Shown here: one piece after another, positions 1-64,000 of the stretch
How the letters are laid out: each line of letters starts with the position of its first letter
Position numbering within the stretch: position 1 is the stretch's first letter
From: Paracoccaceae bacterium
Lineage (GTDB): Bacteria; Pseudomonadota; Alphaproteobacteria; Rhodobacterales; Rhodobacteraceae
Assembly: GCA_024639125.1 (NCBI GenBank)
Contig: JAHEJA010000023.1
Location: 1 to 64,000, forward strand
Length of the DNA stretch: 64,000 nt
Direction: 5' to 3'
Notes under the pieces: model-generated
What the model saw: the letters and a program-made list of their open reading frames with translations, nothing else
What the model was told of the DNA's origin: nothing
Database searches by the model: none
Position numbers and translations under genes: made by a program

Positions 1-32
1 GGTAATTGAGTTTCCAAAGATCGGAAACTGAT

Positions 33-1124
33 ATGGCATACACAGTAAAGCAAATAGCAGACGCGATTGGGGCAGACCATTTTGGCGATGGCTCTTTGGT
101 TGTGTCTGGCGTATCAGAGCCTGCGCAAGCAACCGAACGGGATATCGCTCTTGCGATGAAGCCTGACTATGCCCAGCACATTGTGACAGGTGCGGCAAAG
201 GTTGCTTTTTTGTGGCCGGATGCGGATTGGCAATCCTTTGGATTAAAGGCGGCCATTATTGCACGGCGCCCGCGCTATGCGCTGGCGGGCTTGTCCGCCA
301 TGCTTGACCGTGGTCAAGCCTATCCACAAGGCATTCACCCAACGGCTTTTGTCGATCAGGCGGCTGCGATTGGCAAAAATGTTTCGATAGGCGCATTTGC
401 CTGTATTGCCGCTGGCGCGGTGATCGGGGACGATTGCGTTATTGGGCCACAGTGTTATGTCGGCGTTAATTCTACCCTTGGGGCGCATAGCCTGTTGCGC
501 GAAGGTGTTAAAATTGGTGCCGATGTTCGTATCGGTGCGCATTTTATCGCGCAACCCTCTGCAATTATTGGCGGAGACGGGTTTTCCTTTGTCACACCCG
601 AATTATCAGCCGTTGAAAAAGTGCGCGAAACCTTAGGAGATCAAGGTGATATTGCCACACAATCATGGGCGCGTATCCATTCCTTGGGGGGCGTGGACAT
701 TGGGGAAAATGTTGAAGTCGGGGCAAACACCTGTATTGATCGGGGATCGGTGCGACCCACAAAAATTGGCAATGGTGTCAAAATTGATAACCTGACCCAG
801 ATTGGTCACAATGTGATCATTGGCAATGATTGTCTGATTTGTGCACAAGTCGGTATCGCTGGATCAACGCGCATAGGGAATAATGTGGTGCTTGGTGGTC
901 AAACCGGTGTAAGCGACAATGTCTTTATTGGTGACAATGTTATCACGGGTGGCGCGACCAAAGTGCTTAGTAATATTCCAGCGGGTCGTGTGATGCTAGG
1001 CTATCCTGCGATGAAAATGGAAACGCATATCGAGATCTATAAATCACTTAGAAAACTGCCTCGGCTATTGCGTGACGTGACAAAATTGCAAAAAGCTATT
1101 TTCAACACGGACAAGAACGACTAA
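33..1124 (+). CDS. lpxD: UDP-3-O-acylglucosamine N-acyltransferase LpxD
   Basis: LpxD adds a second 3-hydroxyacyl chain from acyl-ACP to UDP-3-O-acylglucosamine, the third step of lipid A synthesis in the cytoplasm. From the ATG at 33 the protein has 363 residues. An N-terminal uridine-binding-type domain (about 1-100) is followed by many hexapeptide repeats of a left-handed beta helix (about 105-320), with a QIGHN segment at the position of the family's catalytic His. An in-frame TTG at 6 is possible, but the ATG at 33 follows a GGAAA and matches the usual family N-terminus. It leads an operon with an ACP and a ketoacyl synthase rather than lying in the common fabZ-lpxA-lpxB locus, so it may be a second, specialised LpxD. 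The upstream end may be cut by the window. Confidence 0.88.
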   Translation: MAYTVKQIADAIGADHFGDGSLVVSGVSEPAQATERDIALAMKPDYAQHIVTGAAKVAFLWPDADWQSFGLKAAIIARRPRYALAGLSAMLDRGQAYPQGIHPTAFVDQAAAIGKNVSIGAFACIAAGAVIGDDCVIGPQCYVGVNSTLGAHSLLREGVKIGADVRIGAHFIAQPSAIIGGDGFSFVTPELSAVEKVRETLGDQGDIATQSWARIHSLGGVDIGENVEVGANTCIDRGSVRPTKIGNGVKIDNLTQIGHNVIIGNDCLICAQVGIAGSTRIGNNVVLGGQTGVSDNVFIGDNVITGGATKVLSNIPAGRVMLGYPAMKMETHIEIYKSLRKLPRLLRDVTKLQKAIFNTDKND

Positions 1125-1158
1125 ATGCCAAATTGCATGCACGTGAGGGGCACTAGAC

Positions 1159-1416
1159 ATGAGCGTCAAAGACAAGGTTATTGAAATCATCGCCGAGCAA
1201 GCTGTGCTTGAGCCGTCTGATGTGACTTTGGAAAGCACATTGGATAGCTTGGGTATTGATAGCCTCGGGTTGGTCGAAAGCATATTTGCTATCGAAGAAG
1301 CTTTTGATATTCAGGTCCCTTTTAATGCGAATGATCCTTCTGAAAGCGATTTCGATATTTCCTCGGTGGCGACAATTATCAAAGGTATTGAAACCTTGGT
1401 GGCGGAGCAAGCGTGA
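1159..1416 (+). CDS. dedicated acyl carrier protein
   Basis: This is an 85-residue acidic carrier protein. The G-I-D-S-L-G motif places the phosphopantetheine-accepting serine at residue 35. It is not the housekeeping acpP by context: it sits 34 bp behind lpxD and overlaps the next ketoacyl synthase gene by four bases (GTGA). Specialised ACPs such as rhizobial AcpXL carry very long or modified acyl chains to lipid A; that role here is inferred from neighbours, because the sequence alone does not identify the cargo. A polyketide or other secondary-metabolite ACP is the main alternative. Confidence 0.85.
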   Translation: MSVKDKVIEIIAEQAVLEPSDVTLESTLDSLGIDSLGLVESIFAIEEAFDIQVPFNANDPSESDFDISSVATIIKGIETLVAEQA

Positions 1417-2621
1417 GGCGGGTTGTCATCACAGGGGCAGGGACCATCAATGCCTTGGGTTCAGATGTTCCCAAAACCTTGGAGGCGATGCGCGAAGGGC
1501 GCTGTGGGATAGGCCCTCTTGAATTTCGGGATGTTGAGCGGCTCTCTATTTCGATAGGGGGGCAAGTCAAAGACTTTGATCCGGTAACGGCGTTCAATCG
1601 TCAGCAATTGTCGTTGTATGATCGTTTTACACAATTTACCTTGATTGCCGCCAAAGAAGCGATTGGTCAATCTGGACTAAGCTTTAGTGGTGAACTGGCT
1701 GCACGCGCCGGTGTCGTCCTGGGGACGGCTGGTGGTGGCGTAAGCACCTGGGATGACAATTATCGCGCTGTCTACGAAGAAGGCAAAAATCGCGTTCATC
1801 CTTTTGTCGTCCCAAAATTGATGAACAATGCAGCCACAAGCCATGTGTCGATGGAATATAATCTAAAAGGCCCCAGCTTTACAGTATCGACCGCCTGTGC
1901 AAGTTCAAATCACGCAATGGCCCAAGCGTTTCAGATGGTTCGCTCTGGCATGTCTGATGTTATGATCGGTGGCGGATCTGAATCCATGTTGTGCTTTGGC
2001 GGCGTAAAAGCCTGGGAAGGGTTGCGTGTCATGAGCCGTGATGCGTGCCGCCCATTTTCGGCAAATCGCAATGGCATGGTCCAAGGCGAAGGGGCTGCTG
2101 TCTTTGTCTTTGAAGAATATGAACACGCTCGTGAACGTGGTGCCGAAATTTTGGCGGAATTGATCGGGTTTGCCATGTCGTCTGATGCGTCTGACATCGT
2201 TATGCCGTCGAAACAAGGCGCAGGTCGCGCAATTGCGGGCGCTTTGCGGGATGCTAAATTGAACCCCGAAGATGTTGGGTACATAAATGCGCATGGCACT
2301 GGAACGGCGGCAAATGATAAAACCGAATGTGCTGCTGTCGCCGATGTCTTTGGGCCACATGCGGACAAGCTCATGATGAGCTCGACCAAATCCATGCATG
2401 GGCATTTGATTGGGGGCACGGGCGCTGTTGAACTATTGGCCTGTATCATGGCGCTACGCGATGGTGTGATTGCACCGACGATCGGGTACGAAGAACTTGA
2501 TCCCGAATGCGCACTTGATGTTGTCCCGAATGAAGCGCGCGACGCCAAAGTTGACGTCGCACTGAGCAATGCATTTGCATTTGGTGGATTGAACGCTGTC
2601 TTGGCGCTACGCAAAGTTTAA
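1413..2621 (+). CDS. beta-ketoacyl-ACP synthase (KAS I/II type)
   Basis: This is a condensing enzyme of 402 residues that extends an acyl-ACP with malonyl-ACP. The Cys-His-His triad is visible: Cys162 in STACASSN, His294 in NAHGTGT and His331 in the [11 protein letters not shown] segment, with Lys326 of STKSM. It starts at a GTG inside the ACP stop codon (GTGA overlap), so it is translationally coupled to the ACP. The pairing with lpxD and a private ACP suggests elongation of the acyl chain that LpxD transfers. It converges on mnmA with a 4-bp overlap and no obvious terminator. It resembles FabF, but the housekeeping fabF is expected elsewhere. Confidence 0.85.
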
Positions 2622-3751
2622 GCGCGCTTGGTAATCCAACCGCCGCCTAAGATACGGCTACCAGTGGTTTCATAGAACACACAAGCTTGGCCGGGGGAAA
2701 CGCCTTCTTCTGGGTTCAAAAGCTCGATTTCTGCATACCGATCCGAAATCGGACGTAAAATTGCATCGCGCGGTGGACGTGTTGAGCGAACTTTCACGGA
2801 AATATTCCACTCTTTTTGGGACATTAGATCCAAGTCACCCAGCCAGTTGATTTCCGTCACAGGAACGATGCGCGTTGTCAAAAGCTCTTTGGGGCCAACA
2901 ACAACATGCTTTTTGTCGGCATCCAGAGAGACCACATAAAGCGGCTCTGCTAATCCCCCAATACCCAATCCACGGCGTTGACCAATTGTATAATGGATGA
3001 CGCCGTTGTGGTCCCCTAAAATTCGTCCATCCGCGTGGACGATGTGTCCCGGGTCAGCCGCGCCGGGACGCAGTTTTTTGATTACGGATGCGTAATCCCC
3101 ATTTGGGACAAAACAGATATCTTGGCTGTCTGGTTTGTCTGCCACAACCAACCCGTATTTCGCAGCCAGTGCGCGGGTTGCATCTTTGGAGGGTAAGTGG
3201 CCCAAAGGAAACCGTAGATAATCTAATTGCTCTTGGGTTGTAGAAAATAAAAAATAGCTCTGGTCGCGGTTTGCATCCGTGGCACAGTGCAATTCTGCGC
3301 CATTATCCCCAACCTTGCGCTGGATATAATGCCCAGTTGCCATACAATCCGCATCAAGGTCTTTTGCCGTTTGCAAAAGGTCTTTGAATTTTACACGCTC
3401 ATTGCAACGAATGCATGGCACAGGCGTTGCCCCGGCTAGATAGCTATCTGCAAATTCATCAATAACCGCTTCCTGAAAGATGTTTTCATAATCCAAGACA
3501 TAATGCGGAAACCCCATGTCCTCGGCGACGCGACGCGCATCATGGATATCAATCCCAGCACAGCATGCACCTTTTTTTGCCAAAGCCGCGCCGTGATCAT
3601 AAAGCTGAAGCGTGACACCGATGACATCATAGCCTTCTTCCTTGAGTTGGGCTGCAACAACAGAGCTATCCACGCCGCCAGACATAGCAACAACAACGCG
3701 CGTATCTTGTGGGGTTTTGGCAAACCCAAGTGAATTAAGTGCCTCTGACAT
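2618..3751 (-). CDS. mnmA: tRNA-specific 2-thiouridylase MnmA
   Basis: MnmA activates U34 of Lys, Glu and Gln tRNAs with ATP and inserts sulfur to give 2-thiouridine. The 377-residue protein has the PP-loop SGGVDSS near the N-terminus, a [10 protein letters not shown] segment holding the first catalytic Cys, and PDSQDICFV holding the second, followed by the C-terminal beta-barrel. The ATG at 3751 is chosen because an AAGGAA ribosome-binding site lies 7 bases upstream; an in-frame upstream ATG at 3799 lacks one. It is the first of several tRNA-modification genes in the window (gluQRS, trmFO, queA, dusB). A TusA-family protein is encoded at 62 kb. Confidence 0.95.
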
Positions 3752-3876
3752 GGACGTTCCTTTTTTACTTCGTTCAAAATATAGGAAAATTGACTGCATT
3801 CTTAAGGTCCAGCTTCATTAAGCGTTAAGACGCTCAAGCGCAATCTGATTGTCAGAGTAGAGAGGGAGTATTTAAT

Positions 3877-4137
3877 ATGTCACAGCCAGTGGTGCGGCTC
3901 GCCGATGGATCCATCCTAAGTGTTTCAGATTTACCGCCAAGTGCGGATGTGCGCTGGGTTGCATCGCGCAAACTTACGGTCGTGCGCGCAGTTGTCTATG
4001 GGTTGATTAGCCTGGAAACAGCACTTTCGCGCTACAACCTATGCGAAGATGAATTTTTCGGCTGGGTGAATTTTGCCACCACTCATGGAGAAAATTCATT
4101 AAAAACAACTTATTTGAAAAAGTATAGACAATCTTAG
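3877..4137 (+). CDS. sciP: CtrA inhibitor SciP (DUF1153)
   Basis: This 86-residue protein of the DUF1153 family has a helix-turn-helix-like C-terminal half (RKLTVVRAVVYGLISLETAL...). In Caulobacter, SciP binds CtrA-controlled promoters and blocks CtrA from recruiting RNA polymerase, giving a cell-cycle brake. It lies 86 bp upstream of ctrA on the same strand, the arrangement expected of this pair. The start ATG follows GGGAG at a suitable distance. Function is assigned by family and neighbour; in Rhodobacterales the CtrA system often controls motility and gene transfer agents rather than being essential for division. Confidence 0.88.
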   Translation: MSQPVVRLADGSILSVSDLPPSADVRWVASRKLTVVRAVVYGLISLETALSRYNLCEDEFFGWVNFATTHGENSLKTTYLKKYRQS

Positions 4138-4152
4138 GTTGTTTATGGTTTC

Positions 4153-4191
4153 CTGATTTCAGTAATCAGTCGTTAACTATTTGTGGTTAAC
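4153..4191 (+). promoter_or_regulatory. Dyad and paired TTAA boxes upstream of ctrA
   Basis: Two symmetric elements lie between sciP and ctrA. One is CTGATT/AATCAG (4153-4158 and 4164-4169). The other is two GTTAAC palindromes at 4172-4177 and 4186-4191, which contain TTAA boxes separated by 10 bases. The CtrA consensus is TTAA-N7-TTAA, so the spacing is wrong for a canonical site, but two TTAA(C) half-sites 33 bp from the ctrA start suggest autoregulation or SciP-CtrA binding. No GANTC methylation site was seen in this gap. Confidence 0.4.
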
Positions 4192-4223
4192 ACTAGGGTA
4201 ACAACTGAATAGTGGAGCAAGAA

Positions 4224-9225
<5,002 letters not shown>

Positions 9226-9232
9226 AATATTT

Positions 9233-9257
9233 GTTCTCAAATGTTCTTAAAAAGTTC
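9233..9257 (+). promoter_or_regulatory. LexA/SOS box (tandem GTTC half-sites)
   Basis: Three GTTC half-sites lie in direct orientation at 9233-9236, 9243-9246 and 9254-9257. The last two form an exact GTTC-N7-GTTC with an A/T-rich spacer, which is the SOS box known for Rhodobacter and other Alphaproteobacteria. The first pair is spaced by six bases. The site is 56 bp upstream of the small gene at 9314 and 8 bp past the recG stop, so it most plausibly controls the small gene. Confidence 0.75.
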
Positions 9258-9313
9258 TTTACATGATTGTTAATAAATGAGAACAAATTAGCAACACAAA
9301 GGGAGTTGCTGAA

Positions 9314-9436
9314 ATGTTCGCAGAAGTGAAATCAATTGTTAAAGCCTCGGGTACGCGTTTTGCCTATGACGCACTTGGCGCCGTTTCTTTGATCGTGTTG
9401 TTGATCGGTTCTTTGCATCTTCCAACTGTGTTTTGA
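9314..9436 (+). CDS. SOS-controlled 40-residue single-span membrane protein
   Basis: This short ORF begins with ATG at 9314, seven bases after a GGGAG ribosome-binding site, and ends at TGA 9436. The 40-residue product has a short basic/polar N-terminus (MFAEVKSIVKASG...) and one hydrophobic stretch of about 18 residues (LGAVSLIVLLIGSLHLP), so an inner-membrane single-span protein is expected. It has its own upstream LexA box and a strong terminator about 100 bp downstream, which argues for a real transcription unit. Caulobacter SidA is a 29-residue SOS-induced membrane division inhibitor; this protein fits the same size, topology and control, but I see no clear sequence identity and the function is inferred. 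Confidence 0.7.
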   Translation: MFAEVKSIVKASGTRFAYDALGAVSLIVLLIGSLHLPTVF

Positions 9437-9538
9437 TCTGCCTTCATAACCCTAGTAGGATTTTCCCCAAGGTCCGTCACATTCCCCATCTTGTTGGTCT
9501 GCCTACTAACACGTGACACCACTAGGTTTATGTTTTAC

Positions 9539-9573
9539 CCGCCGCCATCCTTGTGATTTGCGGCGGTTTTTTT
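9539..9573 (+). terminator. Rho-independent terminator
   Basis: The arms CCGCCGC (9539-9545) and GCGGCGG (9560-9566) form a 7-bp G/C stem with a 14-nt loop, followed directly by seven T residues (9567-9573). It ends the SOS-controlled small transcription unit and runs into the convergent NifU-like gene. The 100 bp before it (9437-9538) hold no ORF but have competing pairings: CCTAGT (9451-9456) with ACTAGG (9521-9526), or TAGTAGG (9453-9459) with CCTACTA (9502-9508). Confidence 0.88.
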
Positions 9574-10024
9574 ATTCATGTGCTTTTGCTAAAATCTGCT
9601 CTGCCGCTTCGACAGAGGCTTCAATTGCCAATAGGATGGACGCATGGCGATTTTTGAAGTCACGCGCAGGTTCCAAAACTGCCAAAGTATCAAACGGCGC
9701 GGCGGGAACAGGGCCGCCGTGTTTTAGCATCGCGCGCAATTCGTCTCGTGCTGCAGTGATTTCTGCCACGTTGCAACCCACTATAGCCGTTCCAATGACG
9801 GATGCTGCCGCTTGGCCCAAAGCACAGGCTTTGACATCTTGCCCATAGGCAGTCACGATCCCGTCTTGGACATTTATGTCCACTGTCACGCTTGACCCAC
9901 AGAGCGGGCTTCTTTTGCGTACAGTCGCCATTGGGCTGTCCAATCGATCGGTGTGCGAAATATCAGCGGCAAGCGCCAAGATTTTGGAAGAATATAGTTT
10001 GATCAGATCATTATCAGCGGACAT
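9572..10024 (-). CDS. NifU/IscU-like iron-sulfur scaffold family protein
   Basis: This 150-residue protein belongs to the NifU N-terminal / IscU scaffold family. Cys residues sit in PLCGSSV and KACALGQA, matching the first two ligand cysteines of IscU. The third canonical Cys near the C-terminus is absent; a different Cys occurs in IVGCNVAEI. No cysteine desulfurase or Suf/Isc partner is adjacent. The ATG at 10024 is chosen because AAGGAA lies just upstream. The stop codon lies in the T-run of the convergent terminator. It may be a specialised or carrier-type member rather than the main scaffold. Confidence 0.8.
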   Translation of the reverse strand: MSADNDLIKLYSSKILALAADISHTDRLDSPMATVRKRSPLCGSSVTVDINVQDGIVTAYGQDVKACALGQAAASVIGTAIVGCNVAEITAARDELRAMLKHGGPVPAAPFDTLAVLEPARDFKNRHASILLAIEASVEAAEQILAKAHE

Positions 10025-10087
10025 GGGCTTTTCCTTTTTGGTCTTACCCAATACATAGAAAGGAATTCGTGTAATGCAAAAGGTTTT

Positions 10088-10465
10088 ATGAGAATGACAT
10101 TTGATCCTTCGACTTTGGTCTATAACGACGCTGGGTTAATTCCTGCGATTGCTCAGGATGCGACCAGCAAAGATGTTCTTATGATGGCATGGATGACTCA
10201 GGAAGCGGTTGAAAAAACCTTGGCTTCGGGGCGCGTGACCTATTGGTCGCGGTCGCGTCAGTCGTTTTGGGTCAAAGGAGAAACCTCAGGCAATGTCCAA
10301 CACTTGGTCGATTTCAGATATGATTGTGACAAGGATTGTTTGCTTGTCTTGGTGACCCAAACCGGCCCAGCTTGCCATACAAATCGCCTTAGCTGCTTTT
10401 ATACCTCGGTGCAAAACGGCACCTCAATCGAACTTATGTCCCCAGAGGGGTCAGACCAATCATAG
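10088..10465 (+). CDS. hisI: phosphoribosyl-AMP cyclohydrolase HisI
   Basis: HisI opens the adenine ring of phosphoribosyl-AMP in the third step of histidine synthesis, using zinc. The 125-residue single-domain protein shows WSRSRQSFWVKGETSGN, the metal-binding DCDKDCLL and the GPACHTNRLSCFY segment. HisE is not fused, as is usual in Alphaproteobacteria. AAGG lies five bases upstream of the ATG. It stands apart from any other his gene and overlaps the convergent gluQRS by 32 bp at its 3' end. Confidence 0.95.
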   Translation: MRMTFDPSTLVYNDAGLIPAIAQDATSKDVLMMAWMTQEAVEKTLASGRVTYWSRSRQSFWVKGETSGNVQHLVDFRYDCDKDCLLVLVTQTGPACHTNRLSCFYTSVQNGTSIELMSPEGSDQS

Positions 10466-11282
10466 CATAAATATCTTGGGGGGAATGGCCTAGGTCACGA
10501 TAGGTTGCAATCGCGCGCGCGTCATTCCGTTTTGCCAGCCGCTTGCCCGTATCATCACGGATCAGCCGGTGATGGGTGTAAACGGGCGTCTTGTAACCCA
10601 AAAGATGTTGTAAAAGCACATGAATTTGCGTTGCATCCTCAAGGTCTTTTCCGCGGACCACATGTGACATGGCTTGCAAATGATCGTCTACCACAACGGC
10701 CAAATGATAAGCCGCCCCCATAGCGCGCCGCCGTAAAATCACATCACCGACATGGGACACTAAATGTTTTGGGTCAAGGATTTGAATACGTCCATTATTC
10801 ACATATTCTATCGGTTCTACAATATGTTGGGCGGCTTTTTGCATGTTTAAACGAATGCTGTCTTGGTCGGTCTGTTCATCGATGGTGCGATGTCGACACG
10901 TCCCCGGATAAATGCGTCCGTCTGGGCCAAAATCTGGAACACCCTCTTGTGGCGCATTTGCGGCCAACTCAATGTCCGAGCGGGAACAAGCACATGGATA
11001 AGTTAGCCCCATTTGACCCAGTTTTTCAATCGCATCGGTATAGTTATTCAAACATTCTGATTGCCGGCGAACATGCTGATCCCAACTTAGTCCAAGCCAC
11101 GTCAAATCGGTATAAATCTGGTCTTCCCATGCTGGACGCGCTCGGGTTTGATCCAGATCGTCAATCCTTAGGTGGAAAGATCCGTCATTAGCCTGTGCTG
11201 CGTTAAATGCACGTATTGCGGAAAACGCATGCCCCAAATGCAACGGTCCTGTTGGCGACGGGGCAAAGCGCGTCCGAAACAT
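10434..11282 (-). CDS. gluQRS: glutamyl-Q tRNA(Asp) synthetase
   Basis: GluQRS attaches glutamate to the queuosine base at position 34 of tRNA-Asp. The 282-residue protein is a truncated glutamyl-tRNA synthetase with only the catalytic domain: APSPTGPLHLGHA carries the HIGH motif, KRLAKR the KMSKS-like motif, and a zinc site is formed by CACS...GTCRH. There is no anticodon-binding domain. It starts four bases after the trmFO stop, so the two tRNA-modification genes form an operon. Queuosine synthesis is also represented by queA at 20.6 kb. Confidence 0.93.
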   Translation of the reverse strand: MFRTRFAPSPTGPLHLGHAFSAIRAFNAAQANDGSFHLRIDDLDQTRARPAWEDQIYTDLTWLGLSWDQHVRRQSECLNNYTDAIEKLGQMGLTYPCACSRSDIELAANAPQEGVPDFGPDGRIYPGTCRHRTIDEQTDQDSIRLNMQKAAQHIVEPIEYVNNGRIQILDPKHLVSHVGDVILRRRAMGAAYHLAVVVDDHLQAMSHVVRGKDLEDATQIHVLLQHLLGYKTPVYTHHRLIRDDTGKRLAKRNDARAIATYRDLGHSPQDIYAMIGLTPLGT

Positions 11283-11286
11283 GGTG

Positions 11287-12636
11287 CTATCCGATCTTAT
11301 CTAGCCAAGTTTGCCATTCGGCTTTGGCACGATCTGTGTAAGCTTTATAACGATCTTTGCGGCCTCGACGGCCCGCTTTTAATCCATCTACTGGCCGGAA
11401 CAGTCCAAAATTGACATTCATCGGTTGAAATGTTTTGGCATCTGCGCCACCGGTTATGTGGTGAATCAATGCACCCATTGCTGTATCTTGGGGGATTTCA
11501 GGTTGCTCCACCCCAAGGATTTCACAAGCCGCCATTCGGCCCGCTAATAATCCCATAGCTGCACTTTCAACATAGCCCTCAACACCGGTTATTTGACCTG
11601 CAAAACGAATATTAGGGCGCGACTTCAATCGCATAGAGGCATCAAGTAACGTCGGCGAGTTGATAAATGTGTTGCGATGGATTCCACCAAGTCTTGCAAA
11701 CTGTGCATCCTCTAATCCCGGAATCCGGCGAAACACCTCGGTTTGTGCGCCATATTTCATCTTGGTCTGAAAGCCGACGATATTGTACAACGTTCCAAGA
11801 GCATTATCGCGGCGCAACTGAACAACCGCATAGGGCTTGATATCCGAATGTGGATTGGTCAAACCAACTGGCTTCATTGGACCAAACCGAAGCGTTTCTC
11901 GCCCCCGTTCCGCCATCACTTCAATAGGAAGACATCCGTCGAAATATCCTGCCGTTTCACCTTCGTGAAACTCTGTTTTATCGGCGTCCAAAAGCGCATC
12001 AATAAAGCTTTCATATTGCGCCTTATCCATCGGGCAATTCAAATAAGCAGTGCGCTCTTCTTCGGTTTCGCCTTTATCATAACGCGATTGCATCCAAGCT
12101 TTGCTCATGTCGATGCTGTCAAAATAGACGATCGGCGCGATTGCATCAAAAAACGCCAAAGCGTCGGCTCCTGTTTCACGGGCAATAGCAGCCCCTAAAT
12201 CAGAAGACGTCAAAGGCCCGGTCGCAATGATCCAATGACCGGTCTCTGGCAACGACGTTATTTCATCATAAGATACGGAAATATTCGGATGCGCCAACAA
12301 TGCCTCTGTGACCGCCTCAGCAAAGGGATCACGATCAACGGCCAAGGCCCCCCCAGCAGGAAGGCGATGCGTATAGGCCGTCTTCATGATCAATCCACCG
12401 GCTTGCAACATTTCCCAATGCAAAAGCCCGACCGCGTTTTGTTCATGATCATCCGAACGAAACGAATTGGAACACACCATCTCGCCAAGGTTACCCGTGC
12501 GATGTGCAAATGTTTCCACCTTGGGCCGCATCTCGTGAATAATCACACTGACACCCATATTGGCTGCTTGCCAAGCCGCCTCTGATCCGGCCATTCCGCC
12601 GCCAACGATATGTAAAGTTTTATCCATGTGTGTCAT
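11287..12636 (-). CDS. trmFO: folate-dependent tRNA (uracil-54-C5) methyltransferase TrmFO
   Basis: TrmFO makes ribothymidine at position 54 of tRNA with methylenetetrahydrofolate as carbon donor and FADH2 as reductant. The 449-residue protein begins with the FAD-binding [14 protein letters not shown] and contains the family segments [12 protein letters not shown] and [14 protein letters not shown] with conserved cysteines. Possible starts are the ATG at 12636 and an in-frame ATG at 12627; neither has a strong ribosome-binding site. It is cotranscribed with gluQRS. Confidence 0.95.
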
Positions 12637-12670
12637 CTAGCGAATATCCGGGCAAATTAAACCCCAAACT

Positions 12671-12737
12671 GCTTCTTCTTTTCAAAAATATCCGCAGGGG
12701 TGAATGCGATAGCAGAGGGGGCAGCAGCCCCCTTTTT
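12671..12737 (-). repeat. 3'-end motif copy with hairpin (behind the hydratase gene)
   Basis: Read on the minus strand, the enoyl-CoA hydratase stop is followed by a GGGGGC/GCCCCC hairpin (12717-12732). The recurring motif GCGGATATTTTTG + AAAAGAAGAAG then lies at 12695 down to 12671. This is one of seven copies in the window and has the same orientation as the gene it follows. The hairpin also has five T residues on its plus-strand side (12733-12737). Confidence 0.7.
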
Positions 12738-12745
12738 ACTTATTG

Positions 12746-13534
12746 CTAAGTCGCTTTCCAATCTGGATCACGTTTTTCTAAAAATGCGGCAATCCCTTCT
12801 TCGGTGTCACGATACATCATATTTTGTACCATGACATCGCCAGCATAGTCATACGCATCTGACATCGACATTTCGATTTGCTTATAAAACGTTTCCTTAC
12901 CGATTTTGACGGCTGCGCTTAATTTATCGGCAACAATTTTGGCCAAGGCATGGGTTTCCGCCTCTAGGTCTTCATGGGGAACGACGCGGTTCACAAGGCC
13001 CATGTCTTCTGCGCGTTTTGCATCTACAAAGTGACCCGTTGATAGCATTTCAAAGGCGTGTTTGCGCGAAATGTTACGGGTCAGCGCGACCATGGGCGTC
13101 GAACAGAACAACCCTATGTTGACACCATTCACCCCAAAACGCGTGCCTTCGGCGGCAACGGCCATGTCACAGCTTGCAACCAATTGGCATCCTGCAGCGG
13201 TCGCTATGCCATGCACCTGAGCAATCACTGGCTGCGGTATTTTCTGGATGCTTGTCATCATACGCGCACAACGGTCGAACAAGTCTTTGAAATAGGCTTG
13301 GCCCCCATCTTCGGCTTGGCGGCCTGCGGTCATTTCCTTTAGGTCGTGACCGGCACAAAATACTTTGCCCGCACCGGATAAAATTACGGCTCTAATCGTG
13401 CTATCGGTTTGCAACGCGTCGAATTCGGCTTGCAAAGCCGCTAACATGGCATCCGAGAGTGGATTTAGCTTGTCGGGCATATTCAGCACAAGATGTGCGA
13501 TACCGTTTGTGTCGTTACGTTCTAAAATTGCCAT
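12746..13534 (-). CDS. enoyl-CoA hydratase/isomerase family protein
   Basis: This crotonase-fold protein of 262 residues probably acts on an acyl-CoA, adding water across a 2,3 double bond. The oxyanion-hole segments are FCAGHDLKEM and HGIATAAGCQLVASCD. The Glu residues that classical hydratases carry in the active-site loop are not evident at SCDMAVAAEGTRFGVNGVNIGLFC, so the exact reaction is open. The C-terminal KRDPDWKAT is typical of the family. It stands alone, divergent from a PaaI-like thioesterase, and is followed by a conserved 3'-end hairpin/motif. It is a different paralogue from the CaiD-like gene at 37.7 kb. Confidence 0.85.
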   Translation of the reverse strand: MAILERNDTNGIAHLVLNMPDKLNPLSDAMLAALQAEFDALQTDSTIRAVILSGAGKVFCAGHDLKEMTAGRQAEDGGQAYFKDLFDRCARMMTSIQKIPQPVIAQVHGIATAAGCQLVASCDMAVAAEGTRFGVNGVNIGLFCSTPMVALTRNISRKHAFEMLSTGHFVDAKRAEDMGLVNRVVPHEDLEAETHALAKIVADKLSAAVKIGKETFYKQIEMSMSDAYDYAGDVMVQNMMYRDTEEGIAAFLEKRDPDWKAT

Positions 13535-13589
13535 CTTGTTCTCCTGTTAGAAATCGCGAACCATAAACGAAACTGTTCAGAGGGTGCAC

Positions 13590-14012
13590 ATGCCATTGTA
13601 TTTCAACAAATCCGACCTGACCGCTTTTTTGACCGAAGTTTTCCCTCAGGTCAAAGATGATTTCGTCATTGAGGCCGTCAAAGAGATGGAAGTGACGGTA
13701 CGTCTTAAGGTGCAAGACCGACATTTGCGCCCGGGGGGAACAGTATCGGGGCCGTCCATGTTCGCCTTGGCTGATTGTTCGATCTACATGGCGGTTTTGG
13801 CTATGATCGGACCCGAAGCATTGGCCGTCACCACAAACAGTTCAATGGATTTTATGCGCAAGCCCGAAGCAGACAAAGATTTAATCGCAGAGTGTCGTTT
13901 ATTGAAACTGGGCCGCGTTTTGGCCGTTGGGGATGTGTTGATTTATTCCGAAGGCAATTCGAAACCTGTGGCGCGGGCATCAATGACCTATTCCATTCCA
14001 CCGAAACAATAA
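13590..14012 (+). CDS. PaaI-family hotdog thioesterase
   Basis: This hotdog-fold acyl-CoA thioesterase has 140 residues. The LRPGGTVSGPSMFALADCSIYMAVL segment matches the active-site helix of PaaI/YbgC-like enzymes, with an Asp in ALAD. The ATG at 13590 is preceded by AGAGGG with five bases between; an in-frame GTG two codons upstream overlaps that site and is unlikely. It is divergent from the enoyl-CoA hydratase gene, and shared use in CoA-ester turnover is plausible. The substrate cannot be told from sequence. Confidence 0.82.
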   Translation: MPLYFNKSDLTAFLTEVFPQVKDDFVIEAVKEMEVTVRLKVQDRHLRPGGTVSGPSMFALADCSIYMAVLAMIGPEALAVTTNSSMDFMRKPEADKDLIAECRLLKLGRVLAVGDVLIYSEGNSKPVARASMTYSIPPKQ

Positions 14013-14013
14013 A

Positions 14014-14040
14014 AAATGCGACCCATGGGGGGCCGCATTT
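14014..14040. terminator. Hairpin between convergent genes
   Basis: AAATGCG (14014-14020) pairs with CGCATTT (14034-14040), and further C/G pairing is possible in the loop. The hairpin starts two bases after the thioesterase stop and lies 3' of both this gene and the convergent bactofilin gene, so it may serve both strands. The T-tract is short. Confidence 0.6.
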
Positions 14041-14077
14041 CATAGTATTGTGCCATGAGGGCGAAAACCGTATCGGT

Positions 14078-14572
14078 TTACTTTGCAGCTGGCGCTGCTT
14101 TCGGGGCCGCTGCTTTGGCTGACCCTGTCGTAAGCGGATCATCTTGGCGCTGAACAGAGCCTTCAAAATGGGCGCCTGATTCGATGGCGATTGTTTTATG
14201 GATAATATCGCCTTCAACGCGCGCTGTGGCGGTTAGGCGTACTTTCAATCCACGGACACGACCAACAATGCGGCCGTTAATGACGACGTCGTCTGCAACC
14301 ACTTCGCCTTTGATGGTGGCTGTTTCGCCAATTGTCAGCAGATGCGCACGAATGTCGCCTTCGACAGTGCCTTCGACTTGGATGTCACCGGTTGTTTTGA
14401 TGTTACCAGTGATATGCAAGTCAGAGGACAAAACTGAAGCTGGTGGTTTTGCTTTTGGAGCAGACGCCACAAAGTCGCTAGAGGATGCTGGCTTGGCTGC
14501 AGAAGGCGCAGCCGGCGTTGCGGCATCCGTGTCTTTGGAAGCGGGTTCGTTGATTTTGCTTTTAGAAAACAT
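14078..14572 (-). CDS. bactofilin (polymer-forming cytoskeletal protein)
   Basis: This is a 164-residue bactofilin. A disordered Ala/Ser/Pro/Lys-rich N-terminus (about 1-48) precedes the right-handed beta-helix DUF583 core (about 49-140; GNIKTTGDIQVEGTVEGDI and following repeats), and an Ala/Pro/Lys tail ends it. Bactofilins form nucleotide-independent filaments at the membrane and position cell-wall enzymes. The start overlaps the end of the M23 peptidase gene by 11 bp, so the two are coupled. This matches known bactofilin-LytM pairs that set cell curvature or stalk shape. Confidence 0.92.
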   Translation of the reverse strand: MFSKSKINEPASKDTDAATPAAPSAAKPASSSDFVASAPKAKPPASVLSSDLHITGNIKTTGDIQVEGTVEGDIRAHLLTIGETATIKGEVVADDVVINGRIVGRVRGLKVRLTATARVEGDIIHKTIAIESGAHFEGSVQRQDDPLTTGSAKAAAPKAAPAAK

Positions 14573-15875
14573 CTTTTGCAGCCTTGATATATGTCATTGG
14601 ATTTACGTCTTTGCCGTTTACCCTTACTTCATAATGAAGATGAGTTCCAGTAGAACGTCCTGTATTTCCCATATCACCAATTCGTTGCCCGCGCGAGACC
14701 CTTTGGCCAACTTTAACACGGATACGGGATAAATGTGCATAGCGGGTTTCTAGTCCAAAGTCATGCTTGATTTTCACCAAGCGCCCATAGCCAGATCCCC
14801 ATCCGGCATGAACGATGACCCCATCGCCAGTCGAATAGATCGGGGTCCCATGAGACGCGGCGAAATCGGTTCCGCGGTGCATGCGACCCCACCGGCGACC
14901 ATAGCCCGAGGTAAAGCGGAAATTGTCTTTGATCGGTAAACCAACCGGTAGCTTTTGTGCCGCAATGCGATAGACATTCAAATCATCTAGCGTGTTGATC
15001 AAATCAATTGCTCTGGCTTCATCAGCCAATGTGCCAGATCCGTTTGTAGATAGAGATAGGCTTGGGCCACCTAGGCCGGAATAGCCTTGGCGTACCGTTT
15101 TCAATAAACTATCTGGGTTCACACCCGCAGCTTTGAACATTTTCTCTAATGGTTTGATCGATACAACCATTGCTTCTTCGATTTGACGGAAAATTTGTTC
15201 ATTGCGTTCCTGCATCAGACGCATGTCCATTTCCACTGTCTGTGCTTTGTCCAATGCCGCTTGCGCATCAGCCATCATCAAATCGCGCTCTGCTGCGGTT
15301 TGGCTTAGGGCATCGGTCAAAAAGGTAACGGTTTCTGACTGGGCGGCTTCTGTGTTCGGGTTGATTATTCCGGCATCCGAGCCTTCGATTGCGGATTGAA
15401 GTTGGGCAACTTCGTCCGCCGCAAGCCGTTTCGATTTAATGGCATCCACCAAATTTGATTGCACCACATCCAACCCCTTGCGCAATTCAAGCTGGCGCAT
15501 TTCTGAGTGCAACAATTCGGTTTGCATGACCGCGACTTGTTCCACCGCTTGGGCGAACCGTTGCTGTGCCATCGACGCCTCTTGAACGCGTGCGTCGCGT
15601 TCATCAGCCATAAGTCTCAGGCGAAGTTGATAGGTTTCCTGATCACGCTTGGCTTGTTCCCGAAAGTTACCAGCACCGATGGAATCCATTAACAAAATGG
15701 CTGTGGCTATGATGGACCATGCCAGCAAAAGCGCGAGTGTCGAAAAAATAAGCCCTTGGGTCGTAGGGCGAAGGCGGATGTAACGTGTGTCATCATCAGA
15801 TCGCAAAAAGACGCGCCGTTCTGGAAAAATCCGCGCAAAAAGTGCATCTAACTGTTGTCCTATTTTGGTCCGCAA
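14562..15875 (-). CDS. membrane-anchored M23 (LytM) peptidoglycan endopeptidase
   Basis: This 437-residue inner-membrane protein has a short cytoplasmic N-terminus (1-39), one membrane span (about 40-64), a periplasmic coiled coil (about 70-240, Glu/Gln/Ala rich) and a C-terminal M23 domain. Zinc ligands are visible as His333/Asp337 in HRGTD and the HLH near 412-414, with YAHLS between, so the enzyme looks catalytically intact. The start appears to be a TTG at 15875 with AGGGGA upstream. Overlap with the bactofilin gene suggests that the filament recruits this hydrolase for local wall remodelling. Confidence 0.88.
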   Translation of the reverse strand: MRTKIGQQLDALFARIFPERRVFLRSDDDTRYIRLRPTTQGLIFSTLALLLAWSIIATAILLMDSIGAGNFREQAKRDQETYQLRLRLMADERDARVQEASMAQQRFAQAVEQVAVMQTELLHSEMRQLELRKGLDVVQSNLVDAIKSKRLAADEVAQLQSAIEGSDAGIINPNTEAAQSETVTFLTDALSQTAAERDLMMADAQAALDKAQTVEMDMRLMQERNEQIFRQIEEAMVVSIKPLEKMFKAAGVNPDSLLKTVRQGYSGLGGPSLSLSTNGSGTLADEARAIDLINTLDDLNVYRIAAQKLPVGLPIKDNFRFTSGYGRRWGRMHRGTDFAASHGTPIYSTGDGVIVHAGWGSGYGRLVKIKHDFGLETRYAHLSRIRVKVGQRVSRGQRIGDMGNTGRSTGTHLHYEVRVNGKDVNPMTYIKAAKDVF

Positions 15876-15980
15876 AGCCCGTATTCCCCTGTTTTACTTG
15901 GGTTATGGGTTAACGGCCCAATCTTGTTCATGCAACTTATTTTCTAAGTTTCCCCATAAATATGGTCGGTTTTCCGCCGA

Positions 15981-16823
15981 CTATTCCTGACCAGAGGGAA
16001 GCTTGACACCCATTTGTTCCGCCAAAGGCCAGTAAAAATCGGGTGGAAGACCGGCATCAGCACGTTTTTCTTCGTTGAAAGGGGCCTTTAGTCCGCCTTT
16101 GAAATAGGTGCGAACAAGGTCGTGAAATACTTCTTTTGGATCAAGATTATCGCGCCCACACAAGAAGTTGAACCATTTTGATCCATAGGCCACGTGCGCG
16201 ACTTCTTCGGAATAGATGATTTTGAGCGCGTCAACCGCTTGGGTTGCGCCGGCTTTTTCAAATATCTGAATCATACCGGGTGTCACGTCTAACCCCCGAG
16301 CTTCTAAAACCATCGGGACCACGGCCAAGCGCCCAAGTAAATCATGTGCTGTGTCTTCGGCCGAGCGCCACATGCCAGCATGCGCCGGAAGGTCGCCATA
16401 GTGGCTCCCCATTTCTTCTAGGCAATCACACACCAGATCGTAATGTTTGCTTTCTTCGGCAGCGGATTTAACCCAATCGTCATAAAACCCGATCGGCATA
16501 GGAATATGTCCAAAGCGTGCAATAATATCCCAATGAAGATCAACCGCGTTCAATTCGATATGAGCCACGGCATGCATTAATGCAATTCTGCCCTGAACGG
16601 TTCCGGGCTTCCGTTTGGGAACATCCCGAGGTGACAAAAGTTCGGGCTTTTCAGGGCGCGCAGGCTGCAAAGGGGGCGTCGCTGTGCCGATATCAATAGG
16701 GTCATTTGACTTGCGCGCATCGAACCACATTTCGGCATAGTGCTTGGAAAGGGCGGTTTTTTCCCGCCCCTCTGCTGTTTGCAACACGTCTGTCGCCATT
16801 TCAGTAAGTGTTTTTTTGCTCAC
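15981..16823 (-). CDS. DUF455 ferritin-like domain protein
   Basis: This 280-residue protein of the DUF455 (COG2833) ferritin-like family has E and H residues typical of a diiron four-helix bundle: HAVAHIELNAVDL, SAAEESKHYDLV and YSEEVAHVAYG. The fold resembles MiaE-type hydroxylases, but the reaction is unknown. The GTG at 16823 forms a GTGA overlap with the stop of the upstream peroxiredoxin gene and is preferred over an ORF extension to 16883. The coupling with a peroxide-scavenging peroxiredoxin hints at a link with oxygen or peroxide chemistry. Confidence 0.82.
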   Translation of the reverse strand: MSKKTLTEMATDVLQTAEGREKTALSKHYAEMWFDARKSNDPIDIGTATPPLQPARPEKPELLSPRDVPKRKPGTVQGRIALMHAVAHIELNAVDLHWDIIARFGHIPMPIGFYDDWVKSAAEESKHYDLVCDCLEEMGSHYGDLPAHAGMWRSAEDTAHDLLGRLAVVPMVLEARGLDVTPGMIQIFEKAGATQAVDALKIIYSEEVAHVAYGSKWFNFLCGRDNLDPKEVFHDLVRTYFKGGLKAPFNEEKRADAGLPPDFYWPLAEQMGVKLPSGQE

Positions 16824-17281
16824 AGTGCCTTTACCGCTTCTAAGACTTCTTCGACATGTCCGGGAACTTTGACTTTGCGCCATTCACGGACAACTTGGCC
16901 TGTTCCATCTATCAAAAAGGTCGAGCGTTCAATCCCCATGAAGGTTTTTCCGTACATTGATTTTTCTTTCCAAACTTGGAATTGTTCACAAATATCGCTA
17001 TTTTCGTCTGACAAAAGCGGCATGGCCAAGTTTTGTTTGGTTATAAATTTATCATGTGCGGCAACGCTATCTTTGGAAATTCCGATAACCTTGGTGTTTG
17101 CGGTTTCGAATTCGGACAATAACTCACTAAAGCCAATGGCTTCTTTTGTGCATCCTGGCGTGTTATCTTTGGGGTAAAAAAACAGGACGACATTAGATGG
17201 GCGCATATCAGCCAGCGACAAAGTTGCGCCACCATCACGTGGAAGGTTTACTTGCGGTGCGGGATAGGGAAGATTTGACAT
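16820..17281 (-). CDS. bcp: thioredoxin-dependent peroxiredoxin (Bcp/PrxQ)
   Basis: This 153-residue PrxQ-type peroxiredoxin reduces hydrogen peroxide and organic peroxides. The peroxidatic Cys44 is in YPKDNTPGCTKEA. The resolving Cys that usually follows five residues later is replaced (GCTKEAIGF), but Cys98 in SDICEQF is conserved. The mechanism is therefore one-Cys or uses the alternative position. It is divergent from the large AsmA-like gene and translationally coupled to the DUF455 gene downstream. Confidence 0.93.
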   Translation of the reverse strand: MSNLPYPAPQVNLPRDGGATLSLADMRPSNVVLFFYPKDNTPGCTKEAIGFSELLSEFETANTKVIGISKDSVAAHDKFITKQNLAMPLLSDENSDICEQFQVWKEKSMYGKTFMGIERSTFLIDGTGQVVREWRKVKVPGHVEEVLEAVKAL

Positions 17282-17324
17282 GTTAGGCTCCTAGAGTTAG
17301 CGCGTAGATGCGTATTAGTTTAGT

Positions 17325-20300
17325 GTGACAAAAATTGGATTAAAGAGCTTGGACGAAGATAAAGAGCCAAAACCAAAAAAACAGCCAGTAAAGCGCGCCG
17401 TCGGTGTGACGTGGCACATGATCAAAGTTTTGATTGGTGCCACCAGTGCGGCTTTGATTTTTGCTCTTTTGATTTTCATTGTATCCCTTAGGGGGCGTGA
17501 GGTTGATTTGCCATCATGGGCCATTGATCCGCTCAAGGCTGAATTATCTAATGTCCAAGGTGATGTTTCCGTTGATTTCGAAAATGCCTTTTTGTTCGTT
17601 ACGGACGATTGGCAACCCAAAATTGTTTTAACCGGCGTTGCCTTAAAAAAGCCAGACGAGCCGAGCTTTTTACGATTGGGTCGTGTGGATGCAGGGTTTT
17701 CACTTGCCGATGCGTTGCGGGGGGCTTTGGTTCCAACGGCTATTAACGTAGAAGGCGTTTTTATTAACCTTATTCGGGATTTAGATGGTAAAATTAAGGT
17801 AAAATTCGGCGAGATAGAGACCACAAATTCGGCGTTTCCTTCGCTGCAAGATGTTGCTGCTGGAATAGATGAGGCATTGATATCCGAGGCGCTCAGCAAG
17901 TTTAAATCGCTTCAGATTTTGGCGATAACGCTTAATTTTCAAGATATGCGTGCCGAGCGGTCATGGACCGTTGACGGCGCGCGGATTGTTGCCACTCGAA
18001 GCGGTAATACCTTTTCAATTCGGTCGGATCTTGCGCTGCTAAGCGGTGGTGCGGATGTTGCAACGATTGAAACCAACTTTGCCTCTGTTATTGGTCAATC
18101 CGCAGCCAAAATTGGCATTACTTTGACGGATATTCAATCCACGGAAATCGCAACACAATCGGCGGCTTTGGCGTGGCTTGGGGTTATTAACGCGCCAATT
18201 AGTGGGTCTTTGCGCTTAGACGTGCTTAGGGACGGCACGCTTGGTCCCTTGAATGGTACGTTGCAGATTGGTGCAGGAGCATTGCAGCCAACACAAGGCG
18301 TTAAACCGATCTTGTTTGATGGCGCTCGCACATATTTTAGTTTTGATCCGGCTGCTTCAACGCTTAAATTTAGTGAAATCGCCCTTCAAAGCCAAGATGT
18401 GACGCTTGTGGCCGAAGGCTATGCGCAGCTGACCTATGATGGCAATTGGCCCAAGGGGATGGTCTCTCAGCTTGCGGTCTCCAATCTTGAGCTTAGCCCA
18501 GACGGATTTGAAAATCCTGTTAATTTGTCTCAAGCCGTTATGGATTTCGATTTGCAGTTTGATCCCTTTCAGGTGCGCATTGGCGAGCTCTTTATCACGG
18601 ATGCAAAACGCGATGTTTCTGTTCTTGGGCGCGGGCTACTGCGTGCGGATGAAACGGGGTGGACCGTTGCTTTGGATGCGACGTCACAGAAAGCATCTTT
18701 TGAAACTGTTCAGCATTTCTGGCAACCAGTATTTTTCGACAAAATTAAACAATGGGTAGATACCAATATCCGCACAGGAGAGCTGCGCGATATTTCATTT
18801 TCGCTGCGCAGCGATCAAGGGCAACAGCCCGTAACGGATCTGTCTTTTGCGTTTGACCAAGCGTCCGCAAAAGTTGTCAAATTTCTGCCAGAAATACAGG
18901 ATGCCTCTGGCGTCTTTTCATTATCGAATGATGTTTTGGTTACCCAAGTAACATCTGGGCGCATGCGTGCGGCCCAAGGGGGGTGGGTCACTTTTGGGCC
19001 GACCAATTTCGTTATTCAAAATGTCAGGCAAAAACCAGCTCAGGCCTATGTGGACCTGACAGGGTCAGGCACGATTACCGCGATTGTCGATTTGTTAAAT
19101 GCGGATCCCTTGTCAGTGATGGATCGTATTAAACAGCCTGTTACACTTGCTGATGGTCGCGGATTTTTTCAATCCCGCATTGATTTCCCAATCAAGAAAG
19201 GTGCAAAACCCAACGAGATATTTTACACAGCGACGGCACAGCTTCGGGATGTGAAAACAACCAAGCTTGTAAAGGATCGCACCTTGGTTGCGCCTCAACT
19301 CGATCTGGTTGTGAATAATACCGCGCTTGAAATTTCTGGCAGTGGGCGCTTCGACGGTATTCCTTTCCAAGGCCGTTTTACATCAGGAATAGGCACGTCG
19401 CCCGATCGCGCCAATCCCAAAGTCACAGCGTCGTTTAATATTGCAAGCAACGTGATTGATGCGTTTTCCGTGCCTTTGCCAGCGGGTTTGTTTTCTGGGT
19501 CGGCGCCTGCGCGATTTGCGTTGGAATTCCCAAAAGGCGCATCTCCTGTTTTTTCCGTAGAAAGCAATTTGGTTGGTGCGCAGCTGAAAATTGATGGATT
19601 GGGGTGGACAAAACCCCGGGCCGCCAAAGGCAAACTCGACCTCGAAGGGACATTGGGGCAAAATTTTGCGATCACGAAATTGGATATCCAAGGGGGCGGC
19701 GCAAATTTAATTTCCAAAGTGAGATTTAACTCCGACCGAAAATTCCAGAGCCTTGATTTTGCGCAATTTACACTTGGCAAAGGCATAAACGTCTCTGGTG
19801 AAGTCTTGCCCAATGGAAAATTGCGGATTCTAGGGGGGCGCGTTGATTTGGCGTCTTTTCTTGCCCACCAGCAACAAAGGCCAAGTCAACAAGGCCCAAA
19901 TCGTGGCGGCCTAAGCCAAGTGGATATTGTTTTAGATCAGCTTGTTCTTTCGGAAAATCAAGATCTTAGAAATTTCAAAGGCAGCTTTTCAATGGGCAAA
20001 GGGCCTGACGGAACCTTTAACGGATTAATAAATGGGGCCGCCAAAATAAACGGACGCGTCACTCCTACCAAACAAGGGATTGATTTGATTGTGACGTCGA
20101 AAGATGCCGGCAAGGTTCTGACGGCTTTGGGGGCTTTGAACAAAGCAAATGGAGGGGATTTAGTCTTAACATTGGGGGCGACGTCAACGCCCGGAGTGCG
20201 TGATGGCATATTGCATGTCACCGGTGTCAAAGTACAAAATGCACCGGTTTTAGCGGAATTACTGAACGCGATTAGCGTTGTTGGTTTGCTCGAACAAATG

Positions 20301-20648
20301 AGTGGCCCGGGGATCTTGATGTCGGAGATTGATGCTAAATTCCGCCTCACGCCTAATCAGCTGATTGTGAGTTCCTCTTCAGCTGTGGGGCCGTCTATTG
20401 GGTTATCGGCGGATGGGTATTATAATCTTGGGGATAAATCGTTCGATTTTCAGGGGGTGGTGTCACCGCTATATTTGTTTAATGGAGTTGGACAAATCTT
20501 TACGCGAAAAGGCGAAGGGTTGATTGGTTTCAACTTTAACCTCAAAGGGAATACGACTAAACCCAAGTTTAGTGTAAACCCGTTTTCGATTCTGACCCCT
20601 GTGATGTTCCGCGAAATCTTTCGCCGACCTGCGCCCAAACTTGACTAA
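17325..20648 (+). CDS. AsmA/YhdP-like (DUF3971) envelope protein
   Basis: This large protein of 1107 residues has a basic cytoplasmic N-terminus, one membrane anchor (about 33-54) and a long periplasmic beta-rich region. It fits the DUF3971/AsmA_2 (YhdP-like) family, which builds hydrophobic grooves bridging inner and outer membrane for phospholipid transport. The C-terminus ends in the family-typical segment on the outer-membrane side (GLIGFNFNLKGNTTKPKFSV...). It starts at GTG 17325 with no clear ribosome-binding site, 43 bp from divergent bcp. queA follows after three bases. No TamA-like partner is adjacent. Confidence 0.82.
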   Translation: MTKIGLKSLDEDKEPKPKKQPVKRAVGVTWHMIKVLIGATSAALIFALLIFIVSLRGREVDLPSWAIDPLKAELSNVQGDVSVDFENAFLFVTDDWQPKIVLTGVALKKPDEPSFLRLGRVDAGFSLADALRGALVPTAINVEGVFINLIRDLDGKIKVKFGEIETTNSAFPSLQDVAAGIDEALISEALSKFKSLQILAITLNFQDMRAERSWTVDGARIVATRSGNTFSIRSDLALLSGGADVATIETNFASVIGQSAAKIGITLTDIQSTEIATQSAALAWLGVINAPISGSLRLDVLRDGTLGPLNGTLQIGAGALQPTQGVKPILFDGARTYFSFDPAASTLKFSEIALQSQDVTLVAEGYAQLTYDGNWPKGMVSQLAVSNLELSPDGFENPVNLSQAVMDFDLQFDPFQVRIGELFITDAKRDVSVLGRGLLRADETGWTVALDATSQKASFETVQHFWQPVFFDKIKQWVDTNIRTGELRDISFSLRSDQGQQPVTDLSFAFDQASAKVVKFLPEIQDASGVFSLSNDVLVTQVTSGRMRAAQGGWVTFGPTNFVIQNVRQKPAQAYVDLTGSGTITAIVDLLNADPLSVMDRIKQPVTLADGRGFFQSRIDFPIKKGAKPNEIFYTATAQLRDVKTTKLVKDRTLVAPQLDLVVNNTALEISGSGRFDGIPFQGRFTSGIGTSPDRANPKVTASFNIASNVIDAFSVPLPAGLFSGSAPARFALEFPKGASPVFSVESNLVGAQLKIDGLGWTKPRAAKGKLDLEGTLGQNFAITKLDIQGGGANLISKVRFNSDRKFQSLDFAQFTLGKGINVSGEVLPNGKLRILGGRVDLASFLAHQQQRPSQQGPNRGGLSQVDIVLDQLVLSENQDLRNFKGSFSMGKGPDGTFNGLINGAAKINGRVTPTKQGIDLIVTSKDAGKVLTALGALNKANGGDLVLTLGATSTPGVRDGILHVTGVKVQNAPVLAELLNAISVVGLLEQMSGPGILMSEIDAKFRLTPNQLIVSSSSAVGPSIGLSADGYYNLGDKSFDFQGVVSPLYLFNGVGQIFTRKGEGLIGFNFNLKGNTTKPKFSVNPFSILTPVMFREIFRRPAPKLD

Positions 20649-20651
20649 GCC

Positions 20652-21713
20652 ATGCACCTAAGCGACTTTGATTTTGATCTTCCAGAAGAGCTGATTGCCA
20701 CGCGACCAGTATCGCCGCGTCCAACGGCCAAGCTGCTCTATGCGCATCAAGGCGGCATCCAAGACAGGCATGTTTATGATTTGCTTGATATATTGGGTCA
20801 AGGGGATCATCTTGTTCTAAACAATACCAAAGTCATTCCAGCGCGGCTTTTTGGGACGCGTCAACGGATTGGCGCCGTGGGTGGTTCAGGAAGCGCAAAG
20901 ATTGAAGTGACGTTGTTGACCCCCAACACAGACGGCAGCTGGGATGCGTTGATCAAACCCTTGCGCAAAGTGAATGAAGGTGAAATCGTGACCTTTGCCG
21001 CTGGACTAAGCTGTAAATTGTTATCCAAGGATCAAGGCCAGGCAAAGCTTCGATTTAATATGATCGGGGATGATTTTGACATGGCATTGGTCGAAGCGGG
21101 AACAATGCCGCTTCCTCCTTATATTGCGTCTAAACGCGCGGCGGACGACCGGGATCTAAGTGATTATCAAACCGTATTTGCGCAACATTCTGGGTCTGTT
21201 GCCGCTCCGACGGCGTCCTTGCATTTTGATCAAGACCTATTGAGCAATTTGCGCGCCAAAGGGGTTCGTTTTTCCGAAGTTACATTACACGTCGGGGCAG
21301 GGACGTTCCTTCCTGTAAAGGTGGATGATGTGCGTCGTCACAAAATGCATGCTGAACTTGGAACCGTTTCAAAAGATGCCGCACGGGCGATTGATGCCAC
21401 AAAACAATCAGGCGGGCGTGTCATTCCAGTCGGTACAACGGCGCTAAGGCTGATCGAAACGGCAGCGCGTGACAATGGCGGAACCATTGGTGCGTGGGAC
21501 GGGGCCACGGATATCTTTATTTATCCCGGATTTAAATTCAACGTGGCGGATGGGTTGATGACCAATTTCCACCTTCCCAAGTCTACATTGATGATGCTTG
21601 TTTCCGCTTTGATGGGACAGACGCGTATTTCTGAAATTTACGATCATGCAATAAAAAACCACTACCGGTTTTTTTCGTATGGTGACTCGTCGCTTTTGTT
21701 ACCTGAAAAATAA
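20652..21713 (+). CDS. queA: tRNA preQ1(34) S-adenosylmethionine ribosyltransferase-isomerase QueA
   Basis: QueA transfers the ribosyl part of S-adenosylmethionine to preQ1 at tRNA position 34, giving epoxyqueuosine. The 353-residue protein carries family signatures [37 protein letters not shown] and [17 protein letters not shown]. It follows the AsmA-like gene by three bases, so the two are probably cotranscribed. Together with gluQRS it shows an active queuosine pathway. Confidence 0.96.
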
Positions 21714-21766
21714 TTTTTTCCGATATAGACTATTGTTACTCCCCTTAGCTTCGTAGGATCGATGCA

Positions 21767-23032
21767 ATGATTTCTGTTATTTCTAACACATGGGCTTTGC
21801 TGCTTGGTGTGATGTTGTTGATGGTTGGCAATGGCCTGCAGTCAACTTTGCTCGGTGTACGTGGTGAAATTGAGGGATTTTCCACATTGGAAATCTCGGT
21901 GGTTATGTCGGCCTATTTCGTAGGCTTTATGGGCGCATCTCGGATGGTGCCTGACATGATCCGGCGTGTGGGGCATGTGCGGGTCTTTGCAGCCTTTGGG
22001 TCGTTCATTTCAGCAGTGCTTATTCTATATCCGACGTTTGCGGATCCAATCGTCTGGAGCATCGGTCGCGTGATCATCGGATTTTGTTTTTGCGGTGTAT
22101 ATATCACGTCAGAAAGCTGGTTAAACAACAGCGTAACCAACGAAACACGTGGACAGGCCTTGTCGCTTTATATGATCGTGCAAATGGTCGGTATTGTAGC
22201 CTCACAATGGTTGCTAACTGTTGCTGATCCAGCTGGATTTGTGTTGTTTGTTATCATTTCTGTTTTGGTTTCGATCTCGTTTGCGCCGATTTTGCTATCC
22301 ATTAGCCCAACACCGGCCTTTGAGCACACACAACCAATGTCGCTTAAAAAGTTGATCCAAACATCACCTTTGGGATGTGCGGGGATGTTTCTATTAGGGG
22401 GCGTATTTGCTGCACAATTCGGGATGTCGGCCGTGTTCGGAGCGCAAATTGGATTTTCATTGACGCAGATTTCAACGTTCGTATCCGCATTTTATGTTGG
22501 CGCATTGTTGCTGCAATATCCGATTGGTTGGCTATCGGATCGCATGGACCGTCGCCAATTGATCGCGGCCAGTGCGCTGATTGGTGCCGTATCTTCGGTT
22601 GCAGGATTTGTCGCGGGTGAAAACTTTGTTGTTCTATTAATCGCAGCTTTCATGATTGGTGGTATGGCTAACCCTTTGTATTCATTGTTGATTGCGCATA
22701 CGAATGACTTTCTTGAATACGAAGATATGGCGGCCTCGTCTGGTGGATTGCTCTTTATCAACGGTTTGGGGGCGATTACGGGTCCAATTGTGATTGGTTG
22801 GATGATGGATACCTTTGGCGCGTTTGCCTTCTTTTTGATTATTGCGTTATTAATGAGCCTTTTGGCGGTTTACGCGCTGTATCGAATGACACAACGCCCA
22901 TCTATGGATCTAGAAGACCTAAGCTCGTACACGCCTGTCGGCCCAAGTTCGTCAATGGTTGCCGTGGAATTGGCCCAGGAATACGCCTATGACACCGCCT
23001 TAGAGGAAGAAAATAACGAACAAGCACCGTAA
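21767..23032 (+). CDS. major facilitator superfamily transporter (YcaD-like)
   Basis: This is a 421-residue inner-membrane transporter with about 12 hydrophobic segments. The loop between helices 2 and 3 (RMVPDMIRRVGHVRVFAAFG) and the matching motif in the second half (GWLSDRMDRRQLI) are MFS signatures. The overall pattern resembles the YcaD subgroup. The hydrophilic C-terminal tail of about 50 residues ends in acidic residues. The substrate is not deducible, and neighbours (queA, DUF924) give no clue. Confidence 0.85.
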   Translation: MISVISNTWALLLGVMLLMVGNGLQSTLLGVRGEIEGFSTLEISVVMSAYFVGFMGASRMVPDMIRRVGHVRVFAAFGSFISAVLILYPTFADPIVWSIGRVIIGFCFCGVYITSESWLNNSVTNETRGQALSLYMIVQMVGIVASQWLLTVADPAGFVLFVIISVLVSISFAPILLSISPTPAFEHTQPMSLKKLIQTSPLGCAGMFLLGGVFAAQFGMSAVFGAQIGFSLTQISTFVSAFYVGALLLQYPIGWLSDRMDRRQLIAASALIGAVSSVAGFVAGENFVVLLIAAFMIGGMANPLYSLLIAHTNDFLEYEDMAASSGGLLFINGLGAITGPIVIGWMMDTFGAFAFFLIIALLMSLLAVYALYRMTQRPSMDLEDLSSYTPVGPSSSMVAVELAQEYAYDTALEEENNEQAP

Positions 23033-23125
23033 ATCACAAGATTATGTCGCCAATGTAGCAAAACTTTACTTTTAGTTTCGTTAGGCTGGTGGTATAGTGA
23101 CGTTGCGGAACGGGAGTATGCAATC

Positions 23126-23701
23126 ATGACACCACAACACGTGCTTGAATTTTGGCTTGATGAAATTGATCCTTCAAATTGGTATGCGCCCTCTGAGGGT
23201 CTGGATCAAAAGATATCAGATATGTTTCAAGACACTTGGGAGGCAATTTGTGATGGACGTCATGGCATGTGGTTAACCTATCCAAGTGGCGCTTTGGCTT
23301 ACATTCTGGTGACGGATCAGTTTTCCCGCAATATGTTTCGGGGCACAGAAAAATCCTTTGCTTCTGATCGGCTTGCATTGAGCGCGGCAAAACAATCTAT
23401 TCAATACGGTTTCGATATGCGCATTGACCCACCTGCACGGCAGTTTTTCTATATGCCATTAATGCATTCTGAAAACCTCACGGATCAAGAACGCTGTGTG
23501 CGTTTGATGCATGAACGTATGCCAAACTCTGGTGTTGATAATTTACTGCATGCACGTGCGCATCGTGCAGTCATTCGGCAATTTGGGCGTTTCCCATCAC
23601 GTAACCAAGCATTAAAGCGCAAAGCAACCGAGTTAGAAGCAGCTTATGTCGCCAGTGGTGGCTATGGTATGACGCTCACGCAAGTTGCTAACGCAGGATA
23701 A
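23126..23701 (+). CDS. DUF924 family protein
   Basis: This 191-residue alpha-helical protein of the DUF924 (COG3803) family has a TPR-like solenoid. Family signatures are VLEFWLDEIDPSNWY, ILVTDQFSRNMFRGT and FFYMPLMHSEN. The biochemical role is unknown. GGGAG lies upstream of the ATG. It stands between an MFS transporter and lpd on the same strand, with 70-90 bp gaps, so cotranscription is uncertain. Confidence 0.88.
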   Translation: MTPQHVLEFWLDEIDPSNWYAPSEGLDQKISDMFQDTWEAICDGRHGMWLTYPSGALAYILVTDQFSRNMFRGTEKSFASDRLALSAAKQSIQYGFDMRIDPPARQFFYMPLMHSENLTDQERCVRLMHERMPNSGVDNLLHARAHRAVIRQFGRFPSRNQALKRKATELEAAYVASGGYGMTLTQVANAG

Positions 23702-23774
23702 GCATAGCTCTTATATTGATGGACGGAAAAAAATAGTTTAACGTTAAACAGAATTGATTTTCTGGAGTTAAGCT

Positions 23775-25169
23775 ATGTCTTCAAATACCTTTGATGTCGT
23801 TGTAATTGGTGCCGGCCCCGGTGGCTATGTTGCGGCTATTCGTGCCTCGCAACTTGGTTTGAATGTTGCAATTGTTGAACGCGAACATATGGGCGGTATT
23901 TGTTTGAATTGGGGCTGTATCCCAACCAAAGCGCTCTTGCGGTCGTCAGAAGTGTTTCATCTTATGCATCGCGCCAAGGAATTTGGCCTAAAAGCCGAGA
24001 ACATCGGGTATGATCTTGATGCTGTGGTGGCACGCTCGCGTGCTGTTTCAAAGCAGTTGAACCAAGGCATCGGTCATTTAATGAAGAAAAACAAAGTGAC
24101 CACCTTTATGGGCGAAGCCACACTTCCTGCCAAAGGCAAAGTGTCCGTCAAAACGGATAAAGGCGTAGAAGAGTTGGTCGCCAAAAATATCATTTTAGCG
24201 ACCGGAGCGCGCGCCCGTGAACTTCCCGGTTTAGAAGCCGACGGTGATTTGGTGTGGACGTACAAGCATGCGCTGACACCTTCACGCATGCCCAAAAAGC
24301 TGTTGGTGATTGGCTCAGGTGCCATTGGAATTGAATTTGCAAGTTTTTACAACACCTTAGGGTCTGACACAACCGTGGTTGAAGTCATGGATCGTGTGCT
24401 GCCTGTCGAGGATGCCGAGATTTCAAAATTTGCAAAGAAGCAATTCGAAAAGCAGGGCATGAAAATCCGTGAAAAGACAATGGTCAAGCAACTTGACCGT
24501 GGCAAAGGTAAAGTCATTGCTCATATCGAAGCAAATGGCAAAGTAACCCAAGAAGAATTTGACACAGTGATTTCTGCTGTCGGTATTGTGGGCAATGTTG
24601 AAAACCTTGGTCTCGAAGCATTGGGCGTCAAAATTGATCGCACCCATGTGGTGACTGATGAATATTGCCGTACAGGCGTTGACGGTCTTTTTGCCATCGG
24701 TGATATCGCAGGGGCCCCATGGTTGGCGCACAAAGCAAGCCACGAAGGCGCCATGGTTGCCGAGCTGATTGCAGGACAAAAGCCGCACGCGATCAAGCCA
24801 AATTCAATTGCGGGCTGCACCTATTGCCATCCACAGGTGGCAAGTGTGGGTCTAACCGAAGCAAAAGCCAAGGAAGCAGGATATAAAATCAAAGTGGGCC
24901 GCTTCCCCTTTATTGGAAACGGCAAAGCCATTGCGTTAGGCGAAGCAGAGGGCATGGTCAAAACCATCTTTGATGAAAAAACCGGTGAATTGCTTGGCGC
25001 ACACATGGTCGGGGCAGAAGTAACCGAAATGATCCAAGGTTATGTCATCGGTCGTCAGCTGGAAACAACGGAAGAAGACCTGATGCAAACAGTGTTCCCT
25101 CATCCGACCTTGTCTGAAATGATGCACGAAAGCGTCCTAGATGCATATGGGCGTGTAATCCACATGTAG
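23775..25169 (+). CDS. lpd: dihydrolipoyl dehydrogenase (E3)
   Basis: This is the flavoprotein that reoxidises dihydrolipoyl groups of 2-oxoacid dehydrogenases or the glycine cleavage system with NAD. In the 464-residue protein, the FAD motif GAGPGGY, redox cysteines Cys43/Cys48 in GGICLNWGCIPTK, the NAD motif GSGAIGIEF and the His443-Glu448 pair in HPTLSEMM are all present. It stands alone without E1/E2 genes, so which complex it serves is open. TTAACGTTAA occurs just upstream. Tandem hairpins follow the stop. Confidence 0.96.
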   Translation: MSSNTFDVVVIGAGPGGYVAAIRASQLGLNVAIVEREHMGGICLNWGCIPTKALLRSSEVFHLMHRAKEFGLKAENIGYDLDAVVARSRAVSKQLNQGIGHLMKKNKVTTFMGEATLPAKGKVSVKTDKGVEELVAKNIILATGARARELPGLEADGDLVWTYKHALTPSRMPKKLLVIGSGAIGIEFASFYNTLGSDTTVVEVMDRVLPVEDAEISKFAKKQFEKQGMKIREKTMVKQLDRGKGKVIAHIEANGKVTQEEFDTVISAVGIVGNVENLGLEALGVKIDRTHVVTDEYCRTGVDGLFAIGDIAGAPWLAHKASHEGAMVAELIAGQKPHAIKPNSIAGCTYCHPQVASVGLTEAKAKEAGYKIKVGRFPFIGNGKAIALGEAEGMVKTIFDEKTGELLGAHMVGAEVTEMIQGYVIGRQLETTEEDLMQTVFPHPTLSEMMHESVLDAYGRVIHM

Positions 25170-25178
25170 CCAAATTGA

Positions 25179-25226
25179 ATGCGGACCCTTGGTCCGCATG
25201 CTCTTTTAGCAATGCTTTTGCATTGC
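25179..25226 (+). terminator. Tandem hairpins behind lpd
   Basis: The first hairpin is a perfect 9-bp stem ATGCGGACC/GGTCCGCAT (25179-25187, 25191-25199) with a 3-nt loop, followed by GCTCTTTT. The second is GCAATGC/GCATTGC (25209-25215, 25220-25226) around TTTT. They start ten bases after the lpd stop and are followed by the recurring 3'-end motif at 25231. Confidence 0.75.
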
Positions 25227-25230
25227 AAAG

Positions 25231-25432
25231 CCTTCGGCGAGGATACTTGTCTGACAAAAAAATGAATCTGGCAAAAAGTGAATGATCCCGAAAAAGGTAA
25301 AACCCTCTGCTGAAAACTCAACAGAGGGTCATTTCTTGTCACGGTCATCGGCGTCCCCGCCTGTACCGTAAAATCAACTATACGGAGTAAGTCCTAAGAT
25401 ATCTTTAACATTTTTTGTCAGAAAATATCCTG
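25231..25432. repeat. Composite intergenic repeat unit, copy 1
   Basis: The gap of about 300 bases between convergent lpd and the methyltransferase gene holds no credible ORF but has ordered structure. From left: CCTTCGGCGAGGATAC...CTGACAAAAAAATG (25231-25264, plus); a hairpin CCCTCTG/CAGAGGG (25303-25309, 25322-25328), which on the minus strand is followed by TTTTACCTTTTT like a terminator; a 28-bp core (25341-25368); and an inverted copy of the left motif (CAGGATATTTTCTGACAAAAAATG on minus, 25432 down to 25409). The same layout recurs at 35441-35636 with an identical core. Confidence 0.75.
25341..25368. repeat. 28-bp conserved core, copy 1
   Basis: This is identical over 28 bp to 35539-35566. 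On the minus strand it can fold as CGGT-ACA-GGCG-GGGA-CGCC-GATG-ACCG: two 4-bp stems separated by an internal loop and closed by a GNRA-type GGGA tetraloop. The exact conservation contrasts with the neighbouring hairpin, whose sequence differs completely between copies. Function is unknown; RNA structure or protein-binding site are both possible. Confidence 0.8.
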
Positions 25433-25438
25433 GGGGAA

Positions 25439-25467
25439 TTGGCCTTGGCCAAGGGGGCAAAGCCCCC
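25439..25467 (-). terminator. Hairpins behind the methyltransferase gene
   Basis: On the minus strand the methyltransferase stop at 25477 is followed by GGGGGC/GCCCCC (25453-25458, 25462-25467, loop of three) and then TTGGCC/GGCCAA (25439-25452). The GGATATTTT motif (25432 downward) comes next. The order stop - GGGGGC hairpin - GGATATTTT motif is the same as behind the enoyl-CoA hydratase at 12.7 kb. Confidence 0.6.
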
Positions 25468-25476
25468 AAAGCTCAA

Positions 25477-26532
25477 TTATGCGCGCCGACGTCCGCCCCG
25501 ACGTCCACCCCGTCCACCAGCGTCTGCGGCTGATCCGCCTGGTTTATTGAACGCAATCCAAGCACCGCCGTGTGCGTCGTTGTCCGTTAGAAGATTAGCG
25601 GCTCGGATGGCTTCCATTTCTTTCCCTGGACGTGGTTTTGTGGACCCCATGCCGAAAAGAGTAACAAATGTTTCATCATCAATATCGGCTGGGAGGATAA
25701 TTCCAGCAGCTTCGATTTCAGCCTTTTTTTCAGCAATTTTCAGCTGTGTGATAGGCAAGGCAACAGGGTTCATAATTGCCGACGTCATGCCTGCGCCCAT
25801 TGCCATTGGAAGAAAGGCATTGTTGATGCCATGGCGGTTGGGAAGGCCAAAGGAAATGTTAGATGCGCCGCATGTTGTGTTGACACCCAATTCTTCGCGT
25901 AGGCGACGGACGAGTGTGAAAACTTGTTTGCCGGCGGTCGCCATAGCGCCGATTGGCATCACCAAAGGATCGACAACGATGTCATATGCGGGAATGCCGA
26001 AATCTGCAGCGCGTTCGACGATCTTTTTGGCGACTGCAAAGCGGACATCTGGGTCTTCTGAAATGCCTGTGTCGTCATTTGAAATTGCAACCACGGGAAC
26101 GTTGTATTTTGCAACCAGTGGTAAAACGAATTCAAGGCGGTCTTCTTCGCCTGTAACCGAGTTAAGCAGCGGACGGCCTTGCGCGGCTTGAAGGCCTGCT
26201 TCTAGCGCGGCAGGTACAGAGCTATCGATGCAAAGTGGCACATCAACCAACCCTTGAACAAGGTTTACGATGCTTGTCATCAAGGGAGGTTCTGTTTCGT
26301 TCGGGTTGGGGTTTGAATTGTAAACAACGCCTGCGTTGATATCCAAAATATCAGCACCAGCTAACACCTGAGCAAGGGCATCTTTTTCGACTGTGGAAAA
26401 ATCGCCGGCTTCGAGCTCGGCTGCCAATTTTTTTCGGCCAGTTGGATTGATGCGCTCTCCAATCACGCAAAAAGGTTCATCAAAGCCAAGGACGGCAGTT
26501 TTTGTTTTTGATTCAACAACAGTACGTGTCAT
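25477..26532 (-). CDS. methyltetrahydrofolate-dependent methyltransferase (pterin-binding, DHPS-like)
   Basis: This 351-residue protein has the pterin-binding TIM barrel of methyltetrahydrofolate:corrinoid methyltransferases and MetH (FCVIGERINPTGRKKL, GADILDINAG, NDDTGI, CGASNISFGLPNR). It probably moves methyl groups between tetrahydrofolate and a cobalamin carrier. The last 20 residues are Gly/Arg rich (GGRGGRRGGRRRA), an unusual basic tail. It lies nine bases behind a MetF-like reductase gene in a three-gene operon. No corrinoid protein is adjacent, so the partner is unknown. Demethylation of glycine betaine or related compounds would feed this route. Confidence 0.83.
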   Translation of the reverse strand: MTRTVVESKTKTAVLGFDEPFCVIGERINPTGRKKLAAELEAGDFSTVEKDALAQVLAGADILDINAGVVYNSNPNPNETEPPLMTSIVNLVQGLVDVPLCIDSSVPAALEAGLQAAQGRPLLNSVTGEEDRLEFVLPLVAKYNVPVVAISNDDTGISEDPDVRFAVAKKIVERAADFGIPAYDIVVDPLVMPIGAMATAGKQVFTLVRRLREELGVNTTCGASNISFGLPNRHGINNAFLPMAMGAGMTSAIMNPVALPITQLKIAEKKAEIEAAGIILPADIDDETFVTLFGMGSTKPRPGKEMEAIRAANLLTDNDAHGGAWIAFNKPGGSAADAGGRGGRRGGRRRA

Positions 26533-26541
26533 GAGAATTCC

Positions 26542-27465
26542 TTAAGATGCGTTTGCAGGGACAGCAGAAGCGCCGCCATGTTCGATAGCCCAATTTGCAT
26601 TTGTTTTAATGCCGCCGAGCGGGAAGAAATGCACATTGGTAATGTTAAAGTCCGGATTTGCGGCTTTGTAGGCGGCCAGCTCTGCGAGGACTTCGTTTGG
26701 TTCGTAGGGCAACAATAGTTTTGTCACATCCATGGCGCGTTTTTGTAATACCTTGAGTGATGGTCCAACGCCGCATGCAATGGCGAATTTAATCAATGTT
26801 TGCAGCTTGGCAGGGCCTGCAATACCGATGTGGATTGGGATGTCGACGCCTGCGGCTTTTACGCTGTTTGCCCATTCAATGATGGGTTTTGCTTCGAATG
26901 CAAATTGTGTGGCAAGCGCCATTTCGGCATCAGTGCGCTCAGAGAATTTTTGTTTCCATCGTAGCGCATCCTCTACATTTTTCATTGATCCATCTGGGTC
27001 AATGTCTTTGTTTCCCTCTGGGTGACCGGCAACATGCAAGCGTTTGAAGCCAGCTTTGTCAAAAAGACCAGTTTCCATCAATTGCATTGAGGAATGAAAA
27101 TCACCGTGGGGTGTGTTTACGCCACCTGCAAGCAACAAAGCTTGCTCAACGCCTGCTTCGCCTTGATATTGTGCGATCCAGTTTTCAAGCGTTGCTTGAT
27201 CCTTGATGATGCGCGCGGGAAAGTGCGGCATGACCGCATATCCGTCGTTGGCAAGCCGTTTCGCTGTGGCGACCATGTCTTCGATAGGGGTGCCTTCGAT
27301 GTGGGCGATATAGACGCGGGTACCACTTGGCAAAAGATCGCGGAAATTTTCCACTTTTTCTGCAGTGCGCGGCATCACTTCGATCGAATAATCCTTGAGA
27401 AATGTTTCCATTTCCGGGGATGTTGTCGTCGTTTCTTCTTTCTTTTTGAAGTTAAACAGCGCCAT
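26542..27465 (-). CDS. methylenetetrahydrofolate reductase-like protein
   Basis: This 307-residue TIM-barrel protein of the MetF family interconverts 5,10-methylene- and 5-methyltetrahydrofolate. Supporting segments include VYIAHIEGTP, YAVMPHFPARII, LHVAGHPEGN and IHIGIAGPA, the divergent signatures of the Roseobacter-type MetF paralogue. The ATG at 27465 follows GGGAGG with five bases between; a longer ORF reaches 27501 but would overlap the upstream gene. With the downstream methyltransferase it forms a methyl-handling module. The classical metF for methionine synthesis may be another gene. Confidence 0.8.
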   Translation of the reverse strand: MALFNFKKKEETTTTSPEMETFLKDYSIEVMPRTAEKVENFRDLLPSGTRVYIAHIEGTPIEDMVATAKRLANDGYAVMPHFPARIIKDQATLENWIAQYQGEAGVEQALLLAGGVNTPHGDFHSSMQLMETGLFDKAGFKRLHVAGHPEGNKDIDPDGSMKNVEDALRWKQKFSERTDAEMALATQFAFEAKPIIEWANSVKAAGVDIPIHIGIAGPAKLQTLIKFAIACGVGPSLKVLQKRAMDVTKLLLPYEPNEVLAELAAYKAANPDFNITNVHFFPLGGIKTNANWAIEHGGASAVPANAS

Positions 27466-27491
27466 TATGGCCTCCCTCACGTTCAACGGGC

Positions 27492-27788
27492 TCATGCCCA
27501 ACCATCGTTTGCGATCAAGGCTTTAATGCGCTCTTGATCGTATTCAGTATCAATCCGAAGGGCTTCGCTTTGCGCAATATCCGCAGGCTCGCCGTCAACG
27601 TCATAAGGATCCGCTTTTCGCCATTCAGCCAGATAATCATCTGTGCCTTCTAGGCCGCCTTTCATAGCTGCACGATCGATTGCTTGTTCAAAGCGCTCGG
27701 GGAGCTGTTTTTTCGACCCTTTGCGACCTTTGCCGACAATGACTTGGGCCGGGATGTCGCGCCAGTATACAATTGTGACTTCGGGCAT
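27492..27788 (-). CDS. small conserved protein ('virulence factor' family)
   Basis: This 98-residue soluble protein starts VTIVYWRDIPAQVIVGKG and contains DDYLAEWRKADPY. It fits the small family labelled 'virulence factor' in databases, which in Rhodobacterales usually travels with MetF-like and methyltransferase genes; no virulence role is implied. It is the first gene of the one-carbon operon, with AAGGA upstream of its ATG. Function unknown. Confidence 0.7.
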   Translation of the reverse strand: MPEVTIVYWRDIPAQVIVGKGRKGSKKQLPERFEQAIDRAAMKGGLEGTDDYLAEWRKADPYDVDGEPADIAQSEALRIDTEYDQERIKALIANDGWA

Positions 27789-27836
27789 AAGCTTGATTCC
27801 TTGTTGTCTGTGCTCTGTCTAATTCAGCTCAATCGC

Positions 27837-27858
27837 GACACAGTGTCGAATTTCGACA
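27837..27858. promoter_or_regulatory. Overlapping dyads upstream of the one-carbon operon
   Basis: Two interlocked palindromes lie 49-70 bp upstream of the operon start: GACACAGTGTC (27837-27847) and TGTCGAATTTCGACA (27844-27858). A further GACAC follows at 27862, and a GTCGAAT half-site recurs near 27930. Such symmetry suggests an operator for a dimeric repressor. The gap to the divergent ppx gene (27789-28048) has no ORF. Confidence 0.5.
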
Positions 27859-28048
27859 ACTGACACTACTTGTGCGACCTTCTGATCTTGTAATTCACAT
27901 TTCGTTCCATCGCTACGGCCACAAGACGTCGAATTTTGCATAATGACTATGAATCAGTGTTTTTGTGGATTTGACTTGATCAGCACTTGCGATGTTTTCG
28001 AGCAAAGCCTATCCTAGGCATAACTTGTAACATCGGAGGGCGTATACA

Positions 28049-29161
28049 ATGGCGCCCAAGCGTCCCAGTGGTGCGGGCGCATTCCCGAAGCCGGTTGAGA
28101 GCCCCGCGCCGAAACCGCCCAATCCAACAGAGCTATATGCAGCGTTGGATCTGGGTACCAATAGTTGTCGCATGTTGATTGCCCAGCCAAAGGGCAGTCA
28201 ATTTCATGTGATAGATAGCTTTTCGAAATCTGTTCAATTGGGGGCAGGGCTTGAAAAGACTGGCAAGCTGAATCGTGGGTCTATGATCCGGACGATCCAA
28301 GCGTTGCGCGTGTGTCAGCAAAAGCTAAAAAAGCACAAAGTAAAACGGATGCGTTTGGTTGCGACCGAAGCCTGCCGTCGTGCTAAAAATGCCCAGGATT
28401 TCATCCGACAAGTACGGCGGGAAACGGGGCTTAAACTGGATATCATCCTGCCCGAAGAAGAAGCGCGTTTGGCAGTGATTTCCTGTGCGCCTTTGGTTAG
28501 TACAAAAACCGAGCAACTTTTGGTGGTTGATATCGGCGGGGGATCGACGGAATTGGTGTGGATTGATTTAACATCGGTTCCGCCGCGGGAACGTCCAAGA
28601 TCCATTATGCGGCTACATGCTGGGTTCCATCCTGCGCAAAGTCCGTTTCCGGTCGCCAAAGTTGTGGATTGGATTTCTGTGCCTTTGGGTGTGGCAACTT
28701 TGCGAGATCATTTTAATGATGTCGATGATGATGCCGCGCGCTATGCATTGATGAGCTGGTATTTCGAAGAAAACCTTGCGGATTTTGCGCCTTATAAAGA
28801 TGAGCAAGCTCGGGAAGGGTTCCAAATTATTGGCACTTCTGGAACGGTGACGACTGTTGCGGCAAGCCATCTAGGATTAAAGCGCTACGATCGAACCAAG
28901 GTTGATGGATTGCGGATGACATCGGATCAAATCGAAACGGTTATTCAATCCTACCTAGAGCTTGGCCCCGTGGGGCGGCGACGTGATCCAAGGATTGGCA
29001 ATGACAGACAGGCCTTGATCATGTCGGGATCTGCTATATTACAGGCACTCTTGCGAAGCTGGCCGACGGATCGATTATCTGTTGCGGACCGTGGGCTTCG
29101 CGAAGGATTGTTATATGCGCAAATGAGTGCGGATGGTGTACTAGAGGATGTGCCTTACTGA
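28049..29161 (+). CDS. Ppx/GppA family phosphatase
   Basis: This is an exopolyphosphatase / guanosine pentaphosphate phosphatase family protein of 370 residues. The actin-like fold motifs are visible: phosphate-1 [15 protein letters not shown], phosphate-2 [13 protein letters not shown] and the adenosine-type [14 protein letters not shown] Pro/Lys-rich N-terminal extension of about 27 residues precedes the domain. It lacks the C-terminal HD-like domain of long Ppx enzymes. GGAGGG lies upstream of the ATG. Its stop overlaps the rlmE start by one base, so polyphosphate/alarmone turnover and ribosome maturation genes are coupled. Confidence 0.9.
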
Positions 29162-29889
29162 TGACTGAAAAAGCAACTGGCGGCACACGCAAGAAAAATA
29201 CATCGGGTCGCGGACAACGCGATCTAAAGGTTAAAGTCAAGAAAGCCCGCGGTAAAACCGTTTCGCAAGTGCGCTGGTTACAGAGGCAATTGAACGACCC
29301 TTATGTAAAACGCGCCAAAGACGAAGGCTATCGTGGACGCGCGGCGTTCAAGATCCTTGAGCTGGATGAAAAGTATCGCTTTTTGGTTCCTGGTGCACGC
29401 GTCGTCGACTTGGGCTGCGCCCCTGGTGGATGGTGCCAAGTTGCAGTCACGCGCGTTAACGCGCTTGGCGAGAAAAAAGGCAAGGCTATTGGAACGGTGC
29501 TTGGGGTTGATCTTCAAGAGGTGGAACCCATCGCAGGGGCCGAGGTTTATCAATTGGATTTCATGGCGGATGATGCGGATTTGCAGGTCAAAGAATGGCT
29601 TGGTGGAATGGCCACCGTTGTCATGTCGGATATGGCGGCGTCATCGTCTGGTCATAAACAAACGGATCACTTGCGGATTATTGCCTTGTGTGAAGCCGCT
29701 GCTTATTTTGCATTTGATGTTTTGGAAGAGGGTGGCACATTTGTCGCCAAGGTTTTGGCAGGTGGCGCCGAAGGTGAGTTGCAAAAATTGCTAAAGCAGC
29801 GATTTAATTCGGTGGTAAACGTAAAACCGCCGTCATCGCGTGCAGACAGTTCCGAAAAATTCGTGGTCGCAACAGGGTTTCGTGGATAA
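29161..29889 (+). CDS. rlmE: 23S rRNA 2'-O-ribose U2552 methyltransferase RlmE
   Basis: RlmE (FtsJ/RrmJ) methylates U2552 of 23S rRNA late in 50S assembly. The 242-residue protein has a basic, Lys/Arg-rich N-terminal extension (about 1-45), the FtsJ fold with [13 protein letters not shown] for SAM binding, the catalytic Lys in [13 protein letters not shown] and Asp in VMSDMAAS, and a second Lys in FVAKVLAGG. It overlaps the ppx stop (TGATG). A copy of the 3'-end motif follows. Confidence 0.95.
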
Positions 29890-29893
29890 TTTA

Positions 29894-29940
29894 CCCCTAT
29901 GGGGCAAGCCTGCGGCATGAGTATTTTTTCAAAGATGAAG
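29894..29940 (+). repeat. 3'-end motif copy with hairpin (behind rlmE)
   Basis: A CCCC-TAT-GGGG mini-hairpin (29894-29904) and GCATGAGTATTTTTTC + AAAGATGAAG (29915-29940) follow the rlmE stop on the plus strand. It is a divergent copy of the recurring motif, in the orientation of the gene it follows and reaching the end of the convergent regulator gene. Confidence 0.6.
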
Positions 29941-29942
29941 GA

Positions 29943-30914
29943 TCAATCCTGCGCCGGCTGGATGCGTGTGGCGCGTTTTGTTCCCGTCGGGGTTTGAGCA
30001 AATCGGGTTTTGTAGGCACGTGTCAGCGCGGCCGGGCTGTCGTAGCCACAGCGCAAGGCGACTTCGTAGATGTTGAGGGCAGTTGTTTCAATTAATTGTC
30101 GGGCATGAGTGAGGCGAATGTGGCGATAGACTTGGCCCGGACTTGCGCCCATTGCGGATTGAAACCGGCGAGACAGTGTTTTGCGTGGACAGGCGATTTT
30201 ATCTGCAATTTGATCGAGCGTTAGCGGATGTTCCATATTGGCTTGCATCAATGAAATGGCGCGTTGCACTGAGCTTGGACGAATGGGATCATAGCGTCTT
30301 GGGGTTGGCGCATCAGGGTTATCCCGCAAAAACAGTGCATCTACATCGAGTGCCATCGCATTCCCCAAGTGCCGTCGGATAATGTCACGGGTGAGGTCAA
30401 AAGCGGACATCGCGCCAGCACAGGTGATCCTGTTGCCATCCCATACCACACGATGGCGCACGCTGTCGCAGTCCAAAAAACGTTCTGCAAAATCTTGTAA
30501 TACGTCCCAGTGGACTGTGGCGCGACAGCCTTGAAGAAGGCCCGCCGAGGCAAGCAACCATGGTGCGGTGTCTAGTCCAACCAGCATTTGACTGCGTTGC
30601 GCAGCTTTGCGTAATTGCGCGCGAATTTGGGCTGTGTCTTGGTCACGGTACCCATAGCTTGAGAGCACAAAAAGATAATCGTTTTCGGGAATTGCGTCGG
30701 CTGATCCATGGGGAATAATTGGAAGATGAGAGGAGCTTTGAACGGACGTTCCGTCGGTGGTGTAAAATCCCCATTCAAAAACGCTTGCTCCGGCAAAATC
30801 ATTGACGGCGCGCATGGGTTCCAGACAATTCGCCAAGCATAGATTTGAAAACCGATCAAACAGGAGAAAGGCAATGCGATAGCGTTTTGTGATTGGGTTT
30901 GACCATTTTTGCAT
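29943..30914 (-). CDS. GlxA-family AraC-type regulator (CdhR-like)
   Basis: This 323-residue regulator has an N-terminal DJ-1/PfpI-like ligand domain (about 1-190, with the nucleophile-elbow position in GLDTAPWLLASAG) and a C-terminal AraC helix-turn-helix pair (ISLMQANMEHPLTL...EVALRCGYDSPAALTRAYKTRF). In Pseudomonas, the homologous CdhR activates carnitine catabolism. Here it is divergent from the carnitine operon. The start is set at ATG 30914, in line with family N-termini; ATG 30953 would add 13 residues. The inducer is likely carnitine or an intermediate, by analogy. Confidence 0.85.
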   Translation of the reverse strand: MQKWSNPITKRYRIAFLLFDRFSNLCLANCLEPMRAVNDFAGASVFEWGFYTTDGTSVQSSSHLPIIPHGSADAIPENDYLFVLSSYGYRDQDTAQIRAQLRKAAQRSQMLVGLDTAPWLLASAGLLQGCRATVHWDVLQDFAERFLDCDSVRHRVVWDGNRITCAGAMSAFDLTRDIIRRHLGNAMALDVDALFLRDNPDAPTPRRYDPIRPSSVQRAISLMQANMEHPLTLDQIADKIACPRKTLSRRFQSAMGASPGQVYRHIRLTHARQLIETTALNIYEVALRCGYDSPAALTRAYKTRFAQTPTGTKRATRIQPAQD

Positions 30915-30937
30915 AATTATTGACCATAGCTGCAAAA
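30901..30937. promoter_or_regulatory. Candidate operator between regulator and carnitine operon
   Basis: TTTTGCA (30907-30913) and TGCAAAA (30931-30937) form an inverted repeat. GACCAT occurs at 30901-30906 and again at 30922-30927, two helical turns apart, with a related GTCCAT near 30949. AraC-type activators often use direct repeats at this spacing. The gap to the operon start (30993) is otherwise too short for much else. Confidence 0.35.
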
Positions 30938-30992
30938 TAAAGAGCCTGTCCATAGGGGAAGATCATCGCAACACTTAACAAGGAATGCTGAG

Positions 30993-31904
30993 ATGCCTTT
31001 GACTATGAACCGTGACGTTTTCATTACTTGCGCTGTGACTGGATCAGGGGGCACTCAGGATCGAAGCCCCCATGTACCGCGTAGCCCAAAACAGATAGCC
31101 GACAGCGCGATTGCCGCAGCAAAAGCCGGTGCCGCTGTGGTGCATTGTCATGTGCGTGACCCTGAAACAGGGGCGCCTAGCCGGAAGTTGGAATATTACA
31201 GAGAAGTGACCGATCGCATCCGGGACGCGGATGTGGATGTTGTTTTGAACCTTACGGCCGGAATGGGGGGAGATATCATTTTCGGTGGTACCGAAAACCC
31301 GTTACCCGTAGCCGCTGGAACCGACATGGTTGGCGCGGCAGAGCGCGTGGCCCATATTGCGGACTGTTTGCCCGAAATTTGCACGCTTGACTGTGGGACA
31401 ATGAATTTCGCCGAGGCGGATTATGTTATGACAAACACGCCTGGAATGTTGCAAGCTATGGGGCGAATGATGACCGAATTAGGGGTAAAGCCCGAAATCG
31501 AAGCCTTTGATACCGGGCATTTATGGTACGCAAAGCAACTGGTGGCCGATGGGGTGATTGCGCCGGATGCTTTGGTACAGCTCTGCATGGGCGTCCCTTG
31601 GGGTGCGCCGGATGATTTGAATACGTTTATGGCAATGGTTAATAATGTACCAGCAGAGTGGACCTTTAGCGCATTTGCATTGGGGCGTAATCAAATGGCC
31701 TATGTTGCGGCGTCCGTTTTGGCCGGTGGCAACGTGCGCGTTGGGTTAGAAGACAATCTTTGGTTGGAAAAGGGCGTTTTGGCCACCAATCAACAGCTTG
31801 TCGCGCGGGCCAAAACGATAATTGAAAATCTTGGCGCGCGTGTGATTGGTCCGCAAGAGGTGCGCGAAAAACTTGGTTTGAATAAACAAGCGCCACGGTC
31901 ATGA
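30993..31904 (+). CDS. 3-dehydrocarnitine cleavage enzyme (BKACE family)
   Basis: This 303-residue zinc enzyme of the beta-keto acid cleavage family (DUF849) combines a beta-keto acid with acetyl-CoA to give acetoacetate and a new CoA ester. Metal and catalytic motifs are visible: VVHCHVRDPETG, LDCGTMNF, IEAFDTGHL and GGNVRVGLEDNL. Next to a carnitine dehydrogenase, the expected reaction is 3-dehydrocarnitine + acetyl-CoA to betainyl-CoA + acetoacetate (CdhC in Pseudomonas). AAGGA precedes the ATG. It is the first gene of the operon and overlaps the next by four bases. Confidence 0.9.
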   Translation: MPLTMNRDVFITCAVTGSGGTQDRSPHVPRSPKQIADSAIAAAKAGAAVVHCHVRDPETGAPSRKLEYYREVTDRIRDADVDVVLNLTAGMGGDIIFGGTENPLPVAAGTDMVGAAERVAHIADCLPEICTLDCGTMNFAEADYVMTNTPGMLQAMGRMMTELGVKPEIEAFDTGHLWYAKQLVADGVIAPDALVQLCMGVPWGAPDDLNTFMAMVNNVPAEWTFSAFALGRNQMAYVAASVLAGGNVRVGLEDNLWLEKGVLATNQQLVARAKTIIENLGARVIGPQEVREKLGLNKQAPRS

Positions 31905-32539
31905 GCACCGTTCTTGTTTATGGTGATAGCAATAGTTTTGGAACGCCGCCGATAGAAATTATGGGCGAAGATCGTCGGTTTGATAAATCCCATCGTTGGC
32001 CTTTTGTTATGGCGGATGCATTGGGTGACAATGTTGACGTTATCAGCGAAGCCTTGCCAGGGCGAACCACCGTGCATGATGACATGATCGAAGGCGGTGC
32101 GCGCAATGGGTTGACTGTGCTGCCCGCGGTTTTGATGTCTCACAAGCCCTTGGATGCGGTTTTGCTAATGCTTGGGACAAATGATTTGAAAACGCGCTTT
32201 TCCGTGACGGCATGGGAAATCGCGCGTTCGCTTGAGCGGTTGGTCGGGGATATTCGTAGCCTGCAACCCCAAGCTCGGATCTGTGTGATTGCGCCGGTTG
32301 ATGTAAAAGAAGTCGGTACATTGGCGCCTGTTTTCCAAGGGGCCGAGCAGCGCCAAACCGATCTTGCAAGGCTTATCAAAGAGATGTCCTTGCGGGCTAA
32401 TGTGCATTTCGTGGATGCCAATGACTATGTAAGCGTGTCAGAAATTGATGGTGTCCATTGGGATGCTGATATGCATGTTGTGTTCGGTCGCGCGATGGCC
32501 CCACATGTGAACACTATATTAGGGGATCGTTTTGAATAG
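31901..32539 (+). CDS. SGNH/GDSL-family hydrolase, putative acylcarnitine esterase
   Basis: This 212-residue cytosolic SGNH hydrolase has no signal peptide. The four blocks are visible: Ser in VYGDSNSFG, Gly in LPGRTT, Asn in MLGTNDLK, and Asp/His in DGVHWD near the C-terminus. It overlaps the BKACE gene by four bases and is embedded in the carnitine operon. I infer that it could release carnitine from O-acylcarnitines, as HocS (a different fold) does in Pseudomonas. Related enzymes act on aryl or carbohydrate esters, so the substrate is not proven. Confidence 0.82.
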   Translation: MSTVLVYGDSNSFGTPPIEIMGEDRRFDKSHRWPFVMADALGDNVDVISEALPGRTTVHDDMIEGGARNGLTVLPAVLMSHKPLDAVLLMLGTNDLKTRFSVTAWEIARSLERLVGDIRSLQPQARICVIAPVDVKEVGTLAPVFQGAEQRQTDLARLIKEMSLRANVHFVDANDYVSVSEIDGVHWDADMHVVFGRAMAPHVNTILGDRFE

Positions 32540-32870
32540 ATTATTGGTCATTTGCATGGTCGTATTGGTGGGGTGTCAAAGTGAAACCGCATCTGAGACA
32601 GAGACGACAAAGCAACAGCAGTCTTTCATCGAAGCGTCAGAAACCTTGTCACAAGAGTGCAAGGCCAAAGGTGGGACAACGACGATTGGCGGGCATGGTC
32701 AAATGATTTGTTTATCCCAAGCAAAAGATGCGGGGAAATCTTGTAACAGTTCGCGTGATTGCGAAGGAATATGTTTGGCGGATGGCAAAGTCTGTTCGCC
32801 TGAGGCGCCTTTTTATGGCTGCCATGATGTTTATGAAAACGGCACAGTCGTAACTCTTTGTGTGGATTAG
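32532..32870 (+). CDS. small cysteine-rich lipoprotein
   Basis: This 112-residue exported protein has a signal peptide of about 14 residues ending in the lipobox LVGC. The mature part has an acidic Ser/Glu/Thr linker and then nine cysteines in a compact domain (SCNSSRDCEGICLADGKVC...FYGC...TLCVD), expected to form disulfides in the periplasm. It starts at TTG 32532 with AGGGGA five bases upstream and overlaps the hydrolase stop by eight bases. No function is recognised. Its place inside the carnitine operon suggests a role in uptake or sensing at the envelope, but that is inference. Confidence 0.72.
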   Translation: MNRLLVICMVVLVGCQSETASETETTKQQQSFIEASETLSQECKAKGGTTTIGGHGQMICLSQAKDAGKSCNSSRDCEGICLADGKVCSPEAPFYGCHDVYENGTVVTLCVD

Positions 32871-32873
32871 AAA

Positions 32874-34265
32874 ATGACAAAAACAGCAGCAATTATTGGT
32901 GGCGGCGTGATCGGTGGCGGTTGGCTTGCGCGATTTTTATTGAACGGGTGGGACGTCAATGTTTTTGACCCAGACCCCGAAGCAGAACGAAAAATTGCCG
33001 AGGTCCTAGGGAATGCGCGCCATGCTTTGCCGATGCTCTATGATCATGCATTGCCCAAAGAGGGGAAATTAACCTTCTGTGCAACGATGCAAGCGGCGGT
33101 TCAGAATGCGGACTGGATACAAGAAAGCGTGCCTGAACGGTTAGACATCAAGCACAAAGTCTTAAGCGAAATTCAACACTATTGCCCAAAGGATGCAATC
33201 CTTGGTTCATCAACGTCGGGATTTAAGCCTTCGGAATTACAGGAAAAATCCGATTTTCCGGATCAAATTATGGTGTGCCATCCTTTTAATCCTGTTTATC
33301 TTCTTCCTCTCATCGAGGTGGTTCCAAGCGTACAGACAAGCGCAAGTCATATTGCCCGTGCAAAAGATGTGCTTTCATCTGTTGGGCTGTATGGGCTGCA
33401 TGTGCGCAAAGAAATTGATGCGCATATTGCGGATCGGTTCCTTGAAGCCGTGTGGCGCGAAGGCCTTTGGTTGATCAAAGACGGGATCGCCACGACCGAA
33501 GAAATTGACAACGCAATTCGCTATGGTTTTGGACTGCGATGGGCGCAAATGGGGTTGTTTGAAACCTATCGGGTTGCAGGTGGCGAAGCCGGAATGGCCC
33601 ATTTTATTGCGCAATTCGGCCCCTGTTTGGAATGGCCTTGGACCAAGTTGATGGACGTGCCAGAATTGACGGATGAATTGGTGCAGACCATTGCTGATCA
33701 ATCTGATGCACAATCTGGTCACAAGACAATTCGCGAATTGGAACGGCTGCGGGACAACAACTTGGTGTCCATTATGCGGGCTCTGAAACAACAGGATAAC
33801 GCAGCGGGTTCTTTGATTAATGAACATGAAAAAACTTTGGTAAGTATCCAAAAACCGGTTGGAAAAATCCAAACAGTTACTCGCAAAATCCCTGTGGATT
33901 GGACCGATTATAATGGCCACATGAACGAAGGCCGCTATGGTCAAGTGTTCAGTGATGCCGCGGACGGTTTCATGTTGGCGATAGGGGCTGATGCGGACTA
34001 CATCGCGTCTGGGAATAGTTTTTTTACTGTTGAAACAACGATTAAATACCTTGTCGAAACCCATGCAGGCGAAGATATCGTTGTTGATACGACCGTCAAT
34101 CTGGCCGAGGGTAAAAAGTTGAAACTTTCGCATGAAATGCGTCGCGTGGATGGCACAGTTTTGGCCACATGTGCGCAATTCCTTCTGCATGTTGATCTAG
34201 ATACGCGCAAGTCGTCTGATCCCGTCGGCGCAGTTGCAACAGCGATTGCTGCACTCAAACCATAG
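32874..34265 (+). CDS. lcdH: carnitine 3-dehydrogenase fused to betainyl-CoA thioesterase
   Basis: This is a two-domain protein of 463 residues. Residues 1-320 form a 3-hydroxyacyl-CoA dehydrogenase-like NAD enzyme (AAIIGGGVIGGGWLARFLLNGWDV, then CHPFNPVYLLPLIEVV), the pattern of L-carnitine dehydrogenase, which makes 3-dehydrocarnitine. Residues about 330-463 are a 4-hydroxybenzoyl-CoA-type hotdog thioesterase (PVDWTDYNGHMNEG, with Asp/His), expected to hydrolyse betainyl-CoA to glycine betaine. In Pseudomonas the two are separate (CdhA and CdhB). The fusion, with BKACE upstream, links the first and third steps of the pathway in one polypeptide. Confidence 0.9.
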   Translation: MTKTAAIIGGGVIGGGWLARFLLNGWDVNVFDPDPEAERKIAEVLGNARHALPMLYDHALPKEGKLTFCATMQAAVQNADWIQESVPERLDIKHKVLSEIQHYCPKDAILGSSTSGFKPSELQEKSDFPDQIMVCHPFNPVYLLPLIEVVPSVQTSASHIARAKDVLSSVGLYGLHVRKEIDAHIADRFLEAVWREGLWLIKDGIATTEEIDNAIRYGFGLRWAQMGLFETYRVAGGEAGMAHFIAQFGPCLEWPWTKLMDVPELTDELVQTIADQSDAQSGHKTIRELERLRDNNLVSIMRALKQQDNAAGSLINEHEKTLVSIQKPVGKIQTVTRKIPVDWTDYNGHMNEGRYGQVFSDAADGFMLAIGADADYIASGNSFFTVETTIKYLVETHAGEDIVVDTTVNLAEGKKLKLSHEMRRVDGTVLATCAQFLLHVDLDTRKSSDPVGAVATAIAALKP

Positions 34266-34275
34266 GGGAAGCAAG

Positions 34276-35436
34276 ATGAATTTTGGATTGACCGAAGAAC
34301 AAGACATGATCGTCAGCACTGTTCGTGACTTTGTTGAAAATGAAATATATCCGCATGAAAACTTGGTCGAACAAACCGGCCAAGTCCCAAATGAGATCGC
34401 CCAAGACATCAAACAAAAATGTATCGATCTTGGGTTTTATGCGTGTAACTTCCCAGAAGAAGTCGGTGGTGCTGGCTTGAACCACCTGGATTTTACGTTG
34501 GTCGAACGCGAACTTGGTCGTGGATCGATGGCGCTAAACCACTTTTTCGGCCGCCCTCAAAACATTTTAATGGCCTGCGAGGGGGAGCAAATAGAACGCT
34601 ATCTGTTACCTGCGGTCCGTGGTGAACGTATGGATGCCTTGGCTATGACCGAACCTGATGCAGGCTCCGATGTACGTGGGATGAAATGCACTGCTGTGCG
34701 CGCTGGTGGCGACTGGTTGGTTAATGGGACCAAGCACTTTATTTCTGGTGCAGAACATGCTGATTTTGTTATTGTATTCATCGCCACGGGCGAAGATCAA
34801 ACGCCCAAGGGACCTAAAAAACGGATAACCGCCTTTTTGGTTGATCGTGGAACGCCCGGTTTCACAATTCGGGATGGCTATAAATCTGTGTCTCACCGTG
34901 GATATAAAAACATGGTGCTTGAATTTGATGATTGTCGATTGCCAGATGCGCAGGTGTTGGGTGAGGTGGATGGCGGGTTTAATGTCATGAATACATGGCT
35001 TTACGCGACCCGCTTAACCGTTGCAACAATGTCTGTTGGCCGCGCAAGACGTTGCTTTGACTATGCGCTTTCGTATTCGGCTGAACGAAAGCAATTCGGA
35101 CAACAAATCGGTAAATTCCAAGGTGTAAGCTTTCAAATTGCTGACATGATTACGGAAATTGATGCTGCTGATTGGCTGACCTTATCAGCAGCTTGGCGAC
35201 TGGATCAAAGCCTTCCTGCGAACCGTGAAATTGCCAGCGCAAAGCTATATGCAACCGAAATGCTTGCCCGCGTTACAGATACCACGTTACAAATCCATGG
35301 TGGTATGGGGTTGATGGACGACTATCCAATCGAACGTTTCTGGCGCGATGCACGGGTCGAGCGAATTTGGGATGGAACTTCGGAAATTCAGCGCCACATC
35401 ATTAGCCGAGATTTATTGCGCCCGCTGGGCGCATAG
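34276..35436 (+). CDS. acyl-CoA dehydrogenase (putative gamma-butyrobetainyl-CoA dehydrogenase)
   Basis: This 386-residue flavoprotein of the acyl-CoA dehydrogenase family shows AMTEPDAGSDVRGM, TRLTVATMSVGRARRCFDYA and the C-terminal QIHGGMGLMDDYPIERF. The residue matching the catalytic Glu of medium-chain enzymes is Asp (IWDGTSEIQ). From its place between a carnitine dehydrogenase and CoA ligase/CaiD genes, I infer oxidation of gamma-butyrobetainyl-CoA to crotonobetainyl-CoA. The ATG at 34276 follows AGGGGAAG; the ORF extends upstream into the fusion gene but that start is not credible. Confidence 0.88.
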   Translation: MNFGLTEEQDMIVSTVRDFVENEIYPHENLVEQTGQVPNEIAQDIKQKCIDLGFYACNFPEEVGGAGLNHLDFTLVERELGRGSMALNHFFGRPQNILMACEGEQIERYLLPAVRGERMDALAMTEPDAGSDVRGMKCTAVRAGGDWLVNGTKHFISGAEHADFVIVFIATGEDQTPKGPKKRITAFLVDRGTPGFTIRDGYKSVSHRGYKNMVLEFDDCRLPDAQVLGEVDGGFNVMNTWLYATRLTVATMSVGRARRCFDYALSYSAERKQFGQQIGKFQGVSFQIADMITEIDAADWLTLSAAWRLDQSLPANREIASAKLYATEMLARVTDTTLQIHGGMGLMDDYPIERFWRDARVERIWDGTSEIQRHIISRDLLRPLGA

Positions 35437-35440
35437 TTTC

Positions 35441-35636
35441 GCGCTTTGCGCGAGGATATTTATGAAAAGAAGAAAAGCAGCACAATTTTTGATCACCCCT
35501 TACCAATTTATAGTTGGTAAGGGGCTACTTCTCCTTTTACGGTCATCGGCGTCCCCGCCTGTACCGCATGTCAATGTTGGTCAGAAAACTATTAATAAAC
35601 TCTTTCTTCTTTTTAAAAATATCCTCGCCGAAGGCA
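35441..35636. repeat. Composite intergenic repeat unit, copy 2
   Basis: This 233-bp gap inside the operon repeats the plan of 25231-25432. From left: GCGCTTTGCGCGAGGATATTT...GAAAAGAAGAA (35441-35474, plus); a perfect hairpin CCCCTTACCAA/TTGGTAAGGGG (35496-35506, 35514-35524); the identical 28-bp core (35539-35566); and an inverted motif (GGCGAGGATATTTTT...AAGAAGAAAG, 35629 down to 35603, minus). The hairpin sequence and linker differ from copy 1. Unlike the other motif copies, the right-hand one does not follow a minus-strand gene. Confidence 0.75.
35539..35566. repeat. 28-bp conserved core, copy 2
   Basis: This is identical to 25341-25368 over all 28 bases, with no similarity in the immediately flanking bases. 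On the minus strand it can form the same two-part stem with a GGGA tetraloop, followed after 14 bases by the 11-bp hairpin. The spacing of core and hairpin is kept within a few bases between copies. Confidence 0.8.
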
Positions 35637-35669
35637 ATCCTTGGCTTCAATGGGTGAAACGGTGTCGTA

Positions 35670-37709
35670 ATGCGTAACATGTCAAAGTTGTTTAACCCGA
35701 CTTCTATTGCCGTCATTGGCGGGGGCGCTTGGGGTCGCAATATTATCGATCAATGTATTAAGATTGGTTTTAAGGGCGAGATTTGGCCAATTCATCCACG
35801 CGAGGAAAACCTGTCCGGGTTTTCTGTGTATCGCTCTGTTTCCAACTTGCCTGCTGCTCCTGATGCATGTTTTGTTGGGATTAACCGATATGCGACTATA
35901 CCTGTAGTCGCCGAGTTGTCGGCGATTGGTGCAGGTGGCGCAGTATGTTTTGCCTCTGGATATTTGGAAGCGCAAAGCGAAATTCAGGATGGGGCTGACT
36001 TGCAGGCGCAATTGGTTGCAGCTGCAGGAAATATGCCTATCCTTGGACCAAATTGTTATGGGTTTATCAATTATCTAGATCAGGTGTGTTTGTGGCCGGA
36101 TCAACATGGGGGGCATCCATGTGACAGCGGTGTTGCCATTATTACGCAAAGCTCAAACATCGCGATTAATTTGACCATGCAAAGACGCGGGTTGCCAATT
36201 GCGATGGTTATGACAGCAGGAAACCAAGCGCAGACGTCGCAAGCAGAGATTGGGATGTCTGTGTTGTCCGATCCGCGCGTGACGGCCTTGGGTTTACACA
36301 TCGAAGGAATTCGCTCGGTTCGTGAGTTTGAAGAGTTGGCAAATCATGCGCGCAGGCTTGGAAAAGGAATTGTCGCGTTGAAAGTCGGGGCTTCGGAACA
36401 GGCTCAAGCCGCCACGATTTCGCATACAGCATCGTTGGCGGGAAGCGATGCTGGTGCGCGCGCTTTGTTGCGTCGGCTTGGCATTGCGCAAGTTGAAAGT
36501 CTAGCGACCCTGATTGAAGCTTTGAAAATATTGCACGTTACGGGACCTTTGGGGGGCGCATCGGTGGCTTCGATGTCTTGTTCGGGGGGAGAAGCAAGCT
36601 TGATGGCGGATGCTGGGGCACGTCATGGTGTTCATTTTCCAAATCTGGAAACCTCGCAAAAAGCTGATTTGAAAATGGCATTAGGTCCTAATGTCGCTTT
36701 GGCTAATCCTTTGGATTATCACACATATGTCTGGGGTGACGGTGTGACAATGGGGCGTGCGTTTACTGCGATGATGCAGGGGAATTTTGACATTGGCACC
36801 TTGGTTGTGGATTTCCCGCGCAAGGATCATTGTGATCCATCCGCATGGGATTGTGTGATTGAGGCTGCGCGATATGTAAAAGGTCATACAGATATTCCCT
36901 TTGCGTGTTTGGCAAGTTTGCCAGAAAACTTGGAGGAAGACCGCGCGGGCGATTTGATGGCTGCCGGTATTATTCCGCTGTGTGGTCTAGAAGAATCCTT
37001 GGCTGCGATTGCAGCCTGTGGCGCGATAGGCCGGGGTCAGGATTGTCCCGTGCTATTAGAGCCGCACCCAGTGGCCGAGTCCAAAACATTGAATGAGGCA
37101 GAGGCCAAGGATGTTTTGATGCCTTATGGCGTTGTGGTGCCCAAGCGCGTGTTCTGTGACGATATTCAGGCCGTTGGGCGCGCTTATGACCACATAGGTG
37201 GCAGCGTTGTGCTAAAGGGTATGGGGTTTGCGCATAAATCCGATGCTGGTGCGGTTGTTCTGGGCCTTGCGTCCAAGGATCAGGTTTTGACCGCAGCAAA
37301 TGCCATGGGGTGCACGCAGTTCTTAGTCGAGGAAATGGTGCAGGGCAGTGTGTGTGAGTTGTTGCTAGGCGTCGCTCATGATCCTGTTCATGGGTTTGTG
37401 ATGACGCTTGCTGCCGGTGGCGTTCTGACCGAAATCCTGCAGGATGCGGTATCGATGATTTTGCCTGTTCAAGAAAGCGACGTTCGATCTGCGTTGGCGC
37501 AGTTAAAGGTATGGCCCATTTTAAAAGGTTACCGTGGCAAACCTGCGGCTGATATGGAGGCAATTGTGTCAGCGGCATTGGCTGTACAGGGTTATGTCAT
37601 TGACCACCAAGCCACATTAGAAGAAGTTGAAATCAACCCACTTTTGGCCCTTCCCGAAGGGGCAATTGCAGTGGATGCTTTGATCCGAAAAGGAGACGAA
37701 AATGTCTGA
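35670..37709 (+). CDS. NDP-forming acyl-CoA synthetase (acetate-CoA ligase family)
   Basis: This 679-residue single-chain CoA ligase contains the CoA-binding Rossmann domain (SIAVIGGGAWGRNI), the succinyl-CoA-ligase-like domains with the phosphohistidine segment ISHTASLAGSDAG, and a C-terminal ATP-grasp half (VVLKGMGFAHKSDAGAVVLG...EINPLLALPEGA). Unlike AMP-forming CaiC, it would activate its substrate with release of ADP and phosphate. Its stop overlaps the CaiD-like gene by eight bases, which suggests that it makes gamma-butyrobetainyl- or crotonobetainyl-CoA. The start is ATG 35670 or 35679. Confidence 0.87.
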   Translation: MRNMSKLFNPTSIAVIGGGAWGRNIIDQCIKIGFKGEIWPIHPREENLSGFSVYRSVSNLPAAPDACFVGINRYATIPVVAELSAIGAGGAVCFASGYLEAQSEIQDGADLQAQLVAAAGNMPILGPNCYGFINYLDQVCLWPDQHGGHPCDSGVAIITQSSNIAINLTMQRRGLPIAMVMTAGNQAQTSQAEIGMSVLSDPRVTALGLHIEGIRSVREFEELANHARRLGKGIVALKVGASEQAQAATISHTASLAGSDAGARALLRRLGIAQVESLATLIEALKILHVTGPLGGASVASMSCSGGEASLMADAGARHGVHFPNLETSQKADLKMALGPNVALANPLDYHTYVWGDGVTMGRAFTAMMQGNFDIGTLVVDFPRKDHCDPSAWDCVIEAARYVKGHTDIPFACLASLPENLEEDRAGDLMAAGIIPLCGLEESLAAIAACGAIGRGQDCPVLLEPHPVAESKTLNEAEAKDVLMPYGVVVPKRVFCDDIQAVGRAYDHIGGSVVLKGMGFAHKSDAGAVVLGLASKDQVLTAANAMGCTQFLVEEMVQGSVCELLLGVAHDPVHGFVMTLAAGGVLTEILQDAVSMILPVQESDVRSALAQLKVWPILKGYRGKPAADMEAIVSAALAVQGYVIDHQATLEEVEINPLLALPEGAIAVDALIRKGDENV

Positions 37710-38487
37710 TAACCCAATTAAAACCACCCGTCGTGGTCATGTGCTTGAAGTTACCTTGGATCGGCCCAAAGCCAATGCAATTGATTTGGAAACCAGTCGC
37801 CTTATGGGGCAAGTGTTTAAATCATTTCGTGATGATCCAGAGTTGCGGGTCGCCATCCTGACGGGGGCTGGTGAGAAATTTTTCTGCCCTGGTTGGGATC
37901 TAAAAGCTGCGGCAGATGGAGATGCCGTTGATGGCGATTACGGTGTCGGCGGGTTTGGGGGCTTGCAAGAATTACGTGGTTTAAATAAACCCGTTATTGC
38001 GGCTGTCAACGGGATTTGTTGTGGAGGTGGATTGGAACTTGCGCTGTCTGCGGATATGATTTTGGCCGCTGAGCATGCGACATTTGCGTTGCCGGAAATT
38101 CGCTCTGGCACCGTCGCGGATGCGGCAAGCGTTAAATTACCCAAGCGCATTCCATATCACATAGCTATGGATATGTTATTAACGGGTCGTTGGCTCGATG
38201 CAGATGAAGCCGCGCGTTGGGGATTGATCAATTATATCTATCCCGCCCAAGATTTGATGTCAGAAGCGCGCAAGTTGGCAGATCTTTTGGCTTCTGGCCC
38301 ACCCTTGGTTTACGCCGCGATAAAAGAAGTCGTGCGTGAAGCCGAAGATATGAAATTCCAAGATGCGATGAACAAAATCACCAAGAGCCAATTTGAAACG
38401 GTCGAACGGCTTTACACGTCGGAAGATCAGTTAGAAGGCGCACGTGCTTTTGCTGAAAAACGCGATCCAGTGTGGAAAGGCCGCTAG
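37702..38487 (+). CDS. caiD: carnitinyl-CoA dehydratase-like enoyl-CoA hydratase
   Basis: This 261-residue crotonase closely follows E. coli CaiD as I recall it: LDRPKANAID, FRDDP-LRVAI-TGAGEKFF, GWDLKAAA, ELALSAD and the C-terminal FAEKRDPVWKGR. CaiD interconverts crotonobetainyl-CoA and L-carnitinyl-CoA. It overlaps the CoA ligase gene by eight bases and has AAGGAGA upstream of its ATG. It is the last gene of the cluster, followed directly by a 3'-end motif copy. The active-site loop has PEIRSGTVADAAS in place of CaiD's PEAKLGIVPDSGG, so the exact substrate should be treated with some caution. Confidence 0.85.
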   Translation: MSDNPIKTTRRGHVLEVTLDRPKANAIDLETSRLMGQVFKSFRDDPELRVAILTGAGEKFFCPGWDLKAAADGDAVDGDYGVGGFGGLQELRGLNKPVIAAVNGICCGGGLELALSADMILAAEHATFALPEIRSGTVADAASVKLPKRIPYHIAMDMLLTGRWLDADEAARWGLINYIYPAQDLMSEARKLADLLASGPPLVYAAIKEVVREAEDMKFQDAMNKITKSQFETVERLYTSEDQLEGARAFAEKRDPVWKGR

Positions 38488-38520
38488 CCTTCGGCGAGGA
38501 TATTTTTGAAAAGAAGAAGC
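38488..38520 (+). repeat. 3'-end motif copy behind caiD
   Basis: Directly after the TAG comes CCTTCGGCGAGGATATTTTTG and then AAAAGAAGAAG. A small GCC-TTC-GGC hairpin precedes the T-run, so it may work as a terminator. It has the same orientation as the gene and is the best-conserved copy in the window. Confidence 0.7.
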
Positions 38521-38528
38521 GATTGGGG

Positions 38529-39068
38529 TTAATCAGTGAAGCGCACTTTTCCGATATAGCCCAAGTTTCGATTGCGTTGAGCAAAATCAATGCCGTAGCC
38601 AACAACAAATTCGTCGGGAATTTCAAAACCAGTGTAGTCTGCTTTGATGTCGACTTCTCGACGGATGGGTTTGTCGAGAAGGGCAATGCATTTCAATTTT
38701 GCAGGTGAGCGGCTTTTTAACAGGTTTATGACGTGGCTAAGTGTGAAACCCGTGTCGACAATGTCTTCGACAAGCAACACGTCGCGGCCTTCTATAGGGG
38801 AGCGCAGGTCTTTTAGGATGCGGACCTCACGCGAGCTTTCCATAGCATCGCCGTAAGAAGACGCCTCTAGGAAGTCTACTTCGACAGGCAGGTCGAGTTC
38901 GCGAACCAAATCTGCGATAAAGACAAAGCTGCCACGCAATAGTCCAACGACAACCAATTTTGATGTGTCGTTAAATTCTTCTTGAATATCGCGGCTAAGT
39001 TCCTCTATTCGGGCCGCAATGGCCTTGGCAGAGATTAGCTCGTCGATTACGTAGGGACGCTGTGTCAT
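38529..39068 (-). CDS. hpt: hypoxanthine phosphoribosyltransferase
   Basis: This purine-salvage enzyme joins hypoxanthine (and guanine) to PRPP. The 179-residue protein has the PRPP signature [14 protein letters not shown], the flexible-loop segment [11 protein letters not shown] and the C-terminal base-binding [19 protein letters not shown]. It converges on the carnitine-type operon and is divergent from a START-domain gene, so it is a monocistronic housekeeping unit. Confidence 0.94.
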
Positions 39069-39137
39069 TTGTGCCTCTTGAAATTTGGGGTGTTTGTTTC
39101 CTAAATGTTAGGAAGCACAAAGTCAAAACGAGAAATA

Positions 39138-39584
39138 ATGCCGACACATTCAGAAACCCGACGATTGCCTTATACCGCTGATCAAATGTACACATTGGTT
39201 GCGGATGTTGGACAATATCCAAAGTTTTTACCATGGTGTTCCGCTGCACGCGTGCGCTCTGTCACGCCAGAGGGCGAAAGTGAAGTGATGGCTGCGGATT
39301 TGGTCATTAGCTTTAAAGTGTTTCGCGAGCGATTTGGAAGCCGCGTTGTTCTTTGGCCGACGGAACAGAAGATTGATACCGAATATCTGGATGGTCCCTT
39401 CAAGTATATGAAATCGAATTGGGCTTTTTCAGATGCAGATGGCGGATGCGATGTTAGCTTTTTCGTGGATTTCGAATTCAAGAATGCTGTTTTGCAAGGT
39501 ATTATCGGTTTGGTTTTCAATGAAGCTATGCAAAGAATTGTGCGGGCTTTTGAAAAGCGCGCGGCAGAACTATACGGTAATTAA
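39138..39584 (+). CDS. CoQ10-binding START protein (Coq10/RatA family)
   Basis: This 148-residue polyketide-cyclase/START-fold protein has the signature YTADQMYTLVADVGQYPKFLPWCSAARV and the C-terminal FNEAMQRIVRAFEKRA. Family members bind ubiquinone and aid its delivery in respiration (yeast Coq10); the E. coli homologue has been named RatA, a proposed ribosome-association toxin. The ATG at 39138 matches the family start; the ORF opens further upstream at 39105. No antitoxin partner is adjacent, which favours the quinone role. Confidence 0.85.
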   Translation: MPTHSETRRLPYTADQMYTLVADVGQYPKFLPWCSAARVRSVTPEGESEVMAADLVISFKVFRERFGSRVVLWPTEQKIDTEYLDGPFKYMKSNWAFSDADGGCDVSFFVDFEFKNAVLQGIIGLVFNEAMQRIVRAFEKRAAELYGN

Positions 39585-39675
39585 ACCTGAGTTATAGCTT
39601 TTTCATCCTGCGTTGAATGGGATTGGACATGTTCATCAGCTATCCGTAGATCCATTGTTTTATTGGAGGTTTGCT

Positions 39676-39927
39676 ATGTTGAATATGGTCTTAATGCTTT
39701 TGGCGGGTGCGGCTGTGATGTCCATGGCTGATTTATCTGGCGGCAGTGATGATGATCACGATAGTCACGATGATGATAGGTATGACGATGATGATTATCA
39801 CTCGGGTACTTACGTCGATGATGATCATGATAGGTATGATGATGATCACGGTGAATATGATGACGACGATCATCATGATGACCATGATCATGACCATGAT
39901 GACGCAGTCGAGTACGGTTTGACGTAA
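39676..39927 (+). CDS. Asp/His-rich small protein
   Basis: This 83-residue protein has a hydrophobic N-terminus (MLNMVLMLLAGAAVMSMADL) followed by some 50 residues made almost only of Asp, His, Tyr and a few Arg/Ser (DDDHDSHDDD..., DDHDHDHDD). It starts at ATG 39676 with GGAGG six bases upstream; the longer ORF from 39613 is unlikely. The N-terminus could be a membrane anchor or signal, placing an acidic, metal-binding tail outside or at the membrane. It resembles in part the N-termini of Rhodobacterales RTX-type proteins, without any repeat domain. Function unknown; Ca, Zn or Ni binding is inferred from composition. Confidence 0.68.
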   Translation: MLNMVLMLLAGAAVMSMADLSGGSDDDHDSHDDDRYDDDDYHSGTYVDDDHDRYDDDHGEYDDDDHHDDHDHDHDDAVEYGLT

Positions 39928-39953
39928 AAAAGGCCCCAAGATTGGGGCCTTTT
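39928..39953. terminator. Bidirectional terminator
   Basis: The hairpin AAAAGGCCCC/GGGGCCTTTT (39928-39937, 39944-39953) has a 6-nt loop and lies directly behind the Asp/His-rich gene. A runs on the left and T runs on the right make it suitable for both strands, and it lies between this gene and the convergent amt. Confidence 0.9.
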
Positions 39954-39981
39954 GTTTGTTACGTCTTGCGCTTTTATCCGC

Positions 39982-41163
39982 CTATGATGACATGTCGTAG
40001 GCGCGTTCGCCATGTACCGCCAGATCAAGTCCATTTGTTTCTGTTTCAAGATCGACACGGAGTGGGGTGATCAGCGATACGAGTTTGATCAGGATAACTG
40101 TTCCAACCGCTGTAAAGATACCAACGATCGCCAAAGCACCGAGTTGCGCGAACCAAGATCCCGCACCAAAGGCGGCGATCATGATCGTGCCAAAGATACC
40201 GCCAACGCCGTGCACCGCAAAAACGTCTAGTGTGTCATCGATGTTAAACTTGCTTCTGATTACAGTTACCATTTCCTGGCAAAGAACGCCTGCGACGGCG
40301 CCAATCACAAGAGCTTGGATAGGCCCAACAAAGCCAGAGGCAGGTGTGATCGATGCCAGACCTGCAATCGTGCCTGTAACAATGCCCACCAATGACGCCT
40401 TGCCGTATTTGATCTTTTCCCATGCGGCCCAAGTGACCGAAGCTGTTGCCGCAGAAATATGGGTGACGGTGATGGCCATTGCTGCGCCTCCGTCGGCGGC
40501 AAGCTGTGAGCCGCCATTAAAGCCGAACCAACCAACCCACAACATCGCCGCGCCAATCATAACATAACCTGGGTTATGGGGGGGCGTGGTCCGGTTTTTG
40601 CGTGGTCCCAAGAAAATAGCAAGGATCAAGGCGGCCAAGCCTGCGGTTTCGTGAACCACAATGCCGCCTGCAAAATCTTTGGTCCCGACATCGCCGAAAA
40701 TACCGCCGTCTGCCAAGAACCCACCGCCCCAAATCCAATGCACAACAGGTGCATAGATTGCCAGCATCCAAAGGGATGAAAAGACAATCACAAATCCAAA
40801 ACCCACGCGTTCAACATAGGCGCCTACAATAAGGGCAGGCGTGATGATCGCAAAGGTCATTTGAAAGGCAAAGAAAAGAATTTCGGGTAACGTGCCGGAC
40901 AAGGTATCCGCATCTATGCCCAATAGAAACACTTTGTCCAAGCCGCCCCAGATCCCTGTTTCCCCCGACCCAAATGCAATGGAATAACCGAAAGCAAACC
41001 AAAGCACGCTCATGACGCAAGCAATCGCGTAACATTGCATGAAAACGCTAAGAACATTGCGCGCACGGACCAAACCGCCATAAAAAAGCGCCAATCCAGG
41101 TAGGGTCATAAATAGCACAAGCGCCGTTGCGACCATTATCCAAGCAGTATCTGCTGCATTCAT
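39982..41163 (-). CDS. amt: ammonium transporter Amt
   Basis: This 393-residue Amt/Rh-family channel has 11 membrane spans (N-terminal TAWIMVATALVLFMTLPGLALFYGGLVRARNVL). It carries the pore residues of the family, including the DFAGGIVVHETAG segment with the twin-His region and the later FAVHGVGGIFGT. The ATG at 41163 fits the family N-terminus and has GAGGA upstream; the ORF runs on to 41259. There is no glnK beside it, unlike the usual glnK-amt pair. NtrBC encoded at 44-47 kb is the likely regulator. Confidence 0.94.
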   Translation of the reverse strand: MNAADTAWIMVATALVLFMTLPGLALFYGGLVRARNVLSVFMQCYAIACVMSVLWFAFGYSIAFGSGETGIWGGLDKVFLLGIDADTLSGTLPEILFFAFQMTFAIITPALIVGAYVERVGFGFVIVFSSLWMLAIYAPVVHWIWGGGFLADGGIFGDVGTKDFAGGIVVHETAGLAALILAIFLGPRKNRTTPPHNPGYVMIGAAMLWVGWFGFNGGSQLAADGGAAMAITVTHISAATASVTWAAWEKIKYGKASLVGIVTGTIAGLASITPASGFVGPIQALVIGAVAGVLCQEMVTVIRSKFNIDDTLDVFAVHGVGGIFGTIMIAAFGAGSWFAQLGALAIVGIFTAVGTVILIKLVSLITPLRVDLETETNGLDLAVHGERAYDMSS

Positions 41164-41255
41164 CTTCTCATCCTCTCTGATAAGTTTGCGCTGTCTTTGG
41201 CGGCAAAAAGAGGAAAAACAAAGCAAATGCTGAAATATAAGGCGATATTTGGCTT

Positions 41256-41272
41256 GCAAATATACGGTTTGC
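41256..41272. promoter_or_regulatory. Dyad upstream of amt
   Basis: GCAAA (41256-41260) and TTTGC (41268-41272) form an inverted repeat with a 7-bp spacer, 93 bp upstream of the amt start. A looser palindrome lies around 41300-41316 (TGCTTAATATTTAGGCA). Either could be an activator site in an A/T-rich promoter region. Identity of the binding protein is not known. Confidence 0.35.
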
Positions 41273-41317
41273 GAAAAATATCTGCGTAATATGTGTGCTA
41301 TGCTTAATATTTAGGCA

Positions 41318-41794
41318 TTATGCAATTTTGCTTATTTCGTTGAAAATTAGCGCCAGTGCGTGATCTACGGTTGCTTGGCGCACATTTTTGCGACCCAAGG
41401 GGCCAAAATCTTTGGTTTCTGTCACAGTGGTGCCATCTGCTAAGCTTAGTCCAAAGCAAACGCGGCCTTCGGGCTTGTGGTCTGATCCACCTGGGCCGGC
41501 AATGCCTGTCACTGCGATCGCATATGTTGCGTTTGCAGCCTGTTGCGCCCCTTGGGCCATTTCATATGCGACCTGTTCCGAAACCGCGCCAAAATCATCG
41601 AGTGCCTGTGCCGAAACCCCAAGCATATCCATTTTGGCGGTGTTCGAATAGGTAATAAACCCGCGTTCAAACATAGCAGAGGATCCTGCCACATCGGTAA
41701 GTGCGGCGGAAATCATTCCGCCAGTGCAGCTTTCGGCGGTTGTTACAGTGATGCCTTTGGCGACGCAGAGCGTAACAAGCTGATCGGCGATCAT
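41318..41794 (-). CDS. CinA-family nicotinamide-nucleotide amidohydrolase
   Basis: This 158-residue protein corresponds to the C-terminal CinA domain (PncC), which deamidates NMN to nicotinate mononucleotide in pyridine nucleotide recycling. The VTTAESCTGGMISAALTDVAGSS and AVTGIAGPGGSDHKPEGRVCFG segments are diagnostic. It overlaps pgpA by four bases (ATGA) and is the last gene of the ispD-ispF-pgpA-cinA operon. Confidence 0.92.
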   Translation of the reverse strand: MIADQLVTLCVAKGITVTTAESCTGGMISAALTDVAGSSAMFERGFITYSNTAKMDMLGVSAQALDDFGAVSEQVAYEMAQGAQQAANATYAIAVTGIAGPGGSDHKPEGRVCFGLSLADGTTVTETKDFGPLGRKNVRQATVDHALALIFNEISKIA

Positions 41795-42282
41795 CCCATA
41801 AATATCCCGTGCGATAGACCCGCCAGCGCTATGGTGACTATGGCGGCAAAGAGACCTGCGTAAATATCGTCAAGCATAACGCCCAAAGCATCACCGCGAC
41901 GGTCAGCGCGCCCAATGATACATGGCTTGGTTATATCAAACAGGCGGAACAATAAAAACGCACTGATCCAACCGGGCCAAAGGGCAGTGACAGAAACACC
42001 CATCATATCTGCGCCATAAAACACGGGCATAAGTGCAAGCCATTGCCCCGCCACTTCATCGATAACAATCTCAGAAGGGTCGTGGTCGTCTTTGCCGGTG
42101 GTTTCAACGCGCGTGGCCCACCATCCAATTAGAAAGGCCGCGATAATTCCAATGGCAACGCCAATGTGCCCAGTTAACACATATAGCAGCCACCCAGCCG
42201 GCAGCGCAGCCAGCGATCCCCACGTCCCAGGAGCAGGGCGCATGTAGCCAATATAAAAGAACGTCGCGATAAGTCGTGTCAT
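41791..42282 (-). CDS. pgpA: phosphatidylglycerophosphatase A
   Basis: PgpA removes the phosphate from phosphatidylglycerol phosphate to yield phosphatidylglycerol at the inner membrane. The 163-residue protein has several membrane segments and the family pattern [40 protein letters not shown] and [10 protein letters not shown]. It overlaps both neighbours by four bases. Confidence 0.93.
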
Positions 42283-42758
42283 GGTTTTACCAATGCTGCT
42301 GTTGCGATCGAGGCAATGCCTTCTTCGCGTCCGGTAAAACCGAGACGTTCACTTGTTGTTGCTTTCACGCTGATGCGGCTGCTGTCTAGCGCCATTATGT
42401 CAGCCAGTTGGCGTTGCATCGCCTCTGCATGCGGGCCTATTTTGGGGCGTTCGCAGACGATTGTGCAGTCGATATTTGAAATGTCAAACCCCATATCCCT
42501 GACCAACGCCACCGCATGTTTCAAGAAAATGTCACTGGCAGCGCCTTTCCATTGTGGATCACTAGGGGGGAAGTGGCGACCGATATCGCCTTGGGCCACT
42601 GCGCCATAAAGTGCATCTGTGATGGCATGCATGGCGACATCTGCATCGGAATGCCCTTTTAGCTTTGCCGAATGTGGAATTTTGATCCCACATAGAATGA
42701 CGTGATCGCCGTCTTCAAACGCATGCACGTCGTACCCATTGCCAAGGCGGATATCCAT
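42279..42758 (-). CDS. ispF: 2-C-methyl-D-erythritol 2,4-cyclodiphosphate synthase IspF
   Basis: This is the zinc enzyme of the MEP isoprenoid pathway that cyclises CDP-methylerythritol phosphate. In 159 residues it shows GNGYDVHAF (metal Asp/His), [34 protein letters not shown] and [18 protein letters not shown]. Its start codon overlaps the last base of the ispD stop (TAATG). ispD and ispF are separate here, whereas several Alphaproteobacteria have a fused IspDF. Confidence 0.96.
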
Positions 42759-43408
42759 TATCTATTCCTTAATATACGTTCTGCCCGCGCGAAATCGTCG
42801 GGCGTTGTTATTTTTAGATTATCTTCTGAACCGTCAACGATTGCCACTGGAATTCCCGACCTGCGTGCGATTTCTACATCATCAGCGGCGGTTTGTGTGC
42901 TGTTTGCATGCGCTTTTCGAATAACGTCAAAATGAAACCCTTGGGGCGTTTGCGCACGATAAAGCGTGCTGCGGTCTTGGGTGCCCGTGACAAAGCCCTC
43001 TGCACCGTGCCAAAGCGCATCTGTCACAGCCAAAGCAGGGGCAGCGGCTTGGTGTGTTTCCAACGCCACGCAGACACGGTCAATGACATCGCTACTGATG
43101 GTTGCACGCGCGGCATCGTGAATAAGGACGCTATCGGGGCTGAGGTGGGCAATCGCCGTCAGGCCGTTTTTGACCGAGTCATCACGATTGGCGCCACCAA
43201 TGCACAAGGTCAGCCCGTTCGAATTCAGTTTGTCTATATCGTCACGGTGTAACACCACACAAATATGGTCGATCCTGGGGTGGGAGGCAAAGGCGTCAAT
43301 CGTCCAGTCGATCACGCGTTTGCCGTGGATCATTTGCCATTGTTTTGGCATATCCCCTCCGGCCCGTGTTCCGCGTCCTGCGGCAACTATTATGGCGATT
43401 GTCGTCAT
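42758..43408 (-). CDS. ispD: 2-C-methyl-D-erythritol 4-phosphate cytidylyltransferase IspD
   Basis: IspD couples methylerythritol phosphate to CTP. The 216-residue nucleotidyltransferase has the CTP-binding [16 protein letters not shown], the HDAARATIS segment and TPQGFHFD near the C-terminus. It is the first gene of a four-gene operon for isoprenoid, phospholipid and pyridine nucleotide metabolism, divergent from dusB with 165 bp between. Confidence 0.95.
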
Positions 43409-43573
43409 ATCTTGTTTCCTCTTGTGACCTGTCTACGCAAGTGCATCGCTCTGCGCAATCCTGATATTAGTGATTAATTTTTGTGCAGCCGCGCTATTTT
43501 GAGTAAATATTCATCGTATTTTTCTTGTTTTTTTCGCGCTCTGCAGGTAGCCGATACTAAGAAGGAGCATTCC

Positions 43574-44566
43574 GTGTCTATTACCCTTGGGTCCCATTCT
43601 ATAACACCGCCTATTTTCCTGGCGCCACTTGCGGGGATCACTGATCTTCCGTTTCGGAATTTGGTGTCGCAGTTCGGCGCCGGATTGGTGGTAAGCGAAA
43701 TGATCGCAAGCCACGAAATGATCCAAGCCAAACCTGGAGTGCGAGAAAAGGCCGAGCTTGGTTTTGGGATTGAAAACACATCGGTTCAGATTGCAGGGCG
43801 TGATGCTTATTGGATGTCCGAAGCTGCCAAAGTGGTTCAAGACAACGGCGCACGTTTTATTGATATTAATATGGGCTGTCCCGCGAAAAAGGTCGTGAAC
43901 GGTTATTCCGGCTCTGCTTTGCTTCAGGATTTGGATCATGCCCTGACATTGATCGAAGCTGTTGTTGCGGCTGTAAACATTCCAGTGACGCTGAAAACGC
44001 GCCTAGGATGGGATGATAGGCTGCTGAATGCACCGACACTTGCCAAGCGCGCGGAAAACGCAGGTATTCAGCTGATCACTATTCATGGGCGCACGCGGTG
44101 CCAATTTTACAAAGGGTCTGCGGATTGGGCGGCGATTGCCAATGTGAAAAAGGCCGTTTCTATTCCTGTGATTGCCAATGGCGATATTATAGATGCGGCA
44201 ACCGCGCGACAAGCTTTGGCTCAAAGCGGGGCGGATGGGGTTATGGTGGGCCGCGGGGCACAGGGGCGTCCGTGGCTCTTGGCTCAATTGGCGCAGCAGC
44301 TTTATGATTTGCCGCATGTATCTGTGCCCGAGGGGCAGGAATTTGTGGATCTGGTCGCAGGGCATTATGATGCGATGTTGTCTTTTTATGGAACGGATTT
44401 GGGCTTACGCGTCGCCCGCAAGCATTTGGGGTGGTACATGGATTACGCCAAGTCGCACCCAAAGCGCCGGCGCGCTATCCTTACGGCGCAAACGCCGAGT
44501 GTGGTTTTTGACCAGTTGCCTGATGCATTATTAAGTGATCTCTCTGTTGAAAGTGGACTGCAATGA
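43574..44566 (+). CDS. dusB: tRNA-dihydrouridine synthase DusB (NifR3)
   Basis: This FMN enzyme reduces uridines in tRNA. In 330 residues it has FLAPLAGITDLPFR, DINMGCPAKKVV with the catalytic Cys, TLKTRLGWDD and ITIHGRTRCQFYKG. The GTG at 43574 is chosen because AAGGAG lies six bases upstream; the ORF extends to 43481. It overlaps ntrB by four bases (ATGA). The nifR3-ntrB-ntrC order is classical for purple non-sulfur and related Alphaproteobacteria. Confidence 0.95.
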   Translation: MSITLGSHSITPPIFLAPLAGITDLPFRNLVSQFGAGLVVSEMIASHEMIQAKPGVREKAELGFGIENTSVQIAGRDAYWMSEAAKVVQDNGARFIDINMGCPAKKVVNGYSGSALLQDLDHALTLIEAVVAAVNIPVTLKTRLGWDDRLLNAPTLAKRAENAGIQLITIHGRTRCQFYKGSADWAAIANVKKAVSIPVIANGDIIDAATARQALAQSGADGVMVGRGAQGRPWLLAQLAQQLYDLPHVSVPEGQEFVDLVAGHYDAMLSFYGTDLGLRVARKHLGWYMDYAKSHPKRRRAILTAQTPSVVFDQLPDALLSDLSVESGLQ

Positions 44567-45648
44567 CACAAGACCTGATGTCTGCCCTTTGGGGATCTTT
44601 GCCGACGCCAGCTGTGGTGCTGGATGAGCATGATTTGATTTGCGAAATCAATTCTGCTGCCGAGGGGTTTTTCAATTCTTCGATACGCGCCCTAAGAGGC
44701 ATCCCGATTTGGGACAAGCTTGCCATCGATGCCCCCTTAGAAGAAAGCTTTCTGAGATCACGCGAAAGCGGCACGCCCTTGTTTGTGAATGACGTAGATG
44801 TCGGAACAGGTGAGCGCGCGCCGTTACAATGCAATTTAAAATTCGCCCCCGTGATAGGGCATTCGGGATATATGATTTTGCTGATTGCTCCGCGTGAATT
44901 GGCTGGGCGCATGACACAAAGCCAATCGGTCAAGGCTGCGGCGAAGTCGGCCATTGGCATGGCCGAAATGCTGGCGCATGAAATCAAGAACCCCTTGGCT
45001 GGTATCACAGGTGCTGCGCAACTATTGTCCATGAGCCTTGCGCAAGAAGACCTTGAATTAACGGATCTTATTGTTGCCGAGACCCGTCGCATTGTGAAGC
45101 TGTTGGAACAAGTTGAACAGTTTGGAAATTTGACAACCATCCAAAAGCGTCCAGTAAACATTCACGATGTCTTGCACCGTGCGATGCGGTCTGCGCAATT
45201 GGGCTTTGGGGCTCATATGACGATTATCGAAGACTATGACCCATCTTTGCCCGATGTGTTCGGGGATCCTGATCAATTGCTTCAAGTTGTCTTGAATTTG
45301 ATAAAAAATGCATCAGAGGCAGCCGCCAGAGATGGCGGAAAAATTCGGTTGCGGACCTATTATGAACATTCGTTTCGGCTTCGTCGCTCGGACGGAGCAG
45401 GGCAGGCATTGCCGTTGCAAGTTGAAATATGGGACGATGGTCCCGGGCTTCCGGATGACATTAAAAATGACGTCTTTGAACCCTTTGTGTCGGGGCGCGA
45501 AAACGGAACCGGACTTGGCCTTGCGCTTGCCAGTAAAATTGTTCTTGAACACAATGGTTGGATTTCCGTTGACTCTGTGCCGGGCCGCACGGTGTTTCGT
45601 ATATCTCTGTCCACTGTTCCCAAAGATTATCAAGAAGGAGCCAAATAA
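44563..45648 (+). CDS. ntrB: nitrogen regulation sensor kinase NtrB
   Basis: This is a cytosolic histidine kinase of 361 residues. An N-terminal PAS domain (about 10-120) precedes a HisKA region with [20 protein letters not shown] and a HATPase domain ([39 protein letters not shown]). It phosphorylates NtrC under control of PII. Its stop and the ntrC start share a base (TAATG). Confidence 0.95.
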
Positions 45649-47021
45649 TGGATGGCACCGTTTTAGTCGCGGATGATGACCGCACCATTCGCACAGTTTT
45701 GACCCAAGCACTGACACGGGCAGGATGTCGTGTGCATGCGACATCAAGCCTAACAACATTGATGCGATGGGTTGCCGAAGGCAAAGGCGATGCAATTATT
45801 ACCGATGTTATGATGCCCGACGGCAATGGATTGGAAATGTTGCCCAAAATCCATTTAGATCGCCCCGATATGCCGGTGATCGTGATTTCAGCCCAAAACA
45901 ATATCATGACAGCTATTCAGGCAACCGAAGCCAAGGCGTTTGATTACTTGCCCAAACCCTTTGATTTGCCAGACCTGATGAAGCGCACCTCCAAAGCATT
46001 AGAGGCTAGTCGCGCCGCTGGACGTACTCGGCCTGTTTCTGATGTCAAGGATACGGAAAACGACGGGTTGCCTTTGGTGGGGCAAACGGTGGCGATGCAA
46101 TCCCTCTATCGCGTGACAGCTGGATTGATGAATGCGGATCTGCCTGTTTTGATTTCGGGGGAATCCGGGACAGGAAAAACCCTAATTGCCAAGGTTTTGC
46201 ATGATTTTTCGGATCGGCGAAATTTGCCAATGGTCAGCGTGACGCCACTTGATTTGGAAAACCTTGATGGACCTGCGCGCATTTTGTCGCGCGCCAAAGG
46301 AGGCACCGTTATTTTCGAAGAACTGACCGACATGCCTCATGAAATACAGGGTCGCATTGTGCGGATGATTGATGCGCCTAACGAAACCAAACCCCGCTTT
46401 ATTGCAACCCTGCAAGGAAGCTTTAACAATGCAGTAGACCAAGGCAAACTCCGCAACGATTTATATTATCGTTTGGGCGGCGCAACCATCGAAGTTCCTG
46501 CATTGCATCAACGCATTGATGACATTCTTTTGCTCAGCGAACATTTTTTTGCGAAGCTAGAAAAAGAAACCGACATCAAGCGCTCCCTAAGCGAAGGCGC
46601 AGCGGCGTTATTTAAAACCTACAGTTGGCCGGGAAACGTGCGGCAATTAGAAAACGTGGTGAAACGTCTGGGGCTAACGGCGCGCGAAACGCATGTGTCC
46701 TTGGCCGAAGTCGAGGCAGTGCTTGGATCCCAACCAGCCATCAATGATGTGATACAACAGGGCAGCGGCGACAAGCTTGCTGCAGATGTCGAACGCCACT
46801 TGCGCCGTTATTTTGATTTGCATGGAAATATGCTTCCGCCTCCGGGGGTCTATGCCCGTATTTTGCGCGAAATTGAAATTCCACTCATTGAGATTGCTTT
46901 GGATGCCACAGGCGGTAATCAAGCCAAATGTGCTGATTTGCTCGGGATTAATCGCAATACTTTGCGCAAGAAAATTAACGAGCTTGACATTAGTGTCACA
47001 CGTCGCCGAAAACTGATGTAA
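45648..47021 (+). CDS. ntrC: nitrogen response regulator NtrC lacking the GAFTGA loop
   Basis: This 457-residue regulator has a receiver domain with Asp in [11 protein letters not shown], an AAA+ domain with Walker A GESGTGKT and a Walker B-like [11 protein letters not shown], and a Fis-type helix-turn-helix ([23 protein letters not shown]). Where sigma54 activators have ELFGHEKGAFTGA, this protein has a shortened stretch ([20 protein letters not shown]). The GAFTGA loop is therefore missing. Rhodobacter capsulatus NtrC has the same loss and activates the sigma70 polymerase. amt in this window is a likely target. Confidence 0.95.
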
Positions 47022-47099
47022 TTGCGCAACAGGGTACAGACCCTCATGCGCGAGGGGATTGGACCATGTAATCCCCTTATATCGGATTAGGAGTGTCAG

Positions 47100-49331
47100 T
47101 TGGACACACGGCGAAGACAGGCATTTTGGGCCAAATTTGTGCGCTTACGGCGCCAAAGACGCATTGTCGCCGCTGTTAACATCGGCCTTGTGATGATGGG
47201 GCCTATTTTGGCCTTGGCGACTTATATCGTCTTGGGCCCAATGGATCAGGGGGCGATTTCGCCACTGCTCCGACTCGTTTTGATGTCGGATCTGATCTAT
47301 GTTTTGCTTATTGTGGCCCTCGTGCTGCAGCGTGTTTTGCGCATAGTTGCCCAAAGACGGCAAAAATCTGCCGGTTCTAGATTGCACCTTCGCTTAACAG
47401 GTGTGTTTACGATTATGGCGCTCTTGCCGACCATTACTGTTGCAATCTTTGCTATTCTGTCGGTCAACATGGGGCTAGAGGCGTGGTTTTCAACGCGGGT
47501 TCAAAGCGTGATTTCGGCCTCTTTGTCTGCGGCGCAATCCTATGAACAAGAACAAAAATCCGCCCTAAGAGAAGATGCCATTGATTTAGCATCCCGATTG
47601 GTGCGCAAGAAAATAAGAGAAGGATCAATAGATCCCGAAGTGTTGCGCGATGAACTCAGCCAGGGGCAGCTTGCCATTCAGCGCGGCCTGCGCGAAGCGT
47701 TTATAATCGATGAAACTGGCGCAATTCTTTTTCGTGGCGATCGTTCATATCTGTTTGATTTCGAAGACCTCACCCAGAGCGACATTGACGCATCCTTGGC
47801 CGAAGTCGTGCTGATTGAAGATTGGGTAAATAATGAAATGCGCGCCTTGGTCTATTTGGACGGCTTTAGCGATTATTACCTGTATGTCACCCGCGATGTG
47901 GATGGGGAATTGCTGTCGCTTTTGGATGACACGCAACAGACTGCGTTGTTTTATCAGCAACGTGAATCTGAACGCGGGCGCGTGCTGTTTGATTTTGGCG
48001 TGCTTTACTTGGCGTTTGCTGTGTTGTTGATCTTGGCATCTGTGCTTTTGGCGCTTTGGTTTGCGGAACGGCTGTCGCGCCCTATCGGACGGTTGGCTGG
48101 GGCCGCACAACGGGTTGGCCAAGGCGAATTGGACACACAAGTGATCGAAGAAGAGGGGGATGACGAAATTGCTCAGCTTGGTGTGTATTTCAACCAAATG
48201 ACACGTCAGCTCAAGGCGCAGCGCGACACCTTGTTAGAGTCAACCGCCCAAGTCGAACGCCGCCGCCGGATGTTTGACTCGGTTTTGACTTCGGTTACGT
48301 CTGGTGTGGTCGGTTTGGATCCCGCAGGCAGCATTGCCTTTGTCAACCGGTCTGCAGAACGTTTGTTGGGGTGGAGCGATACCCAAGAAGCCGTTGATAT
48401 GGTTGTCGCAGTGCCAGAGTTTGGACCCCTTTTTGATCGGCTCAAAGAAACGGGTGCTGACAGTGTCCAAGAAGAAATCAAAGTTATTCGCTCGGGTCGT
48501 GTAGAAAACCTTTTGGTGCGCATGTCTAAACGGCATCTTGGCGATGACACCCTAGAAGGGTATGTTGTTGCATTTGACGATGTTACAGATCTGGTATCCG
48601 CCCAAAGATCGGCAGCATGGGGCGATGTGGCGCGCAGAATTGCGCATGAAATCAAAAACCCATTGACCCCAATTCAATTGTCAGCGGAACGGATCAAACG
48701 TAAATTTGGGCCGAAACTAGCAGAAGAGTCACAAGATTTAGAACAGCTTACTGGCGTAATCGTGCGTCAAACCAATGACTTACGTCGCATTGTGGATGAA
48801 TTTTCAAAATTTGCGCGCATGCCCGAGCCGGAAAAGCGGCTTGAGGATATCGTAACATTGGTAAATTCTGCCTATGTGTTGCAAATGGCCGGACAGCCCA
48901 AAGTGGATTTTTCCAAGGAGTGCCAAATCGAAACGCTTCAGGCGGATGTCGATGCGACTATGATATCTCAAGCGTTGATGAACCTGTTGAAAAACGCAGG
49001 AGAAGCTATTGAAACGCGCCTGGAAAAGGGGGTCTTTCCTTTGCTTAAAGGGCGCATTCATGTGGGTGTTACGTATGAAGACAATACAGTGCAAATTCGG
49101 ATTTCGGATAATGGCATCGGATTGCCGCAAGACAGATCACGTCTGTTTGAACCCTATGTTACAACACGTGACAAGGGGACGGGACTCGGCTTGCCGATCG
49201 TGAAAAAAATTATAGAAGAACATGGGGGTACTTTGCGTTTGGTGGACGCAGAGCCGTTTGATATGGGGGCACATTTCGGTGCCTGTGCAATTGTGGAACT
49301 GCCGGTGGTATCGGTGGTATTTGAGGGGTAA
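47100..49331 (+). CDS. ntrY: membrane sensor kinase NtrY
   Basis: This 743-residue membrane histidine kinase has N-terminal membrane spans (about 22-45, 55-80 and 100-125), a periplasmic sensor region, a further span near 300-325, then HAMP (RLAGAAQRVGQGELD), PAS, HisKA ([22 protein letters not shown]) and HATPase with GTGLGLPIVKKII. It partners NtrX in nitrogen and redox sensing. It starts at TTG 47100, seven bases after AGGAG, 78 bp behind ntrC. Confidence 0.93.
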   Translation: MDTRRRQAFWAKFVRLRRQRRIVAAVNIGLVMMGPILALATYIVLGPMDQGAISPLLRLVLMSDLIYVLLIVALVLQRVLRIVAQRRQKSAGSRLHLRLTGVFTIMALLPTITVAIFAILSVNMGLEAWFSTRVQSVISASLSAAQSYEQEQKSALREDAIDLASRLVRKKIREGSIDPEVLRDELSQGQLAIQRGLREAFIIDETGAILFRGDRSYLFDFEDLTQSDIDASLAEVVLIEDWVNNEMRALVYLDGFSDYYLYVTRDVDGELLSLLDDTQQTALFYQQRESERGRVLFDFGVLYLAFAVLLILASVLLALWFAERLSRPIGRLAGAAQRVGQGELDTQVIEEEGDDEIAQLGVYFNQMTRQLKAQRDTLLESTAQVERRRRMFDSVLTSVTSGVVGLDPAGSIAFVNRSAERLLGWSDTQEAVDMVVAVPEFGPLFDRLKETGADSVQEEIKVIRSGRVENLLVRMSKRHLGDDTLEGYVVAFDDVTDLVSAQRSAAWGDVARRIAHEIKNPLTPIQLSAERIKRKFGPKLAEESQDLEQLTGVIVRQTNDLRRIVDEFSKFARMPEPEKRLEDIVTLVNSAYVLQMAGQPKVDFSKECQIETLQADVDATMISQALMNLLKNAGEAIETRLEKGVFPLLKGRIHVGVTYEDNTVQIRISDNGIGLPQDRSRLFEPYVTTRDKGTGLGLPIVKKIIEEHGGTLRLVDAEPFDMGAHFGACAIVELPVVSVVFEG

Positions 49332-49336
49332 ATAAC

Positions 49337-50737
49337 GTGAGCGATTTAAACGATATTTTGATTGTGGATGATGAAAAAGATATCCGCCAATTGATATCTG
49401 ATATTCTTGAGGACGAAGGCTATGCCACGCGATTGGCTGGCACGTCTGATGATGCAATCAAAGAAGTAACATCCAAACCACCGAGTTTGTTAATTTTGGA
49501 TATCTGGCTCAAAGACAGCGATATGGATGGGATTGATATCTTGAAAAAGGTGAAATCCGAATATCCACAGGTTCCAGTTGTTATTATTTCTGGCCATGGC
49601 AATATCGAAATTGCCGTCGCCGCGATCAAACAGGGGGCTTATGATTTCATTGAAAAGCCATTTAACATTGATCAATTGTTAGTGGTCATTCGTCGTGCAA
49701 TGGAAGCCTCTCGTCTGAGACGCGAAAACAAAGAGTTGCGGCAAAAAGACGGCCCTATTTTGGAAATGATCGGTCATAGTACCGTTTTCAAAACGCTTGT
49801 TGCGCAACTTGACAAGGTGACAAAATCCAACGGTCGCGTCATGCTAAGCGGGCCTTCTGGGGTCGGCAAGGAAATGGCTGCGCGTTATATCCATTCCCAT
49901 TCTGACCGCGCTTCGGCGCCGTTTGTCATCGTAAATTGTGCAACCATCGAACCGGATCGGATGGAAGACGTGCTTTTTGGTCACGAAGGGCGTGGGCAGG
50001 GTGCACATCAAGGTCTTCTTGAACAAGCCAATGGGGGCGTGATTTACTTCGACGAAGTGGCGGATATGCCTTTGGTGACGCAATCAAAAATTTTGCGCGT
50101 CTTGGTTGATCAAAAATTTCAACGTGTCGGTGGCAACGAAGAAGTCAAAGTTGATCTTAGGGTTATTTCGTCAACCAGTCGCGACTTGAAACAAGAAATT
50201 GATAACAAAACGTTCAGAGAAGAGCTGTATCATCGCTTGAATGTTGTGCCTATCCCGGTTCCGTCACTAGAACAGCGGCGCGAAGATATTCCACTTTTGG
50301 CGGACTATTTCATTGCGCATTTCAACAAAACCCAAGGTTTGGCATTGCGCCACCTAAGTGACGATGCCTCTGCGATGTTGCAAACGCAGAATTGGCCCGG
50401 AAATGTGCGTCAGCTTAAAAACTTGATCGAACGCGTGTTGATATTGGGCGATGGCACAGGTGATATTTTGGTGGACGATCTTCCCAATGATATTTCCTCT
50501 GAAACGTCGCAGGGCGGTTCGATTGTAAGCGGTGCAATTGCGACGATGCCCTTGCGCGAAGCACGTGAAGCATTTGAACGTGAATATTTGATTGCCCAGA
50601 TCAATCGCTTTGGCGGCAATATCAGCAAGACCGCCAATTTTGTGGGTATGGAACGAAGCGCATTGCATCGAAAACTAAAGTCTTTGGGCGTGGTCTCGAG
50701 TGGAAAATCAGCCCGTATTCAGGATGACGCCGAATGA
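49337..50737 (+). CDS. ntrX: response regulator NtrX without canonical GAFTGA
   Basis: This NtrC-family regulator of 466 residues starts at GTG 49337 behind GAGGGG. Its receiver has the acceptor Asp in LLILDIWLKDSDMDG. The AAA+ domain has Walker A GPSGVGKE, and FGHEGRGQGAHQG replaces FGHEKGAFTGA; the Walker B GGVIYFDEVAD is intact. A Fis-type DNA-binding domain ends the protein (NISKTANFVGMERSALHRKL). Loss of GAFTGA implies that it does not work through sigma54. Its stop precedes trkA by 75 bp. Confidence 0.94.
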   Translation: MSDLNDILIVDDEKDIRQLISDILEDEGYATRLAGTSDDAIKEVTSKPPSLLILDIWLKDSDMDGIDILKKVKSEYPQVPVVIISGHGNIEIAVAAIKQGAYDFIEKPFNIDQLLVVIRRAMEASRLRRENKELRQKDGPILEMIGHSTVFKTLVAQLDKVTKSNGRVMLSGPSGVGKEMAARYIHSHSDRASAPFVIVNCATIEPDRMEDVLFGHEGRGQGAHQGLLEQANGGVIYFDEVADMPLVTQSKILRVLVDQKFQRVGGNEEVKVDLRVISSTSRDLKQEIDNKTFREELYHRLNVVPIPVPSLEQRREDIPLLADYFIAHFNKTQGLALRHLSDDASAMLQTQNWPGNVRQLKNLIERVLILGDGTGDILVDDLPNDISSETSQGGSIVSGAIATMPLREAREAFEREYLIAQINRFGGNISKTANFVGMERSALHRKLKSLGVVSSGKSARIQDDAE

Positions 50738-50812
50738 CACCACGGATTGACCATGACCGTGTTGCATGTCATGCACTAAAACTTGCAAGTATCACCGCAC
50801 GAGGTTGATGGG

Positions 50813-52189
50813 ATGAAGGTCATTATTTGTGGAGCTGGTCAAGTAGGCTGGCAAATCGCGCGCCACCTTGCGGGGGAACGTAACGATGTGACTGTGGTTG
50901 ATAGCAATCCCGACCTTGTGCGTCGCGCCACGGATACATTGGATGTTCAAGGCGTCGCTGGGTTTGCGTCTTATCCGGATGTTCTGGATCGAGCCGGTGC
51001 GCGTGATGCTGATATGATCATTGCGGCGACCCATTCAGACGAAGTGAACATGGTCACATGTCAAGTTGCGCATTCGGTTTTCAACATTCAACGAAAAATT
51101 GCTCGCTTGCGTAGCCAGTCATATTTGACCGCAATTTATTCGGATCTATATCGCCGTGATCATTTGCCCATTGATGTGGTCATTTCGCCAGAACGCGAAG
51201 TGGCTGAAGCCGCGTTGAAACGTCTTGCGACGCCATCTGCGTTTGATACGGAAATGTTTTTGGATGATCGGGCGCAACTACTGGGGCTGCGCTTGGATGA
51301 AAACTGTCCTGTGCTGAACACGCCATTGCGCCAGTTGACGGATTTGTTTTCAACACTTCGCACGATTGTGGTCGGTGTGCGTCGCAATGGCGTGCTCTTT
51401 GCCCCTGAAGCAGGGGATCAGTTGTTTGCCGCTGATGAATGTTATTTGATGACACATATTGACGATGTTGGTCGTTCAATGGAGGTGTTTGGCAAGTCGC
51501 ATGCGCGGCAAGATCGCGTTGTGGTGATTGGGGGCGGTAATGTTGGCTTGGCAGTGGCGAAAACGCTTGAGTCCGGCGAACATCGTGTGCGGACCCGAAT
51601 TATCGAAAAGGATCGCAAGATCGCTGAAAAAGCCGCCGATGCGCTTGAGCGTACGATTGTTTTGAATGGCGATGGGTTGAATACCGCTTTGCTTTTAGAG
51701 GCGAACATTTCCAAAGCGGATGCTTTGCTTGCCGTGACTGACGACGATAAAACCAATATGCTTGCCGCAGTGCGTGCCAAGGCGCAGGGCTGCCCGATGA
51801 CAATTGCGTTGATCAACGATCCGACGCTTGTGCCGCTAATGGCACCTTTGGGTATTGATGCCTATATCAACCCACGCGCCACGACCGTAAGTTCCATTCT
51901 GCGCCATATTCGACATGGGCGCGTTCGGGGTGTGTATTCTATCGGTGATGCCGAAGCAGAAATCATCGAAGCGCAGGTTTTGACCACATCTCCGATCGCA
52001 GGACAGCGTATTCGTGACATCGATTTTCCCGAAGGTGTTTTGGTAGGGGGCGTGTTGAAAAACGGTGAAATGATCAAACCTACGGGAAAGACGCGTATTG
52101 ATGAAGGCGACGTTATCGCGCTGTTTTCATTGGCCAAGGATGTCGGCGAAGTTGAACGTCTGCTTCAAGTTTCCATCGATTTTTTCTAA
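50813..52189 (+). CDS. trkA: Trk potassium uptake regulator TrkA
   Basis: This 458-residue peripheral regulatory subunit of the Trk channel has two repeats, each a Rossmann RCK-N domain (MKVIICGAGQVGWQIARHL and VVIGGGNVGLAVAKTLE) followed by a RCK-C domain, and it binds NAD(H)/ATP. The ATG at 50813 gives the standard family N-terminus and follows GAGG; the ORF starts upstream at 50783. It is three bases ahead of trkH, so subunits are made together. Linkage of ntrYX to trkAH is typical for Alphaproteobacteria. Confidence 0.95.
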   Translation: MKVIICGAGQVGWQIARHLAGERNDVTVVDSNPDLVRRATDTLDVQGVAGFASYPDVLDRAGARDADMIIAATHSDEVNMVTCQVAHSVFNIQRKIARLRSQSYLTAIYSDLYRRDHLPIDVVISPEREVAEAALKRLATPSAFDTEMFLDDRAQLLGLRLDENCPVLNTPLRQLTDLFSTLRTIVVGVRRNGVLFAPEAGDQLFAADECYLMTHIDDVGRSMEVFGKSHARQDRVVVIGGGNVGLAVAKTLESGEHRVRTRIIEKDRKIAEKAADALERTIVLNGDGLNTALLLEANISKADALLAVTDDDKTNMLAAVRAKAQGCPMTIALINDPTLVPLMAPLGIDAYINPRATTVSSILRHIRHGRVRGVYSIGDAEAEIIEAQVLTTSPIAGQRIRDIDFPEGVLVGGVLKNGEMIKPTGKTRIDEGDVIALFSLAKDVGEVERLLQVSIDFF

Positions 52190-52192
52190 GCC

Positions 52193-53707
52193 ATGCTGAA
52201 ACGCTTATATCAGCTGCCTTTGTTTTTTCTGCTTTGGGGACTTTGTTCCGCTGCTATGTTTGTGCCGATGGGCTATGCTTTGGCACATCAAAGTTTTTTT
52301 GAAGCACGAATGTTTGGCTATTCTGCTGTCTTGGGGTTGTTTTTGCTCTTTATGGTTGGGCTTGCTTTGTCCAATCGTAAATTTGAACTTTCAGGTGTGC
52401 GGCAACTGTCGTCTCTTTTGTTGGGCTTTGTGCTTTTGCCCTTTTATTTGGCAATTCCATTTAACGAAGCACTTGGAACGACGTGGTTTAGTTCGTCTTA
52501 CCTTGAAATGGTCAGCGCGCTGACAACCACTGGATTTCGCACATTTGATGCTGGGCGCTTGTCAGAGACGCTGCATCTATGGCGGGCCTTGGTCGCGTGG
52601 CTGGGCGGTGGCATCATGTGGGTAACCGCTGCTGCGATTTTGGCGCCGATGAACCTTGGGGGGTTTGAAGTGACCGCCGCGGGCAATGGTGAATTCAGCA
52701 CCCGTCAGTACAATTTTTCGACATCCTCTGAAATGGCACATTTTCTTGAGCGCACAGTGAATATGATGGTTCCGACCTATGCCGGGCTCACGATGGTGTT
52801 GTGGATCTTGTTGGTTATGTCGGGGGATATGGGGTTGAATGCCTTTGTGACTGCGATGTCGGTCATGTCCACAAGCGGCATGTCCATGCAGAATTTTGGC
52901 GATCCTGTGACCCAGCAATGGCTCGGTGAAGCTATTATTTTGATGTTTTTTGTGTTTGCTCTTTCGCACCACACATTCAGCGACAAACAAGGCAAAGCGC
53001 ATCGCGATAGCCTAAGGAATGATCCAGAATTGCGGTTGGGTATTTTTATTTGCCTAGCCTTGCCACTGGCGTTGTTTTTGCGTCATTGGATCGGTGCGCT
53101 TGATCAAAGTGACCAGTCCTCTTTTGCCAGTGGGTTATCTGCATTGTGGGGGGGCTTTTTCACAGTCATGTCGTTTTTAACGACCACAGGTTATCAAAGC
53201 TCGCATTGGGTGGATGCGCAAACTTGGTCAGGTATGCAAACGCCCGGTGTTATCTTTCTGGGGCTTGCTTTGGTCGGTGGCGGCGTTGCGACGACGGCTG
53301 GCGGAGTGAAATTATTGCGTGTCTATGCGCTTTATCTAAATGCTGATCGTGAAATGGAAGTCTTGGTGTACCCAAGTTCGGTTGGCCGCCGGCAAAAGCA
53401 TTTGCGCAGTGATCTTTTAAGCGGTTCTTTTATTGCTTGGGTGTTTTTCATGCTCTTTGTGGTAACGCTTTCTGTAAATACTTTGGCGTTTTCTGCTTTG
53501 GGCTTATCATTTGAAGATGCTCTTATCTTGTGCATTTCGGCGCTGTCCACGACGGGTCCCTTGATAGATATGGTTCAGCTAGAGCTGAGTTCGATTGCCG
53601 ATCTTCCAGTTTTGTCCAAAGCGGTTTTGTCCCTAACGATGATTTTGGGGCGACTTGAAATATTGGTTGTGATCGCACTTGTCTCACCGTCAATTTGGCG
53701 ATCCTGA
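52193..53707 (+). CDS. trkH: Trk potassium uptake channel TrkH
   Basis: This 504-residue membrane subunit has four pore-like repeats: ALTTTGFRTFDAG, AMSVMSTSGMS, MSFLTTTGYQSSHW and LSTTGPLIDMV give the selectivity-filter glycines. There are about ten hydrophobic helices. With TrkA it imports potassium driven by the proton/sodium potential. A hairpin lies between this gene and hfq, so part of the transcription may stop there. Confidence 0.94.
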   Translation: MLKRLYQLPLFFLLWGLCSAAMFVPMGYALAHQSFFEARMFGYSAVLGLFLLFMVGLALSNRKFELSGVRQLSSLLLGFVLLPFYLAIPFNEALGTTWFSSSYLEMVSALTTTGFRTFDAGRLSETLHLWRALVAWLGGGIMWVTAAAILAPMNLGGFEVTAAGNGEFSTRQYNFSTSSEMAHFLERTVNMMVPTYAGLTMVLWILLVMSGDMGLNAFVTAMSVMSTSGMSMQNFGDPVTQQWLGEAIILMFFVFALSHHTFSDKQGKAHRDSLRNDPELRLGIFICLALPLALFLRHWIGALDQSDQSSFASGLSALWGGFFTVMSFLTTTGYQSSHWVDAQTWSGMQTPGVIFLGLALVGGGVATTAGGVKLLRVYALYLNADREMEVLVYPSSVGRRQKHLRSDLLSGSFIAWVFFMLFVVTLSVNTLAFSALGLSFEDALILCISALSTTGPLIDMVQLELSSIADLPVLSKAVLSLTMILGRLEILVVIALVSPSIWRS

Positions 53708-53752
53708 ATATTTTCATGGACGATTTCTACGAGTTGTGGTTGTATCGGATCA

Positions 53753-53772
53753 GTAGGGCTGATACGCCCTAC
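53753..53772 (+). other. Hairpin between trkH and hfq
   Basis: GTAGGGC (53753-53759) and GCCCTAC (53766-53772) form a perfect 7-bp stem with a 6-nt loop, 47 bp upstream of the hfq start. There is no T-run behind it, so it is more likely a 5'-leader structure of hfq or a partial attenuator than a simple terminator. Confidence 0.5.
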
Positions 53773-53819
53773 ATTATCTATGGTCGTGCAACCACTAAAG
53801 AAAACAAAAGGCAAATAAA

Positions 53820-54059
53820 ATGGCATCCGATCGTCAAAATCTTCAAGACGCTTTTTTGAACCACGTTCGCAAAGCAAAGATTCCAGTAACCGTATTTTTA
53901 ATCAACGGGGTAAAGTTGCAAGGTGTGATCACCTGGTTTGACAACTTCTGTATCCTGTTGCGCCGTGATGGGCAGTCGCAATTGGTGTATAAACACGCGA
54001 TTTCTACTATTATGCCGTCACAAAACATCTCTCTTTACGAAGGTGAAGACCAGAATTGA
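53820..54059 (+). CDS. hfq: RNA chaperone Hfq
   Basis: This 79-residue Sm-like protein forms a hexamer that pairs small RNAs with mRNAs. The Sm1 motif ([26 protein letters not shown]) and Sm2 motif ([14 protein letters not shown], with the family YKHAISTI) are complete. The C-terminal tail is very short ([11 protein letters not shown]), as usual in Alphaproteobacteria. Its stop overlaps the hflX start by one base. Confidence 0.97.
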
Positions 54060-55330
54060 TGGAACATGATAGGGTTGCCACCCGCGCATGGGTGCTGCAT
54101 CCCGATATAAAATCGGATCGTAATCGCCGTGCCGCAGCGCCTGCGTTAGAAGAAGCTGTGTCGCTTGCGCATGCATTGCCTAACTTGGATGTCATTGGCG
54201 GTTTGATTGTGCCTTTGCCCAAACCACAGCCAGGCAAGCTTTTTGGCAAAGGTAAGCTCGAAGAGCTGAAAAACCTATTTCACGACAATGAAATCGAACT
54301 GGTCTTGATTGACGGGCCAGTGTCGCCGGTTCAGCAGCGTAACTTGGAAAAGGAATGGAAGGTCAAAATTCTGGATCGCACTGGATTGATCCTTGAAATC
54401 TTTTCGGACCGTGCTGCAACACGTGAAGGTGTGCTTCAGGTGGAAATGGCTGCCTTGACGTATCAGCGAACACGTTTGGTGCGGGCTTGGACCCACCTTG
54501 AACGTCAACGCGGCGGATTGGGGTTTGTTGGCGGTCCCGGTGAAACACAAATCGAAGCTGACCGCCGTGCCATTGATGAACAATTGGTTCGTTTGCGTCG
54601 TCAACTTGATAAAGTTGTGAAAACACGCACGTTGCATCGGGCAGCGCGCGCGAAAATACCCTATCCCATCGTTGCTTTGGTCGGATATACCAATGCGGGA
54701 AAATCAACGCTTTTCAATCGCTTGACGGGTGCGGATGTGATGGCAAAAGACATGCTTTTTGCGACACTTGACCCAACGATGCGTGCGGTGAAATTAGAAA
54801 ATGGATTAGATATAATTTTATCCGATACCGTTGGATTTATTTCAGATTTGCCAACGGAATTGGTGGCATCGTTCCGCGCAACGCTAGAAGAAGTCTTGGC
54901 TGCGAATGTTATTTTGCATGTGCGCGACATTGCACATGAAGCCACCGAAGAACAATCAGAGGATGTTCTCGCAATTATGGAAAACCTTGGTGTAAACGAC
55001 AAAACACCTGTGTTGGAAGTATGGAATAAGATCGACAAACTTGCCCCTGATATCCGCTCAGCCGTTCAAACCAAAGCTGCGCGTGACGAAGATATTTTTG
55101 CAATATCTGCCGTTACGGGGGATGGGTTCGATGATCTTTTGGCAGCGATTGCCAAAGCGCTAAATTCCGAAACGCTGCTCGAAGACGTTTTGATCCCCTA
55201 TGCTGACGGGAAAAAGCGGGCATTCCTATATGAACAAGACGTTATCGAAGCCGAAACATCGCATGACGAAGGAACGTTATTTACTGTGTCATGGACGCCA
55301 ATGGTTAAAGCCAAGTTTGAACGTCTTTAA
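54059..55330 (+). CDS. hflX: ribosome-associated GTPase HflX
   Basis: HflX splits stalled or stress-arrested ribosomes. The 423-residue protein has the N-terminal HflX nucleotide-binding domain with the GFVGGPGETQIEADRR segment, then a G domain (GYTNAGKSTLFNRL, DTVGFISDLP, NKID). The ATG at 54059 overlaps the hfq stop (TGATG) and is preferred to a TTG at 54056. The 3' end overlaps the convergent acylase by four bases; a GGGGTGA/TCACCCC hairpin follows at 55340-55359 inside that gene. Confidence 0.96.
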   Translation: MEHDRVATRAWVLHPDIKSDRNRRAAAPALEEAVSLAHALPNLDVIGGLIVPLPKPQPGKLFGKGKLEELKNLFHDNEIELVLIDGPVSPVQQRNLEKEWKVKILDRTGLILEIFSDRAATREGVLQVEMAALTYQRTRLVRAWTHLERQRGGLGFVGGPGETQIEADRRAIDEQLVRLRRQLDKVVKTRTLHRAARAKIPYPIVALVGYTNAGKSTLFNRLTGADVMAKDMLFATLDPTMRAVKLENGLDIILSDTVGFISDLPTELVASFRATLEEVLAANVILHVRDIAHEATEEQSEDVLAIMENLGVNDKTPVLEVWNKIDKLAPDIRSAVQTKAARDEDIFAISAVTGDGFDDLLAAIAKALNSETLLEDVLIPYADGKKRAFLYEQDVIEAETSHDEGTLFTVSWTPMVKAKFERL

Positions 55331-57792
55331 TTGCCAAGTGGGGTGATTACGGTCACCCCGACAGCAGCGGCTCGGGCCAGATCAGCATCAAGTGACATTG
55401 GCACATACTCTCCGCGCCGCCAAAGTTGCCCCATGTTTTCATAATATTTCGATAAGAAATGCCCGGATTGTCCTGTTGAGGTGATAAAAACAGAGCTGTC
55501 CGGATCGGCAAAATCATAAACGCCACGATAGCCTGCCGCGTGTACATTGGCAAAAGGCGTTGGATTAGTCCCGGACGTTTTACCACGCATTAACGTGTTG
55601 TCACCACCGCTTGTTGATTGGCGAATATTGACGAAATAATTTAGCACCGGCACTTTGCCTAAAACGGGGTGGTCATGTGTTGCTTGGTGGGCATCCCCCC
55701 AACGCACAGCGCCTACATTGGTGCCATAGGTTTCAATAATCCAAACAATCGCATCATCCAGTGCCAATCGTGCAATATCCAGACAGGTTTCGATGGGCGT
55801 ACTTTGGCGAATATCACACCAAACAGCAGCGCCGTCGATATTACGATAAACCCGTTCAATAAAAAGTGGTTCGACATGGGTGTAGTCATCTGCCAGTGGG
55901 CCTAAATCATCGCGGATCAACCGATCCTGAAGGTTGCGCATCCATGCCGCATAGATCAACGGTTCGGGCATATGTTCGTTCATTTCCCCGTTCCAATTGG
56001 CCAGCAATTCAAGCGCGCTTTGACGTTGCCGCGCAAGCGTTCCATCGGGTGCAGCTTCGCCCGTAAACCAAAGATCTTTGGCCACCAGCGGCAATAATGT
56101 TCGTGCCGAAGTGCTAACAGTATCAAGCTGCGCTTCGATAAAGCTTTCGCGCGTGTGCACTTTGCGCCCCTGCATCAAGCGCGTCCAGCGTTGAATACGC
56201 TGACTGTCACCCCATTCAAATGAGACATGTTTTGGAAAGGGCTCATCGGTTATTTTATTGTTGGTATTGCCGATAATTCCGTCAACCGGATTACGTACTT
56301 CGGGATTTTCGGAATAGTCAAAATACCCTTGCCATCTATTTTCGGGGACCCAACCCAAGCTGGGCATCCGCCCTTGGGTGGCATGGTTTGGATCACGTTT
56401 GGGCATGCGCCCCACAGATTTCATTGCAATCGATGTTTGATCGACCAGCGTCACATTTTGCGCCGGTGTCTGATAGCCTTTTAGCGCGGTAATAGCCTCT
56501 GAAACGGTGGTCGCCTGCATCAGCTTAATGCCTGCGCTAAACGACGTGTCTTGGTCCCCAAGTGCGGCCCAGCTCAGGGCAGGAACATGACCCGACGGGG
56601 TAATGTCGCCCAGTTTGTATAATGATTGTGGCAGGATCGGCCCATTCTCGCTCCAGCGAAGGGTAATCGTCTCGGGGGCTTGGCCCTTTATTTGGATGAT
56701 GGTTTGTTTGGTATCAAAGGGAATATATCCCGACATTCCACGGTATTCGTTTGGATTGTTAGGGTTTATTTCCTCCATCAGAATATCTTGGTCATCCAGA
56801 TAAGATGATGTGAGCCCCCAGCCCAATTTCGCACTGCGTCCGGTCAAAATAGCGGGAATGCCGGGGATGGACCCACCAATCACACCGCCCGTGGCTAGTT
56901 CAAGCCGCGCAAGGTACCAAATCGTTGGGGCCGATAATCCCAAATGCGGGTCATTCGCCAAAATAGTGCCACCCGCAGCAGATCGGGCAGGAGCCGCCGC
57001 AAATGCATTGGATGCACCCGCTAAACCCCGTGTGGGAAATGGCGAAAGTGCGGGCAATGATAGACCGGCGATTTGATTGGGCGCTGAAATTGGCATGATG
57101 CTGGCATAATCGGGCAGGGCGATGACCGATTTGCCGGGTACATCTGGCAAGATATCTAACAGCCGCTTCGCATCGTCTAATTCAAGGGACGTGCGCGCCC
57201 GCAAGACTTCTTCTGTGATGTGACCACTGAGCTGAAGGCTCATTAATTTTAAAAAGGCTAAACTATCCGCGGGGTGCCACGCGGCAAAAGGCGCAGAAAA
57301 CAGAAACATCTCGGGGGCACCGCGACCAAGCGCGTCGCGATTAACTTCTTCTATGCGGGCGTTTACACCGCGCGCATAGGCTTCAAGCGCGCTTAGGGCT
57401 TCTGGGGTTTGCGACGCCAGACTTTTTTGCGCAAGCCCATGCAGATCAAGCCGCCGCAAGAGGCGGTCTATATCAAGCGTATCCGCGCCAAAAACTTCGG
57501 ATAACCGCCCTTGGACGGTTCGGCGCATCACAAACATTTGCCACAAGCGGTCTTGGGCATGGGCATATCCTAGGCCGAAAAATACATCTTGATCGTTTGC
57601 GCCAAAAATATGGGGTACATTCGCGGTGTCTCGCACGATTTCGATCGTGTCAGTTAATCCGTCCAGTTCTATGGACTTGTCATAAGTCGGCAACGAGCGT
57701 GAGGCCAAGTAGTAAACACCACACCCCCCGATAATAGCGATAACAATTGCCAAGACGGCCAGCCGATAGGTCCATATAAAGAGTGCGCGCAT
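55327..57792 (-). CDS. penicillin acylase family protein
   Basis: This N-terminal-nucleophile hydrolase of 821 residues has an N-terminal membrane anchor or signal (about 10-28), an alpha chain (about 30-240), a linker, and a beta chain starting at the probable nucleophile Ser in GASNAFAAAP (usual families have GSN). The TILANDPHLGLSAPTIWY block and the later GNTNNKITDEPFPKH segment are characteristic. Members cleave amide bonds of penicillins, acyl-homoserine lactones or other N-acyl compounds in the periplasm. The substrate is not known here. The ATG at 57792 is preferred to the longer ORF from 57858. Confidence 0.87.
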   Translation of the reverse strand: MRALFIWTYRLAVLAIVIAIIGGCGVYYLASRSLPTYDKSIELDGLTDTIEIVRDTANVPHIFGANDQDVFFGLGYAHAQDRLWQMFVMRRTVQGRLSEVFGADTLDIDRLLRRLDLHGLAQKSLASQTPEALSALEAYARGVNARIEEVNRDALGRGAPEMFLFSAPFAAWHPADSLAFLKLMSLQLSGHITEEVLRARTSLELDDAKRLLDILPDVPGKSVIALPDYASIMPISAPNQIAGLSLPALSPFPTRGLAGASNAFAAAPARSAAGGTILANDPHLGLSAPTIWYLARLELATGGVIGGSIPGIPAILTGRSAKLGWGLTSSYLDDQDILMEEINPNNPNEYRGMSGYIPFDTKQTIIQIKGQAPETITLRWSENGPILPQSLYKLGDITPSGHVPALSWAALGDQDTSFSAGIKLMQATTVSEAITALKGYQTPAQNVTLVDQTSIAMKSVGRMPKRDPNHATQGRMPSLGWVPENRWQGYFDYSENPEVRNPVDGIIGNTNNKITDEPFPKHVSFEWGDSQRIQRWTRLMQGRKVHTRESFIEAQLDTVSTSARTLLPLVAKDLWFTGEAAPDGTLARQRQSALELLANWNGEMNEHMPEPLIYAAWMRNLQDRLIRDDLGPLADDYTHVEPLFIERVYRNIDGAAVWCDIRQSTPIETCLDIARLALDDAIVWIIETYGTNVGAVRWGDAHQATHDHPVLGKVPVLNYFVNIRQSTSGGDNTLMRGKTSGTNPTPFANVHAAGYRGVYDFADPDSSVFITSTGQSGHFLSKYYENMGQLWRRGEYVPMSLDADLARAAAVGVTVITPLGN

Positions 57793-57907
57793 CAAGAACT
57801 CTTGCTTATTTTTTGTTTCTATTTGTGTCTCATCACATATTTGCAGACTTGCGTCCATGCCAGAGCCGAGTCACAACTAGCAGAAACAGAAAACAAAAGG
57901 AAATACG

Positions 57908-58783
57908 ATGGCTAAAGTTGCATTTTTAGGATTGGGTGTCATGGGATACCCAATGGCAGGTCACCTCAAGGCCGCAGGGCACGACGTGACGGTGTATAAT
58001 CGCACTGCAGCAAAGGCTGAAAAATGGGTTGCCCAGCATGGTGGCGCAATGGCGTTGACACCAGCCCAAGCTGCCAGGGGCGCGGAATTTGTATTTTCAT
58101 GTGTTGGAAATGATAACGATCTGCGGACTGTGTGTTTGGGCCAAGAGGGTGCCTTTGCCGGTATGTCCGCCAATACAATCTTTGTAGATCATACAACAGT
58201 ATCCGCCGCAGTGACCCAAGAGCTATTTGATGTAGCGAAATCAAAAGGAATTTCTTTTGTGGATGCGCCTATTTCTGGTGGTCAAGCTGGCGCTGAAAAT
58301 GGCGTTTTGTCCGTGATGTGTGGGGGCGAACAAGCATCCTATGACGCCGCATCCCCAATTATTGATGCATATTCCAAAATTTGCCGTCGTCTTGGCGACA
58401 GCGGAGCAGGGCAAAAAACCAAAATGTGTAATCAAATTGCAATTGCAGGTTTGGTTCAAGGCCTGTCCGAAGCGCTTCATTTTGCGCAAAAAGCAGGGTT
58501 GGATGGCGAAGCCGTCGTCGAAGTAATCAGCCAAGGTGCCGCCGGCAGTTGGCAAATGTCCAACCGCTATAAAACAATGATTGCGGATCATTTTGATCAT
58601 GGCTTTGCTGTTGACTGGATGCGCAAAGATTTAGGCATCGTTTTACAGGCGGCAGACGACAATGGGGCCAGCCTTCCTGTGACGGCTTTGGTGGATCAAT
58701 TCTATAAGGATGTGCAGAAACTTGGTGGCGGTCGCTGGGATACATCAAGTTTGATCAAACGTTTGAATGCTCTAGATAAATAG
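57908..58783 (+). CDS. NAD(P)-dependent beta-hydroxyacid dehydrogenase (GarR/MmsB-like)
   Basis: This 291-residue dehydrogenase of the 3-hydroxyisobutyrate/tartronate semialdehyde reductase family begins with the nucleotide-binding FLGLGVMGYPMAGHL. It has the substrate motif DAPISGGQAGAENG, the catalytic Lys in GAGQKTKMCNQ and the cofactor segment MRKDLGIVLQAA. Asn-Arg-Thr after the second beta strand (VYNRTAAKAE) favours NADP over NAD. AAAGGA lies upstream of the ATG. It is divergent from the acylase gene and followed by a long hairpin. Confidence 0.88.
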   Translation: MAKVAFLGLGVMGYPMAGHLKAAGHDVTVYNRTAAKAEKWVAQHGGAMALTPAQAARGAEFVFSCVGNDNDLRTVCLGQEGAFAGMSANTIFVDHTTVSAAVTQELFDVAKSKGISFVDAPISGGQAGAENGVLSVMCGGEQASYDAASPIIDAYSKICRRLGDSGAGQKTKMCNQIAIAGLVQGLSEALHFAQKAGLDGEAVVEVISQGAAGSWQMSNRYKTMIADHFDHGFAVDWMRKDLGIVLQAADDNGASLPVTALVDQFYKDVQKLGGGRWDTSSLIKRLNALDK

Positions 58784-58831
58784 GGCATCGGTATAAAAAA
58801 GACCCGATTACGTTTTTCACCATTGTATTTT

Positions 58832-58883
58832 GCTCTGATCTATCATTATGTAGAAAATAGGTCAGAGCCATTTAGGTTTTTTT
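58832..58883 (+). terminator. Long hairpin with trailing T-run
   Basis: GCTCTGATCTAT (58832-58843) pairs with ATAGGTCAGAGC (58857-58868) with one mismatch. Six bases later comes GG and a run of seven T residues (58877-58883). It lies about 50 bp behind the dehydrogenase stop and upstream of the rne leader; the gap between stem and T-run makes termination efficiency uncertain. Confidence 0.55.
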
Positions 58884-59186
58884 GACCCAAGCAGATTTAC
58901 TGTTTTCCGTGAAAAGCCAGATTTATCTGACGCCCGGTCAACAGCTCCGCCTAAAAAGCGGTGAAACGAATTGCCCTGTACGCACAGCGACAGGCCATAA
59001 ATGGGCAGACGTAGCGCGAATACGCGCACTCTGTCGGAGATGAAACGCGATGAGGCGCGCGAGAGTAAGTTCTAAAAGTGCAGAGGCCATTCGTGGCACT
59101 TTCTGCCGCGCGTCCAACTTCGCCCTAAATAGAAATCTGGCACTTAATTCACATGCTTTGCGCTGTGATCCAATAGGTGCGAGCAA
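58884..59186 (+). promoter_or_regulatory. Long upstream/leader region of rne
   Basis: About 300 bp upstream of rne carry no credible ORF; a minus-strand ORF across it has no supporting features. Several small stems are visible (CCGCCTAAAAAGCGG, GCGCGAATACGCGC, GGCACTTTCTGCC). RNase E genes usually have long leaders through which RNase E controls its own mRNA. The promoter and transcript start cannot be placed from sequence. Confidence 0.5.
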
Positions 59187-61982
59187 ATGGATAATATGGC
59201 TAAGAAAATGCTTATCGACGCCACCCACGCCGAGGAAACTCGGGTTGTTGTGGTGGATGGAAACAAGGTTGAGGAATTTGACTTTGAGTCCGAAAATAAA
59301 CGCCAGCTCGCTGGCAACATCTATCTCGCAAAAGTAACACGCGTAGAACCGTCCTTGCAGGCGGCCTTTGTGGACTATGGTGGAAATCGCCATGGGTTCT
59401 TGGCATTTGCTGAAATCCATCCGGATTATTATCAGATACCTGTCGCTGATCGCGAAGCGTTGATGGAAGAAGAGCGCGCCTATGCTGAAGCACAGCGCCA
59501 GCAAGACGAAGATGACGAAAAACCAAAACGGTCTCGTCGGCGTCGGGGCCGCGCCCAATCGACAAAAACCAAAGATGTGGTCGAAGTCAAAGAACTGTCT
59601 GATCCCGATGCAACGGGGATGGAGACCATTGATCTAAGCGATGACTCCGATGAAAGTCTGGCGGTTGATTTAGACGATTTGGCCGCACTTGATGCGGTTG
59701 ATGCATCCACGATTGATGCCACAACCCAAGATCCAACACCGCAAAGCGATGATGCCACAGCTCAGGAAACTGTGTCTGAGACAGAAGACATGTCTGACGC
59801 GGACGATCAAGACGATGATGCGGACGATACGGACAGCGAAGAGGACGATGCATCTTCTTCAGCTGCGGAACGCGATGACGAAATCGAATCTGTTGCAGAA
59901 GAAGACGATTCTTTGGATTTGCGTCCCGTGCGCAAACAACGCCCACGTCGGTACAAAATCCAAGAAGTGATCAAAGTGCGCCAAATCATGTTGGTGCAGG
60001 TCGTAAAAGAAGAGCGTGGCAACAAAGGCGCGGCTTTGACAACCTATTTGTCTTTGGCCGGTCGCTATTGCGTATTGATGCCAAACACCGCCCGTGGTGG
60101 TGGGATCAGCCGCAAGATCACCAATGCTGTAGATCGCAAAAAACTAAAAGAAATTGCGCATGAAATTGATGTCCCAACTGGGGCAGGACTTATTATCCGT
60201 ACTGCGGGCGCGAAACGCACGAAAACCGAAATCAAACGTGATTATGAATATCTTCAGCGGTTGTGGGAACAAATTCGCGAATTGACATTGCAATCTATCG
60301 CACCGGCAAAGATCTATGAAGAGGGCGATTTGATCAAACGATCAATCCGTGACCTTTATAATCGCGAAATTGATGAAGTTTTCGTAGAAGGTGATCGCGG
60401 CTATCGTATTGCCAAAGACTTCATGAAAATGATCATGCCAAGTCATGCGAAAAACGTGAAAAACTACACGGACCCGTTACCGCTTTTCGCGCGGTATCAG
60501 GTCGAAAGCTATCTAAATTCGATGTTCAACCCAGTGGTTCAGCTGAAATCAGGTGGATACATCGTCATCGGCGTCACAGAAGCGCTCGTGGCAATTGATG
60601 TTAACTCTGGTCGTGCGACCAAAGAGGGATCTATCGAAGAAACGGCTTTGAAAACCAACCTTGAGGCCGCAGAAGAAGTGGCGCGTCAACTTCGCTTGCG
60701 CGATTTGGCTGGTTTGATCGTGATCGACTTTATTGACATGGACGAGCGTCGCAACAATGCCTCTGTCGAAAAGCGGATAAAAGACAAATTAAAAACCGAT
60801 CGTGCCCGCATCCAAGTGGGCCGTATTTCTGGTTTTGGCTTGATGGAAATGAGCCGTCAGCGTCTGCGCCCTGGTATGATTGAGGCAACAACACAAGGGT
60901 GCCCGCATTGTCATGGTACGGGTCTTATTCGGTCTGATGACAACTTGGCTTTGTCCATTTTGCGTCAAATCGAAGAAGAAGGTGTGCGCCGTCGCTCACG
61001 CGAAGTTTTGGTGAAATGCCCTGTCGCCATTGCGAACTATCTCATGAACCAAAAGCGGGAACATATCGCCCAGATCGAAGCACGCTACGGGCTTTCTGTT
61101 CGTGTTGAAGGTGATCCAAGTCTGGTAAGTCCGGATTTCGTGCTTGAGAAATTCAAAACTGCCACGCGTGTTATTCCTGAACCGACACTTCCTGTTGTGT
61201 CTGTTGATGCTATGATCATGGATCAAATCGACGAAGAGGCAATCGAAGACGAAGTTGACGATGTCGAAGACGTCGAAGACATTCAAGAAGATGAACAAAA
61301 ACCCAAAAAACGTCGTCGTCGTCGTCGTCGTCGCAAGGGTGGTGGTCAGGAAAATGGCGATGATGCTGTGCACTCTGATGATGCTACTACACCTTCTGAC
61401 GAAGCCGTGGAAAAGGTGGCCGTTGCTGCGGATGCACCTACAGAAGACACAGCTGTCGCAGCCAAAGACGACCAGAGCGAAGTGGGTGTAGAAACGCAAG
61501 TTGAAACACCTGAAGAGGCTCCTGCGAAAAAGCCGCGCCGCACACGAACCCGCAAGCCAAAAGCAAGCACAAGCAGTGAGAGCGCGACATCAGCCGACGC
61601 TGTAGCAGAGCCAGCGAAAGAAGCGCAGGCAGATGCCTCAGACGCGCCTACGGACGAAAAACCAGCTGAGAAACCGAAACGCAAGCGTGCTCCACGCAAA
61701 ACCAAAGCGCAAAAAGAGGCTGAACTAGCCGCTGCAGCCGCAGAATCCTCACAAGAGACGGCTCCTGTGTCTGAACCATCAGCAGTGGCGCAAGAGCCGG
61801 TTGTTGTGGAGGTCGTAGCTGTGGAACCAGAGGTCGCCCCAGCAGAGCCAGTTCATCAACCTGAGCCTGCTCAAGAGCAAGCTGAAGCGGTGATTATACA
61901 TTCGGACCCAGTTGTCGAAGAGACACCAAAGCCAACCGAGAAACCCAAGCCGAAACGCAAGGGTTGGTGGTCGCTAGGTTAA
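59187..61982 (+). CDS. rne: ribonuclease E
   Basis: This is the endoribonuclease core of the RNA degradosome, with 931 residues. The S1 domain is split by a highly acidic/basic insertion (about 92-258), as in other Alphaproteobacteria. The catalytic DNase I-like part has VAIDVNSGRATKEGSIEETAL and VIDFIDMDERRNN with the magnesium-binding Asp residues, and the zinc-link is CPHCHGTG. The C-terminal third is disordered: an Arg8-9 run encoded by repeated CGT/CGC (around 61309-61335), acidic stretches, Lys/Pro/Ala-rich parts and a terminal GWWSLG. The start is ATG 59187 or 59196. Confidence 0.97.
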   Translation: MDNMAKKMLIDATHAEETRVVVVDGNKVEEFDFESENKRQLAGNIYLAKVTRVEPSLQAAFVDYGGNRHGFLAFAEIHPDYYQIPVADREALMEEERAYAEAQRQQDEDDEKPKRSRRRRGRAQSTKTKDVVEVKELSDPDATGMETIDLSDDSDESLAVDLDDLAALDAVDASTIDATTQDPTPQSDDATAQETVSETEDMSDADDQDDDADDTDSEEDDASSSAAERDDEIESVAEEDDSLDLRPVRKQRPRRYKIQEVIKVRQIMLVQVVKEERGNKGAALTTYLSLAGRYCVLMPNTARGGGISRKITNAVDRKKLKEIAHEIDVPTGAGLIIRTAGAKRTKTEIKRDYEYLQRLWEQIRELTLQSIAPAKIYEEGDLIKRSIRDLYNREIDEVFVEGDRGYRIAKDFMKMIMPSHAKNVKNYTDPLPLFARYQVESYLNSMFNPVVQLKSGGYIVIGVTEALVAIDVNSGRATKEGSIEETALKTNLEAAEEVARQLRLRDLAGLIVIDFIDMDERRNNASVEKRIKDKLKTDRARIQVGRISGFGLMEMSRQRLRPGMIEATTQGCPHCHGTGLIRSDDNLALSILRQIEEEGVRRRSREVLVKCPVAIANYLMNQKREHIAQIEARYGLSVRVEGDPSLVSPDFVLEKFKTATRVIPEPTLPVVSVDAMIMDQIDEEAIEDEVDDVEDVEDIQEDEQKPKKRRRRRRRRKGGGQENGDDAVHSDDATTPSDEAVEKVAVAADAPTEDTAVAAKDDQSEVGVETQVETPEEAPAKKPRRTRTRKPKASTSSESATSADAVAEPAKEAQADASDAPTDEKPAEKPKRKRAPRKTKAQKEAELAAAAAESSQETAPVSEPSAVAQEPVVVEVVAVEPEVAPAEPVHQPEPAQEQAEAVIIHSDPVVEETPKPTEKPKPKRKGWWSLG

Positions 61983-61987
61983 ATAAG

Positions 61988-62012
61988 AACCCGCCGAAAG
62001 GCGGGTTTTTTT
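61988..62012 (+). terminator. Rho-independent terminator of rne
   Basis: AACCCGCC (61988-61995) and GGCGGGTT (62000-62007) form an 8-bp stem closed by a GAAA tetraloop and followed by T residues to 62012. It ends rne and reaches the stop of the convergent tusA gene. Confidence 0.95.
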
Positions 62013-62244
62013 ATGTCTTTTGAATAGTGTAGCGCGTCACGTTGTTGGGTAATTCTTCGCTAGATATCAATATATTACCGCTTTCATGGCAGTAGTGCGG
62101 CACATCAATTATAGCCGCCGGATCATCCGCCAAAAGTAGCAGACTGTCACCGGTTTCCATACCTTTTAAACGCTTGCGCGCTTTTAAAACAGGTAGGGGG
62201 CACAATAGGCCGATTGCATCGAGTTCATGTATCATGGCGTTCAA
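62011..62244 (-). CDS. TusA-family sulfurtransferase
   Basis: This 77-residue sulfur carrier has the single conserved Cys in AIGLLCPLPVLKARKRL. TusA passes persulfide sulfur from IscS towards MnmA for tRNA thiolation, and mnmA is at 2.6 kb. Other TusA-like proteins serve molybdenum cofactor or sulfur oxidation, so the exact path is open. The start is ATG 62244 or 62235. It converges on rne. Confidence 0.9.
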   Translation of the reverse strand: MNAMIHELDAIGLLCPLPVLKARKRLKGMETGDSLLLLADDPAAIIDVPHYCHESGNILISSEELPNNVTRYTIQKT

Positions 62245-62328
62245 ATAGGCCGTGATTTACATCTTGTCCACAAACTTGTGATCACGGCAGGTCGTGACCT
62301 AGGCAAAAAATTAGATTAGACCACATCT

Positions 62329-63075
62329 ATGTTTGGAATCGACCTTATAGATGCGGGACTTTTACCTGCAATGATCGTAGCGCTAGCGGCAGGGTTCCTG
62401 TCGTTTTTGTCTCCTTGTGTTTTGCCGGTTGTGCCACCTTATTTGGCGTACATGAGCGGGGTGTCGTTGGCGGATTTGACAACAACGCGACCAAAATCTG
62501 CGCTGCTGCCTTCGATATTTTTTGTTCTTGGGCTGTCTACCGTGTTTTTGTTGCTTGGGTTCACGGCGTCGGTGATTGGATCCGTTTTTTTGGAATTCCA
62601 AGAAACCTTTAACACTATCGCCGGTGTTATTGTCATGATCTTTGGTGCGCATTTCATTGGTGTGTATCGTATTGCTTTTCTGGATCGTGAAGCACGGCTT
62701 GATGCTGGGGATCGTGGCGGATCTGCTTTTGGTGCATATGTGTTGGGTCTTGCGTTTGCCTTTGGCTGGACACCTTGTATTGGGCCGCAACTCGGTGCCA
62801 TTCTCAGCCTCGCGGCAAGCGAAGCATCCATTGCCAAAGGCACTTTGTTGTTGGCGATTTATGCGATGGGTTTGGGCATTCCATTTGTTTTGGTTGCTGC
62901 ATTTTTGGGGCGTTTGACGGGCACCCTGAATTGGATGAAACGCCACATGGAACAAATCGAACGCCTCATGGGGCTCTTGCTTTGGACGATTGGTTTGATG
63001 ATGCTGACTGGCGGATTTTCGGCGTTTTCCTATTGGCTTTTGGATAATTTCCCGATCCTTGCCAACTTGGGCTAG
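62329..63075 (+). CDS. ccdA: cytochrome c biogenesis protein CcdA
   Basis: This 248-residue membrane protein with six spans moves electrons from cytosolic thioredoxin to periplasmic thiol proteins for haem attachment. The two redox cysteines sit in FLSPCVLPVVPP and FGWTPCIGPQLG, the paired positions of CcdA/DsbD. No cytochrome maturation gene is adjacent. The neighbouring 60-bp gap leads to a membrane hydrolase-like gene. Confidence 0.93.
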   Translation: MFGIDLIDAGLLPAMIVALAAGFLSFLSPCVLPVVPPYLAYMSGVSLADLTTTRPKSALLPSIFFVLGLSTVFLLLGFTASVIGSVFLEFQETFNTIAGVIVMIFGAHFIGVYRIAFLDREARLDAGDRGGSAFGAYVLGLAFAFGWTPCIGPQLGAILSLAASEASIAKGTLLLAIYAMGLGIPFVLVAAFLGRLTGTLNWMKRHMEQIERLMGLLLWTIGLMMLTGGFSAFSYWLLDNFPILANLG

Positions 63076-63135
63076 TCAATCAGGGCGCTGCGCTGCATAC
63101 TTGTCCAAAACTAAGTATCGGGTCGTGGTGTCAAA

Positions 63136-64000
63136 ATGGATATTAAACGTAGAAAAGTCTTCTACATACCGGGGTTCGACCCGTTTCCGCCTCGGCGCTA
63201 TCGCGAATTATATCGCACCGAAAGCCAAATTCAGGCTGCGATTTCTGGCTACTCAATTGAACAAGGTTCTCTTCAAACTGATGGGTTTGGCTGGAGCGTG
63301 CACGCAGATATTGATGGTAAAACAACCGACACAGAAATAGAAGTTTTGATGTGGGCGGATATTGTTAAATCATCTATGTCTAACAGTATCTTATCGACCT
63401 ATCTTAATCTCATTAAGACCGCTTGGATTTATATATCAAGTGGTGTGCTTTTTGATCTATTCAAGCTGCGAAAAGGACCGGTTATTGCGGCGCTTTATCC
63501 GGTTGGATTCTTGATTGGGCAGCTTGTGATTGCCTTATTGATTGCGTGGGGTTTGGCTGAAATCTTTGGTATGATCCATCCGCTTGCAAGCTACGCTGGC
63601 CTTTTGGCAATTTGGCCGATCCTTGCTTGGTTCAAGAAAATGGATGGCAAGGTATTTGCCTATTACTTGATGCAAGATTACGCGCACTCTGCGCAGCATT
63701 GGGGGGCTTATCCTGCGGATCTAAGTGCGCGCTTGGACATGTTTGCTGACAAAATTGCAACGGCACTCGAAAGCGAATTTGATGAAGTGTTAATCGTTGG
63801 TCATTCTTCAGGGGCGCATATGGGTGTGAGCATATTAGCTGAATTAGACCGCAACGGTATCCTAGCACGCGCGCGGCCTATTATTGGGTTTTTATCCTTG
63901 GGGCAGGTTGTCCCAATGGTTGGGTTTCTGCCCAAGGCCACGCAATTACGCCAAGACTTGCGGGACCTATCGCAATCATCGCATCTAACCTGGGTGGACG
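63136..64000 (+). CDS. membrane-embedded alpha/beta hydrolase-like protein, 3' truncated
   Basis: An open frame from ATG 63136 runs off the window (288 codons seen). It starts with RKVFYIPGFDPFPPRRYRELY, where the beta-strand followed by PGF resembles the first strand and oxyanion loop of alpha/beta hydrolases. It has two close hydrophobic segments (about 118-142 and 148-164) and then LIVGHSSGAHMGVSI with a GHSSG nucleophile elbow near residue 222. The membrane hairpin is thus inserted between the first strand and the nucleophile. A hydrolase of lipid or ester substrates is plausible. I do not recognise a characterised family. Confidence 0.72.
   Translation, partial: MDIKRRKVFYIPGFDPFPPRRYRELYRTESQIQAAISGYSIEQGSLQTDGFGWSVHADIDGKTTDTEIEVLMWADIVKSSMSNSILSTYLNLIKTAWIYISSGVLFDLFKLRKGPVIAALYPVGFLIGQLVIALLIAWGLAEIFGMIHPLASYAGLLAIWPILAWFKKMDGKVFAYYLMQDYAHSAQHWGAYPADLSARLDMFADKIATALESEFDEVLIVGHSSGAHMGVSILAELDRNGILARARPIIGFLSLGQVVPMVGFLPKATQLRQDLRDLSQSSHLTWVD

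Follow-up and report, generated by a model that had tools for sequence, protein, structure and literature searches.

The transcription unit behind recG

The window analysed here is a 64,000-nucleotide stretch of DNA from a Paracoccaceae bacterium. Between the recG stop codon and a convergent gene it contains a compact transcription unit, whose features are as follows.

9223-9225: recG stop codon, upstream edge of the unit
9233-9236, plus strand: third GTTC half-site, N6 ahead of the operator box; each position conserved in 48-51 of 52 loci
9243-9257, plus strand: predicted LexA operator, GTTC-N7-GTTC; in 52/52 homologous loci, with the same box at lexA and recA
9258-9263, plus strand: TTTACA, probable -35 element abutting the operator; TTTAC conserved, promoter role putative
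9279-9287, plus strand: GAGAACAAA, putative -10-like element and/or inverted LexA half-site; 45-51 of 52 loci per position, most 49-51
9290-9310, plus strand: leader hairpin AGCAAC-ACAAAGGGA-GTTGCT (N9 in the middle), with the Shine-Dalgarno region in loop and stem
9300-9305, plus strand: AGGGAG, ribosome-binding site
9314-9436, plus strand: ORF of a 40-residue microprotein, ATG at 9314 and TGA ending at 9436; predicted short N-terminal helix and one transmembrane helix
9437-9540, plus strand: structured 3′UTR RNA, about 104 nt; folding z of -2.67 for the window copy, strongly covarying across the family
9445-9456 with 9521-9532, plus strand: closing helix of the 3′UTR RNA
9458-9475 and 9492-9511, plus strand: internal hairpins of the 3′UTR RNA
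9493-9504, plus strand: GUUGGUCUGCCU, which can form 12 pairs in a row, G-U included, with the ribosome-binding site of this genome's ftsZ
9539-9573, plus strand: intrinsic terminator CCGCCGCC...GCGGCGG-T7, visible in sequence and fold; motif conserved across loci
9572-10051, minus strand: iron-sulfur scaffold-like gene, convergent, downstream edge of the unit

Only about 90 nt are available between recG and the microprotein ORF. A simple terminator scan gave no match at the stem and T-run of 9539-9573, probably because the loop exceeds the limit of the scan. The arrangement is best explained as a monocistronic unit that would yield two products from one short transcript. All the elements named in the original prediction are in place: the GTTC at 9233-9236, the GTTC-N7-GTTC box at 9243-9257, AGGGAG at 9300-9305, the ATG at 9314, the 40 codons and the terminator at 9539-9573. 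The extent it gave (9233-9436) is too short, stopping at the microprotein stop codon and leaving out the structured RNA at 9437-9540. Its interpretation stands as regards an SOS-type operator and a conserved membrane microprotein and misses the RNA half of the unit, which may itself have a part in division.

The exact GTTC-N7-GTTC box is found once in the 64 kb window, against 1.87 occurrences expected from its composition, so that the exact box alone is no evidence. Exact boxes elsewhere in the genome mostly fall inside genes. On one contig, repeated coding sequence contains three exact GTTCCTAAAATGTTC copies (G000:C9:69059, 70058 and 71783, approximately 1-1.7 kb apart); exact boxes can therefore be coding coincidences. 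The significance of the operator comes from comparison across homologous loci. For this comparison 52 distinct loci were fetched through the protein and not through the DNA motif, and all 52 carry GTTC-N7-GTTC upstream of the ORF. The flanking GTTC (10 bp upstream), TTTAC and, 16 nt on, GAGAACAAA are conserved at around 85-100% per position in the same loci. In the window GAGAACAAA starts 15 nt past the -35-like hexamer TTTACA and may be the -10 region or an inverted LexA half-site. Scanning GTDB genome contigs with the extended operator pattern gave at least 119 matches; of the 119, 115 are listed directly behind recG, and most of these then have a microprotein ORF. The matches listed come from records named Rhodobacterales or labelled only as alphaproteobacterial.

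Both lexA and recA of the window's genome carry the same box directly upstream (G000:C30:25979-25993 and C29:9794-9808), and GTTC-N7-GTTC has been reported as an alphaproteobacterial LexA motif (PMC8565304). On these two grounds the presence of an SOS-type operator, as originally predicted, is supported at the level of sequence. The lexA and recA boxes are in reverse orientation to that of the microprotein (GAAC-N7-GAACAAA relative to the gene). A further box, GTTCTATATTTGTTC (G000:C17:65885-65899), lies in what appears by eye to be the region of a dnaE2-type or neighbouring SOS mutagenesis gene and is probably another SOS promoter.

A universal leader hairpin was ruled out, since the type seen at 9290-9310 is present in only 19/136 leaders. 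We note that a Paracoccus type, GGGCAAC...GTTGCCC, also surrounds the Shine-Dalgarno region. Folding of the 3′UTR back onto its own ribosome-binding site was likewise rejected, own pairs being no better than swapped ones. The locus shows no sign of an antisense RNA gene or a divergent promoter, and the 52-locus logo contains no conserved divergent promoter elements.

The microprotein

Searched with the single protein, 60 relatives yielded nine homologues, and all ten sequences align without large gaps. In these relatives recG is immediately upstream of the microprotein (9/9). The profile built from the ten sequences located a single copy of the microprotein in 254 of the 299 family genomes searched. 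A wider profile (A6, 42 rows) was run against 289 class genomes, mostly of families other than Rhodobacteraceae; five genomes matched, all of them Rhodobacteraceae and none outside. The reading frame is conserved in relatives with a dN/dS of around 0.20 over 36 independent pairs, not near one, and is by this measure under purifying selection.

The consensus of the microprotein is MxxxIKxxxxRSxxTLxxDAxGAxALxVxLxxxLHLPxLx, and the wide alignment shows no variation at D19, G22 and L34. The predicted structure consists of a short helix (residues 2-11) and a long hydrophobic helix (residues 13-39), with a mean pLDDT of 85.8. The long helix is predicted to be a single membrane span, in agreement with the membrane protein originally proposed. 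The positive-inside rule is an established guide to membrane protein topology; taken with the basic N-terminus, it suggests an N-in orientation. A plasmid search with one member of the family gave no match. Pfam and NCBIfam contain no convincing family match for the microprotein or its relatives, and the SulA domain (PF03846) was not identified in it by the Pfam search. Taken together, these observations support a real, conserved membrane protein specific to the Rhodobacteraceae.

The structured 3′UTR RNA and its candidate target

The 3′UTRs of the homologous loci share recurring motifs: UUUCUGCCUGCG straight after the stop codon, CUGUCCC, CUGCCUGUCC and CUGCCUC, followed by the CCGCCGCC...GGCGGCGG-T7 terminator. 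In individual folds a long-range helix encloses several hairpins and places the recurrent motifs in loops; the closing helix has at least 8 pairs in 118 of 145 3′UTRs. With the terminator removed, the mean folding z relative to shuffles is -2.27 (129 loci), compared to -0.05 and -0.17 for flanking controls from the recG end and the downstream gene.

A covariance model made from four sequences matched 62 of 100 sources, with one match each and at the 3′UTR position where checked. In the RNA alignment 91.4% of cells pair, versus 34-45% for slid versions, all 33 of 33 pairs show double-sided changes and the covariation score is 0.530 versus 0.158 shuffled and at most 0.101 slid; these figures are inflated because the alignment was fitted to the structure, yet the contrast is still large. 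When given the alignment and no structure, RNAalifold recovered 22 pairs, all with double-sided changes. A second RNA model gave matches in 43 of the 121 family genomes searched; of 114 genomes sampled across the class it matched a single one, itself a member of the Rhodobacteraceae. Among the whole-genome matches the RNA is located just 3′ of the microprotein wherever both positions are listed. The copy in the window has diverged: its best match to the family model (9434-9536) is weak, with E ~0.01 in 401 bases, and it folds with a z of -2.67 despite this score. The RNA sits in the 3′ part of an mRNA under LexA-type control and, judged by sequence and structure, ends in the intrinsic terminator. 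No Rfam family was found at or near gathering score; RAGATH-12 and other Rfam matches were discarded, being far below their gathering scores and not recurring in homologues. That neither product matches a catalogued gene or RNA family is probably because both are tiny.

As the only target to be tested we selected ftsZ, because an SOS-controlled RNA of Klebsiella, DinR, blocks the ftsZ ribosome-binding site (PMC10907235); the choice was made before any ftsZ sequence was seen. The sequence CAGGCGGA is present upstream of the ftsZ start in 68 of 78 family genomes and at 2 of 1022 background gene sites. It is found in none of 28 ftsZ genes outside the Rhodobacteraceae, where sites of the GGAG type are usual. 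In the Rhodobacteraceae the ribosome-binding site of ftsZ is both unusual and strongly conserved (loci L246-L266 and L307-L366; outside the family, L397-L425). The UCUGCCUG of the RNA pairs with CAGGCGGA through 8 pairs, one of them G-U; many species have a GGACAG after CAGGCGGA, and CUGUCC pairs with it. The ftsZ site TCAGGCGGACCAATC of the window's genome and GUUGGUCUGCCU of the RNA form 12 contiguous pairs, including G-U. This pairing is the best when compared with 360 sampled genes and is equalled by 0/500 shuffled RNAs; the 12-nt match lies partly inside a predicted stem. Across 51 genomes, the pairing of RNA with ftsZ has a mean percentile of 0.165 among shuffled RNAs. Full-length duplex energies were set aside as a target test, since the long bulged duplexes they produce are uninformative.

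The RNA may instead regulate many targets as a general anti-Shine-Dalgarno element, with ftsZ only incidentally among them; we regard this reading as quite possible, at somewhat less than even odds. Its loops are C-rich, and the main loop motifs can pair just as well with around 2-3% of the other ribosome-binding sites in relatives. When the whole RNA is used, ftsZ comes no higher than about 50th among 315-347 genes in two relatives. Species-specific coevolution of RNA and ftsZ is not significant (own versus swapped RNAs, p = 0.19), a further point for this reading. Against this, background genes pair with the RNA at a mean percentile of 0.51-0.53, no excess over shuffles, compared to 0.165 for ftsZ, and the unusual ftsZ site is not seen in the 28 genes from outside the family. 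The family-wide ftsZ site may have arisen in one evolutionary event, and for this reason its occurrence together with the RNA counts as weak evidence. We treat ftsZ as the leading candidate target suggested by complementarity, not as an established one; the RNA arm may target ftsZ or several mRNAs.

A proposed division checkpoint and its relation to known systems

The sequence itself shows an operator, a conserved ORF, a structured RNA, their linkage and the complementarity to ftsZ. Building on these, we propose a LexA-controlled division checkpoint with a protein arm that resembles SidA in action and an RNA arm that resembles DinR and is possibly directed against ftsZ; we put the probability of this reading at roughly 0.5. 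In undamaged cells LexA would occupy the GTTC repeats that abut the -35 region. DNA damage would lead to LexA cleavage and so to transcription of the unit, and translation of the mRNA would give the 40-residue inner-membrane microprotein, oriented N-in. The microprotein most likely packs against a membrane partner in the divisome and would delay division in the manner of Caulobacter SidA. The 3′ part of the transcript, presumably after processing, would fold into the conserved RNA and display its CUGCCUG/CUGUCC loops. This RNA most likely regulates by base pairing, and its leading candidate target is the ftsZ ribosome-binding site CAGGCGGA, as for DinR in Klebsiella.

No SulA scored over the cut-off in 101 Rhodobacteraceae genomes, and the open-licence literature searched contains no SOS division inhibitor for the family. 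Given the LexA-type control, the failure to find SulA and the SidA-like size, span and regulation, division delay during SOS is the most likely function of the unit. From the logic of its expression and the lack of SulA we infer a checkpoint role for the microprotein. A stronger version is somewhat unlikely in our view: that one LexA-controlled transcript stops division twice, through the microprotein on the divisome and through silencing of ftsZ by the RNA at a site maintained for that purpose across the Rhodobacteraceae.

It is unlikely that only the protein matters and that the conserved 3′UTR structure merely protects or terminates the mRNA. Structured 3′UTRs can stabilise mRNAs, and the Paracoccus loci (L071, L104, L116 and L130) retain the protein, in a 31-residue form without the N-terminal helix, while their 3′UTR is short. 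The RNA arm is therefore not universal, which suggests that the two arms are separable in evolution. Elsewhere, however, the loop sequences UUUCUGCCUG, CUGUCCC and CUGCCUGUCC are conserved while the stems covary, and a separate strong terminator lies downstream of the RNA. Conserved loops on covarying stems usually indicate that the loops have a function other than stability. Still more doubtful is a TisB/DinQ-type SOS membrane toxin that would depolarise the membrane and slow growth instead of inhibiting the divisome specifically, with the structured RNA parts regulating translation of the toxin: LexA control of a tiny single-span peptide fits the TisB/DinQ pattern and the Shine-Dalgarno region of the window does lie in a hairpin, but the short space before the ORF shows neither antisense RNA gene nor divergent promoter, the leader hairpin is confined to a minority of leaders, ribosome-binding sites pair with their own 3′UTR no better than with swapped ones, and D19, G22, L34 and P37 are so strongly conserved as to suggest a specific partner.

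On the checkpoint reading, the microprotein and RNA look like the missing cell-division brake of the Rhodobacteraceae. This marine and phototrophic family includes the Rhodobacter models and is among the most abundant cultivable marine bacteria. The unit would fill the vacant slot of an SOS division inhibitor and opens it to direct experiment; if the reading is correct, a single SOS transcript that couples microprotein and RNA is an old trait of the family and no local curiosity. No description of either product was found in the open-licence literature, and the main text of an in silico study on LexA in Dinoroseobacter makes no mention of recG. SOS membrane microproteins and SOS 3′UTR sRNAs are each known; their combination in a conserved, family-wide core unit appears to be undescribed.

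SidA of Caulobacter crescentus is a LexA-controlled inner-membrane protein of 29 residues (PMC4211646). The microprotein shares with it LexA-type control, tiny size, a (predicted) inner-membrane location and an alphaproteobacterial host; it differs in its 40 residues, its conserved D-A-x-G...L-H-L-P pattern, its position behind recG and its structured RNA tail. The likeness is one of size, membrane span and regulation and not demonstrably of sequence. DinR is a LexA-controlled sRNA from the 3′ end of Klebsiella dinI, and its pairing stretch has been described as Klebsiella-specific (PMC10907235). Here too the RNA occupies the 3′ part of a small-protein mRNA under LexA-type control and has a candidate pairing with the ftsZ ribosome-binding site, but the host gene is unrelated and the RNA is a covarying multi-helix structure conserved family-wide. 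The dicBF operon of E. coli, carried on a cryptic prophage, encodes the small protein DicB and the sRNA DicF, both acting on division (PMC10448788). It resembles the present unit in producing a small protein and a small RNA, for which a division role is here proposed, whereas the present locus belongs to the core chromosome and has a LexA-type operator. TisB and DinQ of E. coli are SOS-induced membrane peptides with antisense RNAs and act as toxins (PMC8145889, PMC3567139); the microprotein is likewise a predicted SOS-controlled membrane peptide, and differs in that no antisense RNA was seen at its locus. EcpR1 of Sinorhizobium differs from the present unit in belonging to the stringent-response regulon, in lying behind divK-pleD and in targeting dnaA and gcrA (PMC4414408); as a stress-induced alphaproteobacterial sRNA whose conserved loop acts on cell-cycle mRNAs, it can be likened to the 3′UTR RNA.
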